Source: Parachitinimonas caeni
GTDB lineage: Bacteria; Pseudomonadota; Gammaproteobacteria; Burkholderiales; Chitinimonadaceae
Assembly (NCBI RefSeq): GCF_030129945.1
Contig: NZ_JARRAF010000005.1
Coordinates: 124,001-188,000 of the forward strand
Direction of reading: 5' to 3'
Length of the DNA: 64,000 nt
A program made the position numbers and the translations under genes. The notes beneath the pieces are model-generated. The model worked only from the letters and a program-made list of their open reading frames with translations, did no database searches and was not told the origin of the DNA. Shown here in pieces: positions 1-64,000 of the stretch (positions are counted from its first letter, which is position 1; each line of letters starts with the position of its first letter).

Positions 1-360
1 CGGCGGGTTTTTTCTTCTGCGGTTGTCATCGTCAAGCTCATGGGTAGGGCACGAAGGCCATGTAATTGTTCTGGCTGCAAATTTACAGCGTGATCCTGAA
101 TCATCCAGCAATGCCGGTAGCGGCATCCTGTTCAAGAACCATGCCGGCTTGGCGATATTGTGGTACAAGCGGGCGCTCTTTGTCAGCCGGAAGTCGAGCA
201 GTTGCTCGGTTTTTTCTGCCGGAACAAGCAGGGCAAGAAGGGTGGAAGGCAAGCCTGGGGCGCTTCCGAGCGTGAAATCATGCGGCCTGCCACCTAATAT
301 CCCAATAGGCTGATTCGCGATTAAGCACATCTCCTTTTTAATACCCTCATCGAGGTCCTC
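1..360. other. Intergenic region before the macroglobulin gene
   Basis: I see no credible gene in this stretch. The first 15 bases, GC-rich and followed by a run of T, look like the right arm and U-tract of a rho-independent terminator whose left arm lies outside the window. A 96-codon open frame from 23 has no ribosome binding site and no recognisable protein character. A weak GAGG lies about 8 bases before the ATG at 361. Confidence 0.4.
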
Positions 361-3300
361 ATGCGCCATCTGACGCTTGCCTCTCTCGCTGTATTGGCAT
401 CCACCCGGCTCTTTGCTGCCGAAATCGAAATGTTTGCGCCTCAAGGGGCCGTCACTCAGGTGCGTCAGGTCAAGGCACGCTTTTCCGCGCCGATGGTGGT
501 GTTTGGTGAGCCACGCCTGCCCGCGCCCTTTGAAGTGAGCTGCCCGGAGAAAGGGAGCGGACGCTGGATTGACGAACGGACCTGGGTGTATGACTTTGAA
601 CGTGATGTGCCGCCGGCCGTCAGCTGCCACTTCAAACTCAAGGCCGGCCTGAAAACGCTGGCTGGCGAGGTTGTGAATACCCCGGCACCTGCCGCAGAGG
701 GGGAGGCTGCGGGAGTGGCTCGCGTCAGTACCCTCAGTTTCAGCACGGGCGGGCCGGAGGTGATCCAGCACTGGCCGCAGACCTATACCGCTATCGACGA
801 AAATCAGGCGTTTGTGTTGCGCTTTGGCGCCAGACCGACGGCTGCCAGCCTGCAGCAGAAGGCCGGCTGCCTGGTTGAGGGCGTGGGCGAGCGCATGCCT
901 ATCAAAATCCTGACTGGTAGCGAGCGGGAACGGATTCTGTCAGCGGTCTTCGGCAAAAATGGGCGACCGGACAATCTGGAAGTCGTGCGCTGCCAGCGCA
1001 CCTTACCCAACGGAGTGGGGACAACCCTGCTGCTCGATGCGGGCCTGGCAACGGCCAATGGAGCGACCTCGGCGCAGCCTAACAAGCTGGAATTCCGGGT
1101 GCGTGAACAATTTACCCTGACCCAGTATTGCGAACGTTCCAATAGCAAAGCCGGCTGTATACCGATATCCGATCTGCGCCTGCGTTTTTCCTCGCCCGTC
1201 CCTTGGGCGCAGGCACAAAAAATCGCGCTGACTACGGCAGATGGCAAAACCCGCTTCAAACCACGACGCGATGAGGAAGAGCCAGATGCCAAGTCGGTAG
1301 ACGGCATCCGCTTTGCACCGCCGTTTCCCGAGAGCGCGGTGCTCAAGTTGACGGTGCCGCCCGACTTGCGCGACGAAGAGGGGCGCAAGCTGGAAAACGC
1401 CAAGTCCTTCCCGTTGTCGATCAAGATGGATGCCTACCCGCCGCTTGCCAAGTTTGCGGCCAACTTCGGCATCATCGAACGCAATGCCGGGGCTTACCTG
1501 CCGGTTACCGTGCGGAATGTGCGGCCAGATCCCGCTGCCGAGAAACCCAAGCAGGAACGCAGCCTGCTGGGCACCCTGGCAGATGCTATCGGTTCCAGCA
1601 ACAAGGCGCCTGCTGCGCCTGCCGGGCTGCCTTACCGGATTCTGACCCTGACTTCGGATGCGGACATGATCGCCTGGTTCAAGCGGGCGCAGCGCGGGCC
1701 GGAGCAACCCAAGGAAGGCACGCCTGGCGTTACCGTGGATGCGCGCAGCTGGTCGTTATTGTCCAATCAGCCTCTGGCCAAGCCTTATCAGCTACCCGTG
1801 CCCGCTGATGACAAGCCGGCCGAGGTTATTGGCGTGCCGCTGCCCAGCTCGGGCTTGCATGTGGTGGAAGTGGAAAGCCGCCGTCTCGGCGATCGGCTGC
1901 TGGAGCCAACGGCGTCCATGTATGTATCGGCTGCGGCACTGGTGACCAATCTGGGCATCCATTTCAAGGAAGGCCAGGACAATGCGCTGGTGTGGGTGAC
2001 CACGCTCGATAAAGGCTGGCTGGTGAATGGCGCCACGGTTGCGGTGTACGACTGTAATGGCAAGCCACTGGCCAGCGGCAAAACCGACAAGACCGGCCTG
2101 TTTCAGATCGGCAAGTCTCTCGCCAGGAAAGATTGCAACCGCTTCATCATCGCCCGTGTTGGCGATGATATGGCGCTGGCTTCGTCAGACTGGGATAACG
2201 GTATCGAGCCCTGGCGCTTCAATCTGAACACCGCCTATCAGTACGGCAATCAGGATAACCGCCTGCTGTTCCATTCGATTTTCGATCGCTCCCTGCTGCG
2301 GCCGGGCGAGACCATTTCGATGAAGCATGTCGGTCGTCGTCAGAGCATGCTGGGGTTTGATCTGCTGGGGGATAACCAACAACCGAATCAGATGGCGCTG
2401 GTTCATGAAGGCTCGGGCGAGCGGGTGACGGTGCCGCTGAACTGGACCCGCAGCGCCTCGGAGGCCAAGTGGAAGATTCCCAAGGAGGCCAAGCTTGGCC
2501 GCTACGATGTGGTGCTGGAGCGAACAAAGGCCACAGGCAAGAAAGAGCCGCAAATTGAAGCCAGCTACCATGCCGGCAGCTTTACCGTGGGGGAGTTCCG
2601 GGTACCTTTGCTCAAGGGCTTCGTCAAGCCCGCGACGTCGCCGTTGATCGATGCCTCAGAGGCCAATCTGGCCTTGCAGCTGAGTTATCTGTCCGGCGGT
2701 GCCGCATCGGGTGAGCCGGTGGTGCTGCGGGGAGTCGTCCGGTCTCGTTACCTTGATTTCGATGGCTGGGACGGTTTCACCTTCAGCAATGGTGATTTGC
2801 CGCCCGATGTACTGTCCGGCGCCAGCAAGACCCGAACGGAAAACGAGGAAGGCTCGGAGGGTGTTGAAAGTGGTGAAGCCGGACCACAGGACCAGCTGCT
2901 GGAGACGCAAAAGCTGGTGCTGGATAAGAACGGTGCCGCCGTCGGCAAGCTGGTCGGCATTACCAAACAGCCGTATCCGACCGAGTTGCTGGCTGAAATG
3001 GAGTATCGCGACCCGAATGGTGAGCGCCGGACGACTTCGACGCTGGTGCCGTTATGGCCATCCGCCAATGTGACCGGGGTGCTGGTGGATGCCGAGCGCA
3101 AGTCTGGCGATGCCATGCCGATCAAGTTGGCTGTGGCCGACTTTGCAGGCAAGCCCAAACCTGGTGAAAGCGTCGAGCTGTATGCCTATCGCCGCAAGGT
3201 GATTTCGACTCGCAAGCGCATGCTGGGTGGTTTTTATTCTTACGATCATCAAACCAGCTATCAGGTACTGGGCAAGGTGTGCAGTGGCAAGACCGATAGC

Positions 3301-6108
3301 AAGGGCGTGCTGGCCTGCAGCTTCGCCAGCAAGGAAAGCGGCGACATTCTGCTGCGCGCCGTCAGCCGTGATGCGCAAGGTCGTCAGAGCGTGGCCCACA
3401 CCGAGTATTCGGTTTACGCCGGTGGCGAAAGCTGGAATGAAGTCGGCAACACCGATCGCATCGACGTGATTCCCGACAAGAAGCAGTACGAGCCAGGGCA
3501 GGTGGCCAAGCTGCAGGTCAGGATGCCTTTCCGTGAGGCGTCGGCACTGGTGACGGTCGAGCGCGAAGGCGTCATAGACAGCTTCACCACCACTCTCAAA
3601 GCAAACAGCCCGATCGTGCAGGTGCCGATCAAGGGCCACTATGCACCGAATGCGTTTATTTCTGTGTTTGTCGTGCGGGGCCGGGTCGGAGATGTTCAGC
3701 CGACCGCCATGGTCGATATGGGCCGACCCGCCTTCAAACTGGGGATTGCCGAGGTTCAGGTGGGGGGGCGTGCCAATCAGCTTGATGTGAAGTTGACGGC
3801 CGATCAGCCCGTCTACGAGACCCGTGCCAAGGCGAAGGTGAAAGTACAGGTGAAGACGGTTGATGGCCGACCGCTGCCCAAGGGTGGAGAAGTGGCCTTC
3901 GCTGCGGTGGATGAAGGCTTGCTGCAGCTGATGCCGAACGAGAGCTGGAAGCTGTTTGACGCGATGATGGCCAAGCGCCCCTACGCAGTCAAAACGGCTA
4001 CTGCGCAGATGGAGATCATCGGCAAACGCCACTTCGGCAAGAAAGCCCTGCCACCTGGTGGCGGTGGCGGTCGCTCATCCACCCGCGAGCTATTCGACAC
4101 GTTGCTGAAGTGGCAAGGCAGGGTGGTTCTGGATGACAAGGGGATGGCCGAGATCGAAGTACCGCTCAACGATTCGCTGACGGCCTTCCGTCTGGTAGCG
4201 ATTGCGACGGCGGGCAGCGACCGCTTTGGCACCGGTGAAACCAAGATCCGCAGCAATAAAGATGTGATGGTGCTGCCAGGATTGGCGCCACTGGTACGGG
4301 AGGGCGATAAGCTCGATGCCCTCTTTACCGTGCGCAATACCACCGCCAAGCCGGTCAGCCTGACGGTGAGCGCCAAAGTCACCGTACGCGGGGCGGCTAA
4401 TTTCACGCCAGAACCGCAGACGGTGGAGTTACCGGCCAACGGTGCCCGTGAGATCGCTTTTGCTTATGAGGTGCCTTTCAATGCCAGCAACCTCAGCTGG
4501 CAGGTCGAAGTGCTTGGGGCGGATGGTAAGCGTTTTGATTCGTTGAAACTGGGGCAGGCCGTCAGCGCTGCGGTGCCGGTCAGAGTCTGGCAGGCCAATT
4601 TGTCCCAGCTTGATGGCGAAAGCAGCCTGAAGGTTGAACGGCCTGCCGATGCGCTGCCCGGCCGGGGCGAGGTGCGGATCGGCTTGTCACCCAGCCTGGT
4701 CAATATCGGGTTGGAAGGGGTCGATCGCTATATGCGCAACTACCCTTACGTCTGCCTTGAGCAGAAGACGTCGAAAGCGATTGCCCTGCGCGATAAAGAT
4801 CTGTGGATCGACATTACCCGCCGTCTGCCGATCTACATCGACGACGATGGCCTGGCAACTTACTTCCCACGCACCGGGCGAGGGAGTGACACGCTGACGG
4901 CTTACTTCCTCTCGATTGCGGCGGAAGCAGGTTGGGAGATTCCGAATGATTCGAAAGAACGGCTGTTGGCGGGCCTGACGGCATTTGCCGAAGGCCGTCT
5001 GGAACGCAAGCTCTACGAGTGGGATCTGCGCAGCCGAAGCGCCCGTCAGCTGGCTGCGGTGGCCGCCCTGGCCCGCCACGGTGCTGCGCGACCAAAGCTG
5101 CTCGAATCGATTGTGATCGAACCGAATCGTTGGCAGACCGGGGCTGTGCTCGACTGGCTGGCCATCTTGCAATACAGCAAAGATTGGCCCAATCGTGCCA
5201 ACCTGATCAAAGCCGCCGAGCAGGTGTTGTGGGGGCGACTGGATCTCTCGGGCACGGTCGCACGTTTCTCGACAGAGCGCGACGATTACTGGTGGTGGCT
5301 GATGCAATCCCCCGACGCCAACGCCGTGCAGGCACTGCTGTATGCCGTCAACTCCGACAGCTTCAAGGCCGATGCCGGCAAGCTGGCGCGTGGCGCCCTG
5401 GCACGCCAGCGTGAGGGGCACTGGAATACCACACTGGCCAACGTCTGGGGGGTGGTGGCGATGGATCGCTTTGCCAAAGTATTCGAAAAAGTGCCGGTTG
5501 CTGGCGTGACCTCGGCCAGTCTGGGCGGCAAGAGTGACAACCTGAACTGGACCAACAAGCCAGAGGGCGGATCGCTGGTGCTGCCGTGGCCCGACAAGCC
5601 GGGAGCCCTGGCCGTGAGCCACCAGGGGGCTGGCAAGCCATGGGCAATGGTACAAAGTCGAGTGGCCATGCAACTGAAAGAGCCTTTCTCCGCCGGGTTC
5701 AGCGTCAAAAAGACGATCACTGCTGTCGAAGCGGCTGGCACTGGTTATTCGCGAGGCGATGTCTGGAGAGTGAAGCTCGATTTCACTGCACAGGCAGACA
5801 TGACCTGGGTTGTCGTCAATGACCCGATCCCGGCTGGCGCCACTTTGCTCAATCGAGGTTACGGCGGCGACTCTGCCATTCTTGGCGCTGCCGAGACCCG
5901 CACAGGGGCCTGGCCAACCTTTGAAGAGCGGGCATTTGATGGGTATCGCGCGTACTACGAGTACCTGCCCAAAGGCAGTCATAGCATTGAATACACCGTG
6001 CGTCTGAACAACCGTGGCAACTTCAACTTGCCGCCAACTCGGATAGAGGCCATGTACTCGCCAGAAACTTTCGGCGAAAATCCCAACCCGAACTGGCAAG
6101 TCAAGTAG
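361..6108 (+). CDS. Alpha-2-macroglobulin family protein with thioester
   Basis: A very large (1915 aa) envelope protein of the bacterial alpha-2-macroglobulin (YfhM/MagD-like) family. Such proteins are thought to trap foreign proteases in the periplasm. The N-terminus is a Sec signal peptide (hydrophobic stretch, LFAA cleavage site near residue 20) with no lipobox, unlike E. coli YfhM, which is a lipoprotein. The thioester motif CLEQ is at residues 1465-1468 (YPYVCLEQKTSK), so the reactive thioester is predicted intact. A Gly-rich GGGGGR linker lies near residue 1240, in the bait-region neighbourhood. The usual partner pbpC is absent; a small lipoprotein gene follows at 107 bp. Family assignment is confident, the protease-trap role is by homology. 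Confidence 0.93.
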   Translation: MRHLTLASLAVLASTRLFAAEIEMFAPQGAVTQVRQVKARFSAPMVVFGEPRLPAPFEVSCPEKGSGRWIDERTWVYDFERDVPPAVSCHFKLKAGLKTLAGEVVNTPAPAAEGEAAGVARVSTLSFSTGGPEVIQHWPQTYTAIDENQAFVLRFGARPTAASLQQKAGCLVEGVGERMPIKILTGSERERILSAVFGKNGRPDNLEVVRCQRTLPNGVGTTLLLDAGLATANGATSAQPNKLEFRVREQFTLTQYCERSNSKAGCIPISDLRLRFSSPVPWAQAQKIALTTADGKTRFKPRRDEEEPDAKSVDGIRFAPPFPESAVLKLTVPPDLRDEEGRKLENAKSFPLSIKMDAYPPLAKFAANFGIIERNAGAYLPVTVRNVRPDPAAEKPKQERSLLGTLADAIGSSNKAPAAPAGLPYRILTLTSDADMIAWFKRAQRGPEQPKEGTPGVTVDARSWSLLSNQPLAKPYQLPVPADDKPAEVIGVPLPSSGLHVVEVESRRLGDRLLEPTASMYVSAAALVTNLGIHFKEGQDNALVWVTTLDKGWLVNGATVAVYDCNGKPLASGKTDKTGLFQIGKSLARKDCNRFIIARVGDDMALASSDWDNGIEPWRFNLNTAYQYGNQDNRLLFHSIFDRSLLRPGETISMKHVGRRQSMLGFDLLGDNQQPNQMALVHEGSGERVTVPLNWTRSASEAKWKIPKEAKLGRYDVVLERTKATGKKEPQIEASYHAGSFTVGEFRVPLLKGFVKPATSPLIDASEANLALQLSYLSGGAASGEPVVLRGVVRSRYLDFDGWDGFTFSNGDLPPDVLSGASKTRTENEEGSEGVESGEAGPQDQLLETQKLVLDKNGAAVGKLVGITKQPYPTELLAEMEYRDPNGERRTTSTLVPLWPSANVTGVLVDAERKSGDAMPIKLAVADFAGKPKPGESVELYAYRRKVISTRKRMLGGFYSYDHQTSYQVLGKVCSGKTDSKGVLACSFASKESGDILLRAVSRDAQGRQSVAHTEYSVYAGGESWNEVGNTDRIDVIPDKKQYEPGQVAKLQVRMPFREASALVTVEREGVIDSFTTTLKANSPIVQVPIKGHYAPNAFISVFVVRGRVGDVQPTAMVDMGRPAFKLGIAEVQVGGRANQLDVKLTADQPVYETRAKAKVKVQVKTVDGRPLPKGGEVAFAAVDEGLLQLMPNESWKLFDAMMAKRPYAVKTATAQMEIIGKRHFGKKALPPGGGGGRSSTRELFDTLLKWQGRVVLDDKGMAEIEVPLNDSLTAFRLVAIATAGSDRFGTGETKIRSNKDVMVLPGLAPLVREGDKLDALFTVRNTTAKPVSLTVSAKVTVRGAANFTPEPQTVELPANGAREIAFAYEVPFNASNLSWQVEVLGADGKRFDSLKLGQAVSAAVPVRVWQANLSQLDGESSLKVERPADALPGRGEVRIGLSPSLVNIGLEGVDRYMRNYPYVCLEQKTSKAIALRDKDLWIDITRRLPIYIDDDGLATYFPRTGRGSDTLTAYFLSIAAEAGWEIPNDSKERLLAGLTAFAEGRLERKLYEWDLRSRSARQLAAVAALARHGAARPKLLESIVIEPNRWQTGAVLDWLAILQYSKDWPNRANLIKAAEQVLWGRLDLSGTVARFSTERDDYWWWLMQSPDANAVQALLYAVNSDSFKADAGKLARGALARQREGHWNTTLANVWGVVAMDRFAKVFEKVPVAGVTSASLGGKSDNLNWTNKPEGGSLVLPWPDKPGALAVSHQGAGKPWAMVQSRVAMQLKEPFSAGFSVKKTITAVEAAGTGYSRGDVWRVKLDFTAQADMTWVVVNDPIPAGATLLNRGYGGDSAILGAAETRTGAWPTFEERAFDGYRAYYEYLPKGSHSIEYTVRLNNRGNFNLPPTRIEAMYSPETFGENPNPNWQVK

Positions 6109-6214
6109 CTTTTGTACATACAATGAAACAAAACCCAGCTGCTTCTTTTGCAACAAGCGATAGGTTCGGCGTGGCGAAAGTGCAGACTTTCCAGGCGCCA
6201 GGCATGAAAATCGT

Positions 6215-6592
6215 ATGATCAAACATCTAGTCTGGATCGGATTGTTACTAGGCCTCACTGGCTGCGAACGTCTCAATGACATCGCCAATCAGGCCAAAGC
6301 CAACGGCAAGGCCGTTGGCGCGGCCTGCCGTCATAGCGGCAGGGCGTTGGAGGATTGCTATCGGCGCAATCCCCGCATCGCCAAGGCTGACATCTATGCA
6401 GGCTGGAAAGAGATGAACGAGTACATGCTGACCAAGAAGATCGAAGTCGTGCCGCCGCCAGAAGATCCCGAGCCTATCAAGAAGGCCAAGAAATCTGTGC
6501 CGACGGTCGAGATCGGCGGTGGTGAGACAGCTGGCGCAGACAAGCCCTCGGGCGAGCCGGACAAAGCCAAAGCACACGGCGCCGCTGAATAG
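6215..6592 (+). CDS. Small putative lipoprotein
   Basis: A 125-aa protein of unknown function. Its first 18 residues form a lipoprotein signal peptide with lipobox LTGC (Cys18), so it should be lipidated and anchored in the membrane. After the Cys comes a short helical segment with two further Cys residues (CRHSGRALEDC) that could form a disulfide. The rest is Lys/Glu/Pro-rich with a Gly/Ala-rich tail and looks disordered. It lies 107 bp behind the macroglobulin gene on the same strand and may be co-transcribed and assist it in the envelope, which is inference from position only. Confidence 0.7.
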   Translation: MIKHLVWIGLLLGLTGCERLNDIANQAKANGKAVGAACRHSGRALEDCYRRNPRIAKADIYAGWKEMNEYMLTKKIEVVPPPEDPEPIKKAKKSVPTVEIGGGETAGADKPSGEPDKAKAHGAAE

Positions 6593-6621
6593 CAGAACAG
6601 CAGTTGGATCATTGCACTATG

Positions 6622-6656
6622 CAGCGTAGAGTCCCGGTCGTATCTGGGCTACGCTG
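6622..6656 (+). terminator. Possible stem-loop terminator
   Basis: CAGCGTAG pairs with CTACGCTG, extended by an inner CCC/GGG, in the gap between the lipoprotein gene and the Crp-family gene. It has no clear U-tract, so it may be a structural barrier or an attenuator and not a rho-independent terminator. Confidence 0.4.
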
Positions 6657-6676
6657 TTCCCTATCAAACCAAAGCG

Positions 6677-7357
6677 ATGGAGGGCCGCATCAGCGGCATG
6701 CGTATGGCAGCATCTCTTAAGCAGATCCCCCTGTTTTCCGGTCTCTCAGATGAAGAGTTTGCCAAGATCGAGGCATCCTCAAGTACCAAGACATACAACA
6801 AGGGCACCATCATCATCAACGAAGGCGACTCAGGCACTTCGATGTATATGCTGCTGTCCGGTCGGGTCAAAGTGTTTGTGTCCGATCAGCATGGCAAAGA
6901 ATACATCCTGGCCGTACTGGGACCAGGCGAGTACGTTGGCGAGCTAGCCTTGCTGGACGATGAGCCGCGTACTGCCTCGGTAGAAACAGAAGAGCAATCA
7001 ACCTTTCTGGTAATCCAGAAAGACGATTTCCTGAAGTTGGTGGCAGCGCATTCTGACTTGCAGTTCAAGTTGATGCTGAACCTGGTTGGGCGGGTTCGCA
7101 GTCTGACCGAAGCCGTCAAAAACCTCGCTTTGCGTGATGTTTATGGACGTGTTCGCCTGCTGCTCGAAGACATCGCAGTGAATCGCGATGGTGTTGTGAT
7201 CGTTGAGGAGCCTTTGACCCAACAAGCGATTGCCGACCGCGTCGGCTCCTCACGCGAGATGGTGGCGCGGATCATGAAAGAGTTGGTATATGGCGGCTAT
7301 GTGAGAATCGAGAACAAACGCCTCATCATTCTCAACAAATTGCCAGAAAATTTCTAA
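6677..7357 (+). CDS. Crp/Fnr-family transcriptional regulator
   Basis: A 226-aa regulator with an N-terminal cyclic-nucleotide-binding beta-roll and a C-terminal winged helix-turn-helix. The phosphate-binding-cassette-like stretch GELALLDDEPRTASV (about residues 92-106) resembles the cNMP-binding consensus more than FNR. FNR-type N-terminal cysteines are absent. The recognition helix region is LTQQAIADRVGSSREMVARI (about 180-199). An internal ATG at 6698 has a GGAGG upstream and could be the true start, giving MRMAASLKQ. The gene stands alone and is followed by a strong terminator. The ligand and targets cannot be told from sequence. Confidence 0.88.
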   Translation: MEGRISGMRMAASLKQIPLFSGLSDEEFAKIEASSSTKTYNKGTIIINEGDSGTSMYMLLSGRVKVFVSDQHGKEYILAVLGPGEYVGELALLDDEPRTASVETEEQSTFLVIQKDDFLKLVAAHSDLQFKLMLNLVGRVRSLTEAVKNLALRDVYGRVRLLLEDIAVNRDGVVIVEEPLTQQAIADRVGSSREMVARIMKELVYGGYVRIENKRLIILNKLPENF

Positions 7358-7408
7358 GCATCTGGCAAGGGGCTAAGTCGCCCCCTGACGCAAAAAAGCA
7401 ACATGACA

Positions 7409-7440
7409 AACAGCCGGTTTTGATACCGGCTGTTTGTTTA
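7409..7440 (+). terminator. Rho-independent terminator after crp-family gene
   Basis: AACAGCCGGT and ACCGGCTGTT form a perfect 10-bp stem around a TTTGAT loop, followed by TGTTT. It ends the Crp-family transcript 52 bases after its stop. Confidence 0.85.
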
Positions 7441-7500
7441 TGGGCCTAACAATCCAAGCGGGCATCAGCCTGCAATGAATCACTGGCAGTAATCAGCCCC

Positions 7501-7917
7501 TCACACCTCAATAACCTCGAAGTCGTGAGTGATTTCTGCCGTCTTACCGAGCATGATCGACGCAGAGCAGTATTTTTCCGCAGACAGCTGAATGGCCCTC
7601 TCTACGGCCTCGTGCTTGAGTCCACGACCGCTGACGCGAAAGTGGAAATGAATCCGGGTAAAAACCTTGGGTTCGGTGTCGGCACGATCTGCGGCGACCG
7701 CCACTTCGCAATCCGACACGTTATGCCTGCCCTTCTTCAGGATGTGGACGACATCAAAGGCCGTACAACCTGCGGTACCCATCAATACCATTTCCATCGG
7801 TCTGAGGCCGAGATTCCGGCCTCCGCTGTCGGGTGGGCCATCCATCAAAACGGCATGGCCGCTCTCACTCATCCCCAGAAAACTGGCTTCTTCTATCCAC
7901 TTGACTCTTGTTTTCAT
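7501..7917 (-). CDS. OsmC family peroxiredoxin-like protein
   Basis: A 138-aa OsmC/Ohr-superfamily protein of the YhfA-like branch. Members of the superfamily reduce organic hydroperoxides with paired cysteines. The two conserved cysteines are present in GTAGCTAFDV and EKYCSASIML. I place the start at 7917 (MKTRVKWIEE); a longer in-frame start 14 codons upstream adds residues that do not fit the family. The gene converges on the Crp-family gene, with the terminator between them. The substrate is unknown; YhfA-like proteins are less well characterised than Ohr. Confidence 0.88.
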   Translation of the reverse strand: MKTRVKWIEEASFLGMSESGHAVLMDGPPDSGGRNLGLRPMEMVLMGTAGCTAFDVVHILKKGRHNVSDCEVAVAADRADTEPKVFTRIHFHFRVSGRGLKHEAVERAIQLSAEKYCSASIMLGKTAEITHDFEVIEV

Positions 7918-8093
7918 GCTGACTGATCTCTTGATTGAAAAGTGCAAAAATTGCGGCAATGCGACATTTGCGGCATGGCCTTCGTCATTCTCATGTGGAG
8001 TGTAATGGCAAAATTTCTAGAGTTATTCACCTATTTTTGCAAAGGTCTTTTGTTTGCTTGTTGGATTTTATACTGCGCCGCACAAAAAATTGC

Positions 8094-8122
8094 TTGCAAT
8101 CTTTGCAGTGCAACGGCATAAT
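8094..8122 (+). promoter_or_regulatory. Sigma70-type promoter for a candidate sRNA
   Basis: TTGCAA (8094-8099) and CATAAT (8117-8122) are separated by exactly 17 bases. The predicted start near 8129 precedes a strong terminator at 8202-8233 with no open frame between. Confidence 0.5.
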
Positions 8123-8128
8123 TGGTTC

Positions 8129-8233
8129 TGCATTAGGGCATTGCACGCAATGTGAGTGCTTTGATGTTGTCTCCTCCATCCTCCTTCTTTGGTGGAATTC
8201 TGCGCAACCCCAAAATCGGTTGCGCTTTTTTTT
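8129..8233 (+). ncRNA. Candidate small regulatory RNA upstream of rplM
   Basis: I predict an RNA of about 105 nt. A 17-bp-spaced promoter lies just upstream and an 8-bp GC-rich terminator with eight U residues closes it. No start codon with a ribosome binding site lies inside. The middle contains two C-rich single-stranded-looking motifs, CTCCTCC (8171-8177) and CCTCC (8180-8184). These are complementary to Shine-Dalgarno sequences, a feature of base-pairing sRNAs. I do not recognise an Rfam family. It could instead be a terminated leader of rplM, although rplM has its own promoter at 8305. Confidence 0.45.
8202..8233 (+). terminator. Rho-independent terminator of the candidate sRNA
   Basis: GCGCAACC (8202-8209) pairs with GGTTGCGC (8218-8225) around an 8-base loop, followed by eight T. 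It lies 140 bases before rplM and is not behind any annotated rightward gene. Confidence 0.8.
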
Positions 8234-8304
8234 GCCTGTTCCACACAAATTCGAGTGATCTGCAGGATGATTCTGGGCGGTAAGAACGAATCGACCAAAG
8301 GCGT

Positions 8305-8334
8305 TTGACACCGGCTTGCCGATTCCCATAGAAT
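8305..8334 (+). promoter_or_regulatory. Promoter of rplM-rpsI
   Basis: TTGACA (8305-8310) and TAGAAT (8329-8334) with an 18-base spacer lie 40 bases before rplM. This is a near-consensus sigma70 promoter suited to a ribosomal protein operon. Confidence 0.65.
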
Positions 8335-8373
8335 TACCGACTTTCCGAAAATTGAACAACTGGAAGAGCAGTC

Positions 8374-8802
8374 ATGAAAACCTTTTCTGCCAAGCCGCAT
8401 GAGGTCAAGCGCGACTGGTACGTGATCGACGCGTCCGATAAAGTTCTGGGCCGTCTCGCTGCCGAAGTTGCTCGCCGCCTGCGTGGTAAGCACAAGCCTG
8501 AATACACCCCTCACGTTGATACCGGTGATTTCATCGTTATCGTTAACGCAGGCAAGCTGCGTGTGACGGGTGATAAAGCACAAAGCAAGAAGTACTTCCG
8601 CCACTCGGGTTACCCCGGCGGTATCTACGAGCGTACTTTCAACGAAATGCAGCAGAAGTTTCCTGAGCGCCTGATCGAAAAGGCTGTAAAGGGCATGTTG
8701 CCGAAGGGCCCGCTTGGTTATGCGATGCTCAAGAAGCTCAAGGTTTACGCGAGCTCCGAGCACCCGCACTCGGCTCAGCAGCCTAAAGTTCTGGATATCT
8801 GA
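8374..8802 (+). CDS. rplM: 50S ribosomal protein L13
   Basis: Large-subunit ribosomal protein L13, 142 aa, the normal bacterial length. Recognisable family blocks are the N-terminal [20 protein letters not shown], the [20 protein letters not shown] region, and [10 protein letters not shown]. It binds 23S rRNA early in 50S assembly. GGAAGAGC precedes the ATG. It is followed 11 bases later by rpsI, the near-universal pairing in bacteria, and is driven by the promoter at 8305. Confidence 0.98.
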
Positions 8803-8813
8803 GGATAATTATC

Positions 8814-9206
8814 ATGGTAGGCAAGTACTACTACGGCACTGGCCGTCGCAAGAGCGCCGTTGCTCGTGTGTTTTTGGCCAAGGGCAGTGGCAAGATCACT
8901 GTTAATGGCAAGCCTGTTGACGAGTTTTTCTCTCGTGAAACTGGTCGTATGATTTGTCGTCAGCCTCTGCTGATCACCGACAACCTTGAGTCGTTCGACA
9001 TCCTTGTCAACGTAACAGGTGGTGGTGAATCTGGCCAAGCTGGTGCAGTTCGTCATGGCATTACCCGTGCTTTGATCGACTACGATACTGGTCTAAAGCC
9101 AACTCTGTCGCACGCTGGTTTTGTTACACGTGATGCCCGTGAAGTTGAGCGTAAAAAGGTTGGTCTGCACAAGGCCCGCCGTCGCAAGCAGTTCTCGAAG
9201 CGTTAA
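8814..9206 (+). CDS. rpsI: 30S ribosomal protein S9
   Basis: Small-subunit ribosomal protein S9, 130 aa. The N-terminal [17 protein letters not shown] and the basic C-terminal tail [11 protein letters not shown] (which reaches the P-site tRNA) are both intact. It is co-transcribed with rplM (11-base gap, GAGG ribosome binding site) and the pair is closed by the hairpin at 9236. Confidence 0.98.
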
Positions 9207-9235
9207 TTACACGTCTTTCAGACTGCCTTCCCGGA

Positions 9236-9267
9236 AAGCCGCCACAGCTATGTGGCGGCTTTTTGTT
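9236..9267 (+). terminator. Terminator of the rplM-rpsI operon
   Basis: AAGCCGCCACA and TGTGGCGGCTT form an 11-bp stem around a short GCTA loop, followed by a T-rich tail (TTTTTGTTT). It begins 30 bases after rpsI. Confidence 0.9.
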
Positions 9268-9324
9268 TATGTGCTGCCGATGAGTCGGCTATTATTTGCT
9301 GTTGGCTGTGCAGGAGAGAGCAAA

Positions 9325-10353
9325 ATGATAAAGGTGGGAATTGTTGGTGGTACTGGCTATACGGGCGTCGAGTTGATTCGCCTGCTGTTGGGGCATGGTG
9401 GTGTTGAGCTGACTGCGGTTACTTCGCGCAAAGAGGCTGGTATGCCGGTTGCGGAAATGTTTCCCAGTCTGCGCGGGTTTGTTGATCTCGCATTTTCCGA
9501 TCCGGAGTCTTCCGATTTGAACCGATGCGATTTGGTGTTTTTTGCAACGCCAAATGGTATTGCCATGCAACAGGCAAGGTCGTTACTCGACGCGGGTGTC
9601 CGCGTTATTGATCTTGCAGCAGATTTCCGCATCTCTGATGTGCAGGAATGGGAAAAATGGTACGGCATGAGCCATGCCAGTCCCGAGCTGGTTGCTCAGG
9701 CCGTATATGGACTGCCTGAGGTGAATGCGGAGGCTATACGGTCCGCGCGTTTGGTGGCGAATCCAGGTTGTTATCCTACCGCTGTTCAGCTTGGATTCCT
9801 GCCGCTGATCAAGGCTGGGGTGATTGAGCTGGATAGCCTGATTGCCGATTGCAAGTCTGGCGTTTCTGGTGCGGGGCGCAAGGCTGAAGTACATACCTTA
9901 TTCCCTGAAGCGGGTGATAACTTCAAAGCCTATGGGGTGAGCGGGCATCGGCACTTACCCGAAATACGCCAAGGCCTGTCTCGGGTCGCGGGACAGTCTG
10001 TTGGTTTGACCTTCGTACCGCATCTCACGCCTTTGATCCGTGGTATTCACGCGACGCTCTATGCGCGCCTGAAGTCGGATGTTGATCTGCAAGGGTTGTA
10101 TGAGCAGCACTACAAAGAGGCGGCCTGCGTAGATGTTCTGCCCAAGGGGTCTCATCCTGAAACACGATCTGTGCGCGGTGCAAACGTCTGCCGCATGGCA
10201 GTCCATCGGCCTCAGGCAGGAGATACCGTAGTTGTGCTCTCGGTGATTGATAATCTGGTCAAGGGTGCTGCGGGCCAAGCTATTCAGAATATGAATCTGA
10301 TGTTTGGGCTGCCAGAGTCCCAAGGGTTGCGCCAAGTGCCGTTGTTGCCTTGA
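9325..10353 (+). CDS. argC: N-acetyl-gamma-glutamyl-phosphate reductase
   Basis: Third enzyme of arginine biosynthesis, 342 aa. It reduces N-acetylglutamyl-5-phosphate with NADPH to the semialdehyde. The N-terminal dinucleotide fold is [20 protein letters not shown] and the catalytic cysteine is C149 in VANPGCYPT. The start at 9325 follows GGAGAGAG and begins the family's usual MIKVGIVG. Upstream in-frame starts would run back into rpsI. The next gene overlaps its stop, so a run argC-membrane protein-bactofilin-erpA is likely. Confidence 0.97.
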
Positions 10354-11075
10354 GTAAGTCATTGATGCGCCGGTTGTCTCGCCGTGGTAATCCACTGTCA
10401 ACTGCCAGGTTGACAGTGAAGACCCATATCAGCTGGCCTTTACGCATTGTATTTGCGCTCGGTTGTGCTTTGGGTCTGTTTGCAATTGGCTACTTTCTGT
10501 ATGAATTTGGTCGGCAGAAGGGGACTGAAGAGGTGCTGGCTGATCAGCGACTTCGTTCCATCCAGTCTGAGAATGAATTGCTACGGCGTGAGCTGGTTGA
10601 CCAGAAGGGACGCCAGGCGGGTCAGGCGCAGACGTTGAAAGTCGAATTGACTACACGAGAAAGCCTCATTGACCAGTTACGCCAGTCGCAGTCAGAAAAT
10701 GCCAAGTTACGGGAGGAGGTGGCGTTTTATGAAACACTCCTCACCAAGACTGATCGTTCTCCAGCGCTGAGCATTGAGTCTTTCCGTGCTGAGCCACAGG
10801 GCAGTGGCTATCGTATTCGTCTTTTGTTGCTGCAGGGGCAGAGTAGTCCGGAGCCATTCAAGGGAGAAGTGGAATTCAAGCTTGTCGCCAAGGGTAATGG
10901 TCAGGCGCATGCAACGCTCTGGCCAGTCGGGCATCGCTTGCCGCTTGATGTCAGGCGTTTTGCCAGGATTGAGCAGGAAATTCCGGCCTTGCGGTTACAG
11001 CAGGTGGAAGTTCGAATCTATGCTGCCGGAGATAGCAAAGTCCGGCTTTCCCGTACTTTCGATGTGAAAGGGTGA
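10350..11075 (+). CDS. Single-pass inner membrane protein (DUF6776-like)
   Basis: A 241-aa bitopic membrane protein. A basic N-terminus (RRLSRRG) precedes one transmembrane helix at about residues 31-52. A coiled-coil of about 55 residues, rich in Glu/Gln/Arg/Leu (about 65-125), follows, then a beta-rich periplasmic domain. It fits the DUF6776 family found between argC and bactofilin genes in betaproteobacteria, a family of unknown function. The frame opens with TTG at 10350 inside the argC stop; the ATG at 10365 is an alternative start. Overlap with both neighbours suggests translational coupling and a role together with the bactofilin at the envelope. Confidence 0.8.
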
Positions 11076-11497
11076 TCGTGTTTGGTAGCAAAAAGCAGAA
11101 GGCATCAACGCGAATTGACAGCTTGATTGGTGTGGAAGCGAAAATACAAGGCAACATCATGTTCGCAGGTGGCTTGCGGGTAGATGGCGAAATCGTTGGT
11201 GATGTCAGTGCTAACGATGACAAGCAGAGCACATTGGTGGTCAGTGAGAAGGCAAAGATCAGTGGTTCAATTCAGGTTGGCCATCTTGTTTTAAATGGGA
11301 TGGTTGAAGGACCCATACATGCGACCCAATATCTGGAATTGCAGTCCAAGTGCAAGGTAGTGGGGGATGTCTTTTACGCCACGCTGGAAATGCACCCTGG
11401 TGCAATTGTCGATGGCAAGTTGATCCACCTGAATGGTGCCAACGGTGCGGCGGCAACGATGATTGACCCGCCCAAGCCTGCGGCGGATAATTTATAA
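11072..11497 (+). CDS. Bactofilin (polymer-forming cytoskeletal protein)
   Basis: A 141-aa bactofilin. The central region shows the right-handed beta-helix pattern of short Gly/Val/Ile repeats (IQGNIMFAGGLRVDGEIVGD, ISGSIQVGHLVLNGMVEGPI, VVGDVFYATLEMHPGAIVDG). Termini are short and disordered, as usual. Bactofilins self-assemble without nucleotide into membrane-associated filaments that position cell-wall or polar proteins. The GTG start at 11072 overlaps the preceding TGA; GTG at 11078 is also possible. The preceding coiled-coil membrane protein is a plausible membrane anchor, which is inference. Confidence 0.92.
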   Translation: MIVFGSKKQKASTRIDSLIGVEAKIQGNIMFAGGLRVDGEIVGDVSANDDKQSTLVVSEKAKISGSIQVGHLVLNGMVEGPIHATQYLELQSKCKVVGDVFYATLEMHPGAIVDGKLIHLNGANGAAATMIDPPKPAADNL

Positions 11498-11534
11498 ATA
11501 AATTGCGTGATCAAATACTTGATTGGAGTTTGCC

Positions 11535-11885
11535 ATGAATGCGGCTACTGAAATTCCTGTACCGTTTGTGTTTACCGATAATGCTGCTGCCAAGGTCAAA
11601 TCCTTGATCGAGGAGGAAGGCAATCCAGATCTGAAACTGCGCGTGTTTGTGACGGGCGGTGGCTGTTCCGGCTTTCAGTACGGTTTTACTTTCGATGAAA
11701 TCGTCAATGACGATGACAGTGCCTACGAGCGTAACGGTGTTACCCTGCTGATTGATCCTATGAGCTACCAGTACCTGGTGGGTGCCGAGATTGATTACAG
11801 CGAGAGCATCGAGGGCTCGCAGTTTGTGATCAAGAATCCCAACGCAACATCGACCTGTGGTTGCGGTTCTTCGTTCTCAGTTTGA
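11535..11885 (+). CDS. erpA: Iron-sulfur cluster insertion protein ErpA
   Basis: A-type Fe-S carrier, 116 aa, which receives clusters from the Isc machinery and delivers them to apo-proteins, including those of isoprenoid synthesis and respiration. The three cluster-binding cysteines are present: C44 in GGGCSGF, and C108 and C110 in STCGCGSSF. The ATG at 11535 has GGAG upstream; an in-frame TTG four codons earlier is less likely. It is the last gene of the argC run and is closed by a terminator. Confidence 0.96.
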
Positions 11886-11930
11886 TTGGAGAGCGTGATT
11901 GACCCGATAGCGGCAGGCTACTGGGCAAAA

Positions 11931-11972
11931 AAGGCAGTCGTCCCCATGTGGGATGGCTGCCTTTTGTTTTTT
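11931..11972 (+). terminator. Terminator after erpA
   Basis: AAGGCAG and CTGCCTT, with inner TCCC/GGGA pairing, form a long stem followed by TTGTTTTTT. Confidence 0.85.
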
Positions 11973-12083
11973 GCGGATGCGAGCTGTATCGGGCGCATCC
12001 GCAAGGTCTATGCTGAAACCGGTAGACCATTCCAATGAACTTGGCGGGCATGAATATGAGTAGCCATCAAGGAGTTGTGCAGG

Positions 12084-13589
12084 ATGTTTGAAACGGCAGA
12101 ACTTGGTCACAAGCTGGATAAGGCGATCTATCGGCAAGAAGAGCCCGGCCTGAGGCAGGCCTTGCTTGAAGCTCAGTATGAGCTGAAGCAGCGTAGCGAG
12201 TTTGCCGTGGTCATTCTTATCAATGGTGTGGATGGGGCGGGTAAAGGCGAAACGGTGAATCTGCTCAATGAGTGGATGGATCCTCGGTTGATTCAAACCC
12301 ACGCTTTTGGGGCACCTTCGGATGAGGAGTCTGACCGTCCGCGCATGTGGCGCTATTGGCGTGCCCTGCCGCCGAAGGGGCGTGTGGGAATCCTGTTTGG
12401 CTCCTGGTACAGCGAGCCGATTCTGCAAAGAGTATCGGGTGACATCAAAGCGGCTCGATTCGAGCAGGAAAACGAAGAGATCGTGCGCTTTGAGAAGATG
12501 CTGGTGCATGAAGGGGTTCTGCTCTTCAAGTTCTGGTTTCATCTGGCGAAGGATCGGCAAAAAAAGCGGTTGAAAGAGTTGGAGAAGGACCCGCGCACCC
12601 GCTGGCGGGTGACGGATGCTGATTGGGAACACTTCAAACACTATGATGAGTTTCGCGAAGTCAGCGAGAAGAGCCTGCTTAAAACCAGCAGCGCCGAGGC
12701 GCCGTGGGTGGTGATTGATGGCGAAGATACCTGCTACCGCAGCCTGACCGTGGGCCGGCTGCTTTTGGCCGGGATACGCAAGCGCCTGGATCAGCCGGAT
12801 AGCCGGGTGATGGCGATAGAAGCCGCCCCGTTGCTGCCGCCACTGGACAAGCTCTACTTGCTTGATCGCCTGACCCTGAATCAAACCATGGAGAAAGCCG
12901 ATTACGAGCGTGAGCTGGAAGCGTGGCAGGGAAAACTGAATACGCTGTCTCGTCATCCGGCATTTACCAAGCGAAGCGTCGTTGCCGTGTTTGAGGGGCA
13001 TGATGCGGCAGGCAAAGGCGGGGCAATCAGACGTCTGACGGCCGCCCTTGATGCCCGGCAGTATCAGGTGGTACCCATTGCCGCGCCGACAGAAGAAGAG
13101 CGGGCACAGCCTTATTTGTGGCGCTTCTGGCGGCATTTGCCCCGCCGTGGCCGCCTGACGATTTTTGATCGCTCATGGTATGGGCGCGTTCTGGTAGAGC
13201 GGGTTGAGGGATTTTGCGCCGAGGCTGACTGGATGCGGGCTTATGCGGAAATCAATGATTTCGAGCGTGAGATGGTTGAAAACGGTGTGATTGTCGTGAA
13301 GTTCTGGCTGGCAATAGATCAGGACGAGCAACTCAAGCGATTCAACGAGCGTGAGCAAATTGAGTTCAAGCGCTTCAAGATCACTGAGGAGGATTGGCGC
13401 AATCGGGAAAAATGGGGGCAGTACGCGGTTGCTGTGCACGATATGGTCGATAGAACCAGTACCTCGATAGCTCCCTGGACTTTGGTGGAAGCCAATAACA
13501 AGTTGTATGCCCGAATCAAGATCCTCAAGACCCTATGCAAGGCGATAGAGTCTGCCTTGGCCGCCCCCAAAGGCGAGCGTAACGGTTAG
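12084..13589 (+). CDS. pap: Polyphosphate:AMP phosphotransferase (class II PPK2)
   Basis: A 501-aa enzyme that uses polyphosphate to phosphorylate AMP to ADP. It has the double-domain architecture of class II PPK2 (Pap). The first PPK2 domain has a P-loop-like NGVDGAGKGE (about residues 48-57) and the second has EGHDAAGKGG (about 305-314). Each is followed by a lid-type stretch rich in Arg (RPRMWRYWRALPPKGR, QPYLWRFWRHLPRRGR). The second domain carries the best-conserved catalytic residues; in Acinetobacter Pap that half is the active one. AAGGAG lies 9 bases before the ATG at 12084. It is a single gene, probably linked to polyphosphate storage and stress energy supply. Confidence 0.93.
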   Translation: MFETAELGHKLDKAIYRQEEPGLRQALLEAQYELKQRSEFAVVILINGVDGAGKGETVNLLNEWMDPRLIQTHAFGAPSDEESDRPRMWRYWRALPPKGRVGILFGSWYSEPILQRVSGDIKAARFEQENEEIVRFEKMLVHEGVLLFKFWFHLAKDRQKKRLKELEKDPRTRWRVTDADWEHFKHYDEFREVSEKSLLKTSSAEAPWVVIDGEDTCYRSLTVGRLLLAGIRKRLDQPDSRVMAIEAAPLLPPLDKLYLLDRLTLNQTMEKADYERELEAWQGKLNTLSRHPAFTKRSVVAVFEGHDAAGKGGAIRRLTAALDARQYQVVPIAAPTEEERAQPYLWRFWRHLPRRGRLTIFDRSWYGRVLVERVEGFCAEADWMRAYAEINDFEREMVENGVIVVKFWLAIDQDEQLKRFNEREQIEFKRFKITEEDWRNREKWGQYAVAVHDMVDRTSTSIAPWTLVEANNKLYARIKILKTLCKAIESALAAPKGERNG

Positions 13590-13759
13590 GTGTTCTGAAG
13601 GCATTGCATATTGAGCATCCATCGCAAAGTGGCCTTCAGTTGTGGCGTAAATGTTTACACGGGTATCCTCGCGATGCCCGTAGTCAGGGCTCCAAGGTTT
13701 TCCTGTTTTTGATTTAACTGAACACGGCGAAATCAGTCATGCCGGATAAGAGGGAATAG

Positions 13760-14350
13760 ATGCAACAAGTATTGGAACAAGCCGCGCTGGATCAATTATT
13801 CAACCACGCCCGCACCAACAGCCATTGGCTGCCAAGAGAAGTGTCTGATGAAACTTTGCAAGCGGTATACAACCTCGCCCGTATGGGCCCGACCAGCGCC
13901 AACAGCAGCCCGGCGCGCTTTGTTTTTGTGAAGTCTGCAGAAGCCAAGGCCAAATTGAAGCCTGCGCTGGATGCCGGCAACATCGAGAAGACGATGGCAG
14001 CCCCTGTGACAGTCATTGTTGGCATGGACTACGCGTTTTATGAGCAGATGTCCAAGCTATTCCACGACCCGAGTGCGCGGTCCTGGTTTGAAGGCAAAGA
14101 GCTGGTGATTCATAACACCGCATTCCGGAACAGCTCGCTGCAAGGCGCTTATCTGCTGATGGCGGCGCGGGCCATGGGGCTCGATTGCGGCCCGATGTCC
14201 GGTTTCAACGGCCAGCTGGTCGATGAAACCTTCTTCGCAGGTACTCAGATCAAATCGAATTTCCTGATTAACCTGGGCTATGGTGATCCGGCCAAATTGC
14301 ATCCCCGCAATCCTCGGCTGGCCTTCGAGGAAGCGTGCAGCCTTCTGTAA
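13760..14350 (+). CDS. RutE/HadB-like nitroreductase (malonic semialdehyde reductase)
   Basis: A 196-aa FMN-dependent nitroreductase-family protein matching RutE along its full length: [20 protein letters not shown] near the N-terminus, an ARSWFEGKE segment, [20 protein letters not shown] and GPMSGF in the middle, and a closing LINLGYGD and FEEACSLL. RutE reduces malonic semialdehyde to 3-hydroxypropionate. No other rut genes (rutA-G) are nearby, so a pyrimidine-degradation role is doubtful and it may serve general quinone or aldehyde detoxification. GAGGGA precedes the ATG. A 374-aa unknown follows at 12 bases, suggesting one transcript. Confidence 0.88.
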
Positions 14351-14362
14351 GAGGGATCGGCA

Positions 14363-15487
14363 ATGGGAAACATGCTGTTCGGGATCGACAAGCAGAAGAA
14401 AACCGAGACATGGGACGTGTGGAAAGAGCTGGATGACCTGCGGCAAGGTCATAAAGAGCTAACCCACATCTTTGCCCGTGTTGGCTTATCGATTGAAATT
14501 GCCCAGATGTCGAATAGCTTGCGCCTTGATTTGCAGCGCCGCCCTCCGGCGGCGCCGCTGATGACTGGTGAGCGTGACAAGGATGCGCAGCTGGTTGAAG
14601 AGCATAAAAGGCTGTTCCAGAGCCATTACGAAGAGATTTTTTTTAAGATTGACAGCTTTCTGCATATGCCGTGGCTGAATGAAGCGGCGCCTATGGCGGC
14701 AGAAGTTAGAGCAGAGCTGGAGGCCCAGCGTCGCTTTCTGGCCAAGCAACCGCTGACGCCACCGATTCTGGACCGGCTGGATGAGCTGATCGTGCGCTAT
14801 TCCAGTCTGGAGGCAATGTCGGATCGGATCGACAAAGGCCCGATTGAAGAGCGGCGGCAGCTATTGATTGATGTATTGGGCTTTCCCCTGACCGTCAAAC
14901 GTCAGCTGGCTCATCCGGAATGGGATCTGATGCCCCCGCTGGCGAGTGATGGCTATCAGCAGATGCTGTCGTCCAAGATGGCGACTTACCGCCAGACTGA
15001 CTGGCTGCACAACCGGCTATACGATAAATGGTTTGTAGCCCTGGAGTTTGACGCGATCTGGGCACGCCTGAAGCGCGATGCTAATGATCGGCAGCGGATT
15101 ATTGGGCAGCTCAAACTTAATTGGCCCAAGCTGGGCAATTGGGTGCCAGAGTTTCCTCATGCCGATCTTGTCTGGTATCTGCTGCTGGTACTTTCTACCG
15201 TGGTTGCGCTGTTTGTAGAGTGGTGGTGGACGGCAGCGGGCTTGCTGGTTTGGCTGCAATTGTCGGTGATTGTCGAAAAGCACCATGCGCAGCTCGTCAA
15301 TAAACGTCGTCAGGCATTGCTGTTGGAATGTGGACGATTCAAACGCCTACGCGACCAGATTGCCACCGGAAAATATGACCCAACCTGGGCGCTACGGCAG
15401 ATCAAGCAATTCAATTTCCGCCACTATGTTTCTGATCAATGCATGTCCATGCTGCAGGCGCAGTCCATGCACGGTGGGAAGCACTAG
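14363..15487 (+). CDS. Hypothetical membrane-associated protein
   Basis: A 374-aa protein I cannot assign. Residues 1-265 are helical, charged and soluble-looking, and two closely spaced hydrophobic segments occupy about 270-306 (WYLLLVLSTVVALFVEWWW and AAGLLVWLQLSVIV), forming a hairpin with both flanks cytosolic. A basic tail follows. The stretch WYLLL-EWWWTAAG is unusually Trp-rich. GAGGGATCGG lies before the ATG. It starts 12 bases after the RutE-like gene. Its TAG stop coincides exactly with the first bases of an inverted-repeat element (15485). Confidence 0.7.
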   Translation: MGNMLFGIDKQKKTETWDVWKELDDLRQGHKELTHIFARVGLSIEIAQMSNSLRLDLQRRPPAAPLMTGERDKDAQLVEEHKRLFQSHYEEIFFKIDSFLHMPWLNEAAPMAAEVRAELEAQRRFLAKQPLTPPILDRLDELIVRYSSLEAMSDRIDKGPIEERRQLLIDVLGFPLTVKRQLAHPEWDLMPPLASDGYQQMLSSKMATYRQTDWLHNRLYDKWFVALEFDAIWARLKRDANDRQRIIGQLKLNWPKLGNWVPEFPHADLVWYLLLVLSTVVALFVEWWWTAAGLLVWLQLSVIVEKHHAQLVNKRRQALLLECGRFKRLRDQIATGKYDPTWALRQIKQFNFRHYVSDQCMSMLQAQSMHGGKH

Positions 15488-15720
15488 GTTCTGTTGACGC
15501 GTTGTTTTCCGGTATCCCCTCGTGGGGACTTCGGGGTTCGCCGGCTAGGGGCCTGCTGCCGCGTTGGCTGCCAGGCTATTGGCTTGCATCGCAAGCCTTA
15601 CCGCCTGTGCGCCCAGACGGAAAACTGCGTGGCTTGCCACTAAGCGGCGCGCATTTCTCGCTGCGCAGAGGCATACTTCAAACACCCGCCCGGCACGACC
15701 AGACTTCACCCTATCCAATC
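15485..15720 (+). repeat. Dispersed inverted-repeat element, long form
   Basis: It begins TAGGTTCTGTTGACG, where the TAG is the stop of the preceding gene. It reads on into a CCGG-containing arm like other copies. An internal module (about 15588-15660, containing GCAAGCCTTAC, GCCTGTGC and TAAGCGGCGCGC) also occurs, in reverse orientation, inside the copy at 39349. The right end is degenerate; the last recognisable motif is GCCCGGCACGACC near 15690-15700. No protein-coding signal is seen in it. Confidence 0.65.
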
Positions 15721-15765
15721 CAACCCAGCCCCCTGGTTTGGAACTTGCCACTGCGAGGCGGCCCG

Positions 15766-16542
15766 CTAGTTTGTGGGGAGCCTGTGCGGCGCCCCATCGA
15801 CAAACATCAGAATTTCCCCGGTTCGCATCGCCGTCCAAACTTCGTTGTCCGTTAAAGGTTGGGTGGCAATAACGGCTACCCGATCATCGGGTGTTGTTAC
15901 CTCGCTGAAATCGATCGAGACATCTTCATCAACCAGATGAGCAACCGTGAAGGGCGCCTGCCGCACCAAATAGTGCAGATGGGTAGCGCAGTGCGCAAAC
16001 AGGCACTCGCCGTTACTCAGCATGAAGTTGAACACACCCCGTTCGGCCAATTGCGCTGCGAGATCGGCAATATAAGGAAAGAGCTCGTCACGGTGAGGCC
16101 GGTCTTCAAAGCGTTGCGCCAGCTGATCCAGCATCCAGCAGAAAGCATGTTCGCTATCCGTCGTGCCAACCGGCTGGAATCGTTTTCCAGTCAGATTGGG
16201 TAAGGTTTTCAGATCGCCATTGTGGGCAAAAATCCAGTATTGCCCCCACAACTCGCGCCGGAAAGGGTGGGTGTTTGCCAGCCCGATTTCCCCCTGTGTC
16301 GCCTTGCGGATATGTGCGATTACATTCGTTGACTTGATCGGGTACTGCCGGACAAAAGCGGCGATTGGCGATGTTGCCGATGGCTGATAGTCCAGAAACA
16401 GGCGGCAGCCTCGGCCTTCAAAAAAGGCAATCCCCCAGCCATCGCTATGATGATCGGTCAGGCCGCCGCGGCAGCTGAATCCTTCAAATGAAAAGCAGAT
16501 GTCGGTAGGAACATTGCAGTTCATGCCCAGTAATTGGCACAT
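15766..16542 (-). CDS. Class II glutamine amidotransferase (YafJ-like)
   Basis: A 258-aa Ntn-hydrolase amidotransferase. The start at 16542 gives MCQLLGMN, so removal of Met exposes the catalytic Cys2. Extending 12 codons upstream would bury it, which decides the start. Further conserved blocks are DGWGIAFF, IAHIRKATQG, NTHPFRR, IFAHNGDL and the TTDSEHAF loop. Only the glutaminase half is present, with no synthetase domain, as in E. coli YafJ. The ammonia acceptor is unknown. It lies alone, convergent to the repeat element. Confidence 0.9.
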   Translation of the reverse strand: MCQLLGMNCNVPTDICFSFEGFSCRGGLTDHHSDGWGIAFFEGRGCRLFLDYQPSATSPIAAFVRQYPIKSTNVIAHIRKATQGEIGLANTHPFRRELWGQYWIFAHNGDLKTLPNLTGKRFQPVGTTDSEHAFCWMLDQLAQRFEDRPHRDELFPYIADLAAQLAERGVFNFMLSNGECLFAHCATHLHYLVRQAPFTVAHLVDEDVSIDFSEVTTPDDRVAVIATQPLTDNEVWTAMRTGEILMFVDGAPHRLPTN

Positions 16543-16743
16543 GGGTGTTTCCTCAAAATGGGGCCGTGTTATCGGCACATCCGGCTACAACTTAAACTTT
16601 TTCAAGCGTATGATAATCAAACGCTTATTGCGTGCCTGGCAGAATCCGGCTAGCGGTTTACCGGTCTTTTTCTACGTCAGGCGTAATGCAATTTCATGCC
16701 CGAATCCACGCGGTACCGGATGGTGACAAGGTGGAAGGCCGCT

Positions 16744-18117
16744 ATGAATATTGATAGCTTGAGACGTGCGATCAGTCTTGACGACGTATCGTCGCCAGTT
16801 ACGGCGGTGAGTGCGTCGGCACGTACCGCATCGTCTCGCCCACTTGGCATTGCGCCAGATTATCTGCAGGCTTCTGTTTCGTCACGCGTACAGATCTCCG
16901 ATCAGGGCCGGTTGCGCGCCGCATTGGCTGATTTTCAGACCGCTGTGGGCGAGTTCTCCAGCGCGGATCGCATTGCTCCCATCATTGCCGAGTCGGATAA
17001 CACCCGGGTATCTGCGACGGTTGAAAGTAGTGAGGGCTTGCCCAAGTCGCTCGAAGTCAATGTGTCACAGCTGGCGCAGTCGCAGCAATTGCAGAGTACC
17101 GACTTTGCAGATCGCGATGCTTCACTGGTGGGAACAGGTACCTTAACGCTGGAGTTTGGTCGATATAACCCCAGTGGTAATACTTTCAATCAAGGATTTT
17201 CTCCAACCCGTACCGTCAAGATAGAGGTCAACGACGGCACGGTTGCCGGTATTGCGAAGACCGTTAATCTCGCCAATACCGGCATTTCTGCACAAGTTCA
17301 GGTCGAGAATGGCCGATTTCGTCTGAGTTTTACCACCGCTTCCGGGGCTGAACAGTCTGTGCAGATAGCCGTCGATGATTCGGACGGTAGTAATCGGGAT
17401 GATGCTACCGGCCTGTCCCGACTCTCTTTCATTCCCTCCGAGCAACCGGCAACCGGGCGCAATCAGACCGAGGTGACAACGGCGCAGGATGCCTTGTTAA
17501 CCGTGAACGGCGCGCCGGTGATCAGCAGCGAAAATACGGTGCGTAATGCCATACCGAATGTCAGTCTTGATCTGAAAGAGGCAGGGCTTGCAACCATTAC
17601 GTTCCGCCGGGATGTCGATGCAGCAGTGCGCAACCTGCAGTCGTTGGCAACGGCCTATAACGACTTCCGTGGCAGTGCGGCATCATCAGCGACCCGGCAA
17701 TCAACGGATGTGACCGGAAAGCTGGCAGCGACATTGCGTAGCACTCAGCTAGAGAATACCGATACGACGCTAACGCTTGCCGATGTCGGGTTGGAACTGT
17801 CGGATGAGGGCGAGTTGGTGGTTAACGAAGCTAGCGTGCGTGCGGTATTTCAGTCTCGTCCGGAAGATGCCGTCACGCTGATTGCCAGTGCAGCCCAGCA
17901 ACTCTCCGATACGGCGCGGAACGAGCTGGGTGCTTTGCCGGAAATCAAGGACACGCGGGTTGCGGCGGGAGATGGTGGCGAGAACCCGTTTGTTGCCAAT
18001 GCAAGATTGCAACAGCTGCAATCGGTGTTGAATGGCCAGCCGACCTTGCTGGCCGCGTCGTTGAGTACGCGCAATCTGTATGGACTAGCGCAGTATCTGG
18101 CGATTGCCCAGCTATGA
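16744..18117 (+). CDS. FliD-like flagellar hook-associated protein, orphan
   Basis: A 457-aa protein with features of the flagellar filament cap FliD. A FliD_N-type block lies near residues 98-117 (LEVNVSQLAQSQQL then STDF). FliD_C-type blocks lie in the second half: AVRNLQSLATAYNDF, a TLTLADVGLELSDEGEL stretch, and a VRAVFQSRPEDAV stretch. The N-terminus lacks the usual FliD opening with its GSGLD motif and is replaced by about 85 Ser/Ala-rich residues. No flagellar genes lie nearby. It could be a specialised cap paralogue or a FliD-derived surface protein. GGTGGAAGG precedes the ATG, and a strong terminator follows. Confidence 0.7.
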   Translation: MNIDSLRRAISLDDVSSPVTAVSASARTASSRPLGIAPDYLQASVSSRVQISDQGRLRAALADFQTAVGEFSSADRIAPIIAESDNTRVSATVESSEGLPKSLEVNVSQLAQSQQLQSTDFADRDASLVGTGTLTLEFGRYNPSGNTFNQGFSPTRTVKIEVNDGTVAGIAKTVNLANTGISAQVQVENGRFRLSFTTASGAEQSVQIAVDDSDGSNRDDATGLSRLSFIPSEQPATGRNQTEVTTAQDALLTVNGAPVISSENTVRNAIPNVSLDLKEAGLATITFRRDVDAAVRNLQSLATAYNDFRGSAASSATRQSTDVTGKLAATLRSTQLENTDTTLTLADVGLELSDEGELVVNEASVRAVFQSRPEDAVTLIASAAQQLSDTARNELGALPEIKDTRVAAGDGGENPFVANARLQQLQSVLNGQPTLLAASLSTRNLYGLAQYLAIAQL

Positions 18118-18180
18118 AAAATAAAATGACTTGAAATAATCTGCAGATCAGTCAGGTCAGTATGAGATAGGTCTGGGCGT

Positions 18181-18218
18181 AAAAAAGCCGTTTACCCAGC
18201 AAGGTAAACGGCTTTTTT
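18181..18218. terminator. Bidirectional terminator
   Basis: AAAAAAGCCGTTTACC and GGTAAACGGCTTTTTT form a perfect 16-bp inverted repeat around CAGCAA. It lies between the convergent FliD-like and CHI-like genes and has U-tracts in both directions. Confidence 0.93.
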
Positions 18219-18252
18219 ACGCCCTCGTCATTTCTGCTAAAGCAGGGGGAGA

Positions 18253-18843
18253 TTACTGCTTGCCACCCAACAACGCACGTTTCAATGTCGGGTCTGCGGG
18301 GCGTTCGCCGAGCCAGATTTTCAAAATTGAATTGTAAAAAGCTTGCTCAGGCAGATCCACATTCACCGGCTTGTTGTTGATCTGAACCAAAGTTGCATGG
18401 CCGTTCCAGTCCACGGTGATGGTGTCTTTTTCCTTCAGCTTTCGTACTGAGCCGAAGATTTTGCCGATTTCCAGCATCTGGTTAAAAAACTTCAGCTTTT
18501 CATCGTTGGATGTGTTGTTGTTGATACCGTCAATCAGGCCTTGGCTCATGGTGTCGGCATTTACTTCGCGCAACATGGTCAGCACGACACGTTTGGGGCC
18601 GGGTAATGCCAGCACTTCTTCTGTGCTGGTTTTTTTATCTCCGGCATAAATGGCCGCTACATATACTTTAAAAAAACCTTTATAGCGAATACCTGCACCA
18701 TTTAATTTAAGCTCGGTATTGCCGATTTTGGTGCTTTCATCAACATTGATGCCAGATACTTCCAAAGCAGCGCTGGCACTGCTAATGGCAAAAACGCTGC
18801 CAGTAATAATCGCGGCTTTTTTGAGGATGTTTACGATATTCAT
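18253..18843 (-). CDS. Chalcone isomerase-like exported protein
   Basis: A 196-aa exported protein of the bacterial chalcone-isomerase-like family. A Sec signal peptide ends at about residue 25 (SSASA-ALE). The mature part contains the typical GAGIRYKGFFKVYVAAIYAG near its start and a later VLTMLREV-type strand. Bacterial members do not act on flavonoids; their function is unknown and lipid-binding roles have been proposed for the fold. The start at 18843 (MNIVNILKK) is chosen because it gives a compact signal peptide; a start 19 codons upstream is possible. Confidence 0.85.
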   Translation of the reverse strand: MNIVNILKKAAIITGSVFAISSASAALEVSGINVDESTKIGNTELKLNGAGIRYKGFFKVYVAAIYAGDKKTSTEEVLALPGPKRVVLTMLREVNADTMSQGLIDGINNNTSNDEKLKFFNQMLEIGKIFGSVRKLKEKDTITVDWNGHATLVQINNKPVNVDLPEQAFYNSILKIWLGERPADPTLKRALLGGKQ

Positions 18844-19438
18844 ATTTAATGTCAGCTCCGAAATATTTGAAATGGCACATGAGGGGATTGCCACGCTCAT
18901 GCTGATGCGGCGTCTTCTTGTCGCGGCAGCGAGTATCAGCCTGCATCACTCTGGCCACTGGTCATGCGATACGCTTCAGAAAATACTGTAACTCTCTGAA
19001 AACGAACATTTTGCCGGCCATAAGCAAACGCTAATGCTATTTCACCACAGCTTTGAAAGACATGCTAGTTCTAGCAAGCAGCAGCTTGAATATATATGTA
19101 TTTTCCTGAGGTTGGTGCGAATGTTTTTAAACTGAGCATTCAGTAAGTAAATGGGCTGTTGTCAGTGAGGTGTCAGTTATTTGTAAGTTGATAGGCAAAT
19201 ATCCCGTAAATGCAAATGGAATAAATGATTGAATGCGGTAATGGAGGGAAACTTAATCAAGCGTAATCGCTAAAAAGCGCGATTGGGTAGAGGTGGCGAC
19301 ATTGATGTGATGGGTTGTCTCGCCGGAGACATCCGAATCAGGAAGCCGTGCATGCCACCTGACGTTCCATAGTGCGGAAGCTGTCAGATGGCAGGGGGAT
19401 TTCGGTTGTAACGGTGGGGGGCTGGTGGAACCCAACAC
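18844..19438. other. 595-bp intergenic region without a gene
   Basis: No credible open frame. The first half is AT-rich, unlike the neighbours, and holds a small perfect palindrome GCTAGTTCTAGC at about 19064-19075. It could contain the promoter of the CHI-like gene, but I see no convincing -35/-10 pair. The second half is GC-rich and unremarkable. Confidence 0.4.
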
Positions 19439-20455
19439 CTAGGCAATGGCAGGCAGAGTGGCCAGATCCCAGCGCGGGCGCACGGTGTAGCCGCCCGCGG
19501 CCTGGGCTTGTGTCAGTCGCAAGGAGCCGGCAAAGGCAATCATGGCGCCGTTATCGGTGCACAAGTCCAGAGGCGGGTAATACACCTTGAAATGCCGGCG
19601 TTTGGCGCTCTGGTCGAGTGCAGCGCGTAGTTGCCGGTTTGCCCCTACACCTCCCGCAACCACTAGTTGATCCATGCCGGTTTCTTTCAGGGCTTTCTGA
19701 CATTTACTGACCAGCACTTCAACCATGGCAGCCTGAAAGGCGGCGCAGATGTCGGCCCGGGTGGCGTCGTCGAGTGGTGCTTGTTTGTTGGCCAGGGTTA
19801 AAACGGCCGTTTTAAGGCCGGCGAAGCTGAAGTCCAGATCGCCGGAATGTAGCATCGGGCGGGGCAGGGTAAAGCGCTTGGCATCGCCCTTGTCTGCCAG
19901 CTTCGAGAGTGCCGGGCCACCAGGATAGCCAAGGCCCAGCAGCTTGGCGGTCTTGTCGAAAGCTTCGCCTGCAGCATCATCGAGCGTTTCACCGAGCATG
20001 CGGTATTGACCGACCCCTTCGACGGCCATCAGTTGGCTGTGTCCGCCAGAGACCAGCAATGCCACAAACGGGAAGGCAGGGGCGGGATTTGCCAGCATAG
20101 GCGAGAGCAAATGCCCTTCCAGATGGTGAACAGCAATAACCGGCTTATCGAGCGCAAAGCCCAGTGCCTGGGCAACCGATGCGCCAACCAGCAGGGCACC
20201 GGCCAGCCCGGGGCCTTCGGTGTAGGCGATGGCATCAAGGTCGGCTAGGGTCTTGCCTGCCTCCTTGAGGCATTGCCGGGTCAGCGGCAGTACCCGTCGG
20301 ATATGGTCACGCGAGGCCAGTTCGGGCACGACGCCACCATACTCGGCGTGCATGGCGATCTGGCTGTGGATGTGGTGGGCGAGTAGCCCGGCTTCGCTGT
20401 CATACAGGGCGATGCCAGTCTCGTCGCAGGAGGATTCAATACCTAGTGTCAACAT
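19439..20455 (-). CDS. tsaD: tRNA N6-adenosine threonylcarbamoyltransferase TsaD
   Basis: A 338-aa Kae1/TsaD ATPase that, with TsaB and TsaE, transfers threonylcarbamoyl to A37 of ANN-decoding tRNAs. The N-terminal [19 protein letters not shown], the metal-binding [10 protein letters not shown] (two His), the SGGHSQLM loop and the late [11 protein letters not shown] motif are all present. The start at 20455 is the family's standard one. It is the last gene of a leftward run that begins upstream with the barnase gene, and no terminator is obvious after it. Confidence 0.97.
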
Positions 20456-20490
20456 AGAGTGTGGTTCTAACAGGCCATGCCTGCAGTAAT

Positions 20491-21378
20491 TCAATGAGTG
20501 CTGCCGATTGCCAGCAGATTGCGGGCGACCGAAAGCTCTTCTGGCGTTGGTGTGTGGTAGCGCTGCCAGCTGGCACGCAGTGGGCCGCCCATTTTCTGTT
20601 CAAGCGCCGTTTGGCGTTTCTCCAGGCTGGCGGGATACCAGAAACTCTCTAACCCTGACACCCCCAGCCGCTTTAAGTCGGCCGGGTGTGGCAGCCATAC
20701 CTCGAAGGCGCGTATCGGTGTGCTTTGCAGCTGGCCCTGTCGGGCCTGCCAGCGCCCGTCGCTGGCCTGAACCAGATTTTCCCGCCGGGAACGCAAGAGT
20801 GGGCCGCCAGTGACCAGCGCAGAGAAACGGATGAGCGCCAGATTTACCCCATGCTTCTGGTAGAACGAGCGCTCGGTCTGCATGGCCGAGAGCAAGGCCA
20901 GCCGTAGCCGATGGTCCCAGGCTTCCCGTGCCGGCTGAGCCCGGCACATGGCTAAAGTCGGGCCACGCTGGAGGCGTTCCACCTCCTGTGCCAGTGCCAC
21001 ATCATCGCAGACCTCTTCGCAATCATACTGGTTGACCCCACCATGCCAACCGACAAAGGAGTCGGGCTCGACTGTCTTGTGACGGGCGGCAATAAACAGA
21101 TAGTTGGCGCAGGCTGAAAGGCACAACCCGCGCACGGTCAAATCCAGCTGGTGTTGCTGGATGATGTCGCCGATTGCCATGGCGGTAACGAGGTCGCCGC
21201 CGGGCGTATCGACCACCACCCGCCGGATGCCCGGCTGGGTGGCTGCTTGTCGAAACAGCAGATCGTCCCCCCGGCTGATCTCGCCGCTGAGCATGATCTG
21301 ACCGGGCTCCAGGCTTATATGGGCAGCCCAGGCGGATTGCGACAGCAACAAGACCAGAAGCAGCCGGCGCAAGTGCAT
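20491..21378 (-). CDS. Secreted ClpP/crotonase-fold protein (COG3904-like)
   Basis: A 295-aa exported protein with a signal peptide ([13 protein letters not shown], cleavage after about residue 18) and a ClpP-like fold. [20 protein letters not shown] matches the oxyanion/GG loop of ClpP, SppA and NfeD proteases. [15 protein letters not shown] carries the expected nucleophile Ser between two Cys, which could pair in the periplasm. A substrate is not apparent. It begins 2 bases after the rlmI stop, and tsaD starts 35 bases after it, so co-transcription is likely. Whether it is a protease or a catalytically altered relative is open. Confidence 0.72.
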
Positions 21379-21380
21379 GC

Positions 21381-22565
21381 TTAGCCGGCCTTCCGGACCA
21401 GCAAGCCCTTGAGGTAGTCGCTTTCCGGGAAGTTCAACGCGATCGGGTGGTCGATGTCTGCGGTAAAGCGGCCGACGATGCTGGCATCGGCGTGCGCATC
21501 CAGTGCAGCACCTGCGACGATTTTCTGGAACAGGTCGGCGCTCATGCCACCTGAACAGGTAAAGGTGGCGAGGTAGCCACCCGGTCGCAACAGCTTGAAG
21601 CCGTAGAGGTTGATGTCCTTATAGGCACGAGCGGCGCGCTCAACATGCTGTGCGGTCGGGGCAAACTTCGGCGGGTCCAGCACGATCAGATCAAAGCTGC
21701 GCCCGGCATCGCGCAGTTTGCGCAGATGCTGGAACACGTCGGCTTCCAGCCATTCTGCGCGATCTGCCGGTAGTTGGTTGAGTTCGAGGTTGGCGCGTGC
21801 GGTATCGAGTGCTTCGGCTGAAGAGTCGATTGACAAGACCGACTTGGCGCCGCCACGCAACGCGGCCAACGAGAAGCCACCGCTGTAGCAGAAGCAGTTG
21901 AGTACATCGCGGCCTGCGGCCAGTTCGCCTACGCGGCGGCGGTTGTCGCGCTGATCAAGATAAAAGCCGGTCTTCTGGCCTTCCGCCACGTCAACACGAT
22001 AGCGCAGCCCGTGTTCGATGATTTCAACACTGCCGGGCAGACTGCCAGCCAGCAGGCCGGTGCGTTGTTCCAAGCCTTCCAGTGCCCGCACATCGGCATC
22101 TGAGCGCTCATAGATCGCTGCAGCGCCGGTCAGCTCCTGCAGCAGCGGAATCAGCGTGCCGCGCCAGGCTTCGACACCCGATGCCAGCATCTGTACTACC
22201 AGTACATCGCCGTAACGGTCCACGACCAGACCCGGCAGGCCATCTGATTCCGCGTGGATCAGACGAGCCGCATTGCCGGCCTGTGCCAGTGATGCGCGTG
22301 CCGACAGAGCGGCCTGCAAACGACGGCGGAAAAAGTCAGCGTCGATACGGTCGTTTTCATCAAAACTCCATACCCGCACCCGAATCTGCGACTCCGGACT
22401 GTAGGCGCCCCAGCCAAGAAAGCGGCCATCCTGGGCGACGATACGGACGGTTGCACCCGGAAACGGCTCACCTTCAACTTTGGCAATGCCACCCGAGAAC
22501 AACCATGGGTGGCGTGCCAGCAGCGATTTTTCGCGGCCGGCTTTCACTACAAGACGTACTGTCAT
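21381..22565 (-). CDS. rlmI: 23S rRNA (cytosine1962-C5)-methyltransferase RlmI
   Basis: A 394-aa SAM-dependent RNA methyltransferase. An N-terminal PUA domain (KSLLARHPWLFSGGIAKVEG and onward) is followed by a Rossmann methyltransferase with LNCFCYSGGFSLAA (SAM binding), LIVLDPPKFAP (motif IV) and TFTCSGGMS, whose Cys is the expected catalytic nucleophile. The length and motif order match E. coli RlmI (YccW). Its ATG overlaps the barstar TGA (ATGA at 22562-22565), so it is translationally coupled to the toxin-immunity pair upstream, an unusual neighbourhood. Confidence 0.93.
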   Translation of the reverse strand: MTVRLVVKAGREKSLLARHPWLFSGGIAKVEGEPFPGATVRIVAQDGRFLGWGAYSPESQIRVRVWSFDENDRIDADFFRRRLQAALSARASLAQAGNAARLIHAESDGLPGLVVDRYGDVLVVQMLASGVEAWRGTLIPLLQELTGAAAIYERSDADVRALEGLEQRTGLLAGSLPGSVEIIEHGLRYRVDVAEGQKTGFYLDQRDNRRRVGELAAGRDVLNCFCYSGGFSLAALRGGAKSVLSIDSSAEALDTARANLELNQLPADRAEWLEADVFQHLRKLRDAGRSFDLIVLDPPKFAPTAQHVERAARAYKDINLYGFKLLRPGGYLATFTCSGGMSADLFQKIVAGAALDAHADASIVGRFTADIDHPIALNFPESDYLKGLLVRKAG

Positions 22566-22834
22566 TTCAACTCCAATTCAATATCTCCGGTCTCGGCGGC
22601 CGCCTCTTTGATCAGGCTGACCACATCGTCAAACCATTTGCCAAGACGCTTGCGTGCATCACGCGAGTCATGCCAGACGATCTCGATCGGTGGCTCGACC
22701 AGACCGGTGAGGGCGTCATAGAGGGCATCCAGGTTGTGGCCGAAGCCATCTCCCAGATCCAGTTGCTGACAAAACTGGTTATAGAAATCGGCGGCGGATT
22801 TTACCGACACCAATTCGCAACGGCTTACCGACAT
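22562..22834 (-). CDS. Barstar-family ribonuclease inhibitor
   Basis: A 90-aa barstar homologue, the same size as Bacillus barstar. The inhibitory helix is conserved as FGHNLDALYDALTG, with D36 and D40 equivalent to barstar Asp35 and Asp39, which block the barnase active site. Barstar Tyr29 is replaced by a Phe or shifted. It has no signal peptide, so it acts in the cytosol to protect the producing cell. It overlaps the end of the barnase gene by 10 bases and the start of rlmI by 4, making a tightly coupled chain. Confidence 0.92.
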   Translation of the reverse strand: MSVSRCELVSVKSAADFYNQFCQQLDLGDGFGHNLDALYDALTGLVEPPIEIVWHDSRDARKRLGKWFDDVVSLIKEAAAETGDIELELK

Positions 22835-23265
22835 GCTGCTATCTCCTCGAAGTGGCTGTAATGGTCAACCGTCACAAAGCGACGGCCATTGGCACGGGGT
22901 TCGAACAGCAGGCGCTTGGCACCACGCCGACCTCCTTTGTAGTCCAGGTCTGCTTCACGCCAGTCGCCCCGAGGCAGGGCGCGTTCCCGGTTGCCGAAAC
23001 GGTCGCCACCGATGCTTTTGCCGTCCAGACCCGGAACCTGCCACAGGTCCCGCCCTGGCTTCCAGCCGGCAGCGTTGGCATCCCGCTTGGTCATGAAGCG
23101 TTCAGGTAACCGGCCATCGCGATTGAGAACTGTCAGCGTCGCGGCCAGCTCCGCCGCATCCAGCTTGGGGGTGAGGCGGCTGTTCAGTTGGTCGGCCACC
23201 TGCCTGCAGTCCGCCGCATGGGCAGCTGCGGCAAGCAGGCTCAGGGTAATTAAGAGTGTCTTCAT
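22825..23265 (-). CDS. Secreted barnase-family ribonuclease
   Basis: A 146-aa guanyl-specific ribonuclease of the barnase/RNase N1 family with a Sec signal peptide (LLAAAAHA, cleavage near residue 18). The barnase core is clear: LPERFMTKRDANAAGW, GKSIGGDRFGNRE, WREADLDY with catalytic base E104, basic R114/R118 region, and VTVDHYSHF with catalytic acid H135. It is normally exported as a toxin or nutrient-scavenging RNase and neutralised inside by barstar, whose gene follows with a 10-base overlap. A Cys near each end (C20, C145) could form a disulfide not found in barnase. Confidence 0.93.
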   Translation of the reverse strand: MKTLLITLSLLAAAAHAADCRQVADQLNSRLTPKLDAAELAATLTVLNRDGRLPERFMTKRDANAAGWKPGRDLWQVPGLDGKSIGGDRFGNRERALPRGDWREADLDYKGGRRGAKRLLFEPRANGRRFVTVDHYSHFEEIAACR

Positions 23266-23331
23266 AATGAATGTGAGTAGGTCAAACCTTGCGCGTTAAG
23301 CATTGGGTAACGGGATATCCGATGGGTGGCC

Positions 23332-24306
23332 CTACGGCGCTTCCTTCGAGAATTCGGCCAGATCCGGCGGCAGGCTCCAGTCAGGGTAGCGCTTGCGTAA
23401 CTTGTCGAGCTCCTCGCGCGCGGCCTTGTGCTCGCCGTGGTTGATCAACTTGCGAATCCGGTTGGCCCACTGCTCTGGGGAGGCTTCGTCTACTGCCGAT
23501 TCTGTAGACGTCGCACCGAGTAGCCTGCGGGTCGAGTTACGCTCGCTGGTTATCGGTGAGGCGGGTTTGGCGGTAGGAACAGCAGCATCTGCACCGCTAC
23601 CCGCACCACTTCGGCTGGCCGCTGTGGGCGGGGCCACCGATTCAGCTACCGTCTTTTCCTGCAAGCGATCGCGTTTTGCATCTCGCATCGGTACGGGTTC
23701 GGGTGCCGCCATAACGGGTGGTGCATCCGCTGCCGGCATGGCCGGAGCTGACATGGCCGGAGCTGACATGACGGGAGCAGGCTTGACTGGCGCTGGTGCG
23801 ACGTCCTTGGCTTTGCTGGCTGCAGCAGGGGCATCCTCGACGCTAAAGACCGGCGGGGCGGATTTCTTCTCGGCTTTCTGCAGTGCCTGGGGCGGCTTTT
23901 CCGCGACTGCTGCTTCGTTTGGCATCGCGGCCTTGGGTGGCTCGGCCAGAGGGGGAGTGGCACCTTCGCTGGCTGGTGCAGGGGCAGCAGCGGGTGCCGG
24001 AGCATCGGCAGCCGGAGCGGGGGGCGGCTCGGACAGCGTCACCGCCTGCTCCTGTCGCGAGGGCGCGTGATCGCGGACCAGTAGCGCTACGGACAGCGCG
24101 ACCATCAGTGTGGCCGCCGTCGCCAGCGGGGCGGTCCAGCTGGATTTGAACCAGCGCATGGCGCGCGGGCCACTGCCAACGGCCCGGCGTGATGCTGCAA
24201 GTATTGCGTCGTCGATGTCCGTGGCTGGCTCTTCCACCGCCAGTTTCCGGTAAAGGGCCGAGAGCTCAGCGTCGTGCGGTAATTGCGGGTCGGGTGTCGT
24301 GTTCAT
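23332..24306 (-). CDS. Putative anti-sigma factor, Pro/Ala-rich
   Basis: A 324-aa single-pass membrane protein. A cytosolic N-terminal helix bundle (DAELSALYRKLAVEEPATDIDD) comes before one transmembrane segment at about residues 60-78 (PLATAATLMVALSVALLV). A long Pro/Ala/Met-rich low-complexity region (about 85-250) includes a short tandem repeat of the unit MSAPA. A C-terminal helical domain of about 50 residues (SPEQWANRIRKLINHGEHKA) closes it. No zinc motif HxxxCxxC is present. Its start overlaps the ECF sigma stop (ATGA), the usual arrangement for a sigma/anti-sigma pair. The anti-sigma assignment rests on topology and context. Confidence 0.75.
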   Translation of the reverse strand: MNTTPDPQLPHDAELSALYRKLAVEEPATDIDDAILAASRRAVGSGPRAMRWFKSSWTAPLATAATLMVALSVALLVRDHAPSRQEQAVTLSEPPPAPAADAPAPAAAPAPASEGATPPLAEPPKAAMPNEAAVAEKPPQALQKAEKKSAPPVFSVEDAPAAASKAKDVAPAPVKPAPVMSAPAMSAPAMPAADAPPVMAAPEPVPMRDAKRDRLQEKTVAESVAPPTAASRSGAGSGADAAVPTAKPASPITSERNSTRRLLGATSTESAVDEASPEQWANRIRKLINHGEHKAAREELDKLRKRYPDWSLPPDLAEFSKEAP

Positions 24307-24860
24307 GCCAGCAACCCTCCCAGACAGTTGCGCAGCTTACTGATGGCGTAGCGAATCCGGCTCTTGATGGTTTCAGCATTCACCCCAACCAGCTGGGCAA
24401 TGTCGTCCAGGCTGAATTCGCCTTCTTCTTTCAACAAAAATGCTTCGCGCTGCTGGGGGGGTAACTGCGACAGGCAGTGCCTGAGGCGGTCGGCCTCCTG
24501 TCGCTGGTCCAGCTGCCGGTCAGGTTGCCAGCAGGCTTCAGCGGGCGGTTCTGGCGCATCCTCGTCCAGTGCTTCGAGCCGAACCTTGCCATGACTGCGA
24601 AACCAATCCACGAGACGGCTGTGGGCAATCTGGTAGAGATAGGTACTGAATTTGGCTGATACCACATAGCGCTCCCTGCTGCGGATCAGCGTCATCCAGA
24701 CTTCCTGATACAGCTCTTCGCCAGCCGCTGGGCTGCCGGTTTCATGGCTCAGGAATCGGTAGAGCCGGGCACGGTGACGGCGGTAGAGCACATCGAATGC
24801 CCCGGCATCGCCGTCACGGTAAGCCAGCATCAATTCTTCATCGGTTTGGTTCTCGGACAT
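24303..24860 (-). CDS. ECF-family RNA polymerase sigma factor
   Basis: A 185-aa extracytoplasmic-function sigma factor. Region 2 spans FDVLYRRHRARLYRFL and GEELYQEVWMTLIRSRERY, with -10 recognition in KFSTYLYQIAHSRLVDWFR. Region 4 is LPPQQREAFLLKEEGEFSLD and IAQLVGVNAETIKSRIRYAI, a helix-turn-helix for the -35. Region 3 is missing, as is standard for ECF factors. The anti-sigma gene overlaps its 3' end, and a VWA lipoprotein gene lies 74 bp upstream on the same strand. It probably answers an envelope signal. Confidence 0.93.
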   Translation of the reverse strand: MSENQTDEELMLAYRDGDAGAFDVLYRRHRARLYRFLSHETGSPAAGEELYQEVWMTLIRSRERYVVSAKFSTYLYQIAHSRLVDWFRSHGKVRLEALDEDAPEPPAEACWQPDRQLDQRQEADRLRHCLSQLPPQQREAFLLKEEGEFSLDDIAQLVGVNAETIKSRIRYAISKLRNCLGGLLA

Positions 24861-24934
24861 CCAGCAAGTTTACCCGAGAACCTGTGGTGCTTCCTGCTGA
24901 CAGCACCTGGCACTGAATATTGTGGGTATCGCCA

Positions 24935-26713
24935 TTAACGGCTGATCTGTGCAGATTGCATGCCTGGCTTATTTGGTCGATCCAGCGATCTGGCTTGGTC
25001 AACCAGCTGCATGAATTCACCTCTATACCCCCAGCGATCGTCGCCCAGTGCAGATTGCGCCAGTTGTTTGATGGCGGCGTAGTCGAGGTTGGCGGTGTGG
25101 AGGCCGCCACGCAGTCGTTGGCCAAAGCCGGCGACGGCGGCGGCGAAGCGCAGATCGGTGCTGGCCTGATCAAAGCTTGGCAGGATGTCACGTTGATGTA
25201 GCGGGGTTTCCATCAGCTTGCTGGTATCACCGTCGGGGGCCTTGTAACGCAGGCGCAGGAAGGCCAGTTCTTCGGGTTTGCCACCTTCGTTTTTCGGCTG
25301 GGTGCCATAGCGTAGCGGATCGACCTGGGTAGGCTGGCCTTTCAGGGTGATTTCGTAGAGGGCGGTGACGGTATGTCCGGCTCCGATTTCCCCGGCGTCG
25401 ATTTTGTCGTTATTGAAGTCCTCGCGCTGCAGCTGGCGGTTTTCGTAGCCGATCAGGCGGTATTCCGAAACGGCGGCCGGGTTGAATTCGACCTGGATTT
25501 TCACGTCCTTGGCGACAGTTGCAAGGGTGGAGGTCATTTCGTCCACCAGCACTTTCCGGCCTTCATTCAGCGTGTCGATATAGCTGTAATTGCCATTGCC
25601 GACATCGGCGATCTGCTCCATCAAGGCTTCGTTGTAGTTGTTGGTGCCAAAGCCCAGGGTCGAAAGTGAAACGCCGCCTCTGCGTTCGGTCTCGACCATT
25701 TCCTTGAGTTGGTTGGTATCGGCGATGCCAACATTGAAGTCGCCGTCTGTGGCCAGCAGGATGCGGTTGATGCCGCCTTTGACGAAGCTGCGATGCGCCA
25801 TCTGGTAGGCCAGCCGTATTCCGGCTTCGCCTGCAGTCGAGCCTCCGGGTTTGAGCTGGTCAATGGCGGCAAGGATGCGACCGGGGTCGCTGCCAGACGT
25901 CGGCGGCAGGATGACGCCGGTGCCGGAGGCGTAAATCACCAGCGATACCTTATCTTGTGGCCGCAGTTGCTTGACCAGCAGCTTGAGAGACTGTTGCAGC
26001 AAGGGCAGTTTGTTGGGCTCATTCATCGAGCCCGATACATCCACCAGAAAGACCAGATTGGCAGGCGGCAATTCGGCTTTGGCCAGTTCCTGGGCCTTGA
26101 TGCCGATTTTCAGCAGATGGGTCGTGCGGCTCCAGGGCGAGGGGGCAACTTCGGTATGCACGGCAAACGGCCTGCCGTTGGCCTGGCTTGGATAGCTGTA
26201 GGGAAAGTAATTGATCATTTCTTCGACGCGTACGGCATCTTTGGGGGGCAATTGCCCACTATTCAGCAAACGCCGGACATTGGCATAGCTGCCGGTATCG
26301 ACATCTATCGAGAATGTCGAGACCGGAGCTTCGCTGACCTGCTTGATCGGATGGTCTGTCACCTTGCCATAGCGCTCGCGGTTGCCGTCCTCCGGGGCGA
26401 CCGCCACGGCTTCAGCCACGACGCCACTTGCCAGCGCCTTGGCTTTCATGACTTTCTTTTCGGCCCGATGATGGCTGCCGCCCGCAACAGGGCTGGCTGG
26501 CGGCTCTTCCTTCAGGCTGAGCATGGCATCTGCGCTGTGGGGGCTTCCAGCATCCTGCAACCGGAGGGTTGCTGCCTGGTTCGCTGCCGGCTTGGTGCTT
26601 TCATCGGTCTTGATCGGGTGGGTAGTCCCCTCTTGTTTGCTGGAACAAGCGGCCAGTGCAAGGGCCAGCGACAAGGCCAGCAGGGTAGGGGCGGTGTGGC
26701 GGGAAGTACGCAT
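24935..26713 (-). CDS. VWA-domain lipoprotein (YfbK-like)
   Basis: A 592-aa lipoprotein with a signal peptide and lipobox ALAAC (Cys23). A Pro/Ala-rich linker follows, then a YfbK-type N-terminal domain (STFSIDVDTGSYANVRRLLN) and a von Willebrand factor A domain with an intact MIDAS, DVSGSMN near residue 230, plus TDGDFNVG. A DUF3520-like C-terminal region (LRYKAPDGDTS onward) closes it. MIDAS domains bind ligands through Mg2+. YfbK-type genes often sit beside ECF sigma genes, as here, suggesting an envelope-sensing module. The ligand is unknown. Confidence 0.9.
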   Translation of the reverse strand: MRTSRHTAPTLLALSLALALAACSSKQEGTTHPIKTDESTKPAANQAATLRLQDAGSPHSADAMLSLKEEPPASPVAGGSHHRAEKKVMKAKALASGVVAEAVAVAPEDGNRERYGKVTDHPIKQVSEAPVSTFSIDVDTGSYANVRRLLNSGQLPPKDAVRVEEMINYFPYSYPSQANGRPFAVHTEVAPSPWSRTTHLLKIGIKAQELAKAELPPANLVFLVDVSGSMNEPNKLPLLQQSLKLLVKQLRPQDKVSLVIYASGTGVILPPTSGSDPGRILAAIDQLKPGGSTAGEAGIRLAYQMAHRSFVKGGINRILLATDGDFNVGIADTNQLKEMVETERRGGVSLSTLGFGTNNYNEALMEQIADVGNGNYSYIDTLNEGRKVLVDEMTSTLATVAKDVKIQVEFNPAAVSEYRLIGYENRQLQREDFNNDKIDAGEIGAGHTVTALYEITLKGQPTQVDPLRYGTQPKNEGGKPEELAFLRLRYKAPDGDTSKLMETPLHQRDILPSFDQASTDLRFAAAVAGFGQRLRGGLHTANLDYAAIKQLAQSALGDDRWGYRGEFMQLVDQARSLDRPNKPGMQSAQISR

Positions 26714-26777
26714 CGCATTCTCCTGAGTGATACGGGATGGGAATGACGATGAAACGGTTGACCGCTGCTTTCGGGGT

Positions 26778-26850
26778 TAGGCTCTGTTGAAATTTTGTTT
26801 TCGGTCGTGCCGGGTGCTGTTGGTGTATTGCCACAGACTGCTGAAAAACT
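26778..26850 (+). repeat. Inverted-repeat element end, left of response regulator
   Basis: TAGGCTCTGTTGA followed by AATTTTGTTTTCGGTCG and GCCGGG, closely matching the ends of the copies at 47671 and 54441. It sits between the divergent VWA and response-regulator genes. The opposing end is at 27333-27345, so the two ends bracket the regulator gene. Confidence 0.75.
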
Positions 26851-26917
26851 CAGCGATATGGCACCTGCCTGCTATACCAAGAGTGTCGATCCATGCGTAG
26901 AACGGGATGGGGCGTGA

Positions 26918-27301
26918 ATGGCTGAATTGAAAAAAATACTGTACGTGGAGGATGAGCCGGATATCCGTACTGTGGCGAAGCTGGCACTGGAGATGGTCGG
27001 AGGCTTCACGCTGGAAGTTTGCAGCTCGGGAGCTGAGGCGCTGGAGAAGGGGCCGGGTTTTCAACCACAGTTGATTTTGCTGGATGTCATGATGCCGGGC
27101 ATGGATGGCCCGACCACGTTGGGGGAGTTGCGGAAGTTGCCGGGGTTTGCCAGCACGCCTGCCATTTTCATGACTGCCAAGGCACAACCTTCCGAAGTCG
27201 CCCATTTTTTGAGTCTGGGCGCTGCGGAGGTGATTCCAAAACCATTCGACCCGATGTCTTTGGCCGAACAGATACGCGCGGTGTGGGCAAAGCTCGGATG
27301 A
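26918..27301 (+). CDS. Single-domain response regulator
   Basis: A 127-aa stand-alone CheY-like receiver. The acidic pair is E11-D12, the phospho-acceptor is D56 in LILLDVMMPGMDG, the switch Thr is T86 and the invariant Lys is K108 in VIPKPFD. There is no output domain, so it must work by protein-protein contact. No histidine kinase gene is in the window. The start at 26918 lacks a strong ribosome binding site. The gene is bracketed by inverted ends of the dispersed repeat (26778 and 27345, 568 bp in all), raising the possibility that it moved as cargo. Confidence 0.9.
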   Translation: MAELKKILYVEDEPDIRTVAKLALEMVGGFTLEVCSSGAEALEKGPGFQPQLILLDVMMPGMDGPTTLGELRKLPGFASTPAIFMTAKAQPSEVAHFLSLGAAEVIPKPFDPMSLAEQIRAVWAKLG

Positions 27302-27332
27302 GGTTGGAGGTCTGGGCGCGCCAGCAGAGAGG

Positions 27333-27345
27333 TCAACAGAGCCTA
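27333..27345 (-). repeat. Inverted-repeat element end at the nth stop codon
   Basis: TCAACAGAGCCTA, the reverse complement of TAGGCTCTGTTGA, ends exactly at the nth TAG stop (27343-27345). Beyond the 13-bp tip the similarity to other copies is weak. Confidence 0.7.
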
Positions 27346-27975
27346 GATGCTTTTGGCCTTGTATTCACATAAATCGACGATGACGCACCGGTTACAGTCT
27401 GGTTTACGGGCCTTGCAGATGTAACGGCCGTGCAGGATCAGCCAGTGATGGGCATCCAGCTTGAATTCGGCAGGCACCACTTTCAGCAGCTTGTCCTCAA
27501 CGGCTCGAACGTCCTTTCCTGGTGCCAGACCGATGCGGTTGGATACCCGGAAGATATGCGTGTCGACGGCAATGGTGGGTTGGCCGAAGGCGGTGTTAAG
27601 TATGACATTGGCCGTTTTGCGGCCGACACCCGGCAGAGCTTCCAGAGCTTCGCGGGTTTGTGGGACTTCGCCATCGTGCTGCTCCAGCAGCAGTCTGCAG
27701 GTTTCCAGTAGGTGTCTGGCCTTGGAGCGAAACAGGCCAATGCTGTTGATATAACTCTCCAGTCCATCCTGCCCCAGCGCCAGGATGGCAGATGGCGTAT
27801 TGGCGACTGGAAACAGTTTGCGCGTGGCTTTGTTGACGCCGACATCGGTGGCCTGTGCCGAGAGCAGGACCGCCGTCAGCAACTCGAACGGGCTGCTGTA
27901 TTCAAGTTCGGTGGTGGGGTGCGGATTGCTGGCGCGCAAACGCTCGAAAATCTGGCGGCGAATGTCAGCGTTCAT
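27343..27975 (-). CDS. nth: Endonuclease III
   Basis: A 210-aa DNA glycosylase/AP lyase for oxidised pyrimidines. The helix-hairpin-helix LPGVGRKTANV carries catalytic K120, and VDTHIFR carries D138. The [4Fe-4S] cluster ligands C187, C194, C197 and C203 have the standard spacing near the C-terminus. The start at 27975 (MNADIRRQIF) is the family's usual one. In many proteobacteria nth closes the rnf operon; here two solute-binding-protein genes on the other strand separate it from rnfD. Its TAG stop is shared with the tip of a repeat element. Confidence 0.97.
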   Translation of the reverse strand: MNADIRRQIFERLRASNPHPTTELEYSSPFELLTAVLLSAQATDVGVNKATRKLFPVANTPSAILALGQDGLESYINSIGLFRSKARHLLETCRLLLEQHDGEVPQTREALEALPGVGRKTANVILNTAFGQPTIAVDTHIFRVSNRIGLAPGKDVRAVEDKLLKVVPAEFKLDAHHWLILHGRYICKARKPDCNRCVIVDLCEYKAKSI

Positions 27976-28149
27976 GTTGAACCGTGCAGAAGAAAAGACG
28001 TTGATTGTAACGGTCGGCATCTGCTGGCGGACAGGGAAGATCGTGCGCCAAGGCAGATTCGGGCGGGAAACAGGTTCTGTGGGGTGCCGGAGTTTGCTCC
28101 GGATGGTTGGCATTTCTAAATATGGGATGTGTTCGACAGGAGGGCTGAC

Positions 28150-28938
28150 ATGGTGTTGACGACTTTTCGATTGGGGGCTGGCTTGCTGCTTGGGCTGGTG
28201 AGCATGGTGAGTGTTGCACAGGCAGAGGATAAACCGGCGACAGTCAAGCTGTGCTTTGAGAACGAGGATGTCTTTCCCTGGATCTTGAAGAATGGCAAAG
28301 GCTTGAATCTGATCATGGTCGACATGATCAGCCGTAAAGCAGGCATCAAGATCGAGCCGGTTGGCCTGCCCTGGAAGCGCTGCCTGAACGAGCTGCAGTC
28401 CGGGGGGATGGATGGTGCGTTTGCCGCCAGCTATAAGGATGACCGTGCGGTGTTTTCGGTATATCCGATGAAGGATGGCAAGCACGATCCCAGCCGCCGC
28501 ATGATGATGGACAGCTACAGCCTGTTTCGTGCCAAAGGGGGCGGGATAGGCTGGGATGGCAGCAAGCTGAATGGCTTGAGCGGCCCGATCGGTGCGCAGC
28601 CTGGCTATTCGATCATCGACCAGCTCAAAGCGGCAGGGGCAACCGTAGACGATGGCGGCAAGACAGCCGATGACAATCTGCGCAAGGTGCTGGCTGGGCG
28701 GGTTGCTGCAGCAGCTTTGCAGACCCTTGAAGGTGACAACTCGCTACATACTGCCGAGTTCAACGGCAAGCTGGAGAAAGTCTCTCCGCCGCTGACTGAA
28801 AAGCCTTACTACATGATTTTTGCCAAGCCTTTCCAGGCCAAATACCCGAAAGCGGTCGAAGATCTATGGGCCGCCGTCGCGGCAGTGCGCGAGTCTCCTG
28901 ACTACAAAGGCGCCGAGAAGGAGTTCTTCAAACGTTAG
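28150..28938 (+). CDS. Periplasmic solute-binding protein, family 3-like (orphan)
   Basis: A 262-aa exported protein with a signal peptide (cleavage AQA-ED near residue 27) and a type II periplasmic-binding fold. An AGGAGG sits 8 bases before the ATG at 28150, which rules out the earlier GTG. Characteristic stretches are GLPWKRCLNELQSG and DDRAVFSVYPMKDG, then a C-terminal KPYYMIFAKPF. It is a clear relative of the protein at 46642-47442. No ABC permease or ATPase lies nearby, so it may serve a distant transporter or a sensor. Its TAG stop coincides with the start of a repeat element. Confidence 0.8.
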   Translation: MVLTTFRLGAGLLLGLVSMVSVAQAEDKPATVKLCFENEDVFPWILKNGKGLNLIMVDMISRKAGIKIEPVGLPWKRCLNELQSGGMDGAFAASYKDDRAVFSVYPMKDGKHDPSRRMMMDSYSLFRAKGGGIGWDGSKLNGLSGPIGAQPGYSIIDQLKAAGATVDDGGKTADDNLRKVLAGRVAAAALQTLEGDNSLHTAEFNGKLEKVSPPLTEKPYYMIFAKPFQAKYPKAVEDLWAAVAAVRESPDYKGAEKEFFKR

Positions 28939-29040
28939 GCGCGGTTGACACTTTATTTTCGGATCGTGTTTTGCTGGATTGGGGTCGGATACAAGGCTTT
29001 CCTTGGTGCCGGGCTGCAATCCTGCATTGCCATTGCTGCG
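28936..29040 (+). repeat. Dispersed repeat copy at the stop of a solute-binding-protein gene
   Basis: TAGGCGCGGTTGACAC is a diverged tip, followed by TTTATTTTCGGATCG and GGATTGGGGTC, the same arm as at 39349. The TAG (28936-28938) is the stop of the upstream gene. The right end is not recognisable. Confidence 0.6.
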
Positions 29041-29131
29041 TGATGAACAGGATTTGATTTCGATCTGTAACAGCGGCCAGCTCCGGGTGGTGCGGCCTGC
29101 CTACACTGCCAGAATCGACGAAGGAGGTCTC

Positions 29132-29842
29132 ATGCGTAACATCTTGTTTGCGAGCCTGTTGCTGGCTGCTGTGCCGGTGGCTTGGGCCGGTCCGACGCAG
29201 ATCCATGCCGTGCCGGCTGCGCCGTGGAGTTATCCGGAAATGCCGGGGACAGGCATTGTGCCCGAGTATTTCAAGTATCTGTTTGGTAAGGCGGGGGCTG
29301 AGATGACTGTCCGCACGATTCCCTATTTGCGGGTGATCGAAGGGCTGAAGGATGGTAGTAGCGAAGCGACGTTGCTGATTCCGGATGCGGAGCGCGATGG
29401 GTTTGCGCTCAACCTGTGTTCGCCAACCGAAATCCACGCGGGGGTGCTCTACAACAAGTCGAAGTTCACGCCCAAGAGCATGAACGATCTGGCAGGTAAG
29501 CGGGTTGGCATGCTCAGGGGCACCAAGGCCCTCGACAAGCTGAAGACCGTGAGCGGGATTGTCGCCAGCGATATTGAAAACGTTGGCCAGGGCTTGAAGA
29601 TGCTGGCAGCGGATCGACTGGATGCAACCTTTATTTCCTCTCCCGGTTCACAGGTGCTGTTGAAGGATGCCGGGCTGGCGGCTGATCAATACGGCTTTCT
29701 GGAGGTCGATGCCAACCCCGTGGCACTTTATGTCTCGCGCAAGTCGGAATTATTCAAGAACGAGGCACTCATGAAGAAACTGAAGACCGAGTGTGAAGCC
29801 AGTAAAGAGTTCATGAAGACCTTGATGCAGAAGTATCGCTGA
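29132..29842 (+). CDS. Periplasmic solute-binding protein, family 3-like (orphan)
   Basis: A 236-aa exported protein with a signal peptide (VPVAWA, cleavage near residue 19) and family-3 binding-protein organisation: YFKYLFGKAGAEM, LAGKRVGMLRGTKALDKL, and LKMLAADRLDATF. AAGGAGG lies 8 bases before the ATG at 29132, fixing the start. It resembles the neighbouring 28150 protein only in overall fold. It also has no transporter partner nearby and is closed by a strong terminator. The ligand cannot be predicted. Confidence 0.8.
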   Translation: MRNILFASLLLAAVPVAWAGPTQIHAVPAAPWSYPEMPGTGIVPEYFKYLFGKAGAEMTVRTIPYLRVIEGLKDGSSEATLLIPDAERDGFALNLCSPTEIHAGVLYNKSKFTPKSMNDLAGKRVGMLRGTKALDKLKTVSGIVASDIENVGQGLKMLAADRLDATFISSPGSQVLLKDAGLAADQYGFLEVDANPVALYVSRKSELFKNEALMKKLKTECEASKEFMKTLMQKYR

Positions 29843-29880
29843 AGCGAAGCGATGGATTCGGGGGCGGGAAGATGGCCCAG

Positions 29881-29919
29881 AAAAACAGCCTGCAACAATG
29901 TTGCAGGCTGTTTTCGTTT
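29881..29919 (+). terminator. Terminator after the solute-binding-protein genes
   Basis: AACAGCCTGCAA and TTGCAGGCTGTT form a 12-bp stem, extended by C-G around an AAT loop, followed by TTTCGTTT. A-rich sequence on the left lets it also serve leftward transcripts such as rnfD. Confidence 0.9.
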
Positions 29920-29970
29920 ACCACCGGCCATGTGTCGATAAAGGTATATGGGGTGGCGGATTGACGGTGG

Positions 29971-30897
29971 TCAGACCGGTCGGTCGGGCTTGGATTGGCC
30001 GAACCGAGGTGTCTGGGTTAAATGGTTGATCAGCGGTGTTGCACAGTTCATCAGCAGTACCGCCAGAGCCATTCCGTCGCCGACATGCCCGAGTGTGGGC
30101 AGCACAGTCAGCAGGATGCCTACCAGCGTGCCAAAGATCAGCCGGCCTTTGTGTGTGCCAGGGCTGCTGGCCGGATCTGGTGCAATGAAAAAGCCGCATA
30201 GCACGCTACTGACCAGCAGGGGTTGCAGGCTGACCGGCGTGGTAAAGCCCAATCCCATCAGCAGCAGGCCGGTTACCACCGAGGCAGACAGGCAGGTGAC
30301 CGGTATCGGCCAGCGCACGCGCTTTTGCCAGAGCAGGTATAGACCACCCAATAGATAGGCCAGACTTTGCCAGAACAGGTCTTGCCTGCTGGCGGCGGGC
30401 AGATCGCTGCTTTGGCCACCCGCAACGCTGAAGATCCGTGTCAGCTGTTCAGACAGCGGCAGCGCCGCGCCCGACAGGCTGCCAGACCACTGGCCCAAGT
30501 GCGCTGGTCCGATTGCCAGTACGGCCAGCAGACCGATCATCGCCGGATTGAAACGGTAATCCGCCAGCCGGCTGCTGAAATGTCGGCCAAGCAGGGTGCT
30601 GGCGAGGGTGGCGATAACCGTCAGCCACCACGGTGCTAGCGGGGATAACAAAACCGTGAGCTGCCAGGCGTTCAGTAGGGCACTGCCATCGAAGAGGTAG
30701 AGGCGCCAATCACGCTTGCGCAGCCGTAGCGCCAGGGCATCCACAATCAGGGCGGTGGTGCTGGCAATCGCCAATTGTACGACCAGCCCCAGCCCGAATA
30801 GCCCTGCGCTTACCGCGATGCCCGGCATCAGTGCCAGCAAGCCTTGCAGCATGATCTGCCTGACGGTGGTTGCACGGTGCAGATAAGGCGCGTTCAC
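29971..30897 (-). CDS. rnfD: RnfD-like electron transport complex subunit, FMN-site segment missing
   Basis: A 308-aa polytopic membrane protein of the RnfD/RsxD/NqrB family. Conserved blocks include FDGSALLNAWQL, LAPWWLTVIATLAS, YRFNPAMIG, LLWQKRVRWPIP, GFFIAPDPASSP and KGRLIFGTLVG. It is about 45 residues shorter than E. coli RsxD. The missing part includes the loop with the D-G-x-S-x-A-T-P motif, whose Thr carries covalent FMN; around residue 165 the sequence reads IFSVAGGQSSDLPAAS instead. The GTG start overlaps the upstream TGA (GTGA). It is the last gene of a reduced rnf operon lacking A, G and E. Confidence 0.85.
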   Translation of the reverse strand: MNAPYLHRATTVRQIMLQGLLALMPGIAVSAGLFGLGLVVQLAIASTTALIVDALALRLRKRDWRLYLFDGSALLNAWQLTVLLSPLAPWWLTVIATLASTLLGRHFSSRLADYRFNPAMIGLLAVLAIGPAHLGQWSGSLSGAALPLSEQLTRIFSVAGGQSSDLPAASRQDLFWQSLAYLLGGLYLLWQKRVRWPIPVTCLSASVVTGLLLMGLGFTTPVSLQPLLVSSVLCGFFIAPDPASSPGTHKGRLIFGTLVGILLTVLPTLGHVGDGMALAVLLMNCATPLINHLTQTPRFGQSKPDRPV

Positions 30898-31145
30898 TTG
30901 GCCTCCTTGCGGCCTGCCACGGGGGAGGGGGGGGCAGCCGGCGCCGGTTCGGTCGCGGCTGCTGGCGCCTGCATGTTCAGCTGAACTTTAACCGGCGTTT
31001 CCATTTGCTGTTTGGCGCGGTACTGCTGCAGGAATTTCATGACGAACATCATGAGCACCATAAAGCCGATGGCGGCGAATACCAGGGACAGCTTCATGGC
31101 CCGTTTGCGCCGGGCCAACATTTTTTGCATGGCATCACTGGCCAT
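30894..31145 (-). CDS. Small single-pass membrane protein in rnf-like operon
   Basis: An 83-aa protein of unknown function. A basic N-terminus (MLARRKRAMK) precedes one Met/Phe-rich transmembrane helix at about residues 19-38. A periplasmic tail rich in Pro and Ala follows. It begins 9 bases after the exported-protein gene upstream, and its stop overlaps the rnfD start, so it is translationally coupled to rnfD. It has neither the flavin motif of RnfG nor the size of RnfA or RnfE. It may be an accessory subunit that stabilises RnfD, which is inference. Confidence 0.75.
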   Translation of the reverse strand: MASDAMQKMLARRKRAMKLSLVFAAIGFMVLMMFVMKFLQQYRAKQQMETPVKVQLNMQAPAAATEPAPAAPPSPVAGRKEAK

Positions 31146-31154
31146 AAGGGTTCC

Positions 31155-31988
31155 TTAGTTGAAATTGGCGGGCACCCGCATACGCACCGGAGGTGCCGCA
31201 GTCATGGTGCCGATGAAGTAAATGCCGTCATAACCAAAAGGTTCGATCTGGGCTTGCTTGAGTACCCCATACTGACCCGCTGGTTCGGTGACATCCCCGC
31301 CCGGCTGGTAATAGGCACCGCAGCCTTTATCCTGGCAGGCCCACATGAAGCCGGACTGGTAGCTCATGCGGTACGCCAGCGGCTTGAACTCGGCCAGCAG
31401 GTAGCCGACAGGTTCGTATTTGGGATTCCAGCCATTGCCGAGCTTGCGGCTGGCCCGTGGCGGGGTGGTCACGACCAGCGCTGCAACCTCCTTGTCGGCC
31501 TGCAATGCTTGCTTGATGCGCTTGACGCTTTCCTCCTCGGTGCCACCTACCGCCAATACCTGCACGGCAGCGCCACCTCGCTTCAATCGGCGCACGGCCT
31601 CGATGAGCTCCATCACTGCCACGCTGGCCCGGCCGTCGTTGACCAGCCAGTGCTGGTTGTTGAACAAGCGACTGACGTCAGCGGGCTCGCCGGGTGACGC
31701 CAGATAGGTGTCGAGCGGGGTCTGTTCGGTGGGGGGAAAGTCCAGCGTCAGCAACCAGGGACGGCCAGCTTTCAACCATTCGCAGCCAGCTTTCAGAACA
31801 AAGCGTGGCGATTCGTACGTACCTGTCAATTCCCCCAGCAGAACGACGCGGGCCTTGGTGGGTATGCCACTAGCTGGCCCGGCAGGTGGGCAGGCGGAAA
31901 GATCGGCTGCCTGCGCGCCGAGGCAGATCACACCAGCAGCGAGGGGTAGAAAGGCGTTGGTCAGGGCAGATCGTCGAACTCGGTTCAT
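31155..31988 (-). CDS. Exported protein, ChaN/EreA-like fold, in rnf-like operon
   Basis: A 277-aa exported protein with a signal peptide (AAGVICLGAQA, cleavage near residue 27). VVLLGELTGTYESPRFVLKA resembles the GExHGTxExP motif of the ChaN/TraB/erythromycin-esterase superfamily, but the His is replaced by Thr, so metal or haem binding may be altered. Several Cys (ACQDKGCG) lie near the C-terminus. Its ATG overlaps the rnfC TGA (ATGA), so it is coupled to the Rnf genes. No such gene is part of canonical rnf operons. The fold call is tentative. Confidence 0.65.
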   Translation of the reverse strand: MNRVRRSALTNAFLPLAAGVICLGAQAADLSACPPAGPASGIPTKARVVLLGELTGTYESPRFVLKAGCEWLKAGRPWLLTLDFPPTEQTPLDTYLASPGEPADVSRLFNNQHWLVNDGRASVAVMELIEAVRRLKRGGAAVQVLAVGGTEEESVKRIKQALQADKEVAALVVTTPPRASRKLGNGWNPKYEPVGYLLAEFKPLAYRMSYQSGFMWACQDKGCGAYYQPGGDVTEPAGQYGVLKQAQIEPFGYDGIYFIGTMTAAPPVRMRVPANFN

Positions 31989-33538
31989 GATTTGGGCTCT
32001 GCGGGTTTGTCGGTTGCGGCGGCCTGTGCCGCTGCCCGCTTGGCGGCCGCGCGTTCCATCGCAGCCTTGATTTTGGCGGCGCGTTCTGCGTCAGCGGGGT
32101 CGCTTGAAGCGGTGGCGACCTCATGCTTGGCTGCCGCCTTGGCTGCCAGCCGCTCAGCTTTTTCCTGCTTGTCTCGTTCCAGCCGGAACTGACGGAATTC
32201 GTGTCGCTGCCGGGCCTTGTCTGCTGCTTGCTGGGCTTCGGTGGCCTGCACGATCTCTTGCTTGGTCACACGGAAGGTGCTGGCCAGGGGAATCCGGCTT
32301 GGGCAGACATAGCTGCAAGCACCGCATTCGATGCAATCGAATAGGCCGTCGGTCTGGGCTTGATCAATGGCTTGTTGATTAAGACTGTGCCAGAGCTGCA
32401 TCGGTTGCAGGCGGATTGGGCAGACTTCGGCGCATTCCCCGCAGCGAATGCAATCGCGGGTGGGCTCGGTGGTGGGAAACAGGGTCTGATTCATCGCGAT
32501 CAGCGCCTGGGCGCCGGCACCGATGACCGCATCCGTTGTTGCGAGGGTTTCTCCTGTCATCGGATTACCAACCAGATAGCCTGTGCTATGCGGCTGTTCA
32601 CCGGCAAGCTGGAGTAGATGCGAAACCGGCGTACCGAAGGCAACTCGATAATTGCCAGGGCGAGCGACATTGCCGGCGATGGTGACGATGCGGGAAGTCA
32701 GGGTCTCTGCGCGCAGAATCGCACAGCCAATGGCGTGGACCGTGGCGACATTGAAGCTTTGTATTCCGAACGATTCAAGCGACTGGCTGGCCGGGATTTC
32801 CTGCCCGGTGAGGCGATAAGCCAGCTGCCGGTCTTCTCCGGCCGGATAGAGCGGGGGTATCGAAACCAGCTGTATCCCGGCCGGTAACACGGCCTTGAAT
32901 GCTGCCTGTGCAGCCGGTTTATCCTGGCCGATGGCGAGCGTGGTGTGCTCTGTATCCAATTGCGTCTGTAACCAGCGGATGCCCGCCACAATTTCGTCAG
33001 CGTGCTCGCGCATCAGGCTATCGTCACAGCTGAGCCACGGCTCGCATTCCACGCCGTTGATGATCAGCGTCTTGATCGGTGGCGTGACGCCATGCAGCCT
33101 GAGGTGACACGGCAGGCCACCACCGCCAAGGCCAACCAGTCCGAGAGTCTGTAGGGAAAGGTGGTCTGGCTTGTCCGAAGCGGCGAGTGGAGTCGCCTGA
33201 TAGGGGCTAGAGGGATTGGCGACTTCGATGGTGATGCACCAGCCAGGTTGGCCAGCCAGTTCCGCCAGCGCTTGTTTGCCGATCGACAGAACTGTGCCGG
33301 CTGCAGGCGCATGGATGGCGACGGTATTTGGGCCGCTTGCATCGGCAATTTTCTGACCGGCCTGTACCTGTTGCCCTGGCACGACGCAACTGCGCGCGGT
33401 CTCGCTGAGTGCCGTTTGCAACGGCACATGCAGGCAGGTTGGCAGCGTGGCGGTAATGATGGGCCCTCGGTGGGCTTGGGCAGTATTGTCTGCCAGCCGG
33501 ATACCGGCCGCCATACGATAAGGGGGGCGATTCACCAT
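31985..33538 (-). CDS. rnfC: Electron transport complex subunit RnfC/RsxC
   Basis: A 517-aa peripheral subunit that receives electrons from NADH or exchanges them with ferredoxin. The barrel-sandwich N-terminus is followed by the NADH/FMN-binding region GLVGLGGGGLPCHLRL and LIINGVECEPWLSCDDSLM. Two [4Fe-4S] motifs, CIRCGECAEVCP and CIECGACSYVCP, come next. A long basic Ala/Lys-rich coiled C-terminus follows, as in E. coli RsxC but shorter. It lies 39 bp after rnfB and overlaps the next gene. All expected cofactor motifs are intact. Confidence 0.93.
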   Translation of the reverse strand: MVNRPPYRMAAGIRLADNTAQAHRGPIITATLPTCLHVPLQTALSETARSCVVPGQQVQAGQKIADASGPNTVAIHAPAAGTVLSIGKQALAELAGQPGWCITIEVANPSSPYQATPLAASDKPDHLSLQTLGLVGLGGGGLPCHLRLHGVTPPIKTLIINGVECEPWLSCDDSLMREHADEIVAGIRWLQTQLDTEHTTLAIGQDKPAAQAAFKAVLPAGIQLVSIPPLYPAGEDRQLAYRLTGQEIPASQSLESFGIQSFNVATVHAIGCAILRAETLTSRIVTIAGNVARPGNYRVAFGTPVSHLLQLAGEQPHSTGYLVGNPMTGETLATTDAVIGAGAQALIAMNQTLFPTTEPTRDCIRCGECAEVCPIRLQPMQLWHSLNQQAIDQAQTDGLFDCIECGACSYVCPSRIPLASTFRVTKQEIVQATEAQQAADKARQRHEFRQFRLERDKQEKAERLAAKAAAKHEVATASSDPADAERAAKIKAAMERAAAKRAAAQAAATDKPAEPKS

Positions 33539-33577
33539 ATATCTGGGTTTGTCTGACCTGTGTGAAGGAAAATTGGC

Positions 33578-34162
33578 TCAGGCTCGGTCAGGCCGGGAGC
33601 CCGCCTGAATCTTGATTGGAAACACCGGATAGCGGCGGCGGATTTTCACTGGCGCATCCGGGTCTACCATGCTGATGCAGTCAACCGGGCAGGGGGCGAC
33701 ACACAGTTCGCAGCCCGTACATTCCGAACGGATGACGGTATGCATATGCTTGGCCGAACCAAGGATGGCATCAACCGGACACGCCTGGATGCACAAGGTA
33801 CAGCCAATGCACACCGATTCATCAATCAGTGCCAGTCGCTTGGGCTTGTGTTCGCCGTGGCTCGTATCCAGTGGCTTGGGGTCTCGTCCCAGCAAAGCTG
33901 CCAGTTTGGCGATCCCTTCATCTCCTCCAGGTGGGCACTGGTTGATGTCGGCCTCACCCTTGGCAATCGCTTCAGCGTAGGGCCGGCAGCCTTTGTAGCC
34001 GCACTGGGTACATTGGGTTTGCGGCAGAACAGCATCGATTTGCTCTGCCAAGGGCAGTTCGGGCGGGGTGGGTTGTGGCCGAGGTCTGGTCTTGAGCTGG
34101 CGAGCGCCAAGTAGCAGCGCCAGTCCAAGCAGGATCAGGGCAATAAGTAATAGTCCACTCAC
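33578..34162 (-). CDS. rnfB: Electron transport complex subunit RnfB/RsxB
   Basis: A ferredoxin-like subunit of the Rnf/Rsx membrane complex. One N-terminal transmembrane helix ([17 protein letters not shown]) is followed by the 4Fe4S domain [16 protein letters not shown] with CPPGG. Two further [4Fe-4S] motifs follow, [12 protein letters not shown] and [13 protein letters not shown] choose the GTG at 34162, preceded by GGAG; a TTG at 34216 extends the frame by 18 codons but has no good ribosome binding site. It is the first gene of the operon. There is no rnfA upstream, where it would normally be. Confidence 0.93.
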
Positions 34163-34278
34163 AGTGGGGTACTCCAGCAAACCTTGCCGCAGTGATGCGT
34201 GAACAAGGTTGGTCAAAATGGGGGCGTATGGGTCGGGTGGGGCAAGAACCGATTGGTCGGCTGTTTAAGAATGGGTGT

Positions 34279-34863
34279 TCAAGTCTGCGCCACCAAGGTT
34301 TGCCATTGCTGACGGGTCAGGCTGTATGCGGCGCAATCCACCGGCTGGCCCTGCCACATCAACCCGGCAGCGCAGATGCATTCAAAATTCAGCCCCGCTC
34401 GCTCGGCGGTGCGGCGGCTGGCGAAATTGCGTACATCGGCAGAAATCTCCACCCGATGAATGGGCAATTTAGTAAAGCCATAGGCAATCACCAGCCTGAC
34501 TGCACGTGCCATGGTGCCCCGCCCGGTCGCTGAGTTTCGTAACCAGTAGCCGATATTGCCGCAGCTGGTGACGGGGGTCATTCTGGCCGCAAGACCAATA
34601 CAGCCAAGAATCCGGCCATCGGTAAAGTCTTCAATGATGAATGACTGCTCGCCTTTGTTTTCACGCCAGCAAACGATGCGGGAAGCCACCCAGTATTCCG
34701 CATCGCTACGCGAATAGGCGGGTGTTGCCCACGGTAGCCACTGGCTGAGGGTGTCGATGGATTCGCTGGCCGCCTCGAAAAAGCCATCCACATCTTCAGC
34801 CCGAAACGGACGAATGCGGATTACGCCATCATCAGCGTGGTAATCGGGTTGTAACGAGGTCAT
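34279..34863 (-). CDS. GNAT family N-acetyltransferase (RimJ/RimL type)
   Basis: A 194-aa acetyltransferase of the RimJ/RimL branch, which typically acetylates protein N-termini or small amines with acetyl-CoA. IRIRPFRAEDVDGFFEAASE is the N-terminal block, GNIGYWLRNSATGRGTMARA is the acetyl-CoA binding motif A with its pyrophosphate loop, and VEISADVRNFASRRTAERAG is motif B. The start at 34863 (MTSLQPDYH) is preferred over an in-frame start that runs into pyrD. It lies 8 bases after pyrD on the same strand. The substrate is unknown. Confidence 0.88.
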   Translation of the reverse strand: MTSLQPDYHADDGVIRIRPFRAEDVDGFFEAASESIDTLSQWLPWATPAYSRSDAEYWVASRIVCWRENKGEQSFIIEDFTDGRILGCIGLAARMTPVTSCGNIGYWLRNSATGRGTMARAVRLVIAYGFTKLPIHRVEISADVRNFASRRTAERAGLNFECICAAGLMWQGQPVDCAAYSLTRQQWQTLVAQT

Positions 34864-34871
34864 GGCCGGTT

Positions 34872-35906
34872 TCAGCTCCCTTGCTTGATTCGGGGGCGCA
34901 CTGCACGGGCGCACTCGCTGACCAGATCCGGGCCGCGATAGATGAGACCGGAGTACAGCTGGATCAGGCTCGCGCCTGCATCCAGTTTCTCCAAGGCATC
35001 GGCCCCGGACAAAATACCGCCAACGCCGATGATCGGAATCCGCCCACGCAGATGGCCGGCCAGTTCGCGAATGACGGCGGTTGAACGCTCGCGTACTGGT
35101 GCGCCTGACAGACCACCGGCTTCATTTCCATGCGGTAGTTCCTCAACACCCACCCGCGATAGTGTTGTATTGGTGGCGATAACACCATCAAGCTGATGAT
35201 CCAGCAGCAGACCTGCGATGTCGGCAATCTGTTGGCTGTCGAGATCCGGCGCAATTTTTACGGCCAACGGCACATAGCGACCATGCTGCGTTGTCAGCTC
35301 GGTCTGTCTGGCCTTGAGTTTTGCCAGAAGCCCGCCCAGCTCATCCACTTGCTGCAACTGACGCAGGTTCTTGGTGTTCGGCGATGAAATATTGACGGTG
35401 ATGTAACTGGCTTTGCCATAGACACGCTCCAGGCCGATCAGATAGTCATCCGCGGCTTTTTCGATGGGGGTATCAAAATTCTTTCCGATATTGATACCGA
35501 GCACGCCTTTGAAATGGGCTTTCTCCACATTGGCCAGCAAAGCGTCAATGCCGGCGTTGTTAAAGCCCATCCGATTGATGATGCCTTCCACTTCCGGCAG
35601 GCGGAACAACCGGGGCTGCGGGTTGCCAGGCTGCGGACGGGGGGTGATGGTGCCGATCTCGATGAAACCAAAGCCCAAGCTGGCCAAGCCATCAATATGC
35701 TCGCCATTCTTGTCGAGGCCAGCGGCCAAGCCGACCGCATTGGGAAACCGAATGCCCATGACTTCAACCGGCGCATCAGGCACATTGCCTCTTAACAGGC
35801 CGGTCAGGCCCAAAGAGCGGGCGGTATCCAGCCACTTGAAAGTGGTTTGGTGAGCCTTCTCGGGCTCCATGCAAAAAACCAGCGGGCGCAGCAGGGAGTA
35901 CAGCAT
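34872..35906 (-). CDS. pyrD: Dihydroorotate dehydrogenase (quinone)
   Basis: Class 2 dihydroorotate dehydrogenase, 344 aa, membrane-associated. It oxidises dihydroorotate to orotate with FMN and passes electrons to quinone. The N-terminal helical part ([19 protein letters not shown]) that docks to the membrane is present. [15 protein letters not shown] contains the catalytic Ser of class 2, and [17 protein letters not shown] binds the FMN phosphate. It is followed at 8 bases by the GNAT gene and preceded at 18 bases by folD on the same strand. Confidence 0.97.
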
Positions 35907-35924
35907 CTTTGTCTTGCTCCGGAT

Positions 35925-36779
35925 TTAAGCGGTGCGATGCATATAAGCATCGAAAGTGTTCTGCATCAGCGTGGCAACGGTCATTGGCCCGACGCCGCCG
36001 GGCACAGGGGTAATCCAGCCTGCACGCTGCGCCGCAACGTCATACGCCACATCACCACAAATCTTGCCGCTCTCCAGCCGGTTGATGCCGACATCAATCA
36101 CGATCGCGCCAGGCTTGATCCACTCGCCCTTTACAAACTCAGGGATGCCTACGCCCGCAACTACAATATCTGCACCAGCCACCTTGGCTGCGAGATCACG
36201 GGTTTTGCTATGGCAGACCGTCACGGTTGCCCGCGCCAGCAGCAATTCGAGGGCCATCGGGCGGCCAACAATATTGGAGGCCCCAACGATCACGGCATCC
36301 TGGCCTTGAATGGCCATGCCAGTCTTTTCCAGCAATGTCATCACGCCACGTGGTGTGCAGGGGCGTAGCAGCGGCATCTTGAGTGCGAGGCGCCCGACGT
36401 TATAAGGATGGAAACCATCTACATCCTTCTCTGGCGCAATTGTTTCGATTACCCGATCCGCATCAATGTGCCCAGGCAGGGGAAGTTGAACCAGAATGCC
36501 GTCTACGTCGCTATTGGCGTTGAGCTGTTGGACCAAGGCCAATAACTCTGCCTCACTGGTGCTGGCAGGTAGCTCGTGCGCGACCGATACCACGCCGGCG
36601 AGCTCGCATGAGCGCTTCTTGTTACGTACATAGATTGCAGATGCCGGATCATCTCCCACCAGCACAACTGCCAGCACGGGCGCACGTTTACCTGCGGCAA
36701 TACGGGCATCCACCTTGATGCGGGTTTCGGCGAGCAGCTGATCGGCAATGGCTTTGCCATTAAGGATTTGTGCAGTCAT
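35925..36779 (-). CDS. folD: Bifunctional methylenetetrahydrofolate dehydrogenase/cyclohydrolase
   Basis: A 284-aa enzyme that converts 5,10-methylene-THF through methenyl-THF to 10-formyl-THF using NADP. The catalytic [10 protein letters not shown] (Tyr and Lys), the [13 protein letters not shown] loop, PCTPRGVM, the nucleotide-binding [14 protein letters not shown] and the C-terminal [19 protein letters not shown] are all present. The start at 36779 ([10 protein letters not shown]) is the standard one. It heads a folD-pyrD-GNAT run read leftward. Confidence 0.97.
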
Positions 36780-36924
36780 GGGCGGGCTCCAGCAAACAGC
36801 AATTGAGTAAGGAAAGCCTTGTATTGTCGCATTTTTTGACCGCCCACCCAAGTTTCCAGCCCTTCTGTGTGGCTTGTACAAGCGCACTTGTTTGCACTTT
36901 TTTTAAGAATTTTTTGGAAAACGC

Positions 36925-36953
36925 TTGCCAAGTAATCTAAGGCTAGGTATAGT
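36925..36953 (+). promoter_or_regulatory. Promoter of the tRNA cluster
   Basis: TTGCCA (36925-36930) and TATAGT (36948-36953) with a 17-base spacer, ending 11 bases before the first tRNA. An A/T-rich run upstream could act as an UP element. Confidence 0.75.
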
Positions 36954-36964
36954 TCGGACCTCTT

Positions 36965-37042
36965 CGGGGTGTAGCGCAGCCTGGTTAGCGCACCTGATTT
37001 GGGATCAGGGGGTCGTGAGTTCGAATCCCACCACCCCGACCA
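36965..37042 (+). tRNA. tRNA-Pro (TGG)
   Basis: A full cloverleaf: acceptor CGGGGTG pairs with CACCCCG, discriminator A, and CCA is encoded. The anticodon stem CCTGA/TCAGG encloses loop TTTGGGA with anticodon TGG (37000-37002). The T-loop is TTCGAAT. Confidence 0.97.
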
Positions 37043-37083
37043 GATTTCTTAGTTGTTTGTGATTTTGTGCCCCGGCTTGGGAT

Positions 37084-37160
37084 GCGCCCGTAGCTCAACT
37101 GGATAGAGCACCAGCCTTCTAAGCTGGGGGTTACAGGTTCGATTCCTGTCGGGCGTGCCA
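37084..37160 (+). tRNA. tRNA-Arg (TCT)
   Basis: Acceptor GCGCCCG pairs with CGGGCGT, discriminator G, CCA encoded. The stem CCAGC/GCTGG encloses CTTCTAA with anticodon TCT, reading AGA. The T-loop is TTCGATT. Confidence 0.97.
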
Positions 37161-37218
37161 AAAATATAAATAACAAACTTAAGAAGTCTAGTCGTTCGAA
37201 GAGTTCTGCAGTTTCTGT

Positions 37219-37295
37219 GGTGGATGTAGCTCAGTTGGTAGAGTCCAGGATTGTGATTCCTGTCGCCGTGGGTTCGAGTCCCATCATCCACCCCA
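37219..37295 (+). tRNA. tRNA-His (GTG)
   Basis: Acceptor GTGGATG pairs with CATCCAC, with the extra G-1 at 37219 opposite C73, the hallmark of tRNA-His; CCA is encoded. The anticodon stem CAGGA/TCCTG encloses TTGTGAT with anticodon GTG (37253-37255). Confidence 0.97.
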
Positions 37296-37633
37296 CCTAA
37301 GCTTTATCCTTATTAAGTTTCCCTTCATTATATTCTCTCCTGCTTGGCGTTTTTTTTCTGCCTGCTTTTTCATTTCAGTTTCGCTTTCTGAGTACCTGCT
37401 TCGGGTAACGGCTTTGTGCTGTGGGCGTGTTCTGCCTAGCAATATCAATCCTTTTCTTCTATCTTGTATTCTGCAGCATCAATTTTAATCTGATTCAGGC
37501 ATTGCTAATGTGGATTGAAATATTGCTGTTGTTGCCCACGGTCAATTAAAAATCAGGTACGGGGCATCTGGGGCGGGGTGAATGAAGACATTGCATTGCA
37601 ACTAATTGCTTTCTTTCGCTCGGGGTGCGCGGC
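37296..37633. other. AT-rich intergenic region after the tRNA cluster
   Basis: A 338-bp stretch, clearly richer in A/T than its surroundings, with no credible open frame. T-runs near 37348-37357 may help end tRNA transcription but without a strong hairpin. The low GC next to tRNA genes is compatible with a scar of integration, but I find no integrase or duplicated tRNA end. Confidence 0.4.
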
Positions 37634-38698
37634 ATGTCGCTCGTATATAGCTCTCCTAGCCTATTGAAGTCGATAATTGCGATTACCGAACAGCGAGACC
37701 GCGGCAAGCTTGAATCGAGCTTGGTGCGAGGTTTGTTTGAAACGATACGGGCTCGGCATGTTACTTTGCACAAGCTGTTCCAGGCAGATGGCGAGGACCG
37801 GGTATTTGCGGTTGTTGAGTTTTCGAATGGCAGGCAGGTCCAGTTACAGGACGAAGATATCGTCTTTGAAAATGGCTACCCTCTCAGTGACAGGCCAGAG
37901 TTCAGTGCTTGTTATCGGGATGGTCAGCCTTTGACGTTTGAACAACCCGAGCGTAAGTGCTTTCGCTATCTCTACCCGATTCGCAAGCGCGGTTCGGTTA
38001 TGGCGTTTCTCGAAATCAACCACGATGCCGCGTTGGATGAGGCGTCGCAACGAGTGATTTCGGGGATACTGTCGATTTACTGTAATTTTCTGGAAATCCT
38101 TGATTACAGTGAGCACGACACGCTGACGGGTTTGCTCAACCGCAAAACCTTCGATACCAATCTTCTCAAGATTCTCGCGGGCTTACAGCCAAGCGAGGCT
38201 GCCAAGGTGCGGCCAACGCTTTCCCGCCGCCGATCCAGGCAGAGTGACTTCAAGCACTGGATGGGTGTTATCGATATCGACCATTTCAAACGGATTAATG
38301 ATCAATTTGGGCATTTATATGGGGACGAAGTGCTGCTATTGCTGGCGCGGTTGATGCGCGAGTCATTTCGTTTCCAGGATAAATTGTTTCGATTTGGTGG
38401 TGAGGAGTTTGTGGTATTGCTGGCGCCTACCGAATTCAGTAATGCGTTATCCGTCTTTGAGCGCTTTCGGCAGAATGTGGAGGAGTTTCATTTCCCACAA
38501 GTTGGCAGGGTGACGGTGAGTCTGGGTTTTACGGAGATTCAGCTTATCGACAATCCAACGGTGGTATTCGGACAAGCTGATGAGGCGTTGTATTTTGCCA
38601 AACAGAATGGCCGGAATCGAGTTTGCTCTTATGAGAAGCTGGTTGAGTCGGGGGAAATAGAATCTCAGGATACGACGTCCAACATTGTCTTTTTCTGA
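37634..38698 (+). CDS. Diguanylate cyclase (GGDEF) with N-terminal sensory domain
   Basis: A 354-aa protein predicted to make cyclic di-GMP from two GTP. The C-terminal GGDEF domain has the active-site GGEEF at residues 255-259, the metal-binding DIDHFKRIND and the HDTLTGLLNR entry. The product-inhibition I-site RFQD is at 246-249, exactly five residues before GGEEF. Residues 1-155 form a GAF-like cytosolic sensory region with no membrane helix. The start at 37634 is the first ATG; an in-frame GTG three codons earlier is less likely. It lies alone in an AT-rich setting. Confidence 0.93.
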   Translation: MSLVYSSPSLLKSIIAITEQRDRGKLESSLVRGLFETIRARHVTLHKLFQADGEDRVFAVVEFSNGRQVQLQDEDIVFENGYPLSDRPEFSACYRDGQPLTFEQPERKCFRYLYPIRKRGSVMAFLEINHDAALDEASQRVISGILSIYCNFLEILDYSEHDTLTGLLNRKTFDTNLLKILAGLQPSEAAKVRPTLSRRRSRQSDFKHWMGVIDIDHFKRINDQFGHLYGDEVLLLLARLMRESFRFQDKLFRFGGEEFVVLLAPTEFSNALSVFERFRQNVEEFHFPQVGRVTVSLGFTEIQLIDNPTVVFGQADEALYFAKQNGRNRVCSYEKLVESGEIESQDTTSNIVFF

Positions 38699-39018
38699 CG
38701 ATATTCGATGTCGAAGATTCTTTTTCAGAGGAGTAAGATAGTTTCACTGTGGAAGTTTTGTATCTGCCGAGTAGCGGTCTCAAAGGTATTGATGTGTCAT
38801 GCAGGGCGGGATGATTGTCCTGCTTGATTTTTCTGTATTCTTTGCAATTTATGCTATATAGATTGAGCGATTCAGTGTGGTCAGTAATCCTGTATAACAA
38901 AATATATAATCTGGCGATACAACTGTATTAATGCACATGCTTGATGCAAGATCTTTGTGAAGGATTCGCGAGTTGCATTATTCATAATGCTGATGGTCGA
39001 ATGCTTCGGGAGTTAGCC

Positions 39019-39351
39019 ATGCAAACCGCCGTGGTCATCAATCTGGATTATGAAATTCTTTCTGCTGATCGTGGGCAGAAAATTTGGCGAGAGCTGGAAA
39101 AGCGGATGCTCGCTGCAGGTTTTGCGCGCGACTATCGGGTATTTAAAATGGATGCGCCACCGGCTGTGGCATTTCCACGGGCAAGAGCCGTATTAAGTGA
39201 ATTCGAGCCATTTCTGAAACAGCAGGGTTTGGCGATGTTTGATGTGGTGCGCGAGTTCTATGGTTTTGAAATGGAAAACTGCACGAATTTACTGGAGCCT
39301 GCACAGAGCGGCATTGAAGTACAGGTTATCGAAGATTGGCTGCCGGTTTAG
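39019..39351 (+). CDS. Hypothetical protein
   Basis: A 110-aa soluble protein of unknown function (opening MQTAVVINLDYEIL). It is mixed alpha/beta, with DYRVFKMDAPPAVAFPRARA in the middle and an acidic C-terminus. GGGAG precedes the ATG at 39019; an in-frame start further upstream at 38941 would add a Cys-rich extension without a good ribosome binding site. It follows the GGDEF gene at 320 bp, with AT-rich sequence between. Its TAG stop is also the first three bases of an inverted-repeat element. Confidence 0.6.
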   Translation: MQTAVVINLDYEILSADRGQKIWRELEKRMLAAGFARDYRVFKMDAPPAVAFPRARAVLSEFEPFLKQQGLAMFDVVREFYGFEMENCTNLLEPAQSGIEVQVIEDWLPV

Positions 39352-39552
39352 GCTCTGTTGATATTTTATTTCCGGATCGCGTGTCGTCGAATTGGGGCCT
39401 GATGCAAGGCGACAAGCGCGCCGCTTATGGTAAGTCACGAAGGTGCACAGGCTGTAAGGCTTGCATTGCCATCCAACGTCCTGGTAGTCAACACCGCAGC
39501 AGACCCCAATCCGACGAAACGCGATCCGAAAGCAAAACATCAACAGAGCCTG
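39349..39552 (+). repeat. Dispersed inverted-repeat element, complete long copy
   Basis: A 204-bp palindromic element. The left end is TAGGCTCTGTTGATATTTTA, whose TAG is the stop of the upstream gene. The right end TCAACAGAGCC is at 39540-39550. The arms pair over about 50 bases with mismatches (CGGATCGCG, then TCGTCG, then ATTGGGG on each side). The centre carries a module (GCGCGCCGCTTA, GCACAGGC, GTAAGGCTTGC) shared in reverse with the copy at 15485. No protein is encoded. Confidence 0.8.
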
Positions 39553-39728
39553 GAAAGCCCTTTTAAATCTCCCTGCTGTGTGAGGTTGATTCTGAAATTG
39601 GGCGCAGGTGTTTGCCGACAGATTTTTAAATTCTCAAAAGTCCCTCTTGCCATACAGGCAAGCGTGCATTCAGGACGTAGTTTTTTATCCTGAATGCACT
39701 GCCCATCTTTCAGGTCTTGGTCTGATAA

Positions 39729-40604
39729 TCAAACGACGCCATTTTGTTTGAACCAAGCCTGCAGACGCTTCCAGCCGTCGTCTGCGGCTTCCTTGCGGTA
39801 GCTGGGGCGATAGTCAGCGTGGAAAGCATGGGGGGTGTCTGGATAAACAATGATTTCCCCTGGCTTGTTGGCGGCCTTCAAGGCTGCCCGCATCTTATCG
39901 ACACTTTCTACCGGGATGCCCTGATCGGCGCCGCCATAGAGTCCGAGCACCGGTGCTTTCAGGTCGGCGACGAGGTCCAGCGGATGCTTGGGGGTCAGGG
40001 GTTTGGATTCCCCTAGCAATCGCCCATACCAGGCAACGCCGGCTTTCAGTTTGGGATTGTGGGCTGCATACAGCCAGGTAATCCTGCCGCCCCAGCAGAA
40101 GCCGGTAATACCCAGTCTGGCCGTGTCCGCCTTGCCACTACCTTGTGCCCATGCCACGCAGGCATCCAGATCGGCCATGACCTGCTCATCGGGTACCTTG
40201 GAAACAATGTCCTTCATCAGTGCAGTAATGTCGCTGACCTTGGAGGGATCTCCCTGCCTGGCATACAGCTCCGGCGCAATGGCGAAGTAGCCCAGCTTGG
40301 CAAAGCGGCGGCAGACATCACGGATGTGCTCATGGACGCCAAAAATTTCCTGTACGACCAGAACCGTGGGGTAGGGCCCCTTGCCATTGGGCATGGCGCG
40401 GTAGGCTGGCATGTCGCCGTCTTTTACCGGGATCTTGACCTCTCCTGCTTCCAGGCCGTCGCTGCTGGTTTTGATCTGCGTGTCGGCCATGACGGGTTCG
40501 ACAGCCAGGGCAAAGCCGGCGGCAAGCGAGGTCACCAACATTTCGCGGCGGGAAAAGCTGGACTTCGGGACAAAATTGATCGCGTCGGGGTCGACAGTCG
40601 GCAT
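39729..40604 (-). CDS. Dienelactone hydrolase family protein, Tat-exported
   Basis: A 291-aa alpha/beta hydrolase. The N-terminus has a twin-arginine signal, [17 protein letters not shown], so it is probably exported folded. The dienelactone-hydrolase nucleophile elbow GFCWGG has Cys170 as nucleophile, QEIFGV carries the conserved Glu86, and DTPHAFH holds the catalytic His. These enzymes open lactones or cleave related esters; the substrate here is unknown. It is a single gene reading away from the Ig-repeat lipoprotein gene across a 181-bp divergent promoter region. Confidence 0.9.
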
Positions 40605-40656
40605 GCTGGTCTCCTATTCATAAATAAGTGATCCGTATTAACTTGGTTGATGAAGT

Positions 40657-40692
40657 GCTTGACGTCAAGCGAGAAGGTTGTGAACGTCAAGC
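40657..40692. promoter_or_regulatory. Palindrome and repeat half-site in divergent promoter region
   Basis: A perfect 14-bp palindrome GCTTGACGTCAAGC (40657-40670) and a further GTCAAGC half-site at 40686-40692 lie between the dienelactone hydrolase and Ig-repeat genes. The layout resembles an operator for a dimeric regulator. No regulator is identified. Confidence 0.4.
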
Positions 40693-40785
40693 CCGAGTCA
40701 GTGAACGGGCCGGCTGTTGCAGGCGATCTTGCCTGACGGTCTGGACCCCTGAATGCCATGATCCCCCTATCGTCGGAGCCCGCTT

Positions 40786-43578
40786 ATGCAAGAGCCGAGT
40801 CGTATCTGGTTTGCCTGGTTTGTTTTTTTTCTGAGTTGTCTGTTATCGGCCTGTGGAGGAGGTTCGGGTTCCACCCAGACGCAGACGGCCGCCGGTGAGA
40901 CGTTGACCGTGAATGGCACGCTGGCTGATGGCTCTTCAACCAACCGCTTTGCGGCAGGTAGTGCGCTGTCGCTGTCGATCAGGCTGACGGACAGCAGCGG
41001 CAAACCCATCCAGAATGCCGTGGTTGGTATGACAGCCAACAGTGAAGTGGCTCAGCTCACGCCGGCTTCGGGCAAGACGCTCACTGATGCGAATGGCGCT
41101 GCAACGGCAACGCTGACCGGGGTCAAGCAGGGAGTAGATGTCCTGTCGATCAGTGCAGTGTTTACCGATAGCAAGGGGGCGGCAAAGACCCTGACTGCCA
41201 GTCTGACCTATGAAGTCCTTGCCGGCTCAACGCCGACCACCACTCCCAGCCCCAGCGTGAAGCTGGCCTTTACCGGCGATAACCGAGTCGCCACCGGGGC
41301 GCAGTCAACGCTGGAAGCAACTGTGCTCGATGGCAAAGGCCAGCCGGTTCAGAACACGCTGGTGACTTTCAAGAACGATGATAGCTATGCCACGTTCAAT
41401 CCGGCTGCCGGCACGGCCCTGACCGATAGCAAAGGCAAAGCCAGCATCGGCATGATCGGCACCAGCAAACAGGGGGCGGACAAAGTTACGGCAACCGCCG
41501 TCGTGCCCGGTAGTGCCGGGGTGGATGAAACGGCAACGGCTTCGTTGAATTATCAGGTCGTGGCGGGGGCGGCTCAGTCCAAACCCAGCATAACGCTTGC
41601 CTTGGTGAATACCGTCGGGCAGGCAATCAGCAGCGTCAGCTACGGCAAGGATGCCCAATTGCTGGCAACGCTGCGCGACGCCAATGGCAGCCCTGTCAGC
41701 AACACTTCGGTCAACTTCGAAGCAGATACCACGACTTTGGTCCAGCTATCGGCGTTGACGGATCTGACGGATGCCAGCGGGGTGGCCAACACCTCGGTCA
41801 TCGGTCAGACCGTGACCATTGATGGCACCACGACGATCCCGCGTGGTGTGGTGACGCTGACGGCAACGGCCACCCTGAATGGTCAGCCGGTTAGCGGAAC
41901 CTTGCGCTTTAGCTACATCCCGCCGACACCTACCCCTCAGAGCCTGCGCGTCAATTACCAGGCAGGTAGCGCCAGCCTGCCGGCAGGTGGCAGCGTCGGG
42001 GTCTCGGTGAATATCGTCGATACCGCCAGCAACTCGGCCTACCTCGAACCGATCAGTGTGGCGTTTACCAGTGCCTGCGTGCTGTCCGGCCGGGCACGGC
42101 TGACGACGCCTGCGATCAACATTAACGGCGTGGCAACGGCAACCTATACCGATCTGGGCTGCAGCGGTAGCGATACCCTGACCGCCACGGTAGTTTTCAA
42201 TAGCCAGACCCGCAGCACCTCCGGGGCACTGGCTTTGGGGGTGGCCACACCAAGCTCGCTGACTTTTGTGGACGCCAACCCAAGCACGCTTGGGGTGAAG
42301 GGCAGTGGCACTGGAGAAATTTCGCAAGTGCGCTTCAAGCTGGTTGATGCCAACGGCAATCCGCTGTCTGGCCGGCAGATCGACTTCCGTTTGCTGTCTG
42401 CACCCGGCGGGGCGGTCTTGAATACCAGTGCTGCCCAGACCGATGCGAATGGTCTGACCACGGCCTTGCTGCAATCGGGCACCGTGGGGGCACCGCTGAC
42501 GGTGATTGCAACGCTGCATGACAACACCGCCATCTGGACACAGTCGGCACAGCTCTACGTTTCAACACGCATCCCTCATCAGAACGGCTTCTCACCGGCA
42601 GTGACCACGATCAATCCGGAATTCCTTGATCACAATGGCGAGGTCGATGTAATCAGCGTTCACCTGTCCGACCGCTTTGGCAACCCGGTGCCCGACGGCA
42701 CGGTAGTGAATTTCCGCACCGAAGGCGGGGTGGGCACCATCATTGATCCGAACAATTCCACCGCGCCGGTTGGCGGGTGCATTACCAAGAATGCCCTCTG
42801 CACAGTCAATCTGATCAGCGGCGGCAACCGGCTCGCAATCAATGGTGGCAATGGCAATGGGTCGGGCCGCCAGTCGGTGCTGGCTTATGCCGTAGGCGAG
42901 GACAGCTTTTCGGATGAAAACGGCGATGGCCTGTTCTCGGTCGGAGATTTCTTCCCACCATTCGGTACCGGCTATCTGGCAGGGGAGGCATTTGTTGATG
43001 CCAACTTCAACGGTTCTCGTGAAAACGGCGAAGAGTTCATCGACTTTAATGGCGATGGGCTCTACAACGGGCCGGATGGCCTGTACCGTGGACTGTTGTG
43101 TGGGGCTGGTGCCAATTGCTCCAGTCAGACGCGGCGCCATGTCTACGCCAATATCCAGCTGATCTGGTCCGGCAGCCGGGCACTGTTCGAGTTGCGTGAC
43201 CTGACGCCCGCTGATACCCCGGCCGTGACGTCGATCAACCTCACTACCACCACGGCTTGCCCTGGTGGCGGTGGTCAGGTCAGTGCGCTGAAGCGCTACC
43301 AACTAAGGCTCACCGACGTCAACGGCAATATCCTGCCGGCTGGTACCACGGTGGCGTTGGCAACCGCCAATGGCAAGCTGGATACCACCAGCACGACCTT
43401 CACCGTACCCAATAGCAGCACCGTGCCGACGATGACTATTTTGATTCAGGGTGACAAGACGCTCGATCCATCCACTGGCGCCTGTGCCACCGATACCACC
43501 AGCGCCGGCGCTTTGACGGTGACTGTGACCACGCCAAAAGGCATTGTATCGACACAGAGTTATGACGTTGTGGATTGA
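40786..43578 (+). CDS. Ig-like repeat surface lipoprotein (invasin/Big_1 type)
   Basis: A 930-aa lipoprotein with signal peptide and lipobox LLSAC (Cys23), followed by a Gly/Ser linker. From about residue 30 to 590 there are about five bacterial Ig-like domains of the Big_1 kind. Each has the recurring pattern of a polar opening, GxPVxNxxVxF, then TDxxGxAxxxL. Around 711-770 lie three Asp/Asn/Gly loops of EF-hand type (DENGDGLFSV, DANFNGSREN, DFNGDGLYNG) that may bind Ca2+. A final Ig-like domain closes it. There is no beta-barrel translocator, so it is not a classical intimin. It is probably a surface adhesin or cell-wall-associated protein. Confidence 0.85.
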   Translation: MQEPSRIWFAWFVFFLSCLLSACGGGSGSTQTQTAAGETLTVNGTLADGSSTNRFAAGSALSLSIRLTDSSGKPIQNAVVGMTANSEVAQLTPASGKTLTDANGAATATLTGVKQGVDVLSISAVFTDSKGAAKTLTASLTYEVLAGSTPTTTPSPSVKLAFTGDNRVATGAQSTLEATVLDGKGQPVQNTLVTFKNDDSYATFNPAAGTALTDSKGKASIGMIGTSKQGADKVTATAVVPGSAGVDETATASLNYQVVAGAAQSKPSITLALVNTVGQAISSVSYGKDAQLLATLRDANGSPVSNTSVNFEADTTTLVQLSALTDLTDASGVANTSVIGQTVTIDGTTTIPRGVVTLTATATLNGQPVSGTLRFSYIPPTPTPQSLRVNYQAGSASLPAGGSVGVSVNIVDTASNSAYLEPISVAFTSACVLSGRARLTTPAININGVATATYTDLGCSGSDTLTATVVFNSQTRSTSGALALGVATPSSLTFVDANPSTLGVKGSGTGEISQVRFKLVDANGNPLSGRQIDFRLLSAPGGAVLNTSAAQTDANGLTTALLQSGTVGAPLTVIATLHDNTAIWTQSAQLYVSTRIPHQNGFSPAVTTINPEFLDHNGEVDVISVHLSDRFGNPVPDGTVVNFRTEGGVGTIIDPNNSTAPVGGCITKNALCTVNLISGGNRLAINGGNGNGSGRQSVLAYAVGEDSFSDENGDGLFSVGDFFPPFGTGYLAGEAFVDANFNGSRENGEEFIDFNGDGLYNGPDGLYRGLLCGAGANCSSQTRRHVYANIQLIWSGSRALFELRDLTPADTPAVTSINLTTTTACPGGGGQVSALKRYQLRLTDVNGNILPAGTTVALATANGKLDTTSTTFTVPNSSTVPTMTILIQGDKTLDPSTGACATDTTSAGALTVTVTTPKGIVSTQSYDVVD

Positions 43579-43675
43579 TCGGGAAGATTGGCCCAAGAGA
43601 GCCTACCTGCGCGGTGGGCTCTGACCTGTAAATGAATAGCGCTCATGCGAGGGACAGTGACTGCGCTTAACGCTA

Positions 43676-43721
43676 AACCACCCCCCAATAGCCTTGCGGG
43701 TGGCAATTGGGCGCGGTGGTT
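43676..43721. terminator. Large stem-loop between convergent genes
   Basis: AACCACC (43676-43682) pairs with GGTGGTT (43715-43721), and inner CCCAAT pairs with ATTGGG. It sits between the convergent Ig-repeat and 175-aa genes, so a shared terminator is plausible, but there is no U-tract. Confidence 0.4.
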
Positions 43722-43740
43722 CAAGTTGTTCTTACACGGT

Positions 43741-44268
43741 TTACTTTGACCAGCAGTGAGCTACTTCAACTGCGGCTGCTTTCAGGGCTTCCAGCGTTTC
43801 GGTCATCAGAGCAGAGGTGGTGTTGAACCATCGGTCAAACTGCTGCTGGCGTGCCGCGTTAAGTTGGCGGCGAGCGTTAGTGCGGGCAATTGCGTCAATT
43901 GCCACCTGGTTTGAGTCGCGAATCAATGCGTCAAATCGGGTTTGGAAAGAAAGGGTCGGACCGCCAAACACCATATGCTCGACCAGTCTCCTGATACTTT
44001 GGGCGAATTGAGAATAGCGCCAATCGTTGGTAGGGTCGCCCTGGCCGTGAGGAGCAGTACGGAAATCTGCATGATTTCGCGCGCTGATGAACTGAGTGGC
44101 GAGGCTTTGCAACCGGGTGATGGCTACCTCTGCATGGGTATAGTCCTGATTGCGATCTCTGGCGCGCGCTTCTTCCCGAGCGGTGGCCAAGACTCCTTGA
44201 ATATGGGGAATCAAGCTTTGTGCCAAATCGCCAACAGCATTGAAAACATGTTCACCTTGAGCACTCAT
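43741..44268 (-). CDS. Hypothetical helical protein
   Basis: A 175-aa protein I cannot assign. It is almost entirely alpha-helical by composition, rich in Ala, Arg, Gln and His, with no signal peptide or membrane helix. The middle has an Asp/His/Gly-rich loop (HADFRTAPHGQGDPTNDWRY). The C-terminus is Ala-rich with a lone Cys (VAHCWSK). The start ATG at 44268 has a weak ribosome binding site. It is flanked by stretches of more than 150 bases without genes on both sides, so it looks like an independent accessory gene. Confidence 0.65.
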   Translation of the reverse strand: MSAQGEHVFNAVGDLAQSLIPHIQGVLATAREEARARDRNQDYTHAEVAITRLQSLATQFISARNHADFRTAPHGQGDPTNDWRYSQFAQSIRRLVEHMVFGGPTLSFQTRFDALIRDSNQVAIDAIARTNARRQLNAARQQQFDRWFNTTSALMTETLEALKAAAVEVAHCWSK

Positions 44269-44578
44269 TGGGATAACTCTCTTCTAATGGATTGGATGTT
44301 TGAACTGGGCATTTATTGCCCGTTTTTGTTGATCAACGCATAGGTGCAACGATTGGGTAAAACAGCGTCTGGCGTAGTGGTGTCGAGTTCCGAATTGTTG
44401 ATTAGATTGCGAGAGGTTATGCCAGATGCAATTCTGGTTCAATAATTTGCATAAATGTACTGAACAAACTGGTTCATTTTTATGAAGCATGCCGTGGATG
44501 CTTAAAGTGCAAAGACGGTGTGAAGAGTCCCTGCCGGTTTCAGACAAAGCATGTGAGCAAAGTAGTGGTGATGGTTGT
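44269..44578. other. 310-bp intergenic region
   Basis: No credible gene. A small hairpin GGGC-loop-GCCC followed by five T (44307-44327) could act as a weak rightward terminator. The rest is moderately AT-rich and may hold the promoter of the leftward 175-aa gene. Confidence 0.35.
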
Positions 44579-45475
44579 TCAGTTTTGTGCCCGCTGCCGA
44601 CCCGACCACCACAGCCCGGCAAAGATGGCGGCGATGCCGGCGGCGTGAAAGCCTTCAAAGGACTCATTGAGAAAGACGATGGACAGCAGGGTGCCGAAGA
44701 CCGGCATCAGATGGATGAAGCTGCCGGCGCGGGCGGCTCCGACTTCGGCCACGCCCCGGTTGTAAAACAGGTAGGCCAGCACCGAGGGGAAAATGCCGAC
44801 ATAGGCGAATGTCGCCAGATTGCCCGGCGTCAGTGCTGTGCGCTTGCCGGCCAACAGCTCTGCCACAAATAAGGGTGCGCAGCAGGCCAAACCCACCAGG
44901 ATCAGCGCCATCAGCATGCCCAGACGATCGACACGAGAGTCGAGGCCACGCAGGATCAGCGTATACAGCGCCCAGTCGAGCGCTGCCGCGAACAGCAGCA
45001 GATCGCCTTGATTGAACGACAGTGCCTGCAGTCGTGCCCAATCCCCCCGGCACAGGATGATGGTTACTCCGATGAAGGAAATGGCGATGCCGACGAGCTG
45101 GTTGGCAGATAAGGGTTGCCGCCAGAACAGTCGGCCCAGCAACAGAATCAGGATGGGGATGAACGAATTCATCAGCACTGCATTGGTGGCGGCGGTGTAC
45201 TGCAGGCCGGCATAGGCCAGGCTGTTGAAACCACAAATGCCAATGGCGCCAAGCAGACACAGGCGTTTCCAGTATTGCCGCAACAAGGTGCGTTGCCGCC
45301 AGGCAGTGCCCAAGGCAAATGGCGCCAGCAGGACCAATGCAACAGCCCAGCGCATGAACGAGAGCGTCATGGGCGGGATGGCGGCATGCATGGCGCGGGC
45401 CAGCACAAAATTTCCTGCCCAGAACAGGCTGGTGAGCGTGAGTAGCAGATAAGCCAGCCGGGGGGATGCGGGCAT
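44579..45475 (-). CDS. EamA/DMT-superfamily transporter
   Basis: A 298-aa polytopic membrane protein with ten predicted helices in two EamA repeats (LLTLTSLFWAGNFVLARAMH and DLLLFAAALDWALYTLILRG open the two halves). Such proteins export amino acids or small metabolites. CCCAGGAG lies just before the ATG at 45475, so this start (MPASPRLAYLL) is preferred over the one eight codons upstream. It is a single gene with no partner that reveals the substrate. Confidence 0.9.
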   Translation of the reverse strand: MPASPRLAYLLLTLTSLFWAGNFVLARAMHAAIPPMTLSFMRWAVALVLLAPFALGTAWRQRTLLRQYWKRLCLLGAIGICGFNSLAYAGLQYTAATNAVLMNSFIPILILLLGRLFWRQPLSANQLVGIAISFIGVTIILCRGDWARLQALSFNQGDLLLFAAALDWALYTLILRGLDSRVDRLGMLMALILVGLACCAPLFVAELLAGKRTALTPGNLATFAYVGIFPSVLAYLFYNRGVAEVGAARAGSFIHLMPVFGTLLSIVFLNESFEGFHAAGIAAIFAGLWWSGRQRAQN

Positions 45476-45601
45476 GGGAACTCCTGGGTTGGCTGGCAAA
45501 AACGCAATCGGCAGTTTTGCGAACCATGGCGTTTGTTTCCCCGCAGAGGGCCATTGCTGGCCGCGCCAGGATAATCTGGCACGGCTGAAGCCAGCGATGA
45601 A

Positions 45602-46567
45602 CTATAGTCCTGCCAGGGTACGGATATGGGCCGTGGCGCTACGGCCCAGTGCTGACAGGCAGTAGCCTCCTTCGAGCGAGGAGACGATGCGGTCATCGCA
45701 ATGGCGGTCTGCGACATCCATCAGCCGCTCGGTGACCCAGCCGTAGTCATCATCACAGAGCGCCATCGAGGCCATGTCATCGTCGCGGTGGGCATCGAAA
45801 CCGGCAGAAATGAAGATGATGTCGGGCTTGAACCGATCCAGCTCAGGTAGCCAGAGTTTTTCCACGACCGCCCGGAAAGCGGCGCTGCCACTGCCGGCAC
45901 GCATCGGCGTGTTGTGCATATTGATGCCCAGTGGATGCTCGCCGCTGTAGGGATAGAACGGGTGCTGGAAGATCGACACCATCAATACCTTGTCATCGGC
46001 CTTGAAGATGTCTTCCGTACCATTGCCGTGGTGAACGTCAAAATCGACGACAGCCACCTTGCGTATACCTTGTCGGCTAAGTGCATGACGCACGCCGACC
46101 GCGACGTTATTGAAAAAACAGAAGCCCATGGCTTTTTCAATTTCGGCATGGTGGCCAGGCGGGCGCACGGCACAGAAGGCATTCCGGACTTCACCGTCGA
46201 CCACCAGATCAGTCGCCTTGACCACAGCGCCAGCCGCATGCAGGGCAGCCTGCCAGGTGTGGGGTGCCATGGCGGTATCCGGGTCGAGATGGACGATGCC
46301 CTGCTGGGGTGACAACTTGCGCAGGGCCTCGACATAAGCATGCGGATGTACCCGTTCCAGCTCGTGCATGCTGGCGGCTGGCGCCTCGACATGCTTGAGG
46401 TGATCCCACAGTCCGGCTTTCATCAGGGCGTCCTGAATCGCAGCGAGGCGGTCTGGGCATTCCGGGTGATAAGTGCCCATCGAATGCAGTACGCAGTCTG
46501 GATGGGTCAGGTAAGCAGTGGGGGCAATACGCCGTTTGCCGAAGATGGAGGGCAGTCCGAGGCTCAT
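45602..46567 (-). CDS. Histone deacetylase-like amidohydrolase
   Basis: A 321-aa zinc-dependent deacetylase of the class II HDAC/acetylpolyamine amidohydrolase superfamily. H139-H140 in RPPGHHAE form the charge relay. Zinc ligands are D177 and H179 in DFDVHHGNGT and the Asp of SAGFDAHRDD (near 263). The gating region SLEGGYCLSAL carries a Gly-Gly-Tyr with the transition-state Tyr. The N-terminal HPECPDRLAAIQDAL is typical. Substrates in bacteria include acetylated polyamines and other small amides; the one here is unknown. Confidence 0.92.
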   Translation of the reverse strand: MSLGLPSIFGKRRIAPTAYLTHPDCVLHSMGTYHPECPDRLAAIQDALMKAGLWDHLKHVEAPAASMHELERVHPHAYVEALRKLSPQQGIVHLDPDTAMAPHTWQAALHAAGAVVKATDLVVDGEVRNAFCAVRPPGHHAEIEKAMGFCFFNNVAVGVRHALSRQGIRKVAVVDFDVHHGNGTEDIFKADDKVLMVSIFQHPFYPYSGEHPLGINMHNTPMRAGSGSAAFRAVVEKLWLPELDRFKPDIIFISAGFDAHRDDDMASMALCDDDYGWVTERLMDVADRHCDDRIVSSLEGGYCLSALGRSATAHIRTLAGL

Positions 46568-46641
46568 GGTTATGCGGCTTGTGCTCTGTTGCCAGAACGT
46601 TGAAGGGAAGGTGGGATTATGCGCCCGCCGTCGCTTGCGGG

Positions 46642-47442
46642 CTACTCACCCAGAATCCGCCGGTATTCGCTGCTGTCCCGGATATTGACCAATTCGCCCC
46701 ATATCGTTTCCGCTTCGCGATTGGCGCGCTGGTAATACGAGCGGGAGAAAATCAGGTAGTACGATTTCTTCACCATCGGTTCATTGGCGCGGCGAATCTT
46801 GTCTGTCCATTCGGTATTCTGTTTGCGCAGCGAATCCATCGAGTCTGAAAAGCTGACGACAGCGTCAACACGGCCCGCCAGCAATTTACGTACGCTGTTG
46901 ATCAGGTCGGACGTGAGGTCGATCTCGACGCCCAGATCATTGAGCTGGTGGTTGATCGAATAACCGGGGTGCGAGGCCACTCGCTTCACCGGGCCGCTGA
47001 ATTTGCCCTTTTGCCAGTCAAAGCCAGTGTCACTGCGGAAGTACACCTCGTAGTGGCTGACGAACAGTCGCCGGCTCTCGTCCACCTGCCCGGCCGGGGT
47101 GGTCGGGAACACGCTGAATACGGCGCGTTGTGGCGTGTAGCTGGCCCAGGCTGCGGCATCGCTGGTGCCTAGTTCCACTTCCTTCAGGCAGCGCGGCCAG
47201 GATGTGCCATTCACGTCAAAACGCAGCCCGGTTTTTTCGGTCAGTCGGTCAAACACCCAGTTGATGCGTGTCGCATCGGTTGGTGATGTCAGACTGGTGC
47301 CAATATCGCCTTCAAAACATACCTTGATCGGCGCCGCCTCGACCACTGCCAGGCAGGCCAGTGCCAGCCAGCCTGCGAAAAGGCTCAGCAACTGGCCGGT
47401 GGTTCGGTCGCTCAGTCGTCGTGCAAACCGGTTCCTTGCCAT
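46642..47442 (-). CDS. Periplasmic solute-binding protein, family 3-like (orphan)
   Basis: A 266-aa exported protein with a long basic signal peptide (cleavage near VVEAAP, residue 37). AGGAGAG lies before the ATG at 47442, which fixes the start. It parallels the protein at 28150 at several points: IKVCFEGD against VKLCFENE, SWPRCLKEVELG against PWKRCLNELQSG, and RAVFSVFP against RAVFSVYP. It is therefore a diverged paralogue. No permease or ATPase genes lie nearby. Possible roles are ligand capture for a distant transporter or sensing. Confidence 0.8.
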   Translation of the reverse strand: MARNRFARRLSDRTTGQLLSLFAGWLALACLAVVEAAPIKVCFEGDIGTSLTSPTDATRINWVFDRLTEKTGLRFDVNGTSWPRCLKEVELGTSDAAAWASYTPQRAVFSVFPTTPAGQVDESRRLFVSHYEVYFRSDTGFDWQKGKFSGPVKRVASHPGYSINHQLNDLGVEIDLTSDLINSVRKLLAGRVDAVVSFSDSMDSLRKQNTEWTDKIRRANEPMVKKSYYLIFSRSYYQRANREAETIWGELVNIRDSSEYRRILGE

Positions 47443-47597
47443 GTCACTCTCCTGGCCGATCAAGATTGCCGCTGCTGGAATCGTCAAGCGCTAACCATGC
47501 CTTCCAGTTCCTGCGTGACGTTCTTTCTGGCGGACTACTGCCCGCGCATGCTCAGAAAACTGCTTCTTTCGATTCGAACCTGCTGTGTCTGAATCTT

Positions 47598-47671
47598 AGT
47601 CCACGTCGATCGACATCGCCTTGCAGAAACCGGCCCGGCGCGACCGGAAACAAAACGTCAACAGAGCCTAG
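47598..47671 (-). repeat. Dispersed repeat copy, single arm
   Basis: Read on the minus strand it begins TAGGCTCTGTTGACG, then TTTTGTTTCCGGTCGCGCCG, matching the right arm at 54522 almost base for base for about 37 bases. It lies between the solute-binding-protein gene and the MoxR gene. The matching left arm is not found. Confidence 0.75.
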
Positions 47672-47831
47672 TCCTTTGCCGGACAAATCAGCTATATCGA
47701 CAACTGGCATCGTGCATTGCAGTGGCAGGCTCGCGGTGACGGGGTACACTGCGCCAGCCACGGCAATGCCTGCTGGTCTCGGACAGACTTTCCTGCCTCT
47801 TTCAACCCCAACTCAACGACAAGCGAGCTTT

Positions 47832-48755
47832 ATGGATCACGCCATCACTACCCGCCTGCACAGCGCTCTGGCACAGATCAATGGTCTGATTCTGGGCAAG
47901 AAGACGCAGATCGAACTGGCGGTTGCCTGTCTTCTGGCGCGTGGTCACCTGCTGATCGAAGACGTGCCCGGCGTGGGCAAGACAACGCTGGCCCACACAC
48001 TGGCCGCAACACTGGGCCTGGCGTTTCAGCGCGTGCAGTTCACCAGCGACATGCTGCCTGCCGACCTGATCGGCGTGTCGATTTACGAGCGGCCCACCGG
48101 GGAATTCCGCTTTCATCCCGGCCCGATTTTCAATCAGGTGATACTTGCCGACGAAATCAACCGGGCAACGCCGAAAACCCAGTCTGCCTTGCTTGAAGCG
48201 ATGGAAGAGCGGCAGGTAACTCAAGATGGCGTTACCCGGCCCTTGCCGGACCCGTTCTTTGTGATTGCCACCCAGAACCCGGCCCATCAAATTGGCACGT
48301 TTCCGTTGCCAGAATCACAACTCGACCGGTTTCTGATGCGGATCACCCTTGGATATCCCGATCCAGCGGCCGAGCGGGCCATGCTGATGGGCGAAGATCG
48401 CCGCGAGTTGCTGCAGCGCCTGGCGCCAGCGTTGACGCCCAGCGATCTGGGCGCTTTACAGGCAGAAGTACGCAAGGTGCATGTGGCACCCGCGCTGGTG
48501 GATTATCTGCAAGCCTTGATCCACGCCAGCCGCGAATCGGCTGAATTCGTCAATGGGCTGTCGCCGCGTGCCGCATTGGGCCTGCTGATGGTGGCACGCG
48601 CCTGGGCGCTGCTGGCGGGCCGGCATGCCGTGTTGCCGGATGACATCCAGGCGGTGTTTCCCGGCGTGGCGACCCACCGCCTGCTGGCGCGTGGCAGCAA
48701 TCGTCCGCAACCCGAACTAGTCGCCAAGCTATTGTCCGATGTCGCGATTCCGTGA
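47832..48755 (+). CDS. MoxR-family AAA+ ATPase
   Basis: A 307-aa MoxR ATPase, a chaperone-like class often paired with DUF58 and VWA or transglutaminase proteins. Walker A is DVPGVGKTT (about residues 44-52) and Walker B is VILADEINRA (about 103-112). Sensor 1 lies in FFVIATQNP, and the MoxR-specific LPESQLDRFLMR follows. The C-terminal lid domain includes LSPRAALGLLMVARAWALL. The start at 47832 gives the usual MoxR N-terminus. Its 3' end overlaps the DUF58 gene by 17 bases, so the three genes to 51677 form one operon. Confidence 0.93.
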   Translation: MDHAITTRLHSALAQINGLILGKKTQIELAVACLLARGHLLIEDVPGVGKTTLAHTLAATLGLAFQRVQFTSDMLPADLIGVSIYERPTGEFRFHPGPIFNQVILADEINRATPKTQSALLEAMEERQVTQDGVTRPLPDPFFVIATQNPAHQIGTFPLPESQLDRFLMRITLGYPDPAAERAMLMGEDRRELLQRLAPALTPSDLGALQAEVRKVHVAPALVDYLQALIHASRESAEFVNGLSPRAALGLLMVARAWALLAGRHAVLPDDIQAVFPGVATHRLLARGSNRPQPELVAKLLSDVAIP

Positions 48756-49710
48756 GTCCTTCAAGCGCTTGCGCCAGAGCTGGTTTGTCCGGCGGCACAA
48801 GCGCATTGCCCTGGCTATCCGGCTTGAGCAGCGACGGGTGTATATCTTTCTGACACGTCCCGGCATCGCCTTTTGCCTGATCCTGCTGGCCATGCTTGGC
48901 GGTTCGGTCAATTACGATCTGTCGCTGGGCTACATTCTGGTATTCCTGCTCGGCTCCATGACCTTGGTGTCGATTTTTCATACCTTTCGCAATCTGCTCA
49001 ATCTGTCGCTGCAGCCAGGGCGTTGCGATCCGGCCTTTGTGGGCGAAGCCGCACGCTTTGAAGTGCTGGTCGAGAACAGTGGCAATCTGGTCCGTCGCAA
49101 CGTGCAACTGATATACGAAGAGGGCATGCCGGTCGCGGCGGATATCGAAGCGAATAGCCGCAGCGCGCTCTGGATGACTTTGCCGGCTCAGCAACGAGGC
49201 TGGCTGGTGCCGCCACGGCTGACGGTCTATACCGCGTATCCGCTCGGGCTGTTCCGGGCGTGGTCGTATTGCTGGTTTGATCAGCGCTGTCTGGTCTATC
49301 CACGGCCCGAGCTGTACCCACCGGAGTTGCCCGACCCCGGCGAAGGGGATGGGCCCGGCGCCCACACTCGTGCCGGGCATGATGACTTCGCCGGCCTACG
49401 CCAGCACACCCCGTCCGATTCCCCCCGCCATATCGCCTGGAAGGCCGCTGCCCGCGATGAAACGCTGCTGCTGACCAAGCAGTGGAGCGGGGAGGTCGCA
49501 CTTTCCCTGTGGCTGGAGTGGGACATGACGGGTGACGATCTTGATGTCGAAGCCCGTTTGTCCCGCCTGACCGCCTGGGTACTGGATGCCGAGGCGCGTG
49601 AACTGACTTTCGGCCTGCGCCTGCCCGGCAAGGTGATCGAGCCGGACCGGGGCGGTAATCACCTGAATGCCTGTCTGGCCGCCTTGGCCCTGTATGGGGT
49701 GAAGTCATGA
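48739..49710 (+). CDS. DUF58 membrane protein
   Basis: A 323-aa protein with two N-terminal transmembrane helices (IAFCLILLAMLGGSV and LGYILVFLLGSMTLVSIF) and a VWA-like C-terminal DUF58 domain. The signature block is HDDFAGLRQHTPSDSPRHIA followed by WKAAARDETLLLTKQW. DUF58 proteins accompany MoxR ATPases and probably act as membrane partners. The start overlaps the MoxR gene and the end overlaps the transglutaminase gene by 4 bases, indicating translational coupling. Confidence 0.9.
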   Translation: MSRFRESFKRLRQSWFVRRHKRIALAIRLEQRRVYIFLTRPGIAFCLILLAMLGGSVNYDLSLGYILVFLLGSMTLVSIFHTFRNLLNLSLQPGRCDPAFVGEAARFEVLVENSGNLVRRNVQLIYEEGMPVAADIEANSRSALWMTLPAQQRGWLVPPRLTVYTAYPLGLFRAWSYCWFDQRCLVYPRPELYPPELPDPGEGDGPGAHTRAGHDDFAGLRQHTPSDSPRHIAWKAAARDETLLLTKQWSGEVALSLWLEWDMTGDDLDVEARLSRLTAWVLDAEARELTFGLRLPGKVIEPDRGGNHLNACLAALALYGVKS

Positions 49711-51677
49711 GGGAAGGGGAAATCCAGCTCAACCGGGCGAATCTCGCCAGCCTGATTGCGGTGCTGGCATTGTTGATTGTCCCGCATGGCGACCATCTGC
49801 CCTGGTGGCTGATCGGTGTGCTGGGCCTGCTGTTTAGCTGGCGCCTGTTTCTGATCTCGATTCAAGGACGGCTGCCACCAAGCTGGCTGCTGCTGCCGTT
49901 TACCGTCAGCCTGATCATTGGCGTCTATGTCGAGTTCAAGACGCTGTTCGGCCGCACGGGGGGCGTCGCACTCCTCTCGGTGTTGATCGGGCTCAAATTG
50001 ATGGAGACGCGAGGGCGGCGTGATGCCTTGCTGCTGGTATTCCTGGGTTACTTTCTGGTCGTCACCAACTTTCTGTTTTCGCAATCGTTTGCCATGGCGG
50101 TGTATCTGCTGCTGATTGTGACCGTGATCACGGCATTGCTGGTGGGCTGGAACAGTGTTGGCTGGAACCGGTTGGAGGGTTTCTCGCCGCTGACGCATCT
50201 GGTCACCGCCGGCAAATTGTTGCTGCAGGCGGTGCCGCTGATGGTGTTGCTGTTTGTGTTCTTTCCTCGAATCGAAGGCCCCTTGTGGCGGCTGCCGCAA
50301 GATCGGAGCAGTGCCAAGGGTGGGCTGGCCGATAGCATGTCTCCCGGTAGTTTCAGCAACCTGTCACAGAGCGATGAAGTCGCCTTTCGCGTTGAATTCC
50401 TGGGGACGGTGCCGCCCCATGGCGCGCTGTATTGGCGCGGTCCGGTATTCGAGCAGTACGACGGCACAACCTGGAGTCAGATTCCTCTGGGTAGCGAACC
50501 GCCAGCACCGGTCGAAGGGATAGGCCCGGCGGTGCAGTATCAGTTGACGCTGGAACCCCATCAGCGCCCCTGGCTGCTAGCCCTGGATGCCCCGGCGCAG
50601 AGTCCTGGCAATGGCCGGATCTCTGACCGCATGCAGGCCGTAGCGAATGGCCCGGTGGTCAAGCGTGATCGTTATGCGCTGGCCTCTTGGCTCGACTACC
50701 GGATGGGCAAGCAGCAGGCAACACTGATGTTGCAACGCTCCCTGCTATTGCCGCGTGGCAACCCGAAAGCCAGGGCTTTGGCGGCCGGCTGGAAGGCACT
50801 GCCTCCGGCACAGCGCGTGACGGCGGCGCTGGCTTACTACGATAGCCAGCCCTTTACCTATACCTTGCAGCCACCGCTCTATCAGGGCGACGCGATCGAC
50901 CGCTTTTTGTTTGAAGGACGGCAGGGGTTTTGCGAACACTATGCAGGCAGCTTTGTGTTTCTGATGCGGGCGGCTGGTGTGCCGGCGCGGGTGGTGGGCG
51001 GTTATCAGGGGGGCGAACTCAATCCAGCCGGCAATTATCTGATCGTGCGTCAGGCCGATGCACATGCCTGGGCCGAAGTCTGGCTGGAAGGGCGCGGCTG
51101 GCAGCGGATTGACCCCACGGCGACGGTGGCGCCAGACCGCGTTGATCTGGGCCTCGCACGTTCAGTGGCACAGTCGGAGTCGCTACCGATGATGGTACGG
51201 GTGGATGCCAACTGGCTACGCGGTGTCCGCCTCGGCCTGGATGCGGCGGTGAATGCCTGGAACCAGTGGATCATCGGCTACACCCCCGATCAGCAAATGA
51301 AGCTGCTGCGTCAGCTGGGCATCAGCAATCTGGCCTCTTATCAATTCGTTGCCTGGTTTTTGGGCATGATCATGGCCATGACGCTGCCGTTGGCGGCATG
51401 GTTACTCTGGCATTTGCGTGGGCCAAACCCGCCACCCGAAGTCAAAGCCTGGCGCAGCTTCTGCCACAAGCTGGAAAAAGCCGGGGTCGAGGTTCGTCCT
51501 TCCGAACCACCGCTGGCGCTTTCCCAGCGGGCCTGTGCGGCGTTGCCGGAGCATGCAGAGGCTATTGCCACGATTATCGGGCAATATCTGGCCCTGCGTT
51601 ATCTGGGCGAAGCATCAGCAGAGGGCATTGTGCAGCTCAAGCAGCAGATTGCCGCCTTCAAGCCTCGCCGAACCTGA
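49707..51677 (+). CDS. TgpA-like membrane transglutaminase (DUF3488)
   Basis: A 656-aa inner membrane protein. Five to six N-terminal transmembrane helices (about residues 10-185) form the DUF3488 part. A periplasmic transglutaminase-like domain follows, with catalytic C409 (RQGFCEHYAG), H453 (ADAHAWAEVW) and D469 (RIDPTA). One more transmembrane helix near 550 and a cytosolic DUF4129-like tail come last. Pseudomonas TgpA has periplasmic transglutaminase activity and can be essential. It is the third gene of the MoxR-DUF58 operon, the conserved arrangement. Confidence 0.93.
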   Translation: MREGEIQLNRANLASLIAVLALLIVPHGDHLPWWLIGVLGLLFSWRLFLISIQGRLPPSWLLLPFTVSLIIGVYVEFKTLFGRTGGVALLSVLIGLKLMETRGRRDALLLVFLGYFLVVTNFLFSQSFAMAVYLLLIVTVITALLVGWNSVGWNRLEGFSPLTHLVTAGKLLLQAVPLMVLLFVFFPRIEGPLWRLPQDRSSAKGGLADSMSPGSFSNLSQSDEVAFRVEFLGTVPPHGALYWRGPVFEQYDGTTWSQIPLGSEPPAPVEGIGPAVQYQLTLEPHQRPWLLALDAPAQSPGNGRISDRMQAVANGPVVKRDRYALASWLDYRMGKQQATLMLQRSLLLPRGNPKARALAAGWKALPPAQRVTAALAYYDSQPFTYTLQPPLYQGDAIDRFLFEGRQGFCEHYAGSFVFLMRAAGVPARVVGGYQGGELNPAGNYLIVRQADAHAWAEVWLEGRGWQRIDPTATVAPDRVDLGLARSVAQSESLPMMVRVDANWLRGVRLGLDAAVNAWNQWIIGYTPDQQMKLLRQLGISNLASYQFVAWFLGMIMAMTLPLAAWLLWHLRGPNPPPEVKAWRSFCHKLEKAGVEVRPSEPPLALSQRACAALPEHAEAIATIIGQYLALRYLGEASAEGIVQLKQQIAAFKPRRT

Positions 51678-51726
51678 GCGCATTCCCACCAAACCTGAAA
51701 AACTTATTCAACCAACGGGGGCAGCA

Positions 51727-52173
51727 TTGAAGATTCCGAGAGCAACCATGGTCACCCTGGGCGTGGCCGACCTTGACCGTGCCACGCGTTTTTACGAAGC
51801 GGTGCTACGTACACCAGCTAATTGCCAGCACGACGGCATCCGCTTTTTCGAAATGCCCGGTATCTGGCTCAGCCTATACCCACGCGACAAGCTGGCGGAG
51901 GATATTTCGCCAACGCTGGATGCGACGCCAGCGGCCTTCAGTGGCATGACCATCGCGTACAACGCCCGTAGTCAGGAGGAAGTCAGCGCCATCATGCAAA
52001 CGGTCAGCCTGGCTGGCGGGCGCATTGCCAAGCCGGAACAAGAGACATTCTGGGGCGGCTTCAGCGGCTATTTTGCTGATCCGGATGGCTATTACTGGGA
52101 GGTGGCCTGGGGGCCGATGTTTGAGTTCGACTCGCAAGGTGGGCTGTTGCCGGCGCCTTTGTCGGGCGAATAA
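51727..52173 (+). CDS. VOC-family (glyoxalase-like) protein
   Basis: A 148-aa vicinal-oxygen-chelate fold protein. MVTLGVADLDRATRFYEAVL is the first beta-alpha-beta motif and GGFSGYFADPDGYYWEVAWG is the second, with the conserved Glu metal ligand near the end. The frame starts best at TTG 51727 behind a GGGGG ribosome binding site; the ATG at 51748 is the alternative. Function could be glyoxalase, dioxygenase-like or antibiotic binding. It lies 49 bp behind the transglutaminase gene and shares a terminator with the convergent 5'-nucleotidase gene. Confidence 0.82.
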   Translation: MKIPRATMVTLGVADLDRATRFYEAVLRTPANCQHDGIRFFEMPGIWLSLYPRDKLAEDISPTLDATPAAFSGMTIAYNARSQEEVSAIMQTVSLAGGRIAKPEQETFWGGFSGYFADPDGYYWEVAWGPMFEFDSQGGLLPAPLSGE

Positions 52174-52205
52174 AAAAGAGCGAGGCGGTTGATGCCGCCT
52201 CGCTC
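52172..52205. terminator. Terminator between convergent VOC and 5'-nucleotidase genes
   Basis: GAGCGAGGCGG and CCGCCTCGCTC form an 11-bp stem around TTGATG. An A6 run on the left gives a U-tract for leftward transcripts, so it mainly serves the 5'-nucleotidase gene. Confidence 0.85.
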
Positions 52206-52270
52206 AATGGCTACTGCGCAGAGCCTGTATGCGTCTGTGCCACGTCAGCCCGATGTCCGGGCTGCGGGGA

Positions 52271-53947
52271 TCAGTAAACGCGGATGATCCGATCCTGCTT
52301 GCCAACCGTCAGCGGCTGGCTCTTCTTCAGAAATGCTTCAAAGGCGTCGAGATCTTGCGCGCCACCCAGACGGTTCTGGCCCTGTTTGAAAGCCTTGAAG
52401 CCATCCCCTCCATCCGCCAGGAAGGCGTTGGCGGTTACACGGTAGCTGGCCTTGGGGTCGATCGGCTTGCCGTTGAGCTTGATCGACGTGATTTCCACAC
52501 GCTCGCCAGCCGGCTTGCGGTCGTCGTATTCGTAGCTGAAGCCAGCCGATACCTGCAGGATGCGGGGCTGGGGCTGGTTCAGCCACTGTTGTTCCAGAAT
52601 CTGGTCGATCTGCTCGCCGGTCAGGCTCATGGTAACCAGGCTGTTGCCAAACGGCTGGACGGTGAAGGTCTGGCCGTAGGTCACATCGCCATTTTCCAGC
52701 GGTACCAGATCGGCACGGATGCCTCCGATGTTCATGAAAGCGATGACTGCGTTGCCGGTGTCGGCTGTTGCGGTGGCGGCCAGTTGTCCATCGGCAATCA
52801 CGTCACCCAGAGGCGCTTCGCCGGCGGCGTTAGGCTTGCGCGAGATACCTCCTGCGACCACCTTGCCGATCACCCGGTTTTCCTGCACGGCGGCCAGCGG
52901 GCTGTAGTGGCTGATCAGCGCCGTCTGCACAGCATCTTTGGCCCCCTTCGGGTCTACTACCAGATTGGTGGCTTTCTTCTTGATGATGTCGCGGCTGACG
53001 GGGTCCAGCTCCAGATCAATGTCGGTCAGCATCTGGCCGTACTGGAAGGCGCTGGTGACCGGAATGCCGTTGATCGCGCAGTTGTATGGCTGATGGGTAT
53101 GGCCGCTGATCACAAAGTCAACCGACTTGTCGAGCTTGTTGACGATATCGACGATCGCGCCGGAGATGCCCTTGCAGTCATTCAGAACGCCAGTCTGGAA
53201 GCCACCTTCGTGCACGACAACGATGATCGCCTCAATGCCCTTGGCTTTGAGCTCGGGGATCAGCTTGTTGACGGTTTCTGCTTCGTCGAGGAATTCCAGA
53301 CCTTCCACGCCCTTGGGCGCCACGATGCCAGGTGTACCTTTGAGCGTCATGCCGATGAAAGCGACCGGGATGCCATCGTAGGTTTTGACTTCATAAGCGG
53401 GGAACAGGGTGTTGCCGGTGCTCTTGTCCACCACGTTAGCGGCCAGGAAGCGGAATTTGGCGCCTTCGAACTTGCCGGTCTGACCCTTGCAGCTGTTCGG
53501 GTCGGTTGGGTGGCAGCCGCCGACCTGCATCCGGGTCAGCTCTTTATGGCCGTCGTCGAATTCATGGTTGCCAACCGCGTTGATATCAAGGCCCAGCAGG
53601 TTCATGGCTTCGATCGTCGGCTCGTCATGAAACAAGGCAGAGAGCAGCGGGCTGGCGTTGATCAGGTCACCGGCTGAAACCACCACGCTGTGGGGGGTCT
53701 TGGCACGCAATTCCTTAACCTTGGCCGACATCAGCTCAATGCCACCACCGGGAACGGTGATGATTTTTGCTTCATCCGCCGGGTCATGTACTTTCACCAT
53801 GCCGGTCGGCTGCTTCAGGTTGCCGTGGAAGTCGTTGAAGGCGATGACCTTGAGCGGAACCGGGTTCGTGGAACCGCCTGTGGTGGCACAACCGGCCAGC
53901 AAGGCAGCGCTCAGGGTGGTCAGGGCGAAAAGCGGAATGGTCTTCAT
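52271..53947 (-). CDS. 5'-nucleotidase/metallophosphatase lipoprotein (UshA family)
   Basis: A 558-aa periplasm-facing nucleotidase. Signal peptide and lipobox LLAGC (Cys19) predict lipidation. The N-terminal dinuclear metallophosphatase domain has NDFHGNL, SAGDLINASP, GNHEFDDG and SGHTHQPYN metal-binding motifs. The C-terminal 5'-nucleotidase domain has NIGGIRADL, YGQTFTVQPFGN and the late NAFLADGGDGFKAF substrate loop. The usual role is to release nucleosides and phosphate from external nucleotides or UDP-sugars. The start at 53947 gives the compact signal peptide. Confidence 0.93.
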   Translation of the reverse strand: MKTIPLFALTTLSAALLAGCATTGGSTNPVPLKVIAFNDFHGNLKQPTGMVKVHDPADEAKIITVPGGGIELMSAKVKELRAKTPHSVVVSAGDLINASPLLSALFHDEPTIEAMNLLGLDINAVGNHEFDDGHKELTRMQVGGCHPTDPNSCKGQTGKFEGAKFRFLAANVVDKSTGNTLFPAYEVKTYDGIPVAFIGMTLKGTPGIVAPKGVEGLEFLDEAETVNKLIPELKAKGIEAIIVVVHEGGFQTGVLNDCKGISGAIVDIVNKLDKSVDFVISGHTHQPYNCAINGIPVTSAFQYGQMLTDIDLELDPVSRDIIKKKATNLVVDPKGAKDAVQTALISHYSPLAAVQENRVIGKVVAGGISRKPNAAGEAPLGDVIADGQLAATATADTGNAVIAFMNIGGIRADLVPLENGDVTYGQTFTVQPFGNSLVTMSLTGEQIDQILEQQWLNQPQPRILQVSAGFSYEYDDRKPAGERVEITSIKLNGKPIDPKASYRVTANAFLADGGDGFKAFKQGQNRLGGAQDLDAFEAFLKKSQPLTVGKQDRIIRVY

Positions 53948-54440
53948 GGAAAAGCTCCGGCTAGTAGATAGCAACCGACAACGGCAAGAATCCGGGCACC
54001 GCAAGCGCGGGGCGATCTGGAGGCCATAACCATCGCTTTCCTCGAAGGGGCGACGGCAGTGACTAGCCTTGGCAGACCGGCCTTTATTGTGATTTTTTCC
54101 TGGCGTTTGCGAAGCAACTGGGCTATGCGCTTCGCGGCAAAGGGCGGCAGCATATAGCGAGCGTGCAGCTTTGACTACCGCTTATTGTCAAAGGCGGGTT
54201 GGAAACCGGTAGGTAGGGAGATTTTTGGTAAGGGTTTTCCCTAGGTTGGGCGCGATCTGCCGGCCTGCCAGCCCTGCCGACTTAGGTCGATTGCACTGTG
54301 GTAAGCGCGAGACAACTGGTAGCGGCAGGTGAGGGTCATCGTCATCAATCGAAATGCCTGCCGAGCTGATGGATCCGGACTGATGAAGTTTGAATGTGGC
54401 TGGCGTCGCCCCAGCCGCAATTCGTGCCGTTTTCGCTGTT
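53948..54440. other. Intergenic region upstream of the 5'-nucleotidase gene
   Basis: A 493-bp stretch with no credible gene. It must hold the promoter for the leftward 5'-nucleotidase gene, but I find no convincing -35/-10 pair. A T-rich block lies near 54085-54092. It ends at the compact repeat element. Confidence 0.4.
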
Positions 54441-54523
54441 GGGCTCTGTTGATATTTTGTTTCTGGTCGCCCTGCCCCAAAACTCGGCCCGGCGCGACCG
54501 GAAACAAACGTCAACAGAGCCTA
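54441..54523. repeat. Dispersed inverted-repeat element, compact copy
   Basis: An 83-bp near-perfect hairpin. Left arm GGCTCTGTTGATATTTTG, then TTTCTGGTCGC; right arm, reverse-complemented, AGGCTCTGTTGACGTTTG, then TTTCCGGTCGCGCCGGG. It lies 23 bases after the znuA stop and may form a strong RNA hairpin there. Confidence 0.85.
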
Positions 54524-54545
54524 AAACATCCATTGCCTTGATCAA

Positions 54546-55448
54546 TCAGTTGGGAGCGGCTTTCATGGCTGAGAGCAAGGTGCTGAAGTTGTAGCGCCAC
54601 ATGGCGAGGTAGTTGGGGGCGCTTTCCGATGGGCTGGAGAGCGCGTCGGAATACAGCCGGCTGCCCACGCTGGCGCCGGTTTCGCGGCTGATCTGCTCAA
54701 TCAGTTTGGGATTGGAGATGTTCTCGACAAAGACGGTTTTGACCTTCTCCTGGCGGATCTGCCGGATTAGCCGGGCTACCGAGCCGGCTGAGGCGTCAGA
54801 CTCGGTGCTCATGCCTTGTGCTGCCAGAAACTGGATGCCAAAGCGACGGCCCAAATAGGCAAAGGCATCGTGAGAGGTAATGATCTTGCGTCGGCTGGCC
54901 GGTACTTTGGCGATTTCCTGAGTGGCCCACTGTTCCAGTTCCTGCAGCTTCTGGTCGTAGGCGGAAGCGCGCTGTTGGTAGTAGGCGCCATTGGCCGGGT
55001 CGGCCTTGCTGAGCCCATCGGCGATATTGACGACGTAACGCCGGGTGACGCTCAGATCCTGCCAGGCATGCGGGTCGAATTCATGGCCGGCGTGGCCCGC
55101 ATGGTCATGGCTGGACTCCGACTTGAGTGGGGTGATGCCCTGGCTGGCGACGACTACCAGCCCGCCAAATCGACTGGCCTTGATCAAGCGCTCCATCCAG
55201 CCTTCGAACCCCAAACCATTCACTACCATGACCTTGGCACCGGCAACGGTCTTGAGGTGAGTGGGGGCTGGTTGAAAGACGTGGGCGTCAGCATCCGCAC
55301 CGACCAGGGTTTTCACGGCGACGCGGTCGCCCCCGACCTGCCGAACCAGATCGCCAAGAACGCTGAAGCTGGCGACAACCGGCATGGGTTCGGCTGCGAA
55401 GGCGGATGGGAGGATCAGGCCGGCGAGGGCTGCGAGGAGTGATTTCAT
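54546..55448 (-). CDS. znuA: Zinc ABC transporter substrate-binding protein
   Basis: A 300-aa cluster A-I periplasmic metal-binding protein. Signal peptide cleavage is after AFA (residue 18). Metal ligands include H56 (DADAHVFQP) and H127 (EFDPHAWQ). The His-rich loop SHDHAGHAGH (about 113-122) is typical of zinc-binding rather than manganese-binding members. The start at 55448 is fixed by the signal peptide. It is the last gene of the leftward zur-smORF-znuC-znuB-znuA operon, 124 bp after znuB. Confidence 0.92.
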   Translation of the reverse strand: MKSLLAALAGLILPSAFAAEPMPVVASFSVLGDLVRQVGGDRVAVKTLVGADADAHVFQPAPTHLKTVAGAKVMVVNGLGFEGWMERLIKASRFGGLVVVASQGITPLKSESSHDHAGHAGHEFDPHAWQDLSVTRRYVVNIADGLSKADPANGAYYQQRASAYDQKLQELEQWATQEIAKVPASRRKIITSHDAFAYLGRRFGIQFLAAQGMSTESDASAGSVARLIRQIRQEKVKTVFVENISNPKLIEQISRETGASVGSRLYSDALSSPSESAPNYLAMWRYNFSTLLSAMKAAPN

Positions 55449-55572
55449 GGTGTCGGTCTGGGTCTTATGGTGTTGTTGGAGGTACTTCGTCTGCAGTGGC
55501 GGCAGCGCGGCTAGCCGGCTGAGCCTAGGGCAGCTGATCGGGCAGCACATTGCGATGCCTGCGCTGGCCGGG

Positions 55573-56442
55573 TCAACGTTCGAGGTGGCGGCTGCGCAAC
55601 CAGCGCCAGACCAGCCCACCTTCGCGCCCTGCCAGCAGCGACAAGGCATAAGCGATGCCTGCTGACAGCACAATCGCCGGGCCGGAGGGAAGGTCGGCGT
55701 GGTAGGACACCAATAAGCCGCAGTAGCTGGAACCCAGCGCGATCCCAACGGCGACGCCGATCAAGCCTCCCAGCGAACGTGCCCACAGGCGCGCCGTTGC
55801 GGCGGGGAGCATCATCAAGCCGACGGCCATCAGGGTGCCCAGTGCCTGAAAGCCGGCAACCAGATTCAGTACCACCAGAACCAGAAACGCCAGATGGGCG
55901 AAGGTACCGCCGCCGCCATTGGCTCGCAGGAAGTCGGGGTCGAAGCTCTCGACCACCAGTGGCCGATAGAGCAGGGCCAGCGCAATCACGGTGATGCTGG
56001 ATACGACGGCCAGAAACAGCAGGGCGGTGCTATCGACCGCCAGCACGCTGCCAAACAGGATGTGCATGAGATCGACGTTATTGCCCCACTTGGAGACCAG
56101 CAGCACGCCACTGGCCAAAGACACCAGATAGAAGGCGGCGAAGCTCGCGTCTTCTTTGAGTCGCGTTCCTCGGCTGACCAGCCCGGCCGCGAGAATCACC
56201 ACGATGCCGGCGATGAGCCCGCCAATGCTCATGGCGGTCAGCGACAGGCCATACAGGATGAAGGCGATGGCGGCTCCGGGCAGGATGGCGTGGCTCATGG
56301 CATCGCCGACCAGACTCATGCGCCGGAGTACCAGAAACAGACCGATGGGGGCGCAACCCAGGGCGAGCGCCAGGCAGCCGACCAGTGCATGCCGCATGAA
56401 GGCGAATTCGTCAAAGGGTTGCCACAAAAGCTGATAGAGCAT
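55573..56442 (-). CDS. znuB: Zinc ABC transporter permease
   Basis: A 289-aa integral membrane permease of the ABC-3 family, with about eight helices. RRMSLVGDAMSHAILPGAAI is the family signature that contacts the ATPase, and LVVLNLVAGFQALGTLMAVG is a second conserved block. It lies 50 bp after znuC and 124 bp before znuA. It forms the membrane channel for zinc uptake. Confidence 0.94.
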   Translation of the reverse strand: MLYQLLWQPFDEFAFMRHALVGCLALALGCAPIGLFLVLRRMSLVGDAMSHAILPGAAIAFILYGLSLTAMSIGGLIAGIVVILAAGLVSRGTRLKEDASFAAFYLVSLASGVLLVSKWGNNVDLMHILFGSVLAVDSTALLFLAVVSSITVIALALLYRPLVVESFDPDFLRANGGGGTFAHLAFLVLVVLNLVAGFQALGTLMAVGLMMLPAATARLWARSLGGLIGVAVGIALGSSYCGLLVSYHADLPSGPAIVLSAGIAYALSLLAGREGGLVWRWLRSRHLER

Positions 56443-56492
56443 TGCTTGTTTTCTGTCTGATGAGGTTGGGGGAATGCGGGCGGATGCCCGCT

Positions 56493-57263
56493 TCAGCGAA
56501 CGGCCGGAGCGGCCTCGGGTGCCGGGTCGTCGCGGTGGCAGACCGGTGCCCGCTCATCCCAGGCTTGGGCCATGGCATTGGCGCGTGCCAGGTTGTGGGG
56601 GGTGAGTACGCTGTCGGTGGCTCCCCAGGCAATCACTTCCTTGGCCAACAGCAAGGTATGGGCAAAATGGCTTCTTACCTGCTCGAAGTCATGGAGCACG
56701 GCAATGATCGTCCGGCCTTCCTGCCGCCAGCGGTCGATCACGGCGAGCAGATCGGCCGTGGTCTTGCTATCGAGCGCGGTAAACGGCTCGTCGAGCAGGA
56801 TGACCGGGGCGTCTTGCAGCAGGATGCGGGCAAACAACACGCGTTGGAATTGGCCGGCGGACAACTCATCGACATTCCGGCTCTCGAAACCGGCCAGGCC
56901 GACGGCTTCCAGCGCATGCTCGGCTTGATGGCGAGCACGGTGACTGACTTTGCCGAACCAGCCTGAACCATGCCAGTGACCCAGCTGGACGCAATCGGCC
57001 ACCGAGAGCGGAAAGCTACGGTCGATGGCGGCCTGTTGCGGTAGATAGGCAATGTCGCGCCGGGTGCGTTGGCCGAAATCCACCCGGCCATGATTGGGTT
57101 TGAGCAAACCTACCAGCGCCTTCATCAGGGTGCTTTTGCCTGCGCCATTCGGGCCGACCAGCGCCGTGGCCTCGCCTTGGGCGAATTCCCCACTGGCGTG
57201 ATGAACAACCGGGTGGCGGTGGTAGGTCAGGGTCAGATTTTCGATGCGTAAGGGGCTGGTCAT
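56493..57263 (-). CDS. znuC: Zinc ABC transporter ATP-binding protein
   Basis: A 256-aa ABC ATPase. Walker A is GPNGAGKST (residues 37-45), the signature is ELSAGQFQRVLFARILL and Walker B is VILLDEPFTALD. The H-loop His is in IAVLHDFEQV. A C-terminal His/Asp/Arg region follows. Its ATG overlaps the stop of a 37-codon open frame (ATGA at 57260-57263), so it is translationally coupled to it. It powers ZnuB for high-affinity zinc import. Confidence 0.95.
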   Translation of the reverse strand: MTSPLRIENLTLTYHRHPVVHHASGEFAQGEATALVGPNGAGKSTLMKALVGLLKPNHGRVDFGQRTRRDIAYLPQQAAIDRSFPLSVADCVQLGHWHGSGWFGKVSHRARHQAEHALEAVGLAGFESRNVDELSAGQFQRVLFARILLQDAPVILLDEPFTALDSKTTADLLAVIDRWRQEGRTIIAVLHDFEQVRSHFAHTLLLAKEVIAWGATDSVLTPHNLARANAMAQAWDERAPVCHRDDPAPEAAPAVR

Positions 57264-57373
57264 GCCTCACCTTTCAGTGCCCACCAGACGGCCAGCCATA
57301 GCATGGCGACAAAGGGCAGTACCCGGAGCAGACGGTCCCAGGCCGAACGGGCCAGCAGGGAGGGCTTGCTCAT
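57260..57373 (-). CDS. Small membrane peptide gene between zur and znuC
   Basis: A 37-aa open frame beginning MSKPSLLARSAWDRLLRV and ending with a hydrophobic Leu/Trp/Val-rich helix and the tail KGEA. Its ATG overlaps the zur stop (ATGA at 57370-57373) and its TGA overlaps the znuC start (ATGA at 57260-57263). The chain zur-peptide-znuC is thus doubly coupled, which argues that it is translated. The helix (about residues 18-33) should span or dock on the inner membrane. It may modulate the ZnuBC transporter, as small proteins do for other transporters. Function is inferred from position only. Confidence 0.6.
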   Translation of the reverse strand: MSKPSLLARSAWDRLLRVLPFVAMLWLAVWWALKGEA

Positions 57374-57840
57374 GCTTCACCTGCCTGTTCCACCTGCTGG
57401 CAATTGGCACAAATGCCTTTTATTTCAATGTCCTGCTGTGACAGGCGAAAGCCCAGTCGCGCTGCATCTTCGGCTAGCCGCTCGGCCCAGCTTTCATCGG
57501 AGAGTTCGTGTACGCCCCGGCAGCGGTCGCAAATCAGCATCAGCCCGTGGTGATGGGTGTGATCCAGCTCGCGACAGGCGACAAAGGCATTGAGCGAACC
57601 CAGCTTGTGTGCGAGGCCGACGTTCAGCAGAAAATCGAGTGCCCGGTAGACCGTGGGGGGGGCCGCCGTTGGCTTGCGCTTTTGCAGTTCGGCCAGCAGC
57701 TCGTAGGCTTTGATCGAGCCATCGTGGGCCAGCAGCAAGGAGAGAACCTCCCGCCGCAGATCGGTCAGTTTTTCCCCGCGCTGCAGACACCAGTTGGCGG
57801 CAGCATCGAGTTCGTGTTCGAGATTGGTTTCGGTATTCAT
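57370..57840 (-). CDS. zur: Fur-family zinc regulator Zur
   Basis: A 156-aa Fur-family repressor. The N-terminal winged helix (LTDLRREVLSLLLAHDGSIK and APPTVYRALDFLLNVGLAHK) binds DNA. The dimerisation domain has CRELDHTHHHGLMLICDRC, with a structural CxxC, and a second pair near the end, CANCQ. Position at the head of the zinc operon and a Zur-type box just upstream identify it as Zur and not Fur. With zinc bound it should repress its own operon. Confidence 0.93.
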   Translation of the reverse strand: MNTETNLEHELDAAANWCLQRGEKLTDLRREVLSLLLAHDGSIKAYELLAELQKRKPTAAPPTVYRALDFLLNVGLAHKLGSLNAFVACRELDHTHHHGLMLICDRCRGVHELSDESWAERLAEDAARLGFRLSQQDIEIKGICANCQQVEQAGEA

Positions 57841-57859
57841 GGGACTGTGAGGCTTTCTA

Positions 57860-57876
57860 TTGTTATATTATAACAA
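57860..57876. promoter_or_regulatory. Zur box upstream of the zinc operon
   Basis: TTGTTATATTATAACAA is a 17-bp palindrome perfect except for the central base. It matches the proteobacterial Zur core GTTATAnTATAAC and lies 20 bases before the zur ATG, where bound Zur would block transcription. Confidence 0.9.
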
Positions 57877-57989
57877 AACATTTCAATGCAGCCAGTTGCT
57901 TGATTCGATGCGCCATTCCGGCCGATAGGCGGGTGTCTTGCTGGCGGCGTTTCTGTCGAATGTCCGTCGAACCCCGTAATTATGAAAAC

Positions 57990-58038
57990 TTTGGCGTTTT
58001 TTGCTGGATTGGATTGCGGGCGGAGTGCACAGAGCCTA
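57990..58038 (-). repeat. Dispersed repeat remnant at the dnaE2 stop codon
   Basis: Read on the minus strand it begins TAGGCTCTGTG at the dnaE2 TAG (58036-58038). On the plus strand the stretch GTTTTTTGCTGGATTGG is an internal arm segment, matching the copy at 28936. It is a shortened, diverged copy. Confidence 0.6.
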
Positions 58039-61000
58039 GTGAAACTCGCGGGAGCGGGGGCTCAGATCGCCCAGCAGCGGAGTGGCATCGACCAGACGGC
58101 GAGCGAGCAAATGCACGACGTCGCCTTCCCGCTGGACAACGCCGTAAACCAGCATCAACCGTGATTCGAGCAGTTCGCGGCGTTGTCGATTCACCAGATC
58201 GCTCCAGACGATGACGTTGATGCTGCCGGTTTCGTCTTCCAGCGTGACAAATACCACGCCTTGGGCGGTGCCTGGTCTTTGCCGGCTGATGACGAGCCCG
58301 CCAGCTCTGGCCAGGCGGCCATTGGGCATGGTGCTGAGGGCCGTGGCGGTTACCAGCTTGCGCGTTGAGAGCTGTGGCCGCAGCAGGGAGATGGGATGTG
58401 CGCGTAGCGACAGGCCGACACTGTGATAATCGGCCGTGATGGCTTCGCCCAGCTCCGGTGCGGGCAGCGCCAGACTGTCGTCGATCGGCGCGGTGTCGAG
58501 CAGATCGTTATGGCGGGTCAGGCCGCTGACATCCCACCAGGCTTCCCGCCGGTTGCCTGAGAGCGCATGCAGGGCATCGGCAGTGGCCAGCGTGGCCAGC
58601 GTGGCCAGGGTGGAGGCGTCCAGTCGGGCCAACTGTGCCAGCTGTGCCGGACTCCGGTAGCCACCGGCCGGGCGCGCCGCTGCGATGCGCTGCCCGGCTG
58701 CTGTGCCGAGCCCCTCCACCAGTCGCAAGCCCAGACGCAAGGCAGGACCATTGGTTCCGTCTTCGAGCGTGCATTGCCAGTGACTGGCCTGAACATCAAT
58801 GGGGCGGACTTCGACGCCATGTCGCTGTGCATCTTGTACCAGCTGGGCCGGGGCATAGAAGCCCATGGGCTGGGCATTGAGCAGTGCGCAGCAGAACGCG
58901 GCCGGTTCATGCCGTTTGAGCCAGGCCGAGCTGTAGACCAGCAGGGCGAAAGAGGCCGCGTGAGATTCCGGGAAGCCATATTCCGAGAATCCTTCGATCT
59001 GGCGGAAGATGCGGTCGGCAAAGTCCTGGCTGTAACCCCGTTCGAGCATGCCGCTGGTCAGGCGTGCCCGAAACGGTTCGAGCTTGCCGGTGCGGCGCCA
59101 GGCCGCCATGGAGCGCCGTAGCTGATCAGCCTCCCCCCCGCTGAAGCCTGCCGCAACAATGGCAATCTGCATGACCTGTTCCTGAAAAATCGGCACCCCC
59201 AGCGTGCGTTGCAAGACGTTTTTGACTGCTTCACTCGGGTAATCCACCTCTTCCAGCCCCTGCCGCCGCCGTAGATAGGGATGCACCATGCCACCCTGAA
59301 TCGGCCCCGGCCGGACGATAGCGACCTCAATCACCAGATCATAGAAATGCTTGGGTTTGAGCCGTGGCAGCATCGACATCTGCGCGCGTGATTCGATCTG
59401 GAAGACGCCGATACTGTCGGCCCGGCCCAGCATGTCATATACCGCAGGATCTTCAGCGGGGATGTCGGTCAGCCCGAAGGGCTTGCCGTAACGGGCTGAT
59501 ACCAGCTGCAGCGACTCACGCAATGCGGTCAGCATGCCCAGTGCCAGAACGTCGATCTTGAGCATGCCGATGATGTCGAGATCATCCTTGTCCCACTGGA
59601 TAACGGTGCGATCAGTCATGCTGGCGTTCTCGATCGGCACCTGGCGGCTCAGCGGTCCGTGCGAGATCACGAAGCCGCCCACATGCTGCGACAGATGGCG
59701 CGGAAAGCCGATCAGTTGGTTGACCAGTTGCAACAGCCACTGCACGGGCCGGCTGTCCGGGTCGCAGCCCGCATCGGCCAGTCGTGCCGGCAGATCATCG
59801 CGCTTGTCCCACCAGGCCAGGATGCTGGAAAGCCGATGCAGCTGCTCTTCATCAAAGCCCAGTGCGCGTCCAACGTCGCGCAGGGCACTGCGGGGCCGGT
59901 AGCGGATGACCGTGGCGGTCAGGGCGGCACGGTCGCGCCCGTACTTCTGATAGATGTACTGGATGACTTCTTCTCGCCGGCTATGCTCGAAATCGACATC
60001 AATATCAGGGGGCTCGTTGCGCTCTTTCGATAAGAAACGCTCGAACAGCATCTCGGTTCGGGCCGGATCGACGGCGGTAATGCCCAGTGCGTAGCAGACG
60101 GCCGAGTTGGCGGCCGAGCCCCGTCCCTGACACAGAATGCCTTGCCGGCGTGCCCAGCTGACGATGTCGTACACCGTCAGGAAGTAGGCTTCATAAGCGA
60201 GACTGCTGATCAGATCCAGCTCGCGGGCCACCATTTGCTGGACTTTGAGTGGCACCTGGCCGGGATAACGGCCGTGCAATCCGCTATGGACTTCTCGTGC
60301 CAGATACGAGGCGGGTGTCAAACCCGGCGGGACCAGTTCTTGCGGGTACTGATAGCGCAGGCTATCGAGGCTGAACTGGCAACGCTCAGCGACCCGCATG
60401 GTCTCTTCCAGCCACGCAGCCGGATAGAGCTGCGCCAGTCTGAGCCGTTGCCGTAAATGACGCTCTCCATTGGCATGCAAGGCGTAGCCGCACTCGGCCA
60501 CAGGTTGGCCGAGCCGGATGGCTGTCAGGGTATCGTGCAGCGGACGGCGCGACCGTCGATGCATCTCGACGCCACCAGCCGCTACCACGGCTAAGCCAGT
60601 CTGCTGTGATAGCTGATGCAGGTGCGCCAGCCATTCCAGATCATCAGCATGGCCGTGCTGTTCGGCGGCGATCCACAACCGGCCGGAAAAATGCTGGGCC
60701 AGCCACTCGGCATCGGCTTGCCAAGTGGCCGGCGATGGGATCGGACCTCGTTCTGGCAGCCACAATGCCAGCAAATGCCGGCTGAAGTGTTGCAGATCGG
60801 CCCGCTGCAGGTGGTATTGGCCTTTGTCGGCCGCACGGCGCCCCAGGGTCAGCAGCTCGGAGAGGTCGCCATAGGCCGATAGATCGGGTGCCAGGACTAC
60901 CAGATGTGGTCCGTCGGCCAGTGTGATATCGGCGCCGATCAACAGCTTGAAGCCGATGGCTTTGGCGGCCTCATGGGCTCTGACGACGCCTGCCAGTGAG

Positions 61001-61131
61001 CCTTGGTCAGTCAAGGCCAGGGCCCCGTAACCCAGCTCTGCGGCTCGCTCGACCAGCTCGGCCGGATGCGAGGCACCGCGCAGGAAGCTGAAATTACTGA
61101 AGCAATGCAGTTCGGCGTAAGCGGGCAGCAT
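58036..61131 (-). CDS. dnaE2: Error-prone DNA polymerase DnaE2
   Basis: A 1031-aa C-family polymerase that extends past DNA lesions during SOS mutagenesis with ImuA and ImuB. The N-terminal PHP domain opens AELHCFSNFSFLRGASHP. The palm has the catalytic acidic motif PPDIDVDFEHSRRE (about residues 369-382). A helix-hairpin-helix region follows, and an OB-fold domain (GSINVIVWSDLVNRQRRELL) lies near the C-terminus. It is about 1030 residues against 1160 for DnaE1, as usual for DnaE2, and lacks the C-terminal clamp and tau regions. Its TAG stop falls in a repeat copy, and another copy end sits between it and imuB. Confidence 0.95.
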   Translation of the reverse strand: MLPAYAELHCFSNFSFLRGASHPAELVERAAELGYGALALTDQGSLAGVVRAHEAAKAIGFKLLIGADITLADGPHLVVLAPDLSAYGDLSELLTLGRRAADKGQYHLQRADLQHFSRHLLALWLPERGPIPSPATWQADAEWLAQHFSGRLWIAAEQHGHADDLEWLAHLHQLSQQTGLAVVAAGGVEMHRRSRRPLHDTLTAIRLGQPVAECGYALHANGERHLRQRLRLAQLYPAAWLEETMRVAERCQFSLDSLRYQYPQELVPPGLTPASYLAREVHSGLHGRYPGQVPLKVQQMVARELDLISSLAYEAYFLTVYDIVSWARRQGILCQGRGSAANSAVCYALGITAVDPARTEMLFERFLSKERNEPPDIDVDFEHSRREEVIQYIYQKYGRDRAALTATVIRYRPRSALRDVGRALGFDEEQLHRLSSILAWWDKRDDLPARLADAGCDPDSRPVQWLLQLVNQLIGFPRHLSQHVGGFVISHGPLSRQVPIENASMTDRTVIQWDKDDLDIIGMLKIDVLALGMLTALRESLQLVSARYGKPFGLTDIPAEDPAVYDMLGRADSIGVFQIESRAQMSMLPRLKPKHFYDLVIEVAIVRPGPIQGGMVHPYLRRRQGLEEVDYPSEAVKNVLQRTLGVPIFQEQVMQIAIVAAGFSGGEADQLRRSMAAWRRTGKLEPFRARLTSGMLERGYSQDFADRIFRQIEGFSEYGFPESHAASFALLVYSSAWLKRHEPAAFCCALLNAQPMGFYAPAQLVQDAQRHGVEVRPIDVQASHWQCTLEDGTNGPALRLGLRLVEGLGTAAGQRIAAARPAGGYRSPAQLAQLARLDASTLATLATLATADALHALSGNRREAWWDVSGLTRHNDLLDTAPIDDSLALPAPELGEAITADYHSVGLSLRAHPISLLRPQLSTRKLVTATALSTMPNGRLARAGGLVISRQRPGTAQGVVFVTLEDETGSINVIVWSDLVNRQRRELLESRLMLVYGVVQREGDVVHLLARRLVDATPLLGDLSPRSREFH

Positions 61132-61212
61132 GAGTTGCCTATCGAGTCGGTTAAAGAAGCGTCACCAGGGCATCGAATCTGAATAAGCCAGCGTGGCGGG
61201 CGGGCTTGGGCC

Positions 61213-61233
61213 ATAAAACGTCAACAGAGCCTA
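61213..61233 (-). repeat. Dispersed repeat end at the imuB stop codon
   Basis: Minus strand TAGGCTCTGTTGACG then TTTTATGG. The TAG (61231-61233) is the imuB stop. Only one end is recognisable in the 99-bp imuB-dnaE2 gap. Confidence 0.65.
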
Positions 61234-62736
61234 GTCAAATAAACCGTGCAGATACCAGCTCTGCTCCTTTCTATCGAAGTAGATCCAGTAACGGCGGCCG
61301 GATGGACCGCATGCCAGGTAGTAGTCGCGTGCAATCGGGGCGCCGTCCCACCAGCCACTTTCAATGCGCTCGGCCCGCCCCTGGCACTGCAAAGGCTCGC
61401 CAAGCCAGGGGCGGGCATCACGTAGTTCCAGTGGTTGTGGCGTGTGTAACAACCACGCAGGACGTAGGGTTGCCGGCAGCTGGGGGGCGTTGTCCGGCTG
61501 TTGGCTGGTTCGCCATGCCCGCTCCGGTCGATGGTCAGGGTGAGGTTGAATGCCGGTCAGCGCTTGGTCTCCAAGCCGAGCTTTCAACCGCGCCGCCAAC
61601 AGCGCAAAGTCGGCGGCTGACTGTCCGTTGGAGAACAGATCGCTGACGGGTGCATCCAGAGCATGCAATACCCTGGCTTGCAGGGTTAGCCCCAGTGCGG
61701 GGGCTGGCAGTGGGTTGACCGCAAGTTTTTCTTTTAATACGCCCAACATCTCGGCAACTTCCCGGGTGGGGCGGCCAAATGCCAGCATCAGATCGAAATG
61801 GCTGCGGTTCTCCGGCAAGGCCGTGGCGTGATGGGGGGCCGATAATGGCTGGCTCTGCCCGGACTCCAGATCGGGACGCTGCTGCAGGGTCAAACGCAGC
61901 GTCACCTGCTGTACGCCTAGTCCTCGCCCCCGCAGAAAGCCTGATAGCTCGATCAACAGGCGTCGCCCGGCAAAGAGCAGGGCTTCGCTCGCTTGCACCG
62001 GATAGTTCAGATCCAGCTGACGTTCAAACTGGTCGGGCGGCTGATAAGGCTGCCTTGGATCGGCCTGCCTCCCCAATGCGCGGTCAAGCAGTTGGGCCAG
62101 TTGTAGGCCCAGGCGCCGGCTCAGCCCCCGGCTGGGCAAGGACTGGACGTCGGCCAGCGTCTGCAAGCCCAGTCGCCGCAGACTGGCTATTTGTTCGGCA
62201 GCCAGTGGCAAGCCGGTGAAAGAGAGTTGCCCGAGTGTTTCGGGCAGCGTTGCAAGTGCAACGGCCTCTGGTCTTCCCGCCTGTGCTAGCCACAGTGCGG
62301 CGAGCGGGGTGGGGGCACAGCCTTGCTGCACGGTATAGCCCAGGTCGATCAAACCGGCATCGACCTGCTGTCTTAACCGTTCCAGGCCACCAAAGTAGGC
62401 AAGGCAGCTGCCGATTTCGAGCAAGAGCGCAGGGGCTGGGTCTAGCGTGACCATTGGGCTGAACTGCAAGGCCCAGGCCGCCAGCGCGTTATGGGCGCGA
62501 TGTTCGGCTGCTGTGTCGCGCCGCAGACAGCGCAGGCTGCTGGCGAGTGCTTCGGCTGCCGAGCGGCGCTGACCGGGGCGCACTCCCAGTTGTGCCGCTG
62601 TCTGGTTGCAGGCATGAACCCGATCAACCCGGCCCTGGCTGTCGATAATCGCCAGTGGCTCAGGCGGCGACGCGCAGGGTGCGCTCGGGAACGCTTGTAA
62701 CGGTAGCGCTGGCAGGTAGAGGGCTAGCCACAGCAT
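61231..62736 (-). CDS. imuB: Y-family polymerase-like protein ImuB
   Basis: A 501-aa Y-family DNA polymerase homologue that acts as the scaffold linking ImuA, DnaE2 and the sliding clamp. It begins MLWLALYLPALPLQAF; in this position active polymerases have a metal-binding Asp with D-x-D-x-F, so the catalytic acids are missing, as is normal for ImuB. The helix-hairpin-helix LRRLGLQTLADVQSLPSRG and the little-finger region follow. The start at 62736 is the family's start and overlaps imuA by 77 bases. It continues to a C-terminal Trp/Tyr-rich tail (YYLACGPSGRRYWIYF). Confidence 0.92.
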   Translation of the reverse strand: MLWLALYLPALPLQAFPSAPCASPPEPLAIIDSQGRVDRVHACNQTAAQLGVRPGQRRSAAEALASSLRCLRRDTAAEHRAHNALAAWALQFSPMVTLDPAPALLLEIGSCLAYFGGLERLRQQVDAGLIDLGYTVQQGCAPTPLAALWLAQAGRPEAVALATLPETLGQLSFTGLPLAAEQIASLRRLGLQTLADVQSLPSRGLSRRLGLQLAQLLDRALGRQADPRQPYQPPDQFERQLDLNYPVQASEALLFAGRRLLIELSGFLRGRGLGVQQVTLRLTLQQRPDLESGQSQPLSAPHHATALPENRSHFDLMLAFGRPTREVAEMLGVLKEKLAVNPLPAPALGLTLQARVLHALDAPVSDLFSNGQSAADFALLAARLKARLGDQALTGIQPHPDHRPERAWRTSQQPDNAPQLPATLRPAWLLHTPQPLELRDARPWLGEPLQCQGRAERIESGWWDGAPIARDYYLACGPSGRRYWIYFDRKEQSWYLHGLFD

Positions 62737-63391
62737 CGGCAAAGCGGAATGAGAGGGGCTGATCGCCAGCCCGGTTTTCATGAGGGATCAATACCGGGCG
62801 AGCCAAGGGGGCGCCGCGTCGCTTCAGAACTTGTACCGAGAGACCACCGGCTACCGGCTCGACCTGCAGGCGTAGGCCGACAGGGGAACTGGTGGAAGCG
62901 GTACCGCCTCGCAGGATAAAGCCGCTGCCGCCACCGGTTTCCGCTGCCAGTTGCAGGCGTCGCCACAGGCGGTCGGCCGGAGCACCCGCCAGCCAGCCAA
63001 CAACGGCGCCAACCGAGGGTTCGCGCAGGGTTTGCTCAAGCGCCCAGAGTCGATCCCGCTCGTTATCGGCACGCAGCCACGATAACCGCGTCAGATCGAC
63101 CCCGGCCGCCTGCCAGGCGGGGGCATAAGGAATATGCGGTGGGGCGATCAACACAATCTGCCGGCCAGCCTGGCTGAGTGCTGCCAGGGCAGGGAGCAGG
63201 AGACGTAGCTCACCACTGCCCGGTTGCCGGGCGACCAGATCGGTCAGGCCGCCAACCGGCCAGCCAGCTCCCGGCAGTTCGCGGTCGAGTGCCGAGTGAC
63301 CGGTGGCAAGGCCGGGGTGCTCGGTGCAGGCGAGTTGGTCGCCACGCCAGATTTTGGGATGGTGCAGCAGGGCATCGACAGCGGGGTGCAT
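62660..63391 (-). CDS. imuA: RecA-like mutagenesis protein ImuA
   Basis: A 243-aa protein with a truncated RecA-like fold, the first gene of the ImuA-ImuB-DnaE2 translesion cassette. Typical stretches are TGHSALDRELPGAGWPVGGL near the N-terminus and IVLIAPPHIPYAPAW. A canonical Walker A lysine is missing: the loop reads ARQPGSGELRLLLP, consistent with ImuA and SulA-like relatives. The ATG at 63391 is 15 bases from the first of two LexA-like boxes, so SOS control is expected. Confidence 0.9.
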   Translation of the reverse strand: MHPAVDALLHHPKIWRGDQLACTEHPGLATGHSALDRELPGAGWPVGGLTDLVARQPGSGELRLLLPALAALSQAGRQIVLIAPPHIPYAPAWQAAGVDLTRLSWLRADNERDRLWALEQTLREPSVGAVVGWLAGAPADRLWRRLQLAAETGGGSGFILRGGTASTSSPVGLRLQVEPVAGGLSVQVLKRRGAPLARPVLIPHENRAGDQPLSFRFADAVASPLPASATVTSVPERTLRVAA

Positions 63392-63406
63392 GGGCGGCTC
63401 CTTGGA

Positions 63407-63442
63407 GTACGTTTGTTCACTAATAATAGGGAACGTTTGTTC
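63407..63442. promoter_or_regulatory. Tandem LexA-type operators upstream of imuA
   Basis: GTACGTTTGTTC (63407-63418) and GAACGTTTGTTC (63431-63442) are 24 bases apart, start to start. The second is a perfect GAACN4GTTC and the first differs at one base. This is the Gram-positive LexA (Cheo-box) pattern and is close to the GTACN4GTGC boxes of LexA2 in other proteobacteria with imuA-imuB-dnaE2. No lexA gene lies next to the cassette. Confidence 0.7.
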
Positions 63443-63499
63443 TCTTTGTCAAAGCCGTCCGGTAAGTTTTTACAGAAAAATTTTGTTTGAAGATCCAAT

Positions 63500-63529
63500 A
63501 AAAAAGGCAGCAAGCGCTTGCTTGCTGCC
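63500..63529 (-). terminator. Leftward terminator of the last gene
   Basis: GGCAGCAAG and CTTGCTGCC form a stem, and on the minus strand it is followed by TTTTTT. It lies 28 bases after the stop of the leftward partial gene. Confidence 0.85.
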
Positions 63530-63557
63530 TGTGGCTAAAAACTTGATTCAGCGCGAT

Positions 63558-64000
63558 TTAATGTGCCAGATGGACAGCCTCATAACGCTGGCTGCGCAAC
63601 AGGTCTGCCAGACTTTCCTCTGGCGTGCTGCCCACGCCATAGCCAAGGTAGAGCGTGGTGCCAAAGGCAGTGCTCAGGTCTGCGTTTTTGATCAGATCAA
63701 TCGTCAGTGGCTCCAGCGCACCGGCCCAGAATGCCTGTGGCTTGGTCGGGTTGTGGGGTTGCCAGTGAATGGCCGAGGCCATCAACAACCCCCCATCACT
63801 TGGTGCAGCGGCGATGAAGACATGGCCATTCTTCTGCAGATGGGCATCGGCGGGTGTCAGTTTGAGCTGGATGCTGCGACGATCTAGCGGACCTTGCACT
63901 ACAGCGGACATTTCTGGCTGAGTGCCTCGGAATACAACAGGCCGCACCTGCAGTTTGCCAGCGTTACTCAGCGCGAAGTTTTGAGTGACTTGAACGTACT
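63558..64000 (-). CDS. Hypothetical protein, 5' end outside the window
   Basis: A C-terminal part of at least 147 codons; the frame stays open to the window edge, so the start is beyond it. A GTG at 63947 opens a shorter frame but the reading continues upstream without stop (VQVTQNFALSNAGKLQ...), so that GTG is unlikely to be the start. The visible part looks beta-rich (HVFIAAAPSDGGLLMAS, TLYLGYGVGSTPEESLADLL) and ends RYEAVHLAH. I do not recognise the family. Such a tail occurs at the end of secreted or surface repeat proteins, but that is only an impression. Confidence 0.55.
   Translation of the reverse strand, partial: YVQVTQNFALSNAGKLQVRPVVFRGTQPEMSAVVQGPLDRRSIQLKLTPADAHLQKNGHVFIAAAPSDGGLLMASAIHWQPHNPTKPQAFWAGALEPLTIDLIKNADLSTAFGTTLYLGYGVGSTPEESLADLLRSQRYEAVHLAH

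Follow-up and report, generated by a model that had tools for sequence, protein, structure and literature searches.

The ZniCBA zinc importer is described as a three-gene operon in Klebsiella pneumoniae (PMC10797113) and as three genes in Rhizobium leguminosarum (PMC12183173), and the available parts of these two papers mention no small gene. The available part of the second paper also places a Zur motif 153 bases before zniC in R. leguminosarum, a distance that would leave room for a short gene of the kind described below. Here we analyze a 64,000-nucleotide stretch of the genome of Parachitinimonas caeni (the window), in which the ATPase gene of such a transporter is directly preceded by a gene for a small membrane protein (SM).

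The transporter locus and the small gene in the window

By sequence similarity the transporter in the window is of the ZniCBA type, because its binding protein is closest to ZniA and far from Escherichia coli ZnuA, and zinc import is predicted. The start of the binding protein was set at the in-frame ATG that precedes an apparent signal peptide. Among solved structures it matches ZniA (8SVC) first of 50 with 255.3 bits. The next matches are 5KZJ and AztC at about 230 bits (228.3 for AztC structures 5W56/5W57), and E. coli ZnuA (2OSV) scores 45.8 bits. The three genes follow the ZniCBA order of ATPase, permease, and binding protein, all on the minus strand. The permease stays below the NCBIfam AztB cut-off (265.7 versus 280), which places the locus outside the AztABCD type by that model. 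In a phage search with the window ATPase, the best five of 39 matches were manganese-type or unnamed ABC ATPases with 35% identity.

Table 1. Positions in the window of the zur, small membrane protein, and transporter features
Feature	Positions	Strand	Remarks
Zur-box-like palindrome TGTTATATTATAACA	57861..57875	.	just 5' of the zur start; zur is the first gene
zur (Fur family)	57370..57840	-	best NCBIfam match is Zur, under its cut-off
ATGA overlap, zur stop / SM start	57370..57373	-	4 nt; same 4-nt form in 9/10 relatives
Small membrane protein gene (SM)	57260..57373	-	37 codons, directly 5' of the transporter ATPase gene
Predicted transmembrane helix of SM, residues 11-34	57272..57343	-	AlphaFold2
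ATGA overlap, SM stop / ATPase start	57260..57263	-	4 nt; same in 10/10 relatives and 103/142 family members
Transporter ATPase (ZnuC-labelled; ZniC/AztA-like)	56493..57263	-	NCBIfam AztA 220.4 bits, cut-off 220
Transporter permease (ZnuB-labelled; ZniB/AztB-like)	55573..56442	-	Pfam ABC-3; NCBIfam AztB 265.7 bits, cut-off 280
Solute-binding protein (ZnuA-labelled; ZniA-like)	54546..55448	-	closest solved structure 8SVC, K. pneumoniae ZniA

The SM frame runs from ATG to TGA and is read as MSKPSLLARSAWDRLLRVLPFVAMLWLAVWWALKGEA; the genome has a single copy. A sequence-only reading of this DNA had described a frame of 37 residues joined to zur and znuC by ATGA overlaps, and both four-nucleotide overlaps are in place. 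The overlapping reading frames would allow translational coupling of SM with its neighbors. The same reading saw a basic N-terminus followed by one hydrophobic helix. In agreement with this, residues 1-17 include four Lys or Arg and one Asp or Glu, and AlphaFold2 predicts a single helix (residues 11-34, mean pLDDT 86.5). The prediction, which drew on 25 window and locus sequences, shows nothing beyond one helix. Taken with the conservation of the family, it places the family-invariant Arg (R14) at the opening of the helix and W26 and W31 close to its end. The window protein matches no family in Pfam or NCBIfam at E 1 and none in PHROGs at 0.01. Among 41 SM members no Pfam or NCBIfam family is matched by more than one (best E 0.019), and the SM profile matches no solved structure at E 1.

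Distribution of the small gene and its link to the ATPase gene

The small gene is conserved in the closest relatives of the window locus. The window Zur was searched in 100 related genomes, of which 61 matched at E 0.001, other Fur-type proteins among them. The closest zur-znuC loci, L001 (the window) to L011, come from the Chitinimonas-type family and a neighboring family. All ten of the other loci have the SM frame, and all ten keep its four-nucleotide overlap with the ATPase gene. The SM start codon lies 4 nt into the zur stop in nine of them and 14 nt in the tenth. The junctions of these relatives show that the doubly overlapping frame is more than chance, as does the clean background of 708 regions described below. 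Residues R14, P20, L25, W26, V29, W31, and A32 are common to ten sequences (L005, identical to L004, was omitted), and over the last 30 codons the L004 and L005 genes differ by three synonymous and no nonsynonymous changes. The SM protein of Chitinimonas prasina (L031) is the same as in genomes G006 and G007, which suggests that Chitinimonas belongs to the GTDB family of the window. One genome of the same family that is 87% complete (G003) is without the SM frame and without the permease.

Over a wider range of genomes the constant neighbor of SM is the ATPase gene. A profile search matched 69 of 399 genomes of the order at E 0.1, and a znuC-like gene lies directly 3' of SM in 29 of the 30 best loci. 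The position of zur varies. Another gene sits between zur and SM in the Chromobacteriaceae, with about 1 kb between the two in Vogesella, Chromobacterium, and Pseudogulbenkiania. In the Alcaligenaceae zur is divergent; it is so in Achromobacter, Castellaniella, Pollutimonas, and others, where SM leads and the ATPase gene follows. Because SM keeps the ATPase gene where zur is divergent, non-adjacent, or separated by another gene, it goes with the ATPase gene and not with zur, and SM as a partner of zur was rejected. The sequence-only reading had tied the frame to the zur-znuC junction; its tie to a ZnuBC-type transporter stands, and its specificity for that junction falls.

Two details of these loci are recorded here. 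In Vogesella (L046:6276-7346) the gene between zur and SM encodes a GTPase-like protein with a GCLCC motif, which we take to be COG0523-like, and in the other Chromobacteriaceae loci the gap 5' of SM is about as long. The exception among the 30 best loci (L138:1495-1575, from a 1.4 Mb genome) is an SM-like frame between two unrelated genes, presumably protease-like and seryl-tRNA-synthetase-like, with no importer nearby; it is a probable chance match.

To lessen search bias, a further survey started from permeases matched by the NCBIfam AztB model in the order, class, and phylum. The region upstream of the ATPase gene was read in 167 places, which were not deduplicated and four of which (L157, L181, L217, and L219) were unreadable. 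SM is directly upstream in 127 of the 137 places where the ATPase is at least 38% identical to that of the window, and in none of the 26 places where identity is lower. The 127 comprise 124 found by script plus L172, L174, and L202, with profile scores of 49.7, 28.3, and 39.1 and hydropathy just below the cut. Five loci with profile scores of only 3.6-8.9 (L148, L163, L208, L232, and L278) were accepted on position, helix, and motif; a cut loose enough to admit them also lets through 5 of the remaining 698 regions of the background. Among the 708 background upstream regions the profile exceeds 10 bits at 10 places, all of them true SM members before znuC. The profile had been trained on 41 rows from loci L001-L140, and set A of the survey is therefore not fully independent of it. 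In the independent sets B, C, and C2 (77 places) the ATPase reaches 38% identity in 62 places, and 52 of these have SM. The ten misses among the 137 are L235, L258, L273, and seven AztABCD-type places (L260-L266), whose permeases are the only ones in the survey above the AztB cut-off.

The family is found across Burkholderiales (in the GTDB sense), Enterobacterales, and Alphaproteobacteria. It is well supported that SM is a real coding gene, that it forms a family, and that the family is linked to ZniCBA-type importers; the family is widespread and apparently without earlier description. The expectation that gene finders skip such short frames is correct only in part: SM is called as hypothetical or uncharacterized in at least four of the nine annotated records that hold it and give its neighbors, and it is unlisted elsewhere in tables that are incomplete.

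Other gene arrangements were also seen. No SM-ATPase fusion occurs among the loci, and what look like N-terminal helices of the ATPase in L010, L180, and L250 come from sequence upstream of its start, read out of frame. A Bradyrhizobium plasmid (L319, NZ_CP064702.1) encodes an ATPase 50% identical to that of the window, with no SM and a longer annotated N-terminus; this long start holds no such membrane helix. AztB permeases without SM align over roughly equal length, which bears on the idea that SM is a missing permease helix. In L181 (G264) the 1.9 kb upstream of a permease of this type contain no detectable ATPase. On a Roseomonas gilardii plasmid (L310, NZ_CP015585.1) the gene for cytochrome ubiquinol oxidase subunit I, cydB, and a small DUF2474 gene are followed by genes for the permease and the binding protein, and an ATPase gene is not detectable.

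Conservation, tails, and history of the family

The SM sequences show conserved residues, purifying selection, and a strong charge bias. The Arg is invariant in 144 of 144 copies, the first Trp is present in 142 of 144, and the second Trp in 126 of 140. The median length is 48 (range 27-89, with heuristic starts). Over the 144 proteins there are 473 Lys or Arg residues before the helix and 29 after it; the N side is richer in 136 proteins and poorer in none. Because of this bias the N-terminus is predicted by the positive-inside rule to be cytosolic. For 64 pairs of related loci, which share sequences and are not independent points, the differences at codon positions 1, 2, and 3 number 357, 244, and 606, and the pooled pN/pS over the last 30 SM codons is 0.38 versus 0.18 for the ATPase.

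Some members carry potential zinc-binding tails. A tail before the helix that is His-rich (at least four His) or of Cys type is found in 39 of 144 SM proteins. Seven loci have a His-rich N-terminus on the ATPase and 13 a His-rich C-terminus. With the cuts used here 89 of 144 loci, the window among them, have no His/Cys tail on either protein, and therefore zinc binding cannot be the common function of SM; zinc handling through tails applies at most to part of the family. Tails on SM and ATPase occur together in one of 144 loci, a count for which no significance is claimed, as the rows are related and the starts heuristic. In the Chitinimonas genus group (L002-L007 and L009) the ATPase N-terminus has 4-9 His in six of seven loci and three in L002, and SM has no His-rich tail. 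In the sister genus and the neighboring family (L008, L010, L011, and L122) the His-rich tail is on SM. This distribution is suggestive of a tail swapped between SM and ATPase across lineages; it is not a statistical result. In L209 and L213 the SM tail has C-x-C-x-x-C directly N-terminal to the helix in place of a His-rich stretch, a motif spotted by eye and probably missed by the script pattern.

Many SM genes lie behind a candidate Zur site. In 44 of 143 loci a Zur-box-like site, with one mismatch allowed, lies no more than 450 bases upstream of the SM core, against near 0 in shuffles that preserve base composition only. Operons in which zur or another gene comes ahead of SM should have the box farther upstream.

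The distribution of SM on the ATPase tree points to few gains and losses. The tree has 195 rows, 146 with SM and 49 without; it is a quick tree with some long branches, and part of the rows were found via SM. SM presence requires four changes, compared to a mean of 43.8 when shuffled, and marks one supported clade of 156 rows (SH-aLRT 99). Eight AztABCD-type rows form a single clade (support 100), and because this clade is nested within the SM clade, the absence of SM from it suggests secondary loss. The AztABCD branch, L235, L273, and the Bradyrhizobium locus retain the transporter with no detectable SM, and therefore SM is not strictly indispensable.

Proposed role and comparison with known systems

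Zinc importers of the ZniCBA type probably have an accessory membrane subunit that has been overlooked, namely SM, its physical association with the transporter being presumed from linkage and conservation. It would cross the inner membrane once, N-terminus on the cytosolic side, and would be produced under Zur control immediately ahead of the ATPase, with the translation of the two coupled. The helix, whose cytosolic end is marked by the Arg and whose outer end is marked by Trp, may dock on the permease and aid assembly or transport cycling. The His/Cys-rich cytosolic tail seen in about a quarter of the family could add zinc binding, either catching imported zinc or sensing cytosolic zinc, and in the Chitinimonas relatives such a tail would be carried on the ATPase N-terminus instead. 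The window protein is tail-less, so the function of the helix alone is expected here. We infer the translation of SM, its binding to the permease, any zinc binding, and its role from these comparisons, and the suggestion of the sequence-only reading that it is a stabilizer or regulator of ZnuBC is an inference of the same kind.

One alternative is that SM is a regulator and not a structural subunit, a protein that inhibits or destabilizes ZniBC when cytosolic zinc is sufficient and uses the tail as its sensor. MgtR and SgrT are small proteins of the type to which such a regulator is likened. This fits the tails on the predicted cytosolic side and co-expression under Zur-box-like sites. Against it stand the coupling of SM in cis to the ATPase and the Zur box, which predicts expression exactly at zinc scarcity; most copies, including that of the window, also have no tail for sensing. 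We regard a regulator as rather unlikely.

Less likely still is a leader or coupling role for the frame, in which its translation opens the ATPase start and its product is inert. SM directly precedes the ATPase gene across the family, overlapping it by exactly 4 nt in 103 of 142 loci, as a leader would, but 27 of the 142 have a gap instead. Moreover, an inert peptide would not retain the Arg in every copy and the first Trp in nearly every copy, together with one membrane helix, the N-in bias, and purifying selection.

It appears very improbable that SM is merely carried along with the transporter and has as its target Zur or the product of some other neighboring gene, such as a GTPase. Upstream, SM does overlap zur in the window family, and in Vogesella the GCLCC gene precedes it; yet SM stays with the ATPase gene when zur is divergent or non-adjacent or another gene intervenes, and the 26 loci with more distant ATPases and no SM include several beside zur. 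Short frames are common here (64 of at least 25 codons in the 4.5 kb around SM, true genes included), but chance or noncoding conservation, with the frame arising simply from GC-rich DNA between its neighbors, is hardly credible for a family conserved over three large groups with a clean background and a frame-specific substitution pattern.

If SM is an accessory subunit, its linkage suggests a missing fourth part in this type of importer. This type, known from work on Klebsiella and Rhizobium and represented by a relative in the gonococcus, appears to have a conserved fourth gene, which is absent from the published operon descriptions in the parts that were available. Constructs that begin at zniC would leave SM out. 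A wider and distinctly speculative proposal is that ZniCBA-type importers across Pseudomonadota are four-part machines, in which SM is part of the transporter and a swappable His/Cys tail, on SM or the ATPase, takes zinc leaving the channel and then either passes it on to carriers in the cytosol or closes the pump at high zinc. Among the matches listed in a full-text search of the open-access literature, which mostly leaves out subscription journals, there was no small membrane protein of a zinc importer. A term search of the main text of a paper on small membrane proteins across prokaryotes (PMC10903887) gave no occurrence of zinc, znu, or zur. SM offers a direct test of the use of small accessory helices by ABC metal importers and of the handling of imported zinc on the cytosolic side.

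SM has the single helix and very short length of proteins of the CydX and KdpF kind (helix 11-34; median length 48). KdpF is a short one-helix partner of a membrane complex. CydX (PMC4325964, PMC6005532) and AcrZ (PMC7267776), as described in the available parts of those papers, are likewise short, with one helix and a membrane complex as partner. SM differs from all three in that its presumed partner is an ABC metal importer, it has no profile match, and many members have His/Cys-rich tails. The E. coli-type ZnuABC system is also a zinc importer with a cluster A-I binding protein, but that protein is distant from the one in the window (46 bits for 2OSV), and ATPases less than 38% identical to the window ATPase are never accompanied by SM (0/26).

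The AztABCD system of Paracoccus (PMC5387054, available part) is a Zur-controlled zinc importer with a related ATPase and permease. It differs in SM, which is present in none of ten Azt-type places (L260-L266, L314, L318, and L323). The AztD chaperone gene is listed in both annotated Azt-type places. On a Skermanella rosea plasmid (L309) SM, ATPase, permease, and binding-protein genes are flanked by genes for DUF1826, a GTP-binding protein, and a WD40-repeat protein; the WD40 gene is AztD-like, and SM and an AztD-like gene can therefore coexist.

The closest known system is ZniCBA. The window binding protein is most similar to ZniA (8SVC), the gene order is the same, and Zur control, as in ZniCBA, is predicted here from the Zur-box-like site; the window copy differs in sitting in an operon behind zur. 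SM is present in Neorhizobium, and N. gonorrhoeae has a 34-codon copy. The ZniCBA loci of Klebsiella and Enterobacter hold SM before zniC. In E. hormaechei an SM-type frame lies between the Zur box and the ATPase gene, and in K. pneumoniae the Zur box is followed by a 35-codon SM and then zniC; both frames are unlisted in the record tables, which are incomplete. In K. aerogenes the Zur box is followed by a 35-codon uncharacterized gene, which is SM, and this gene overlaps zniC by four bases.
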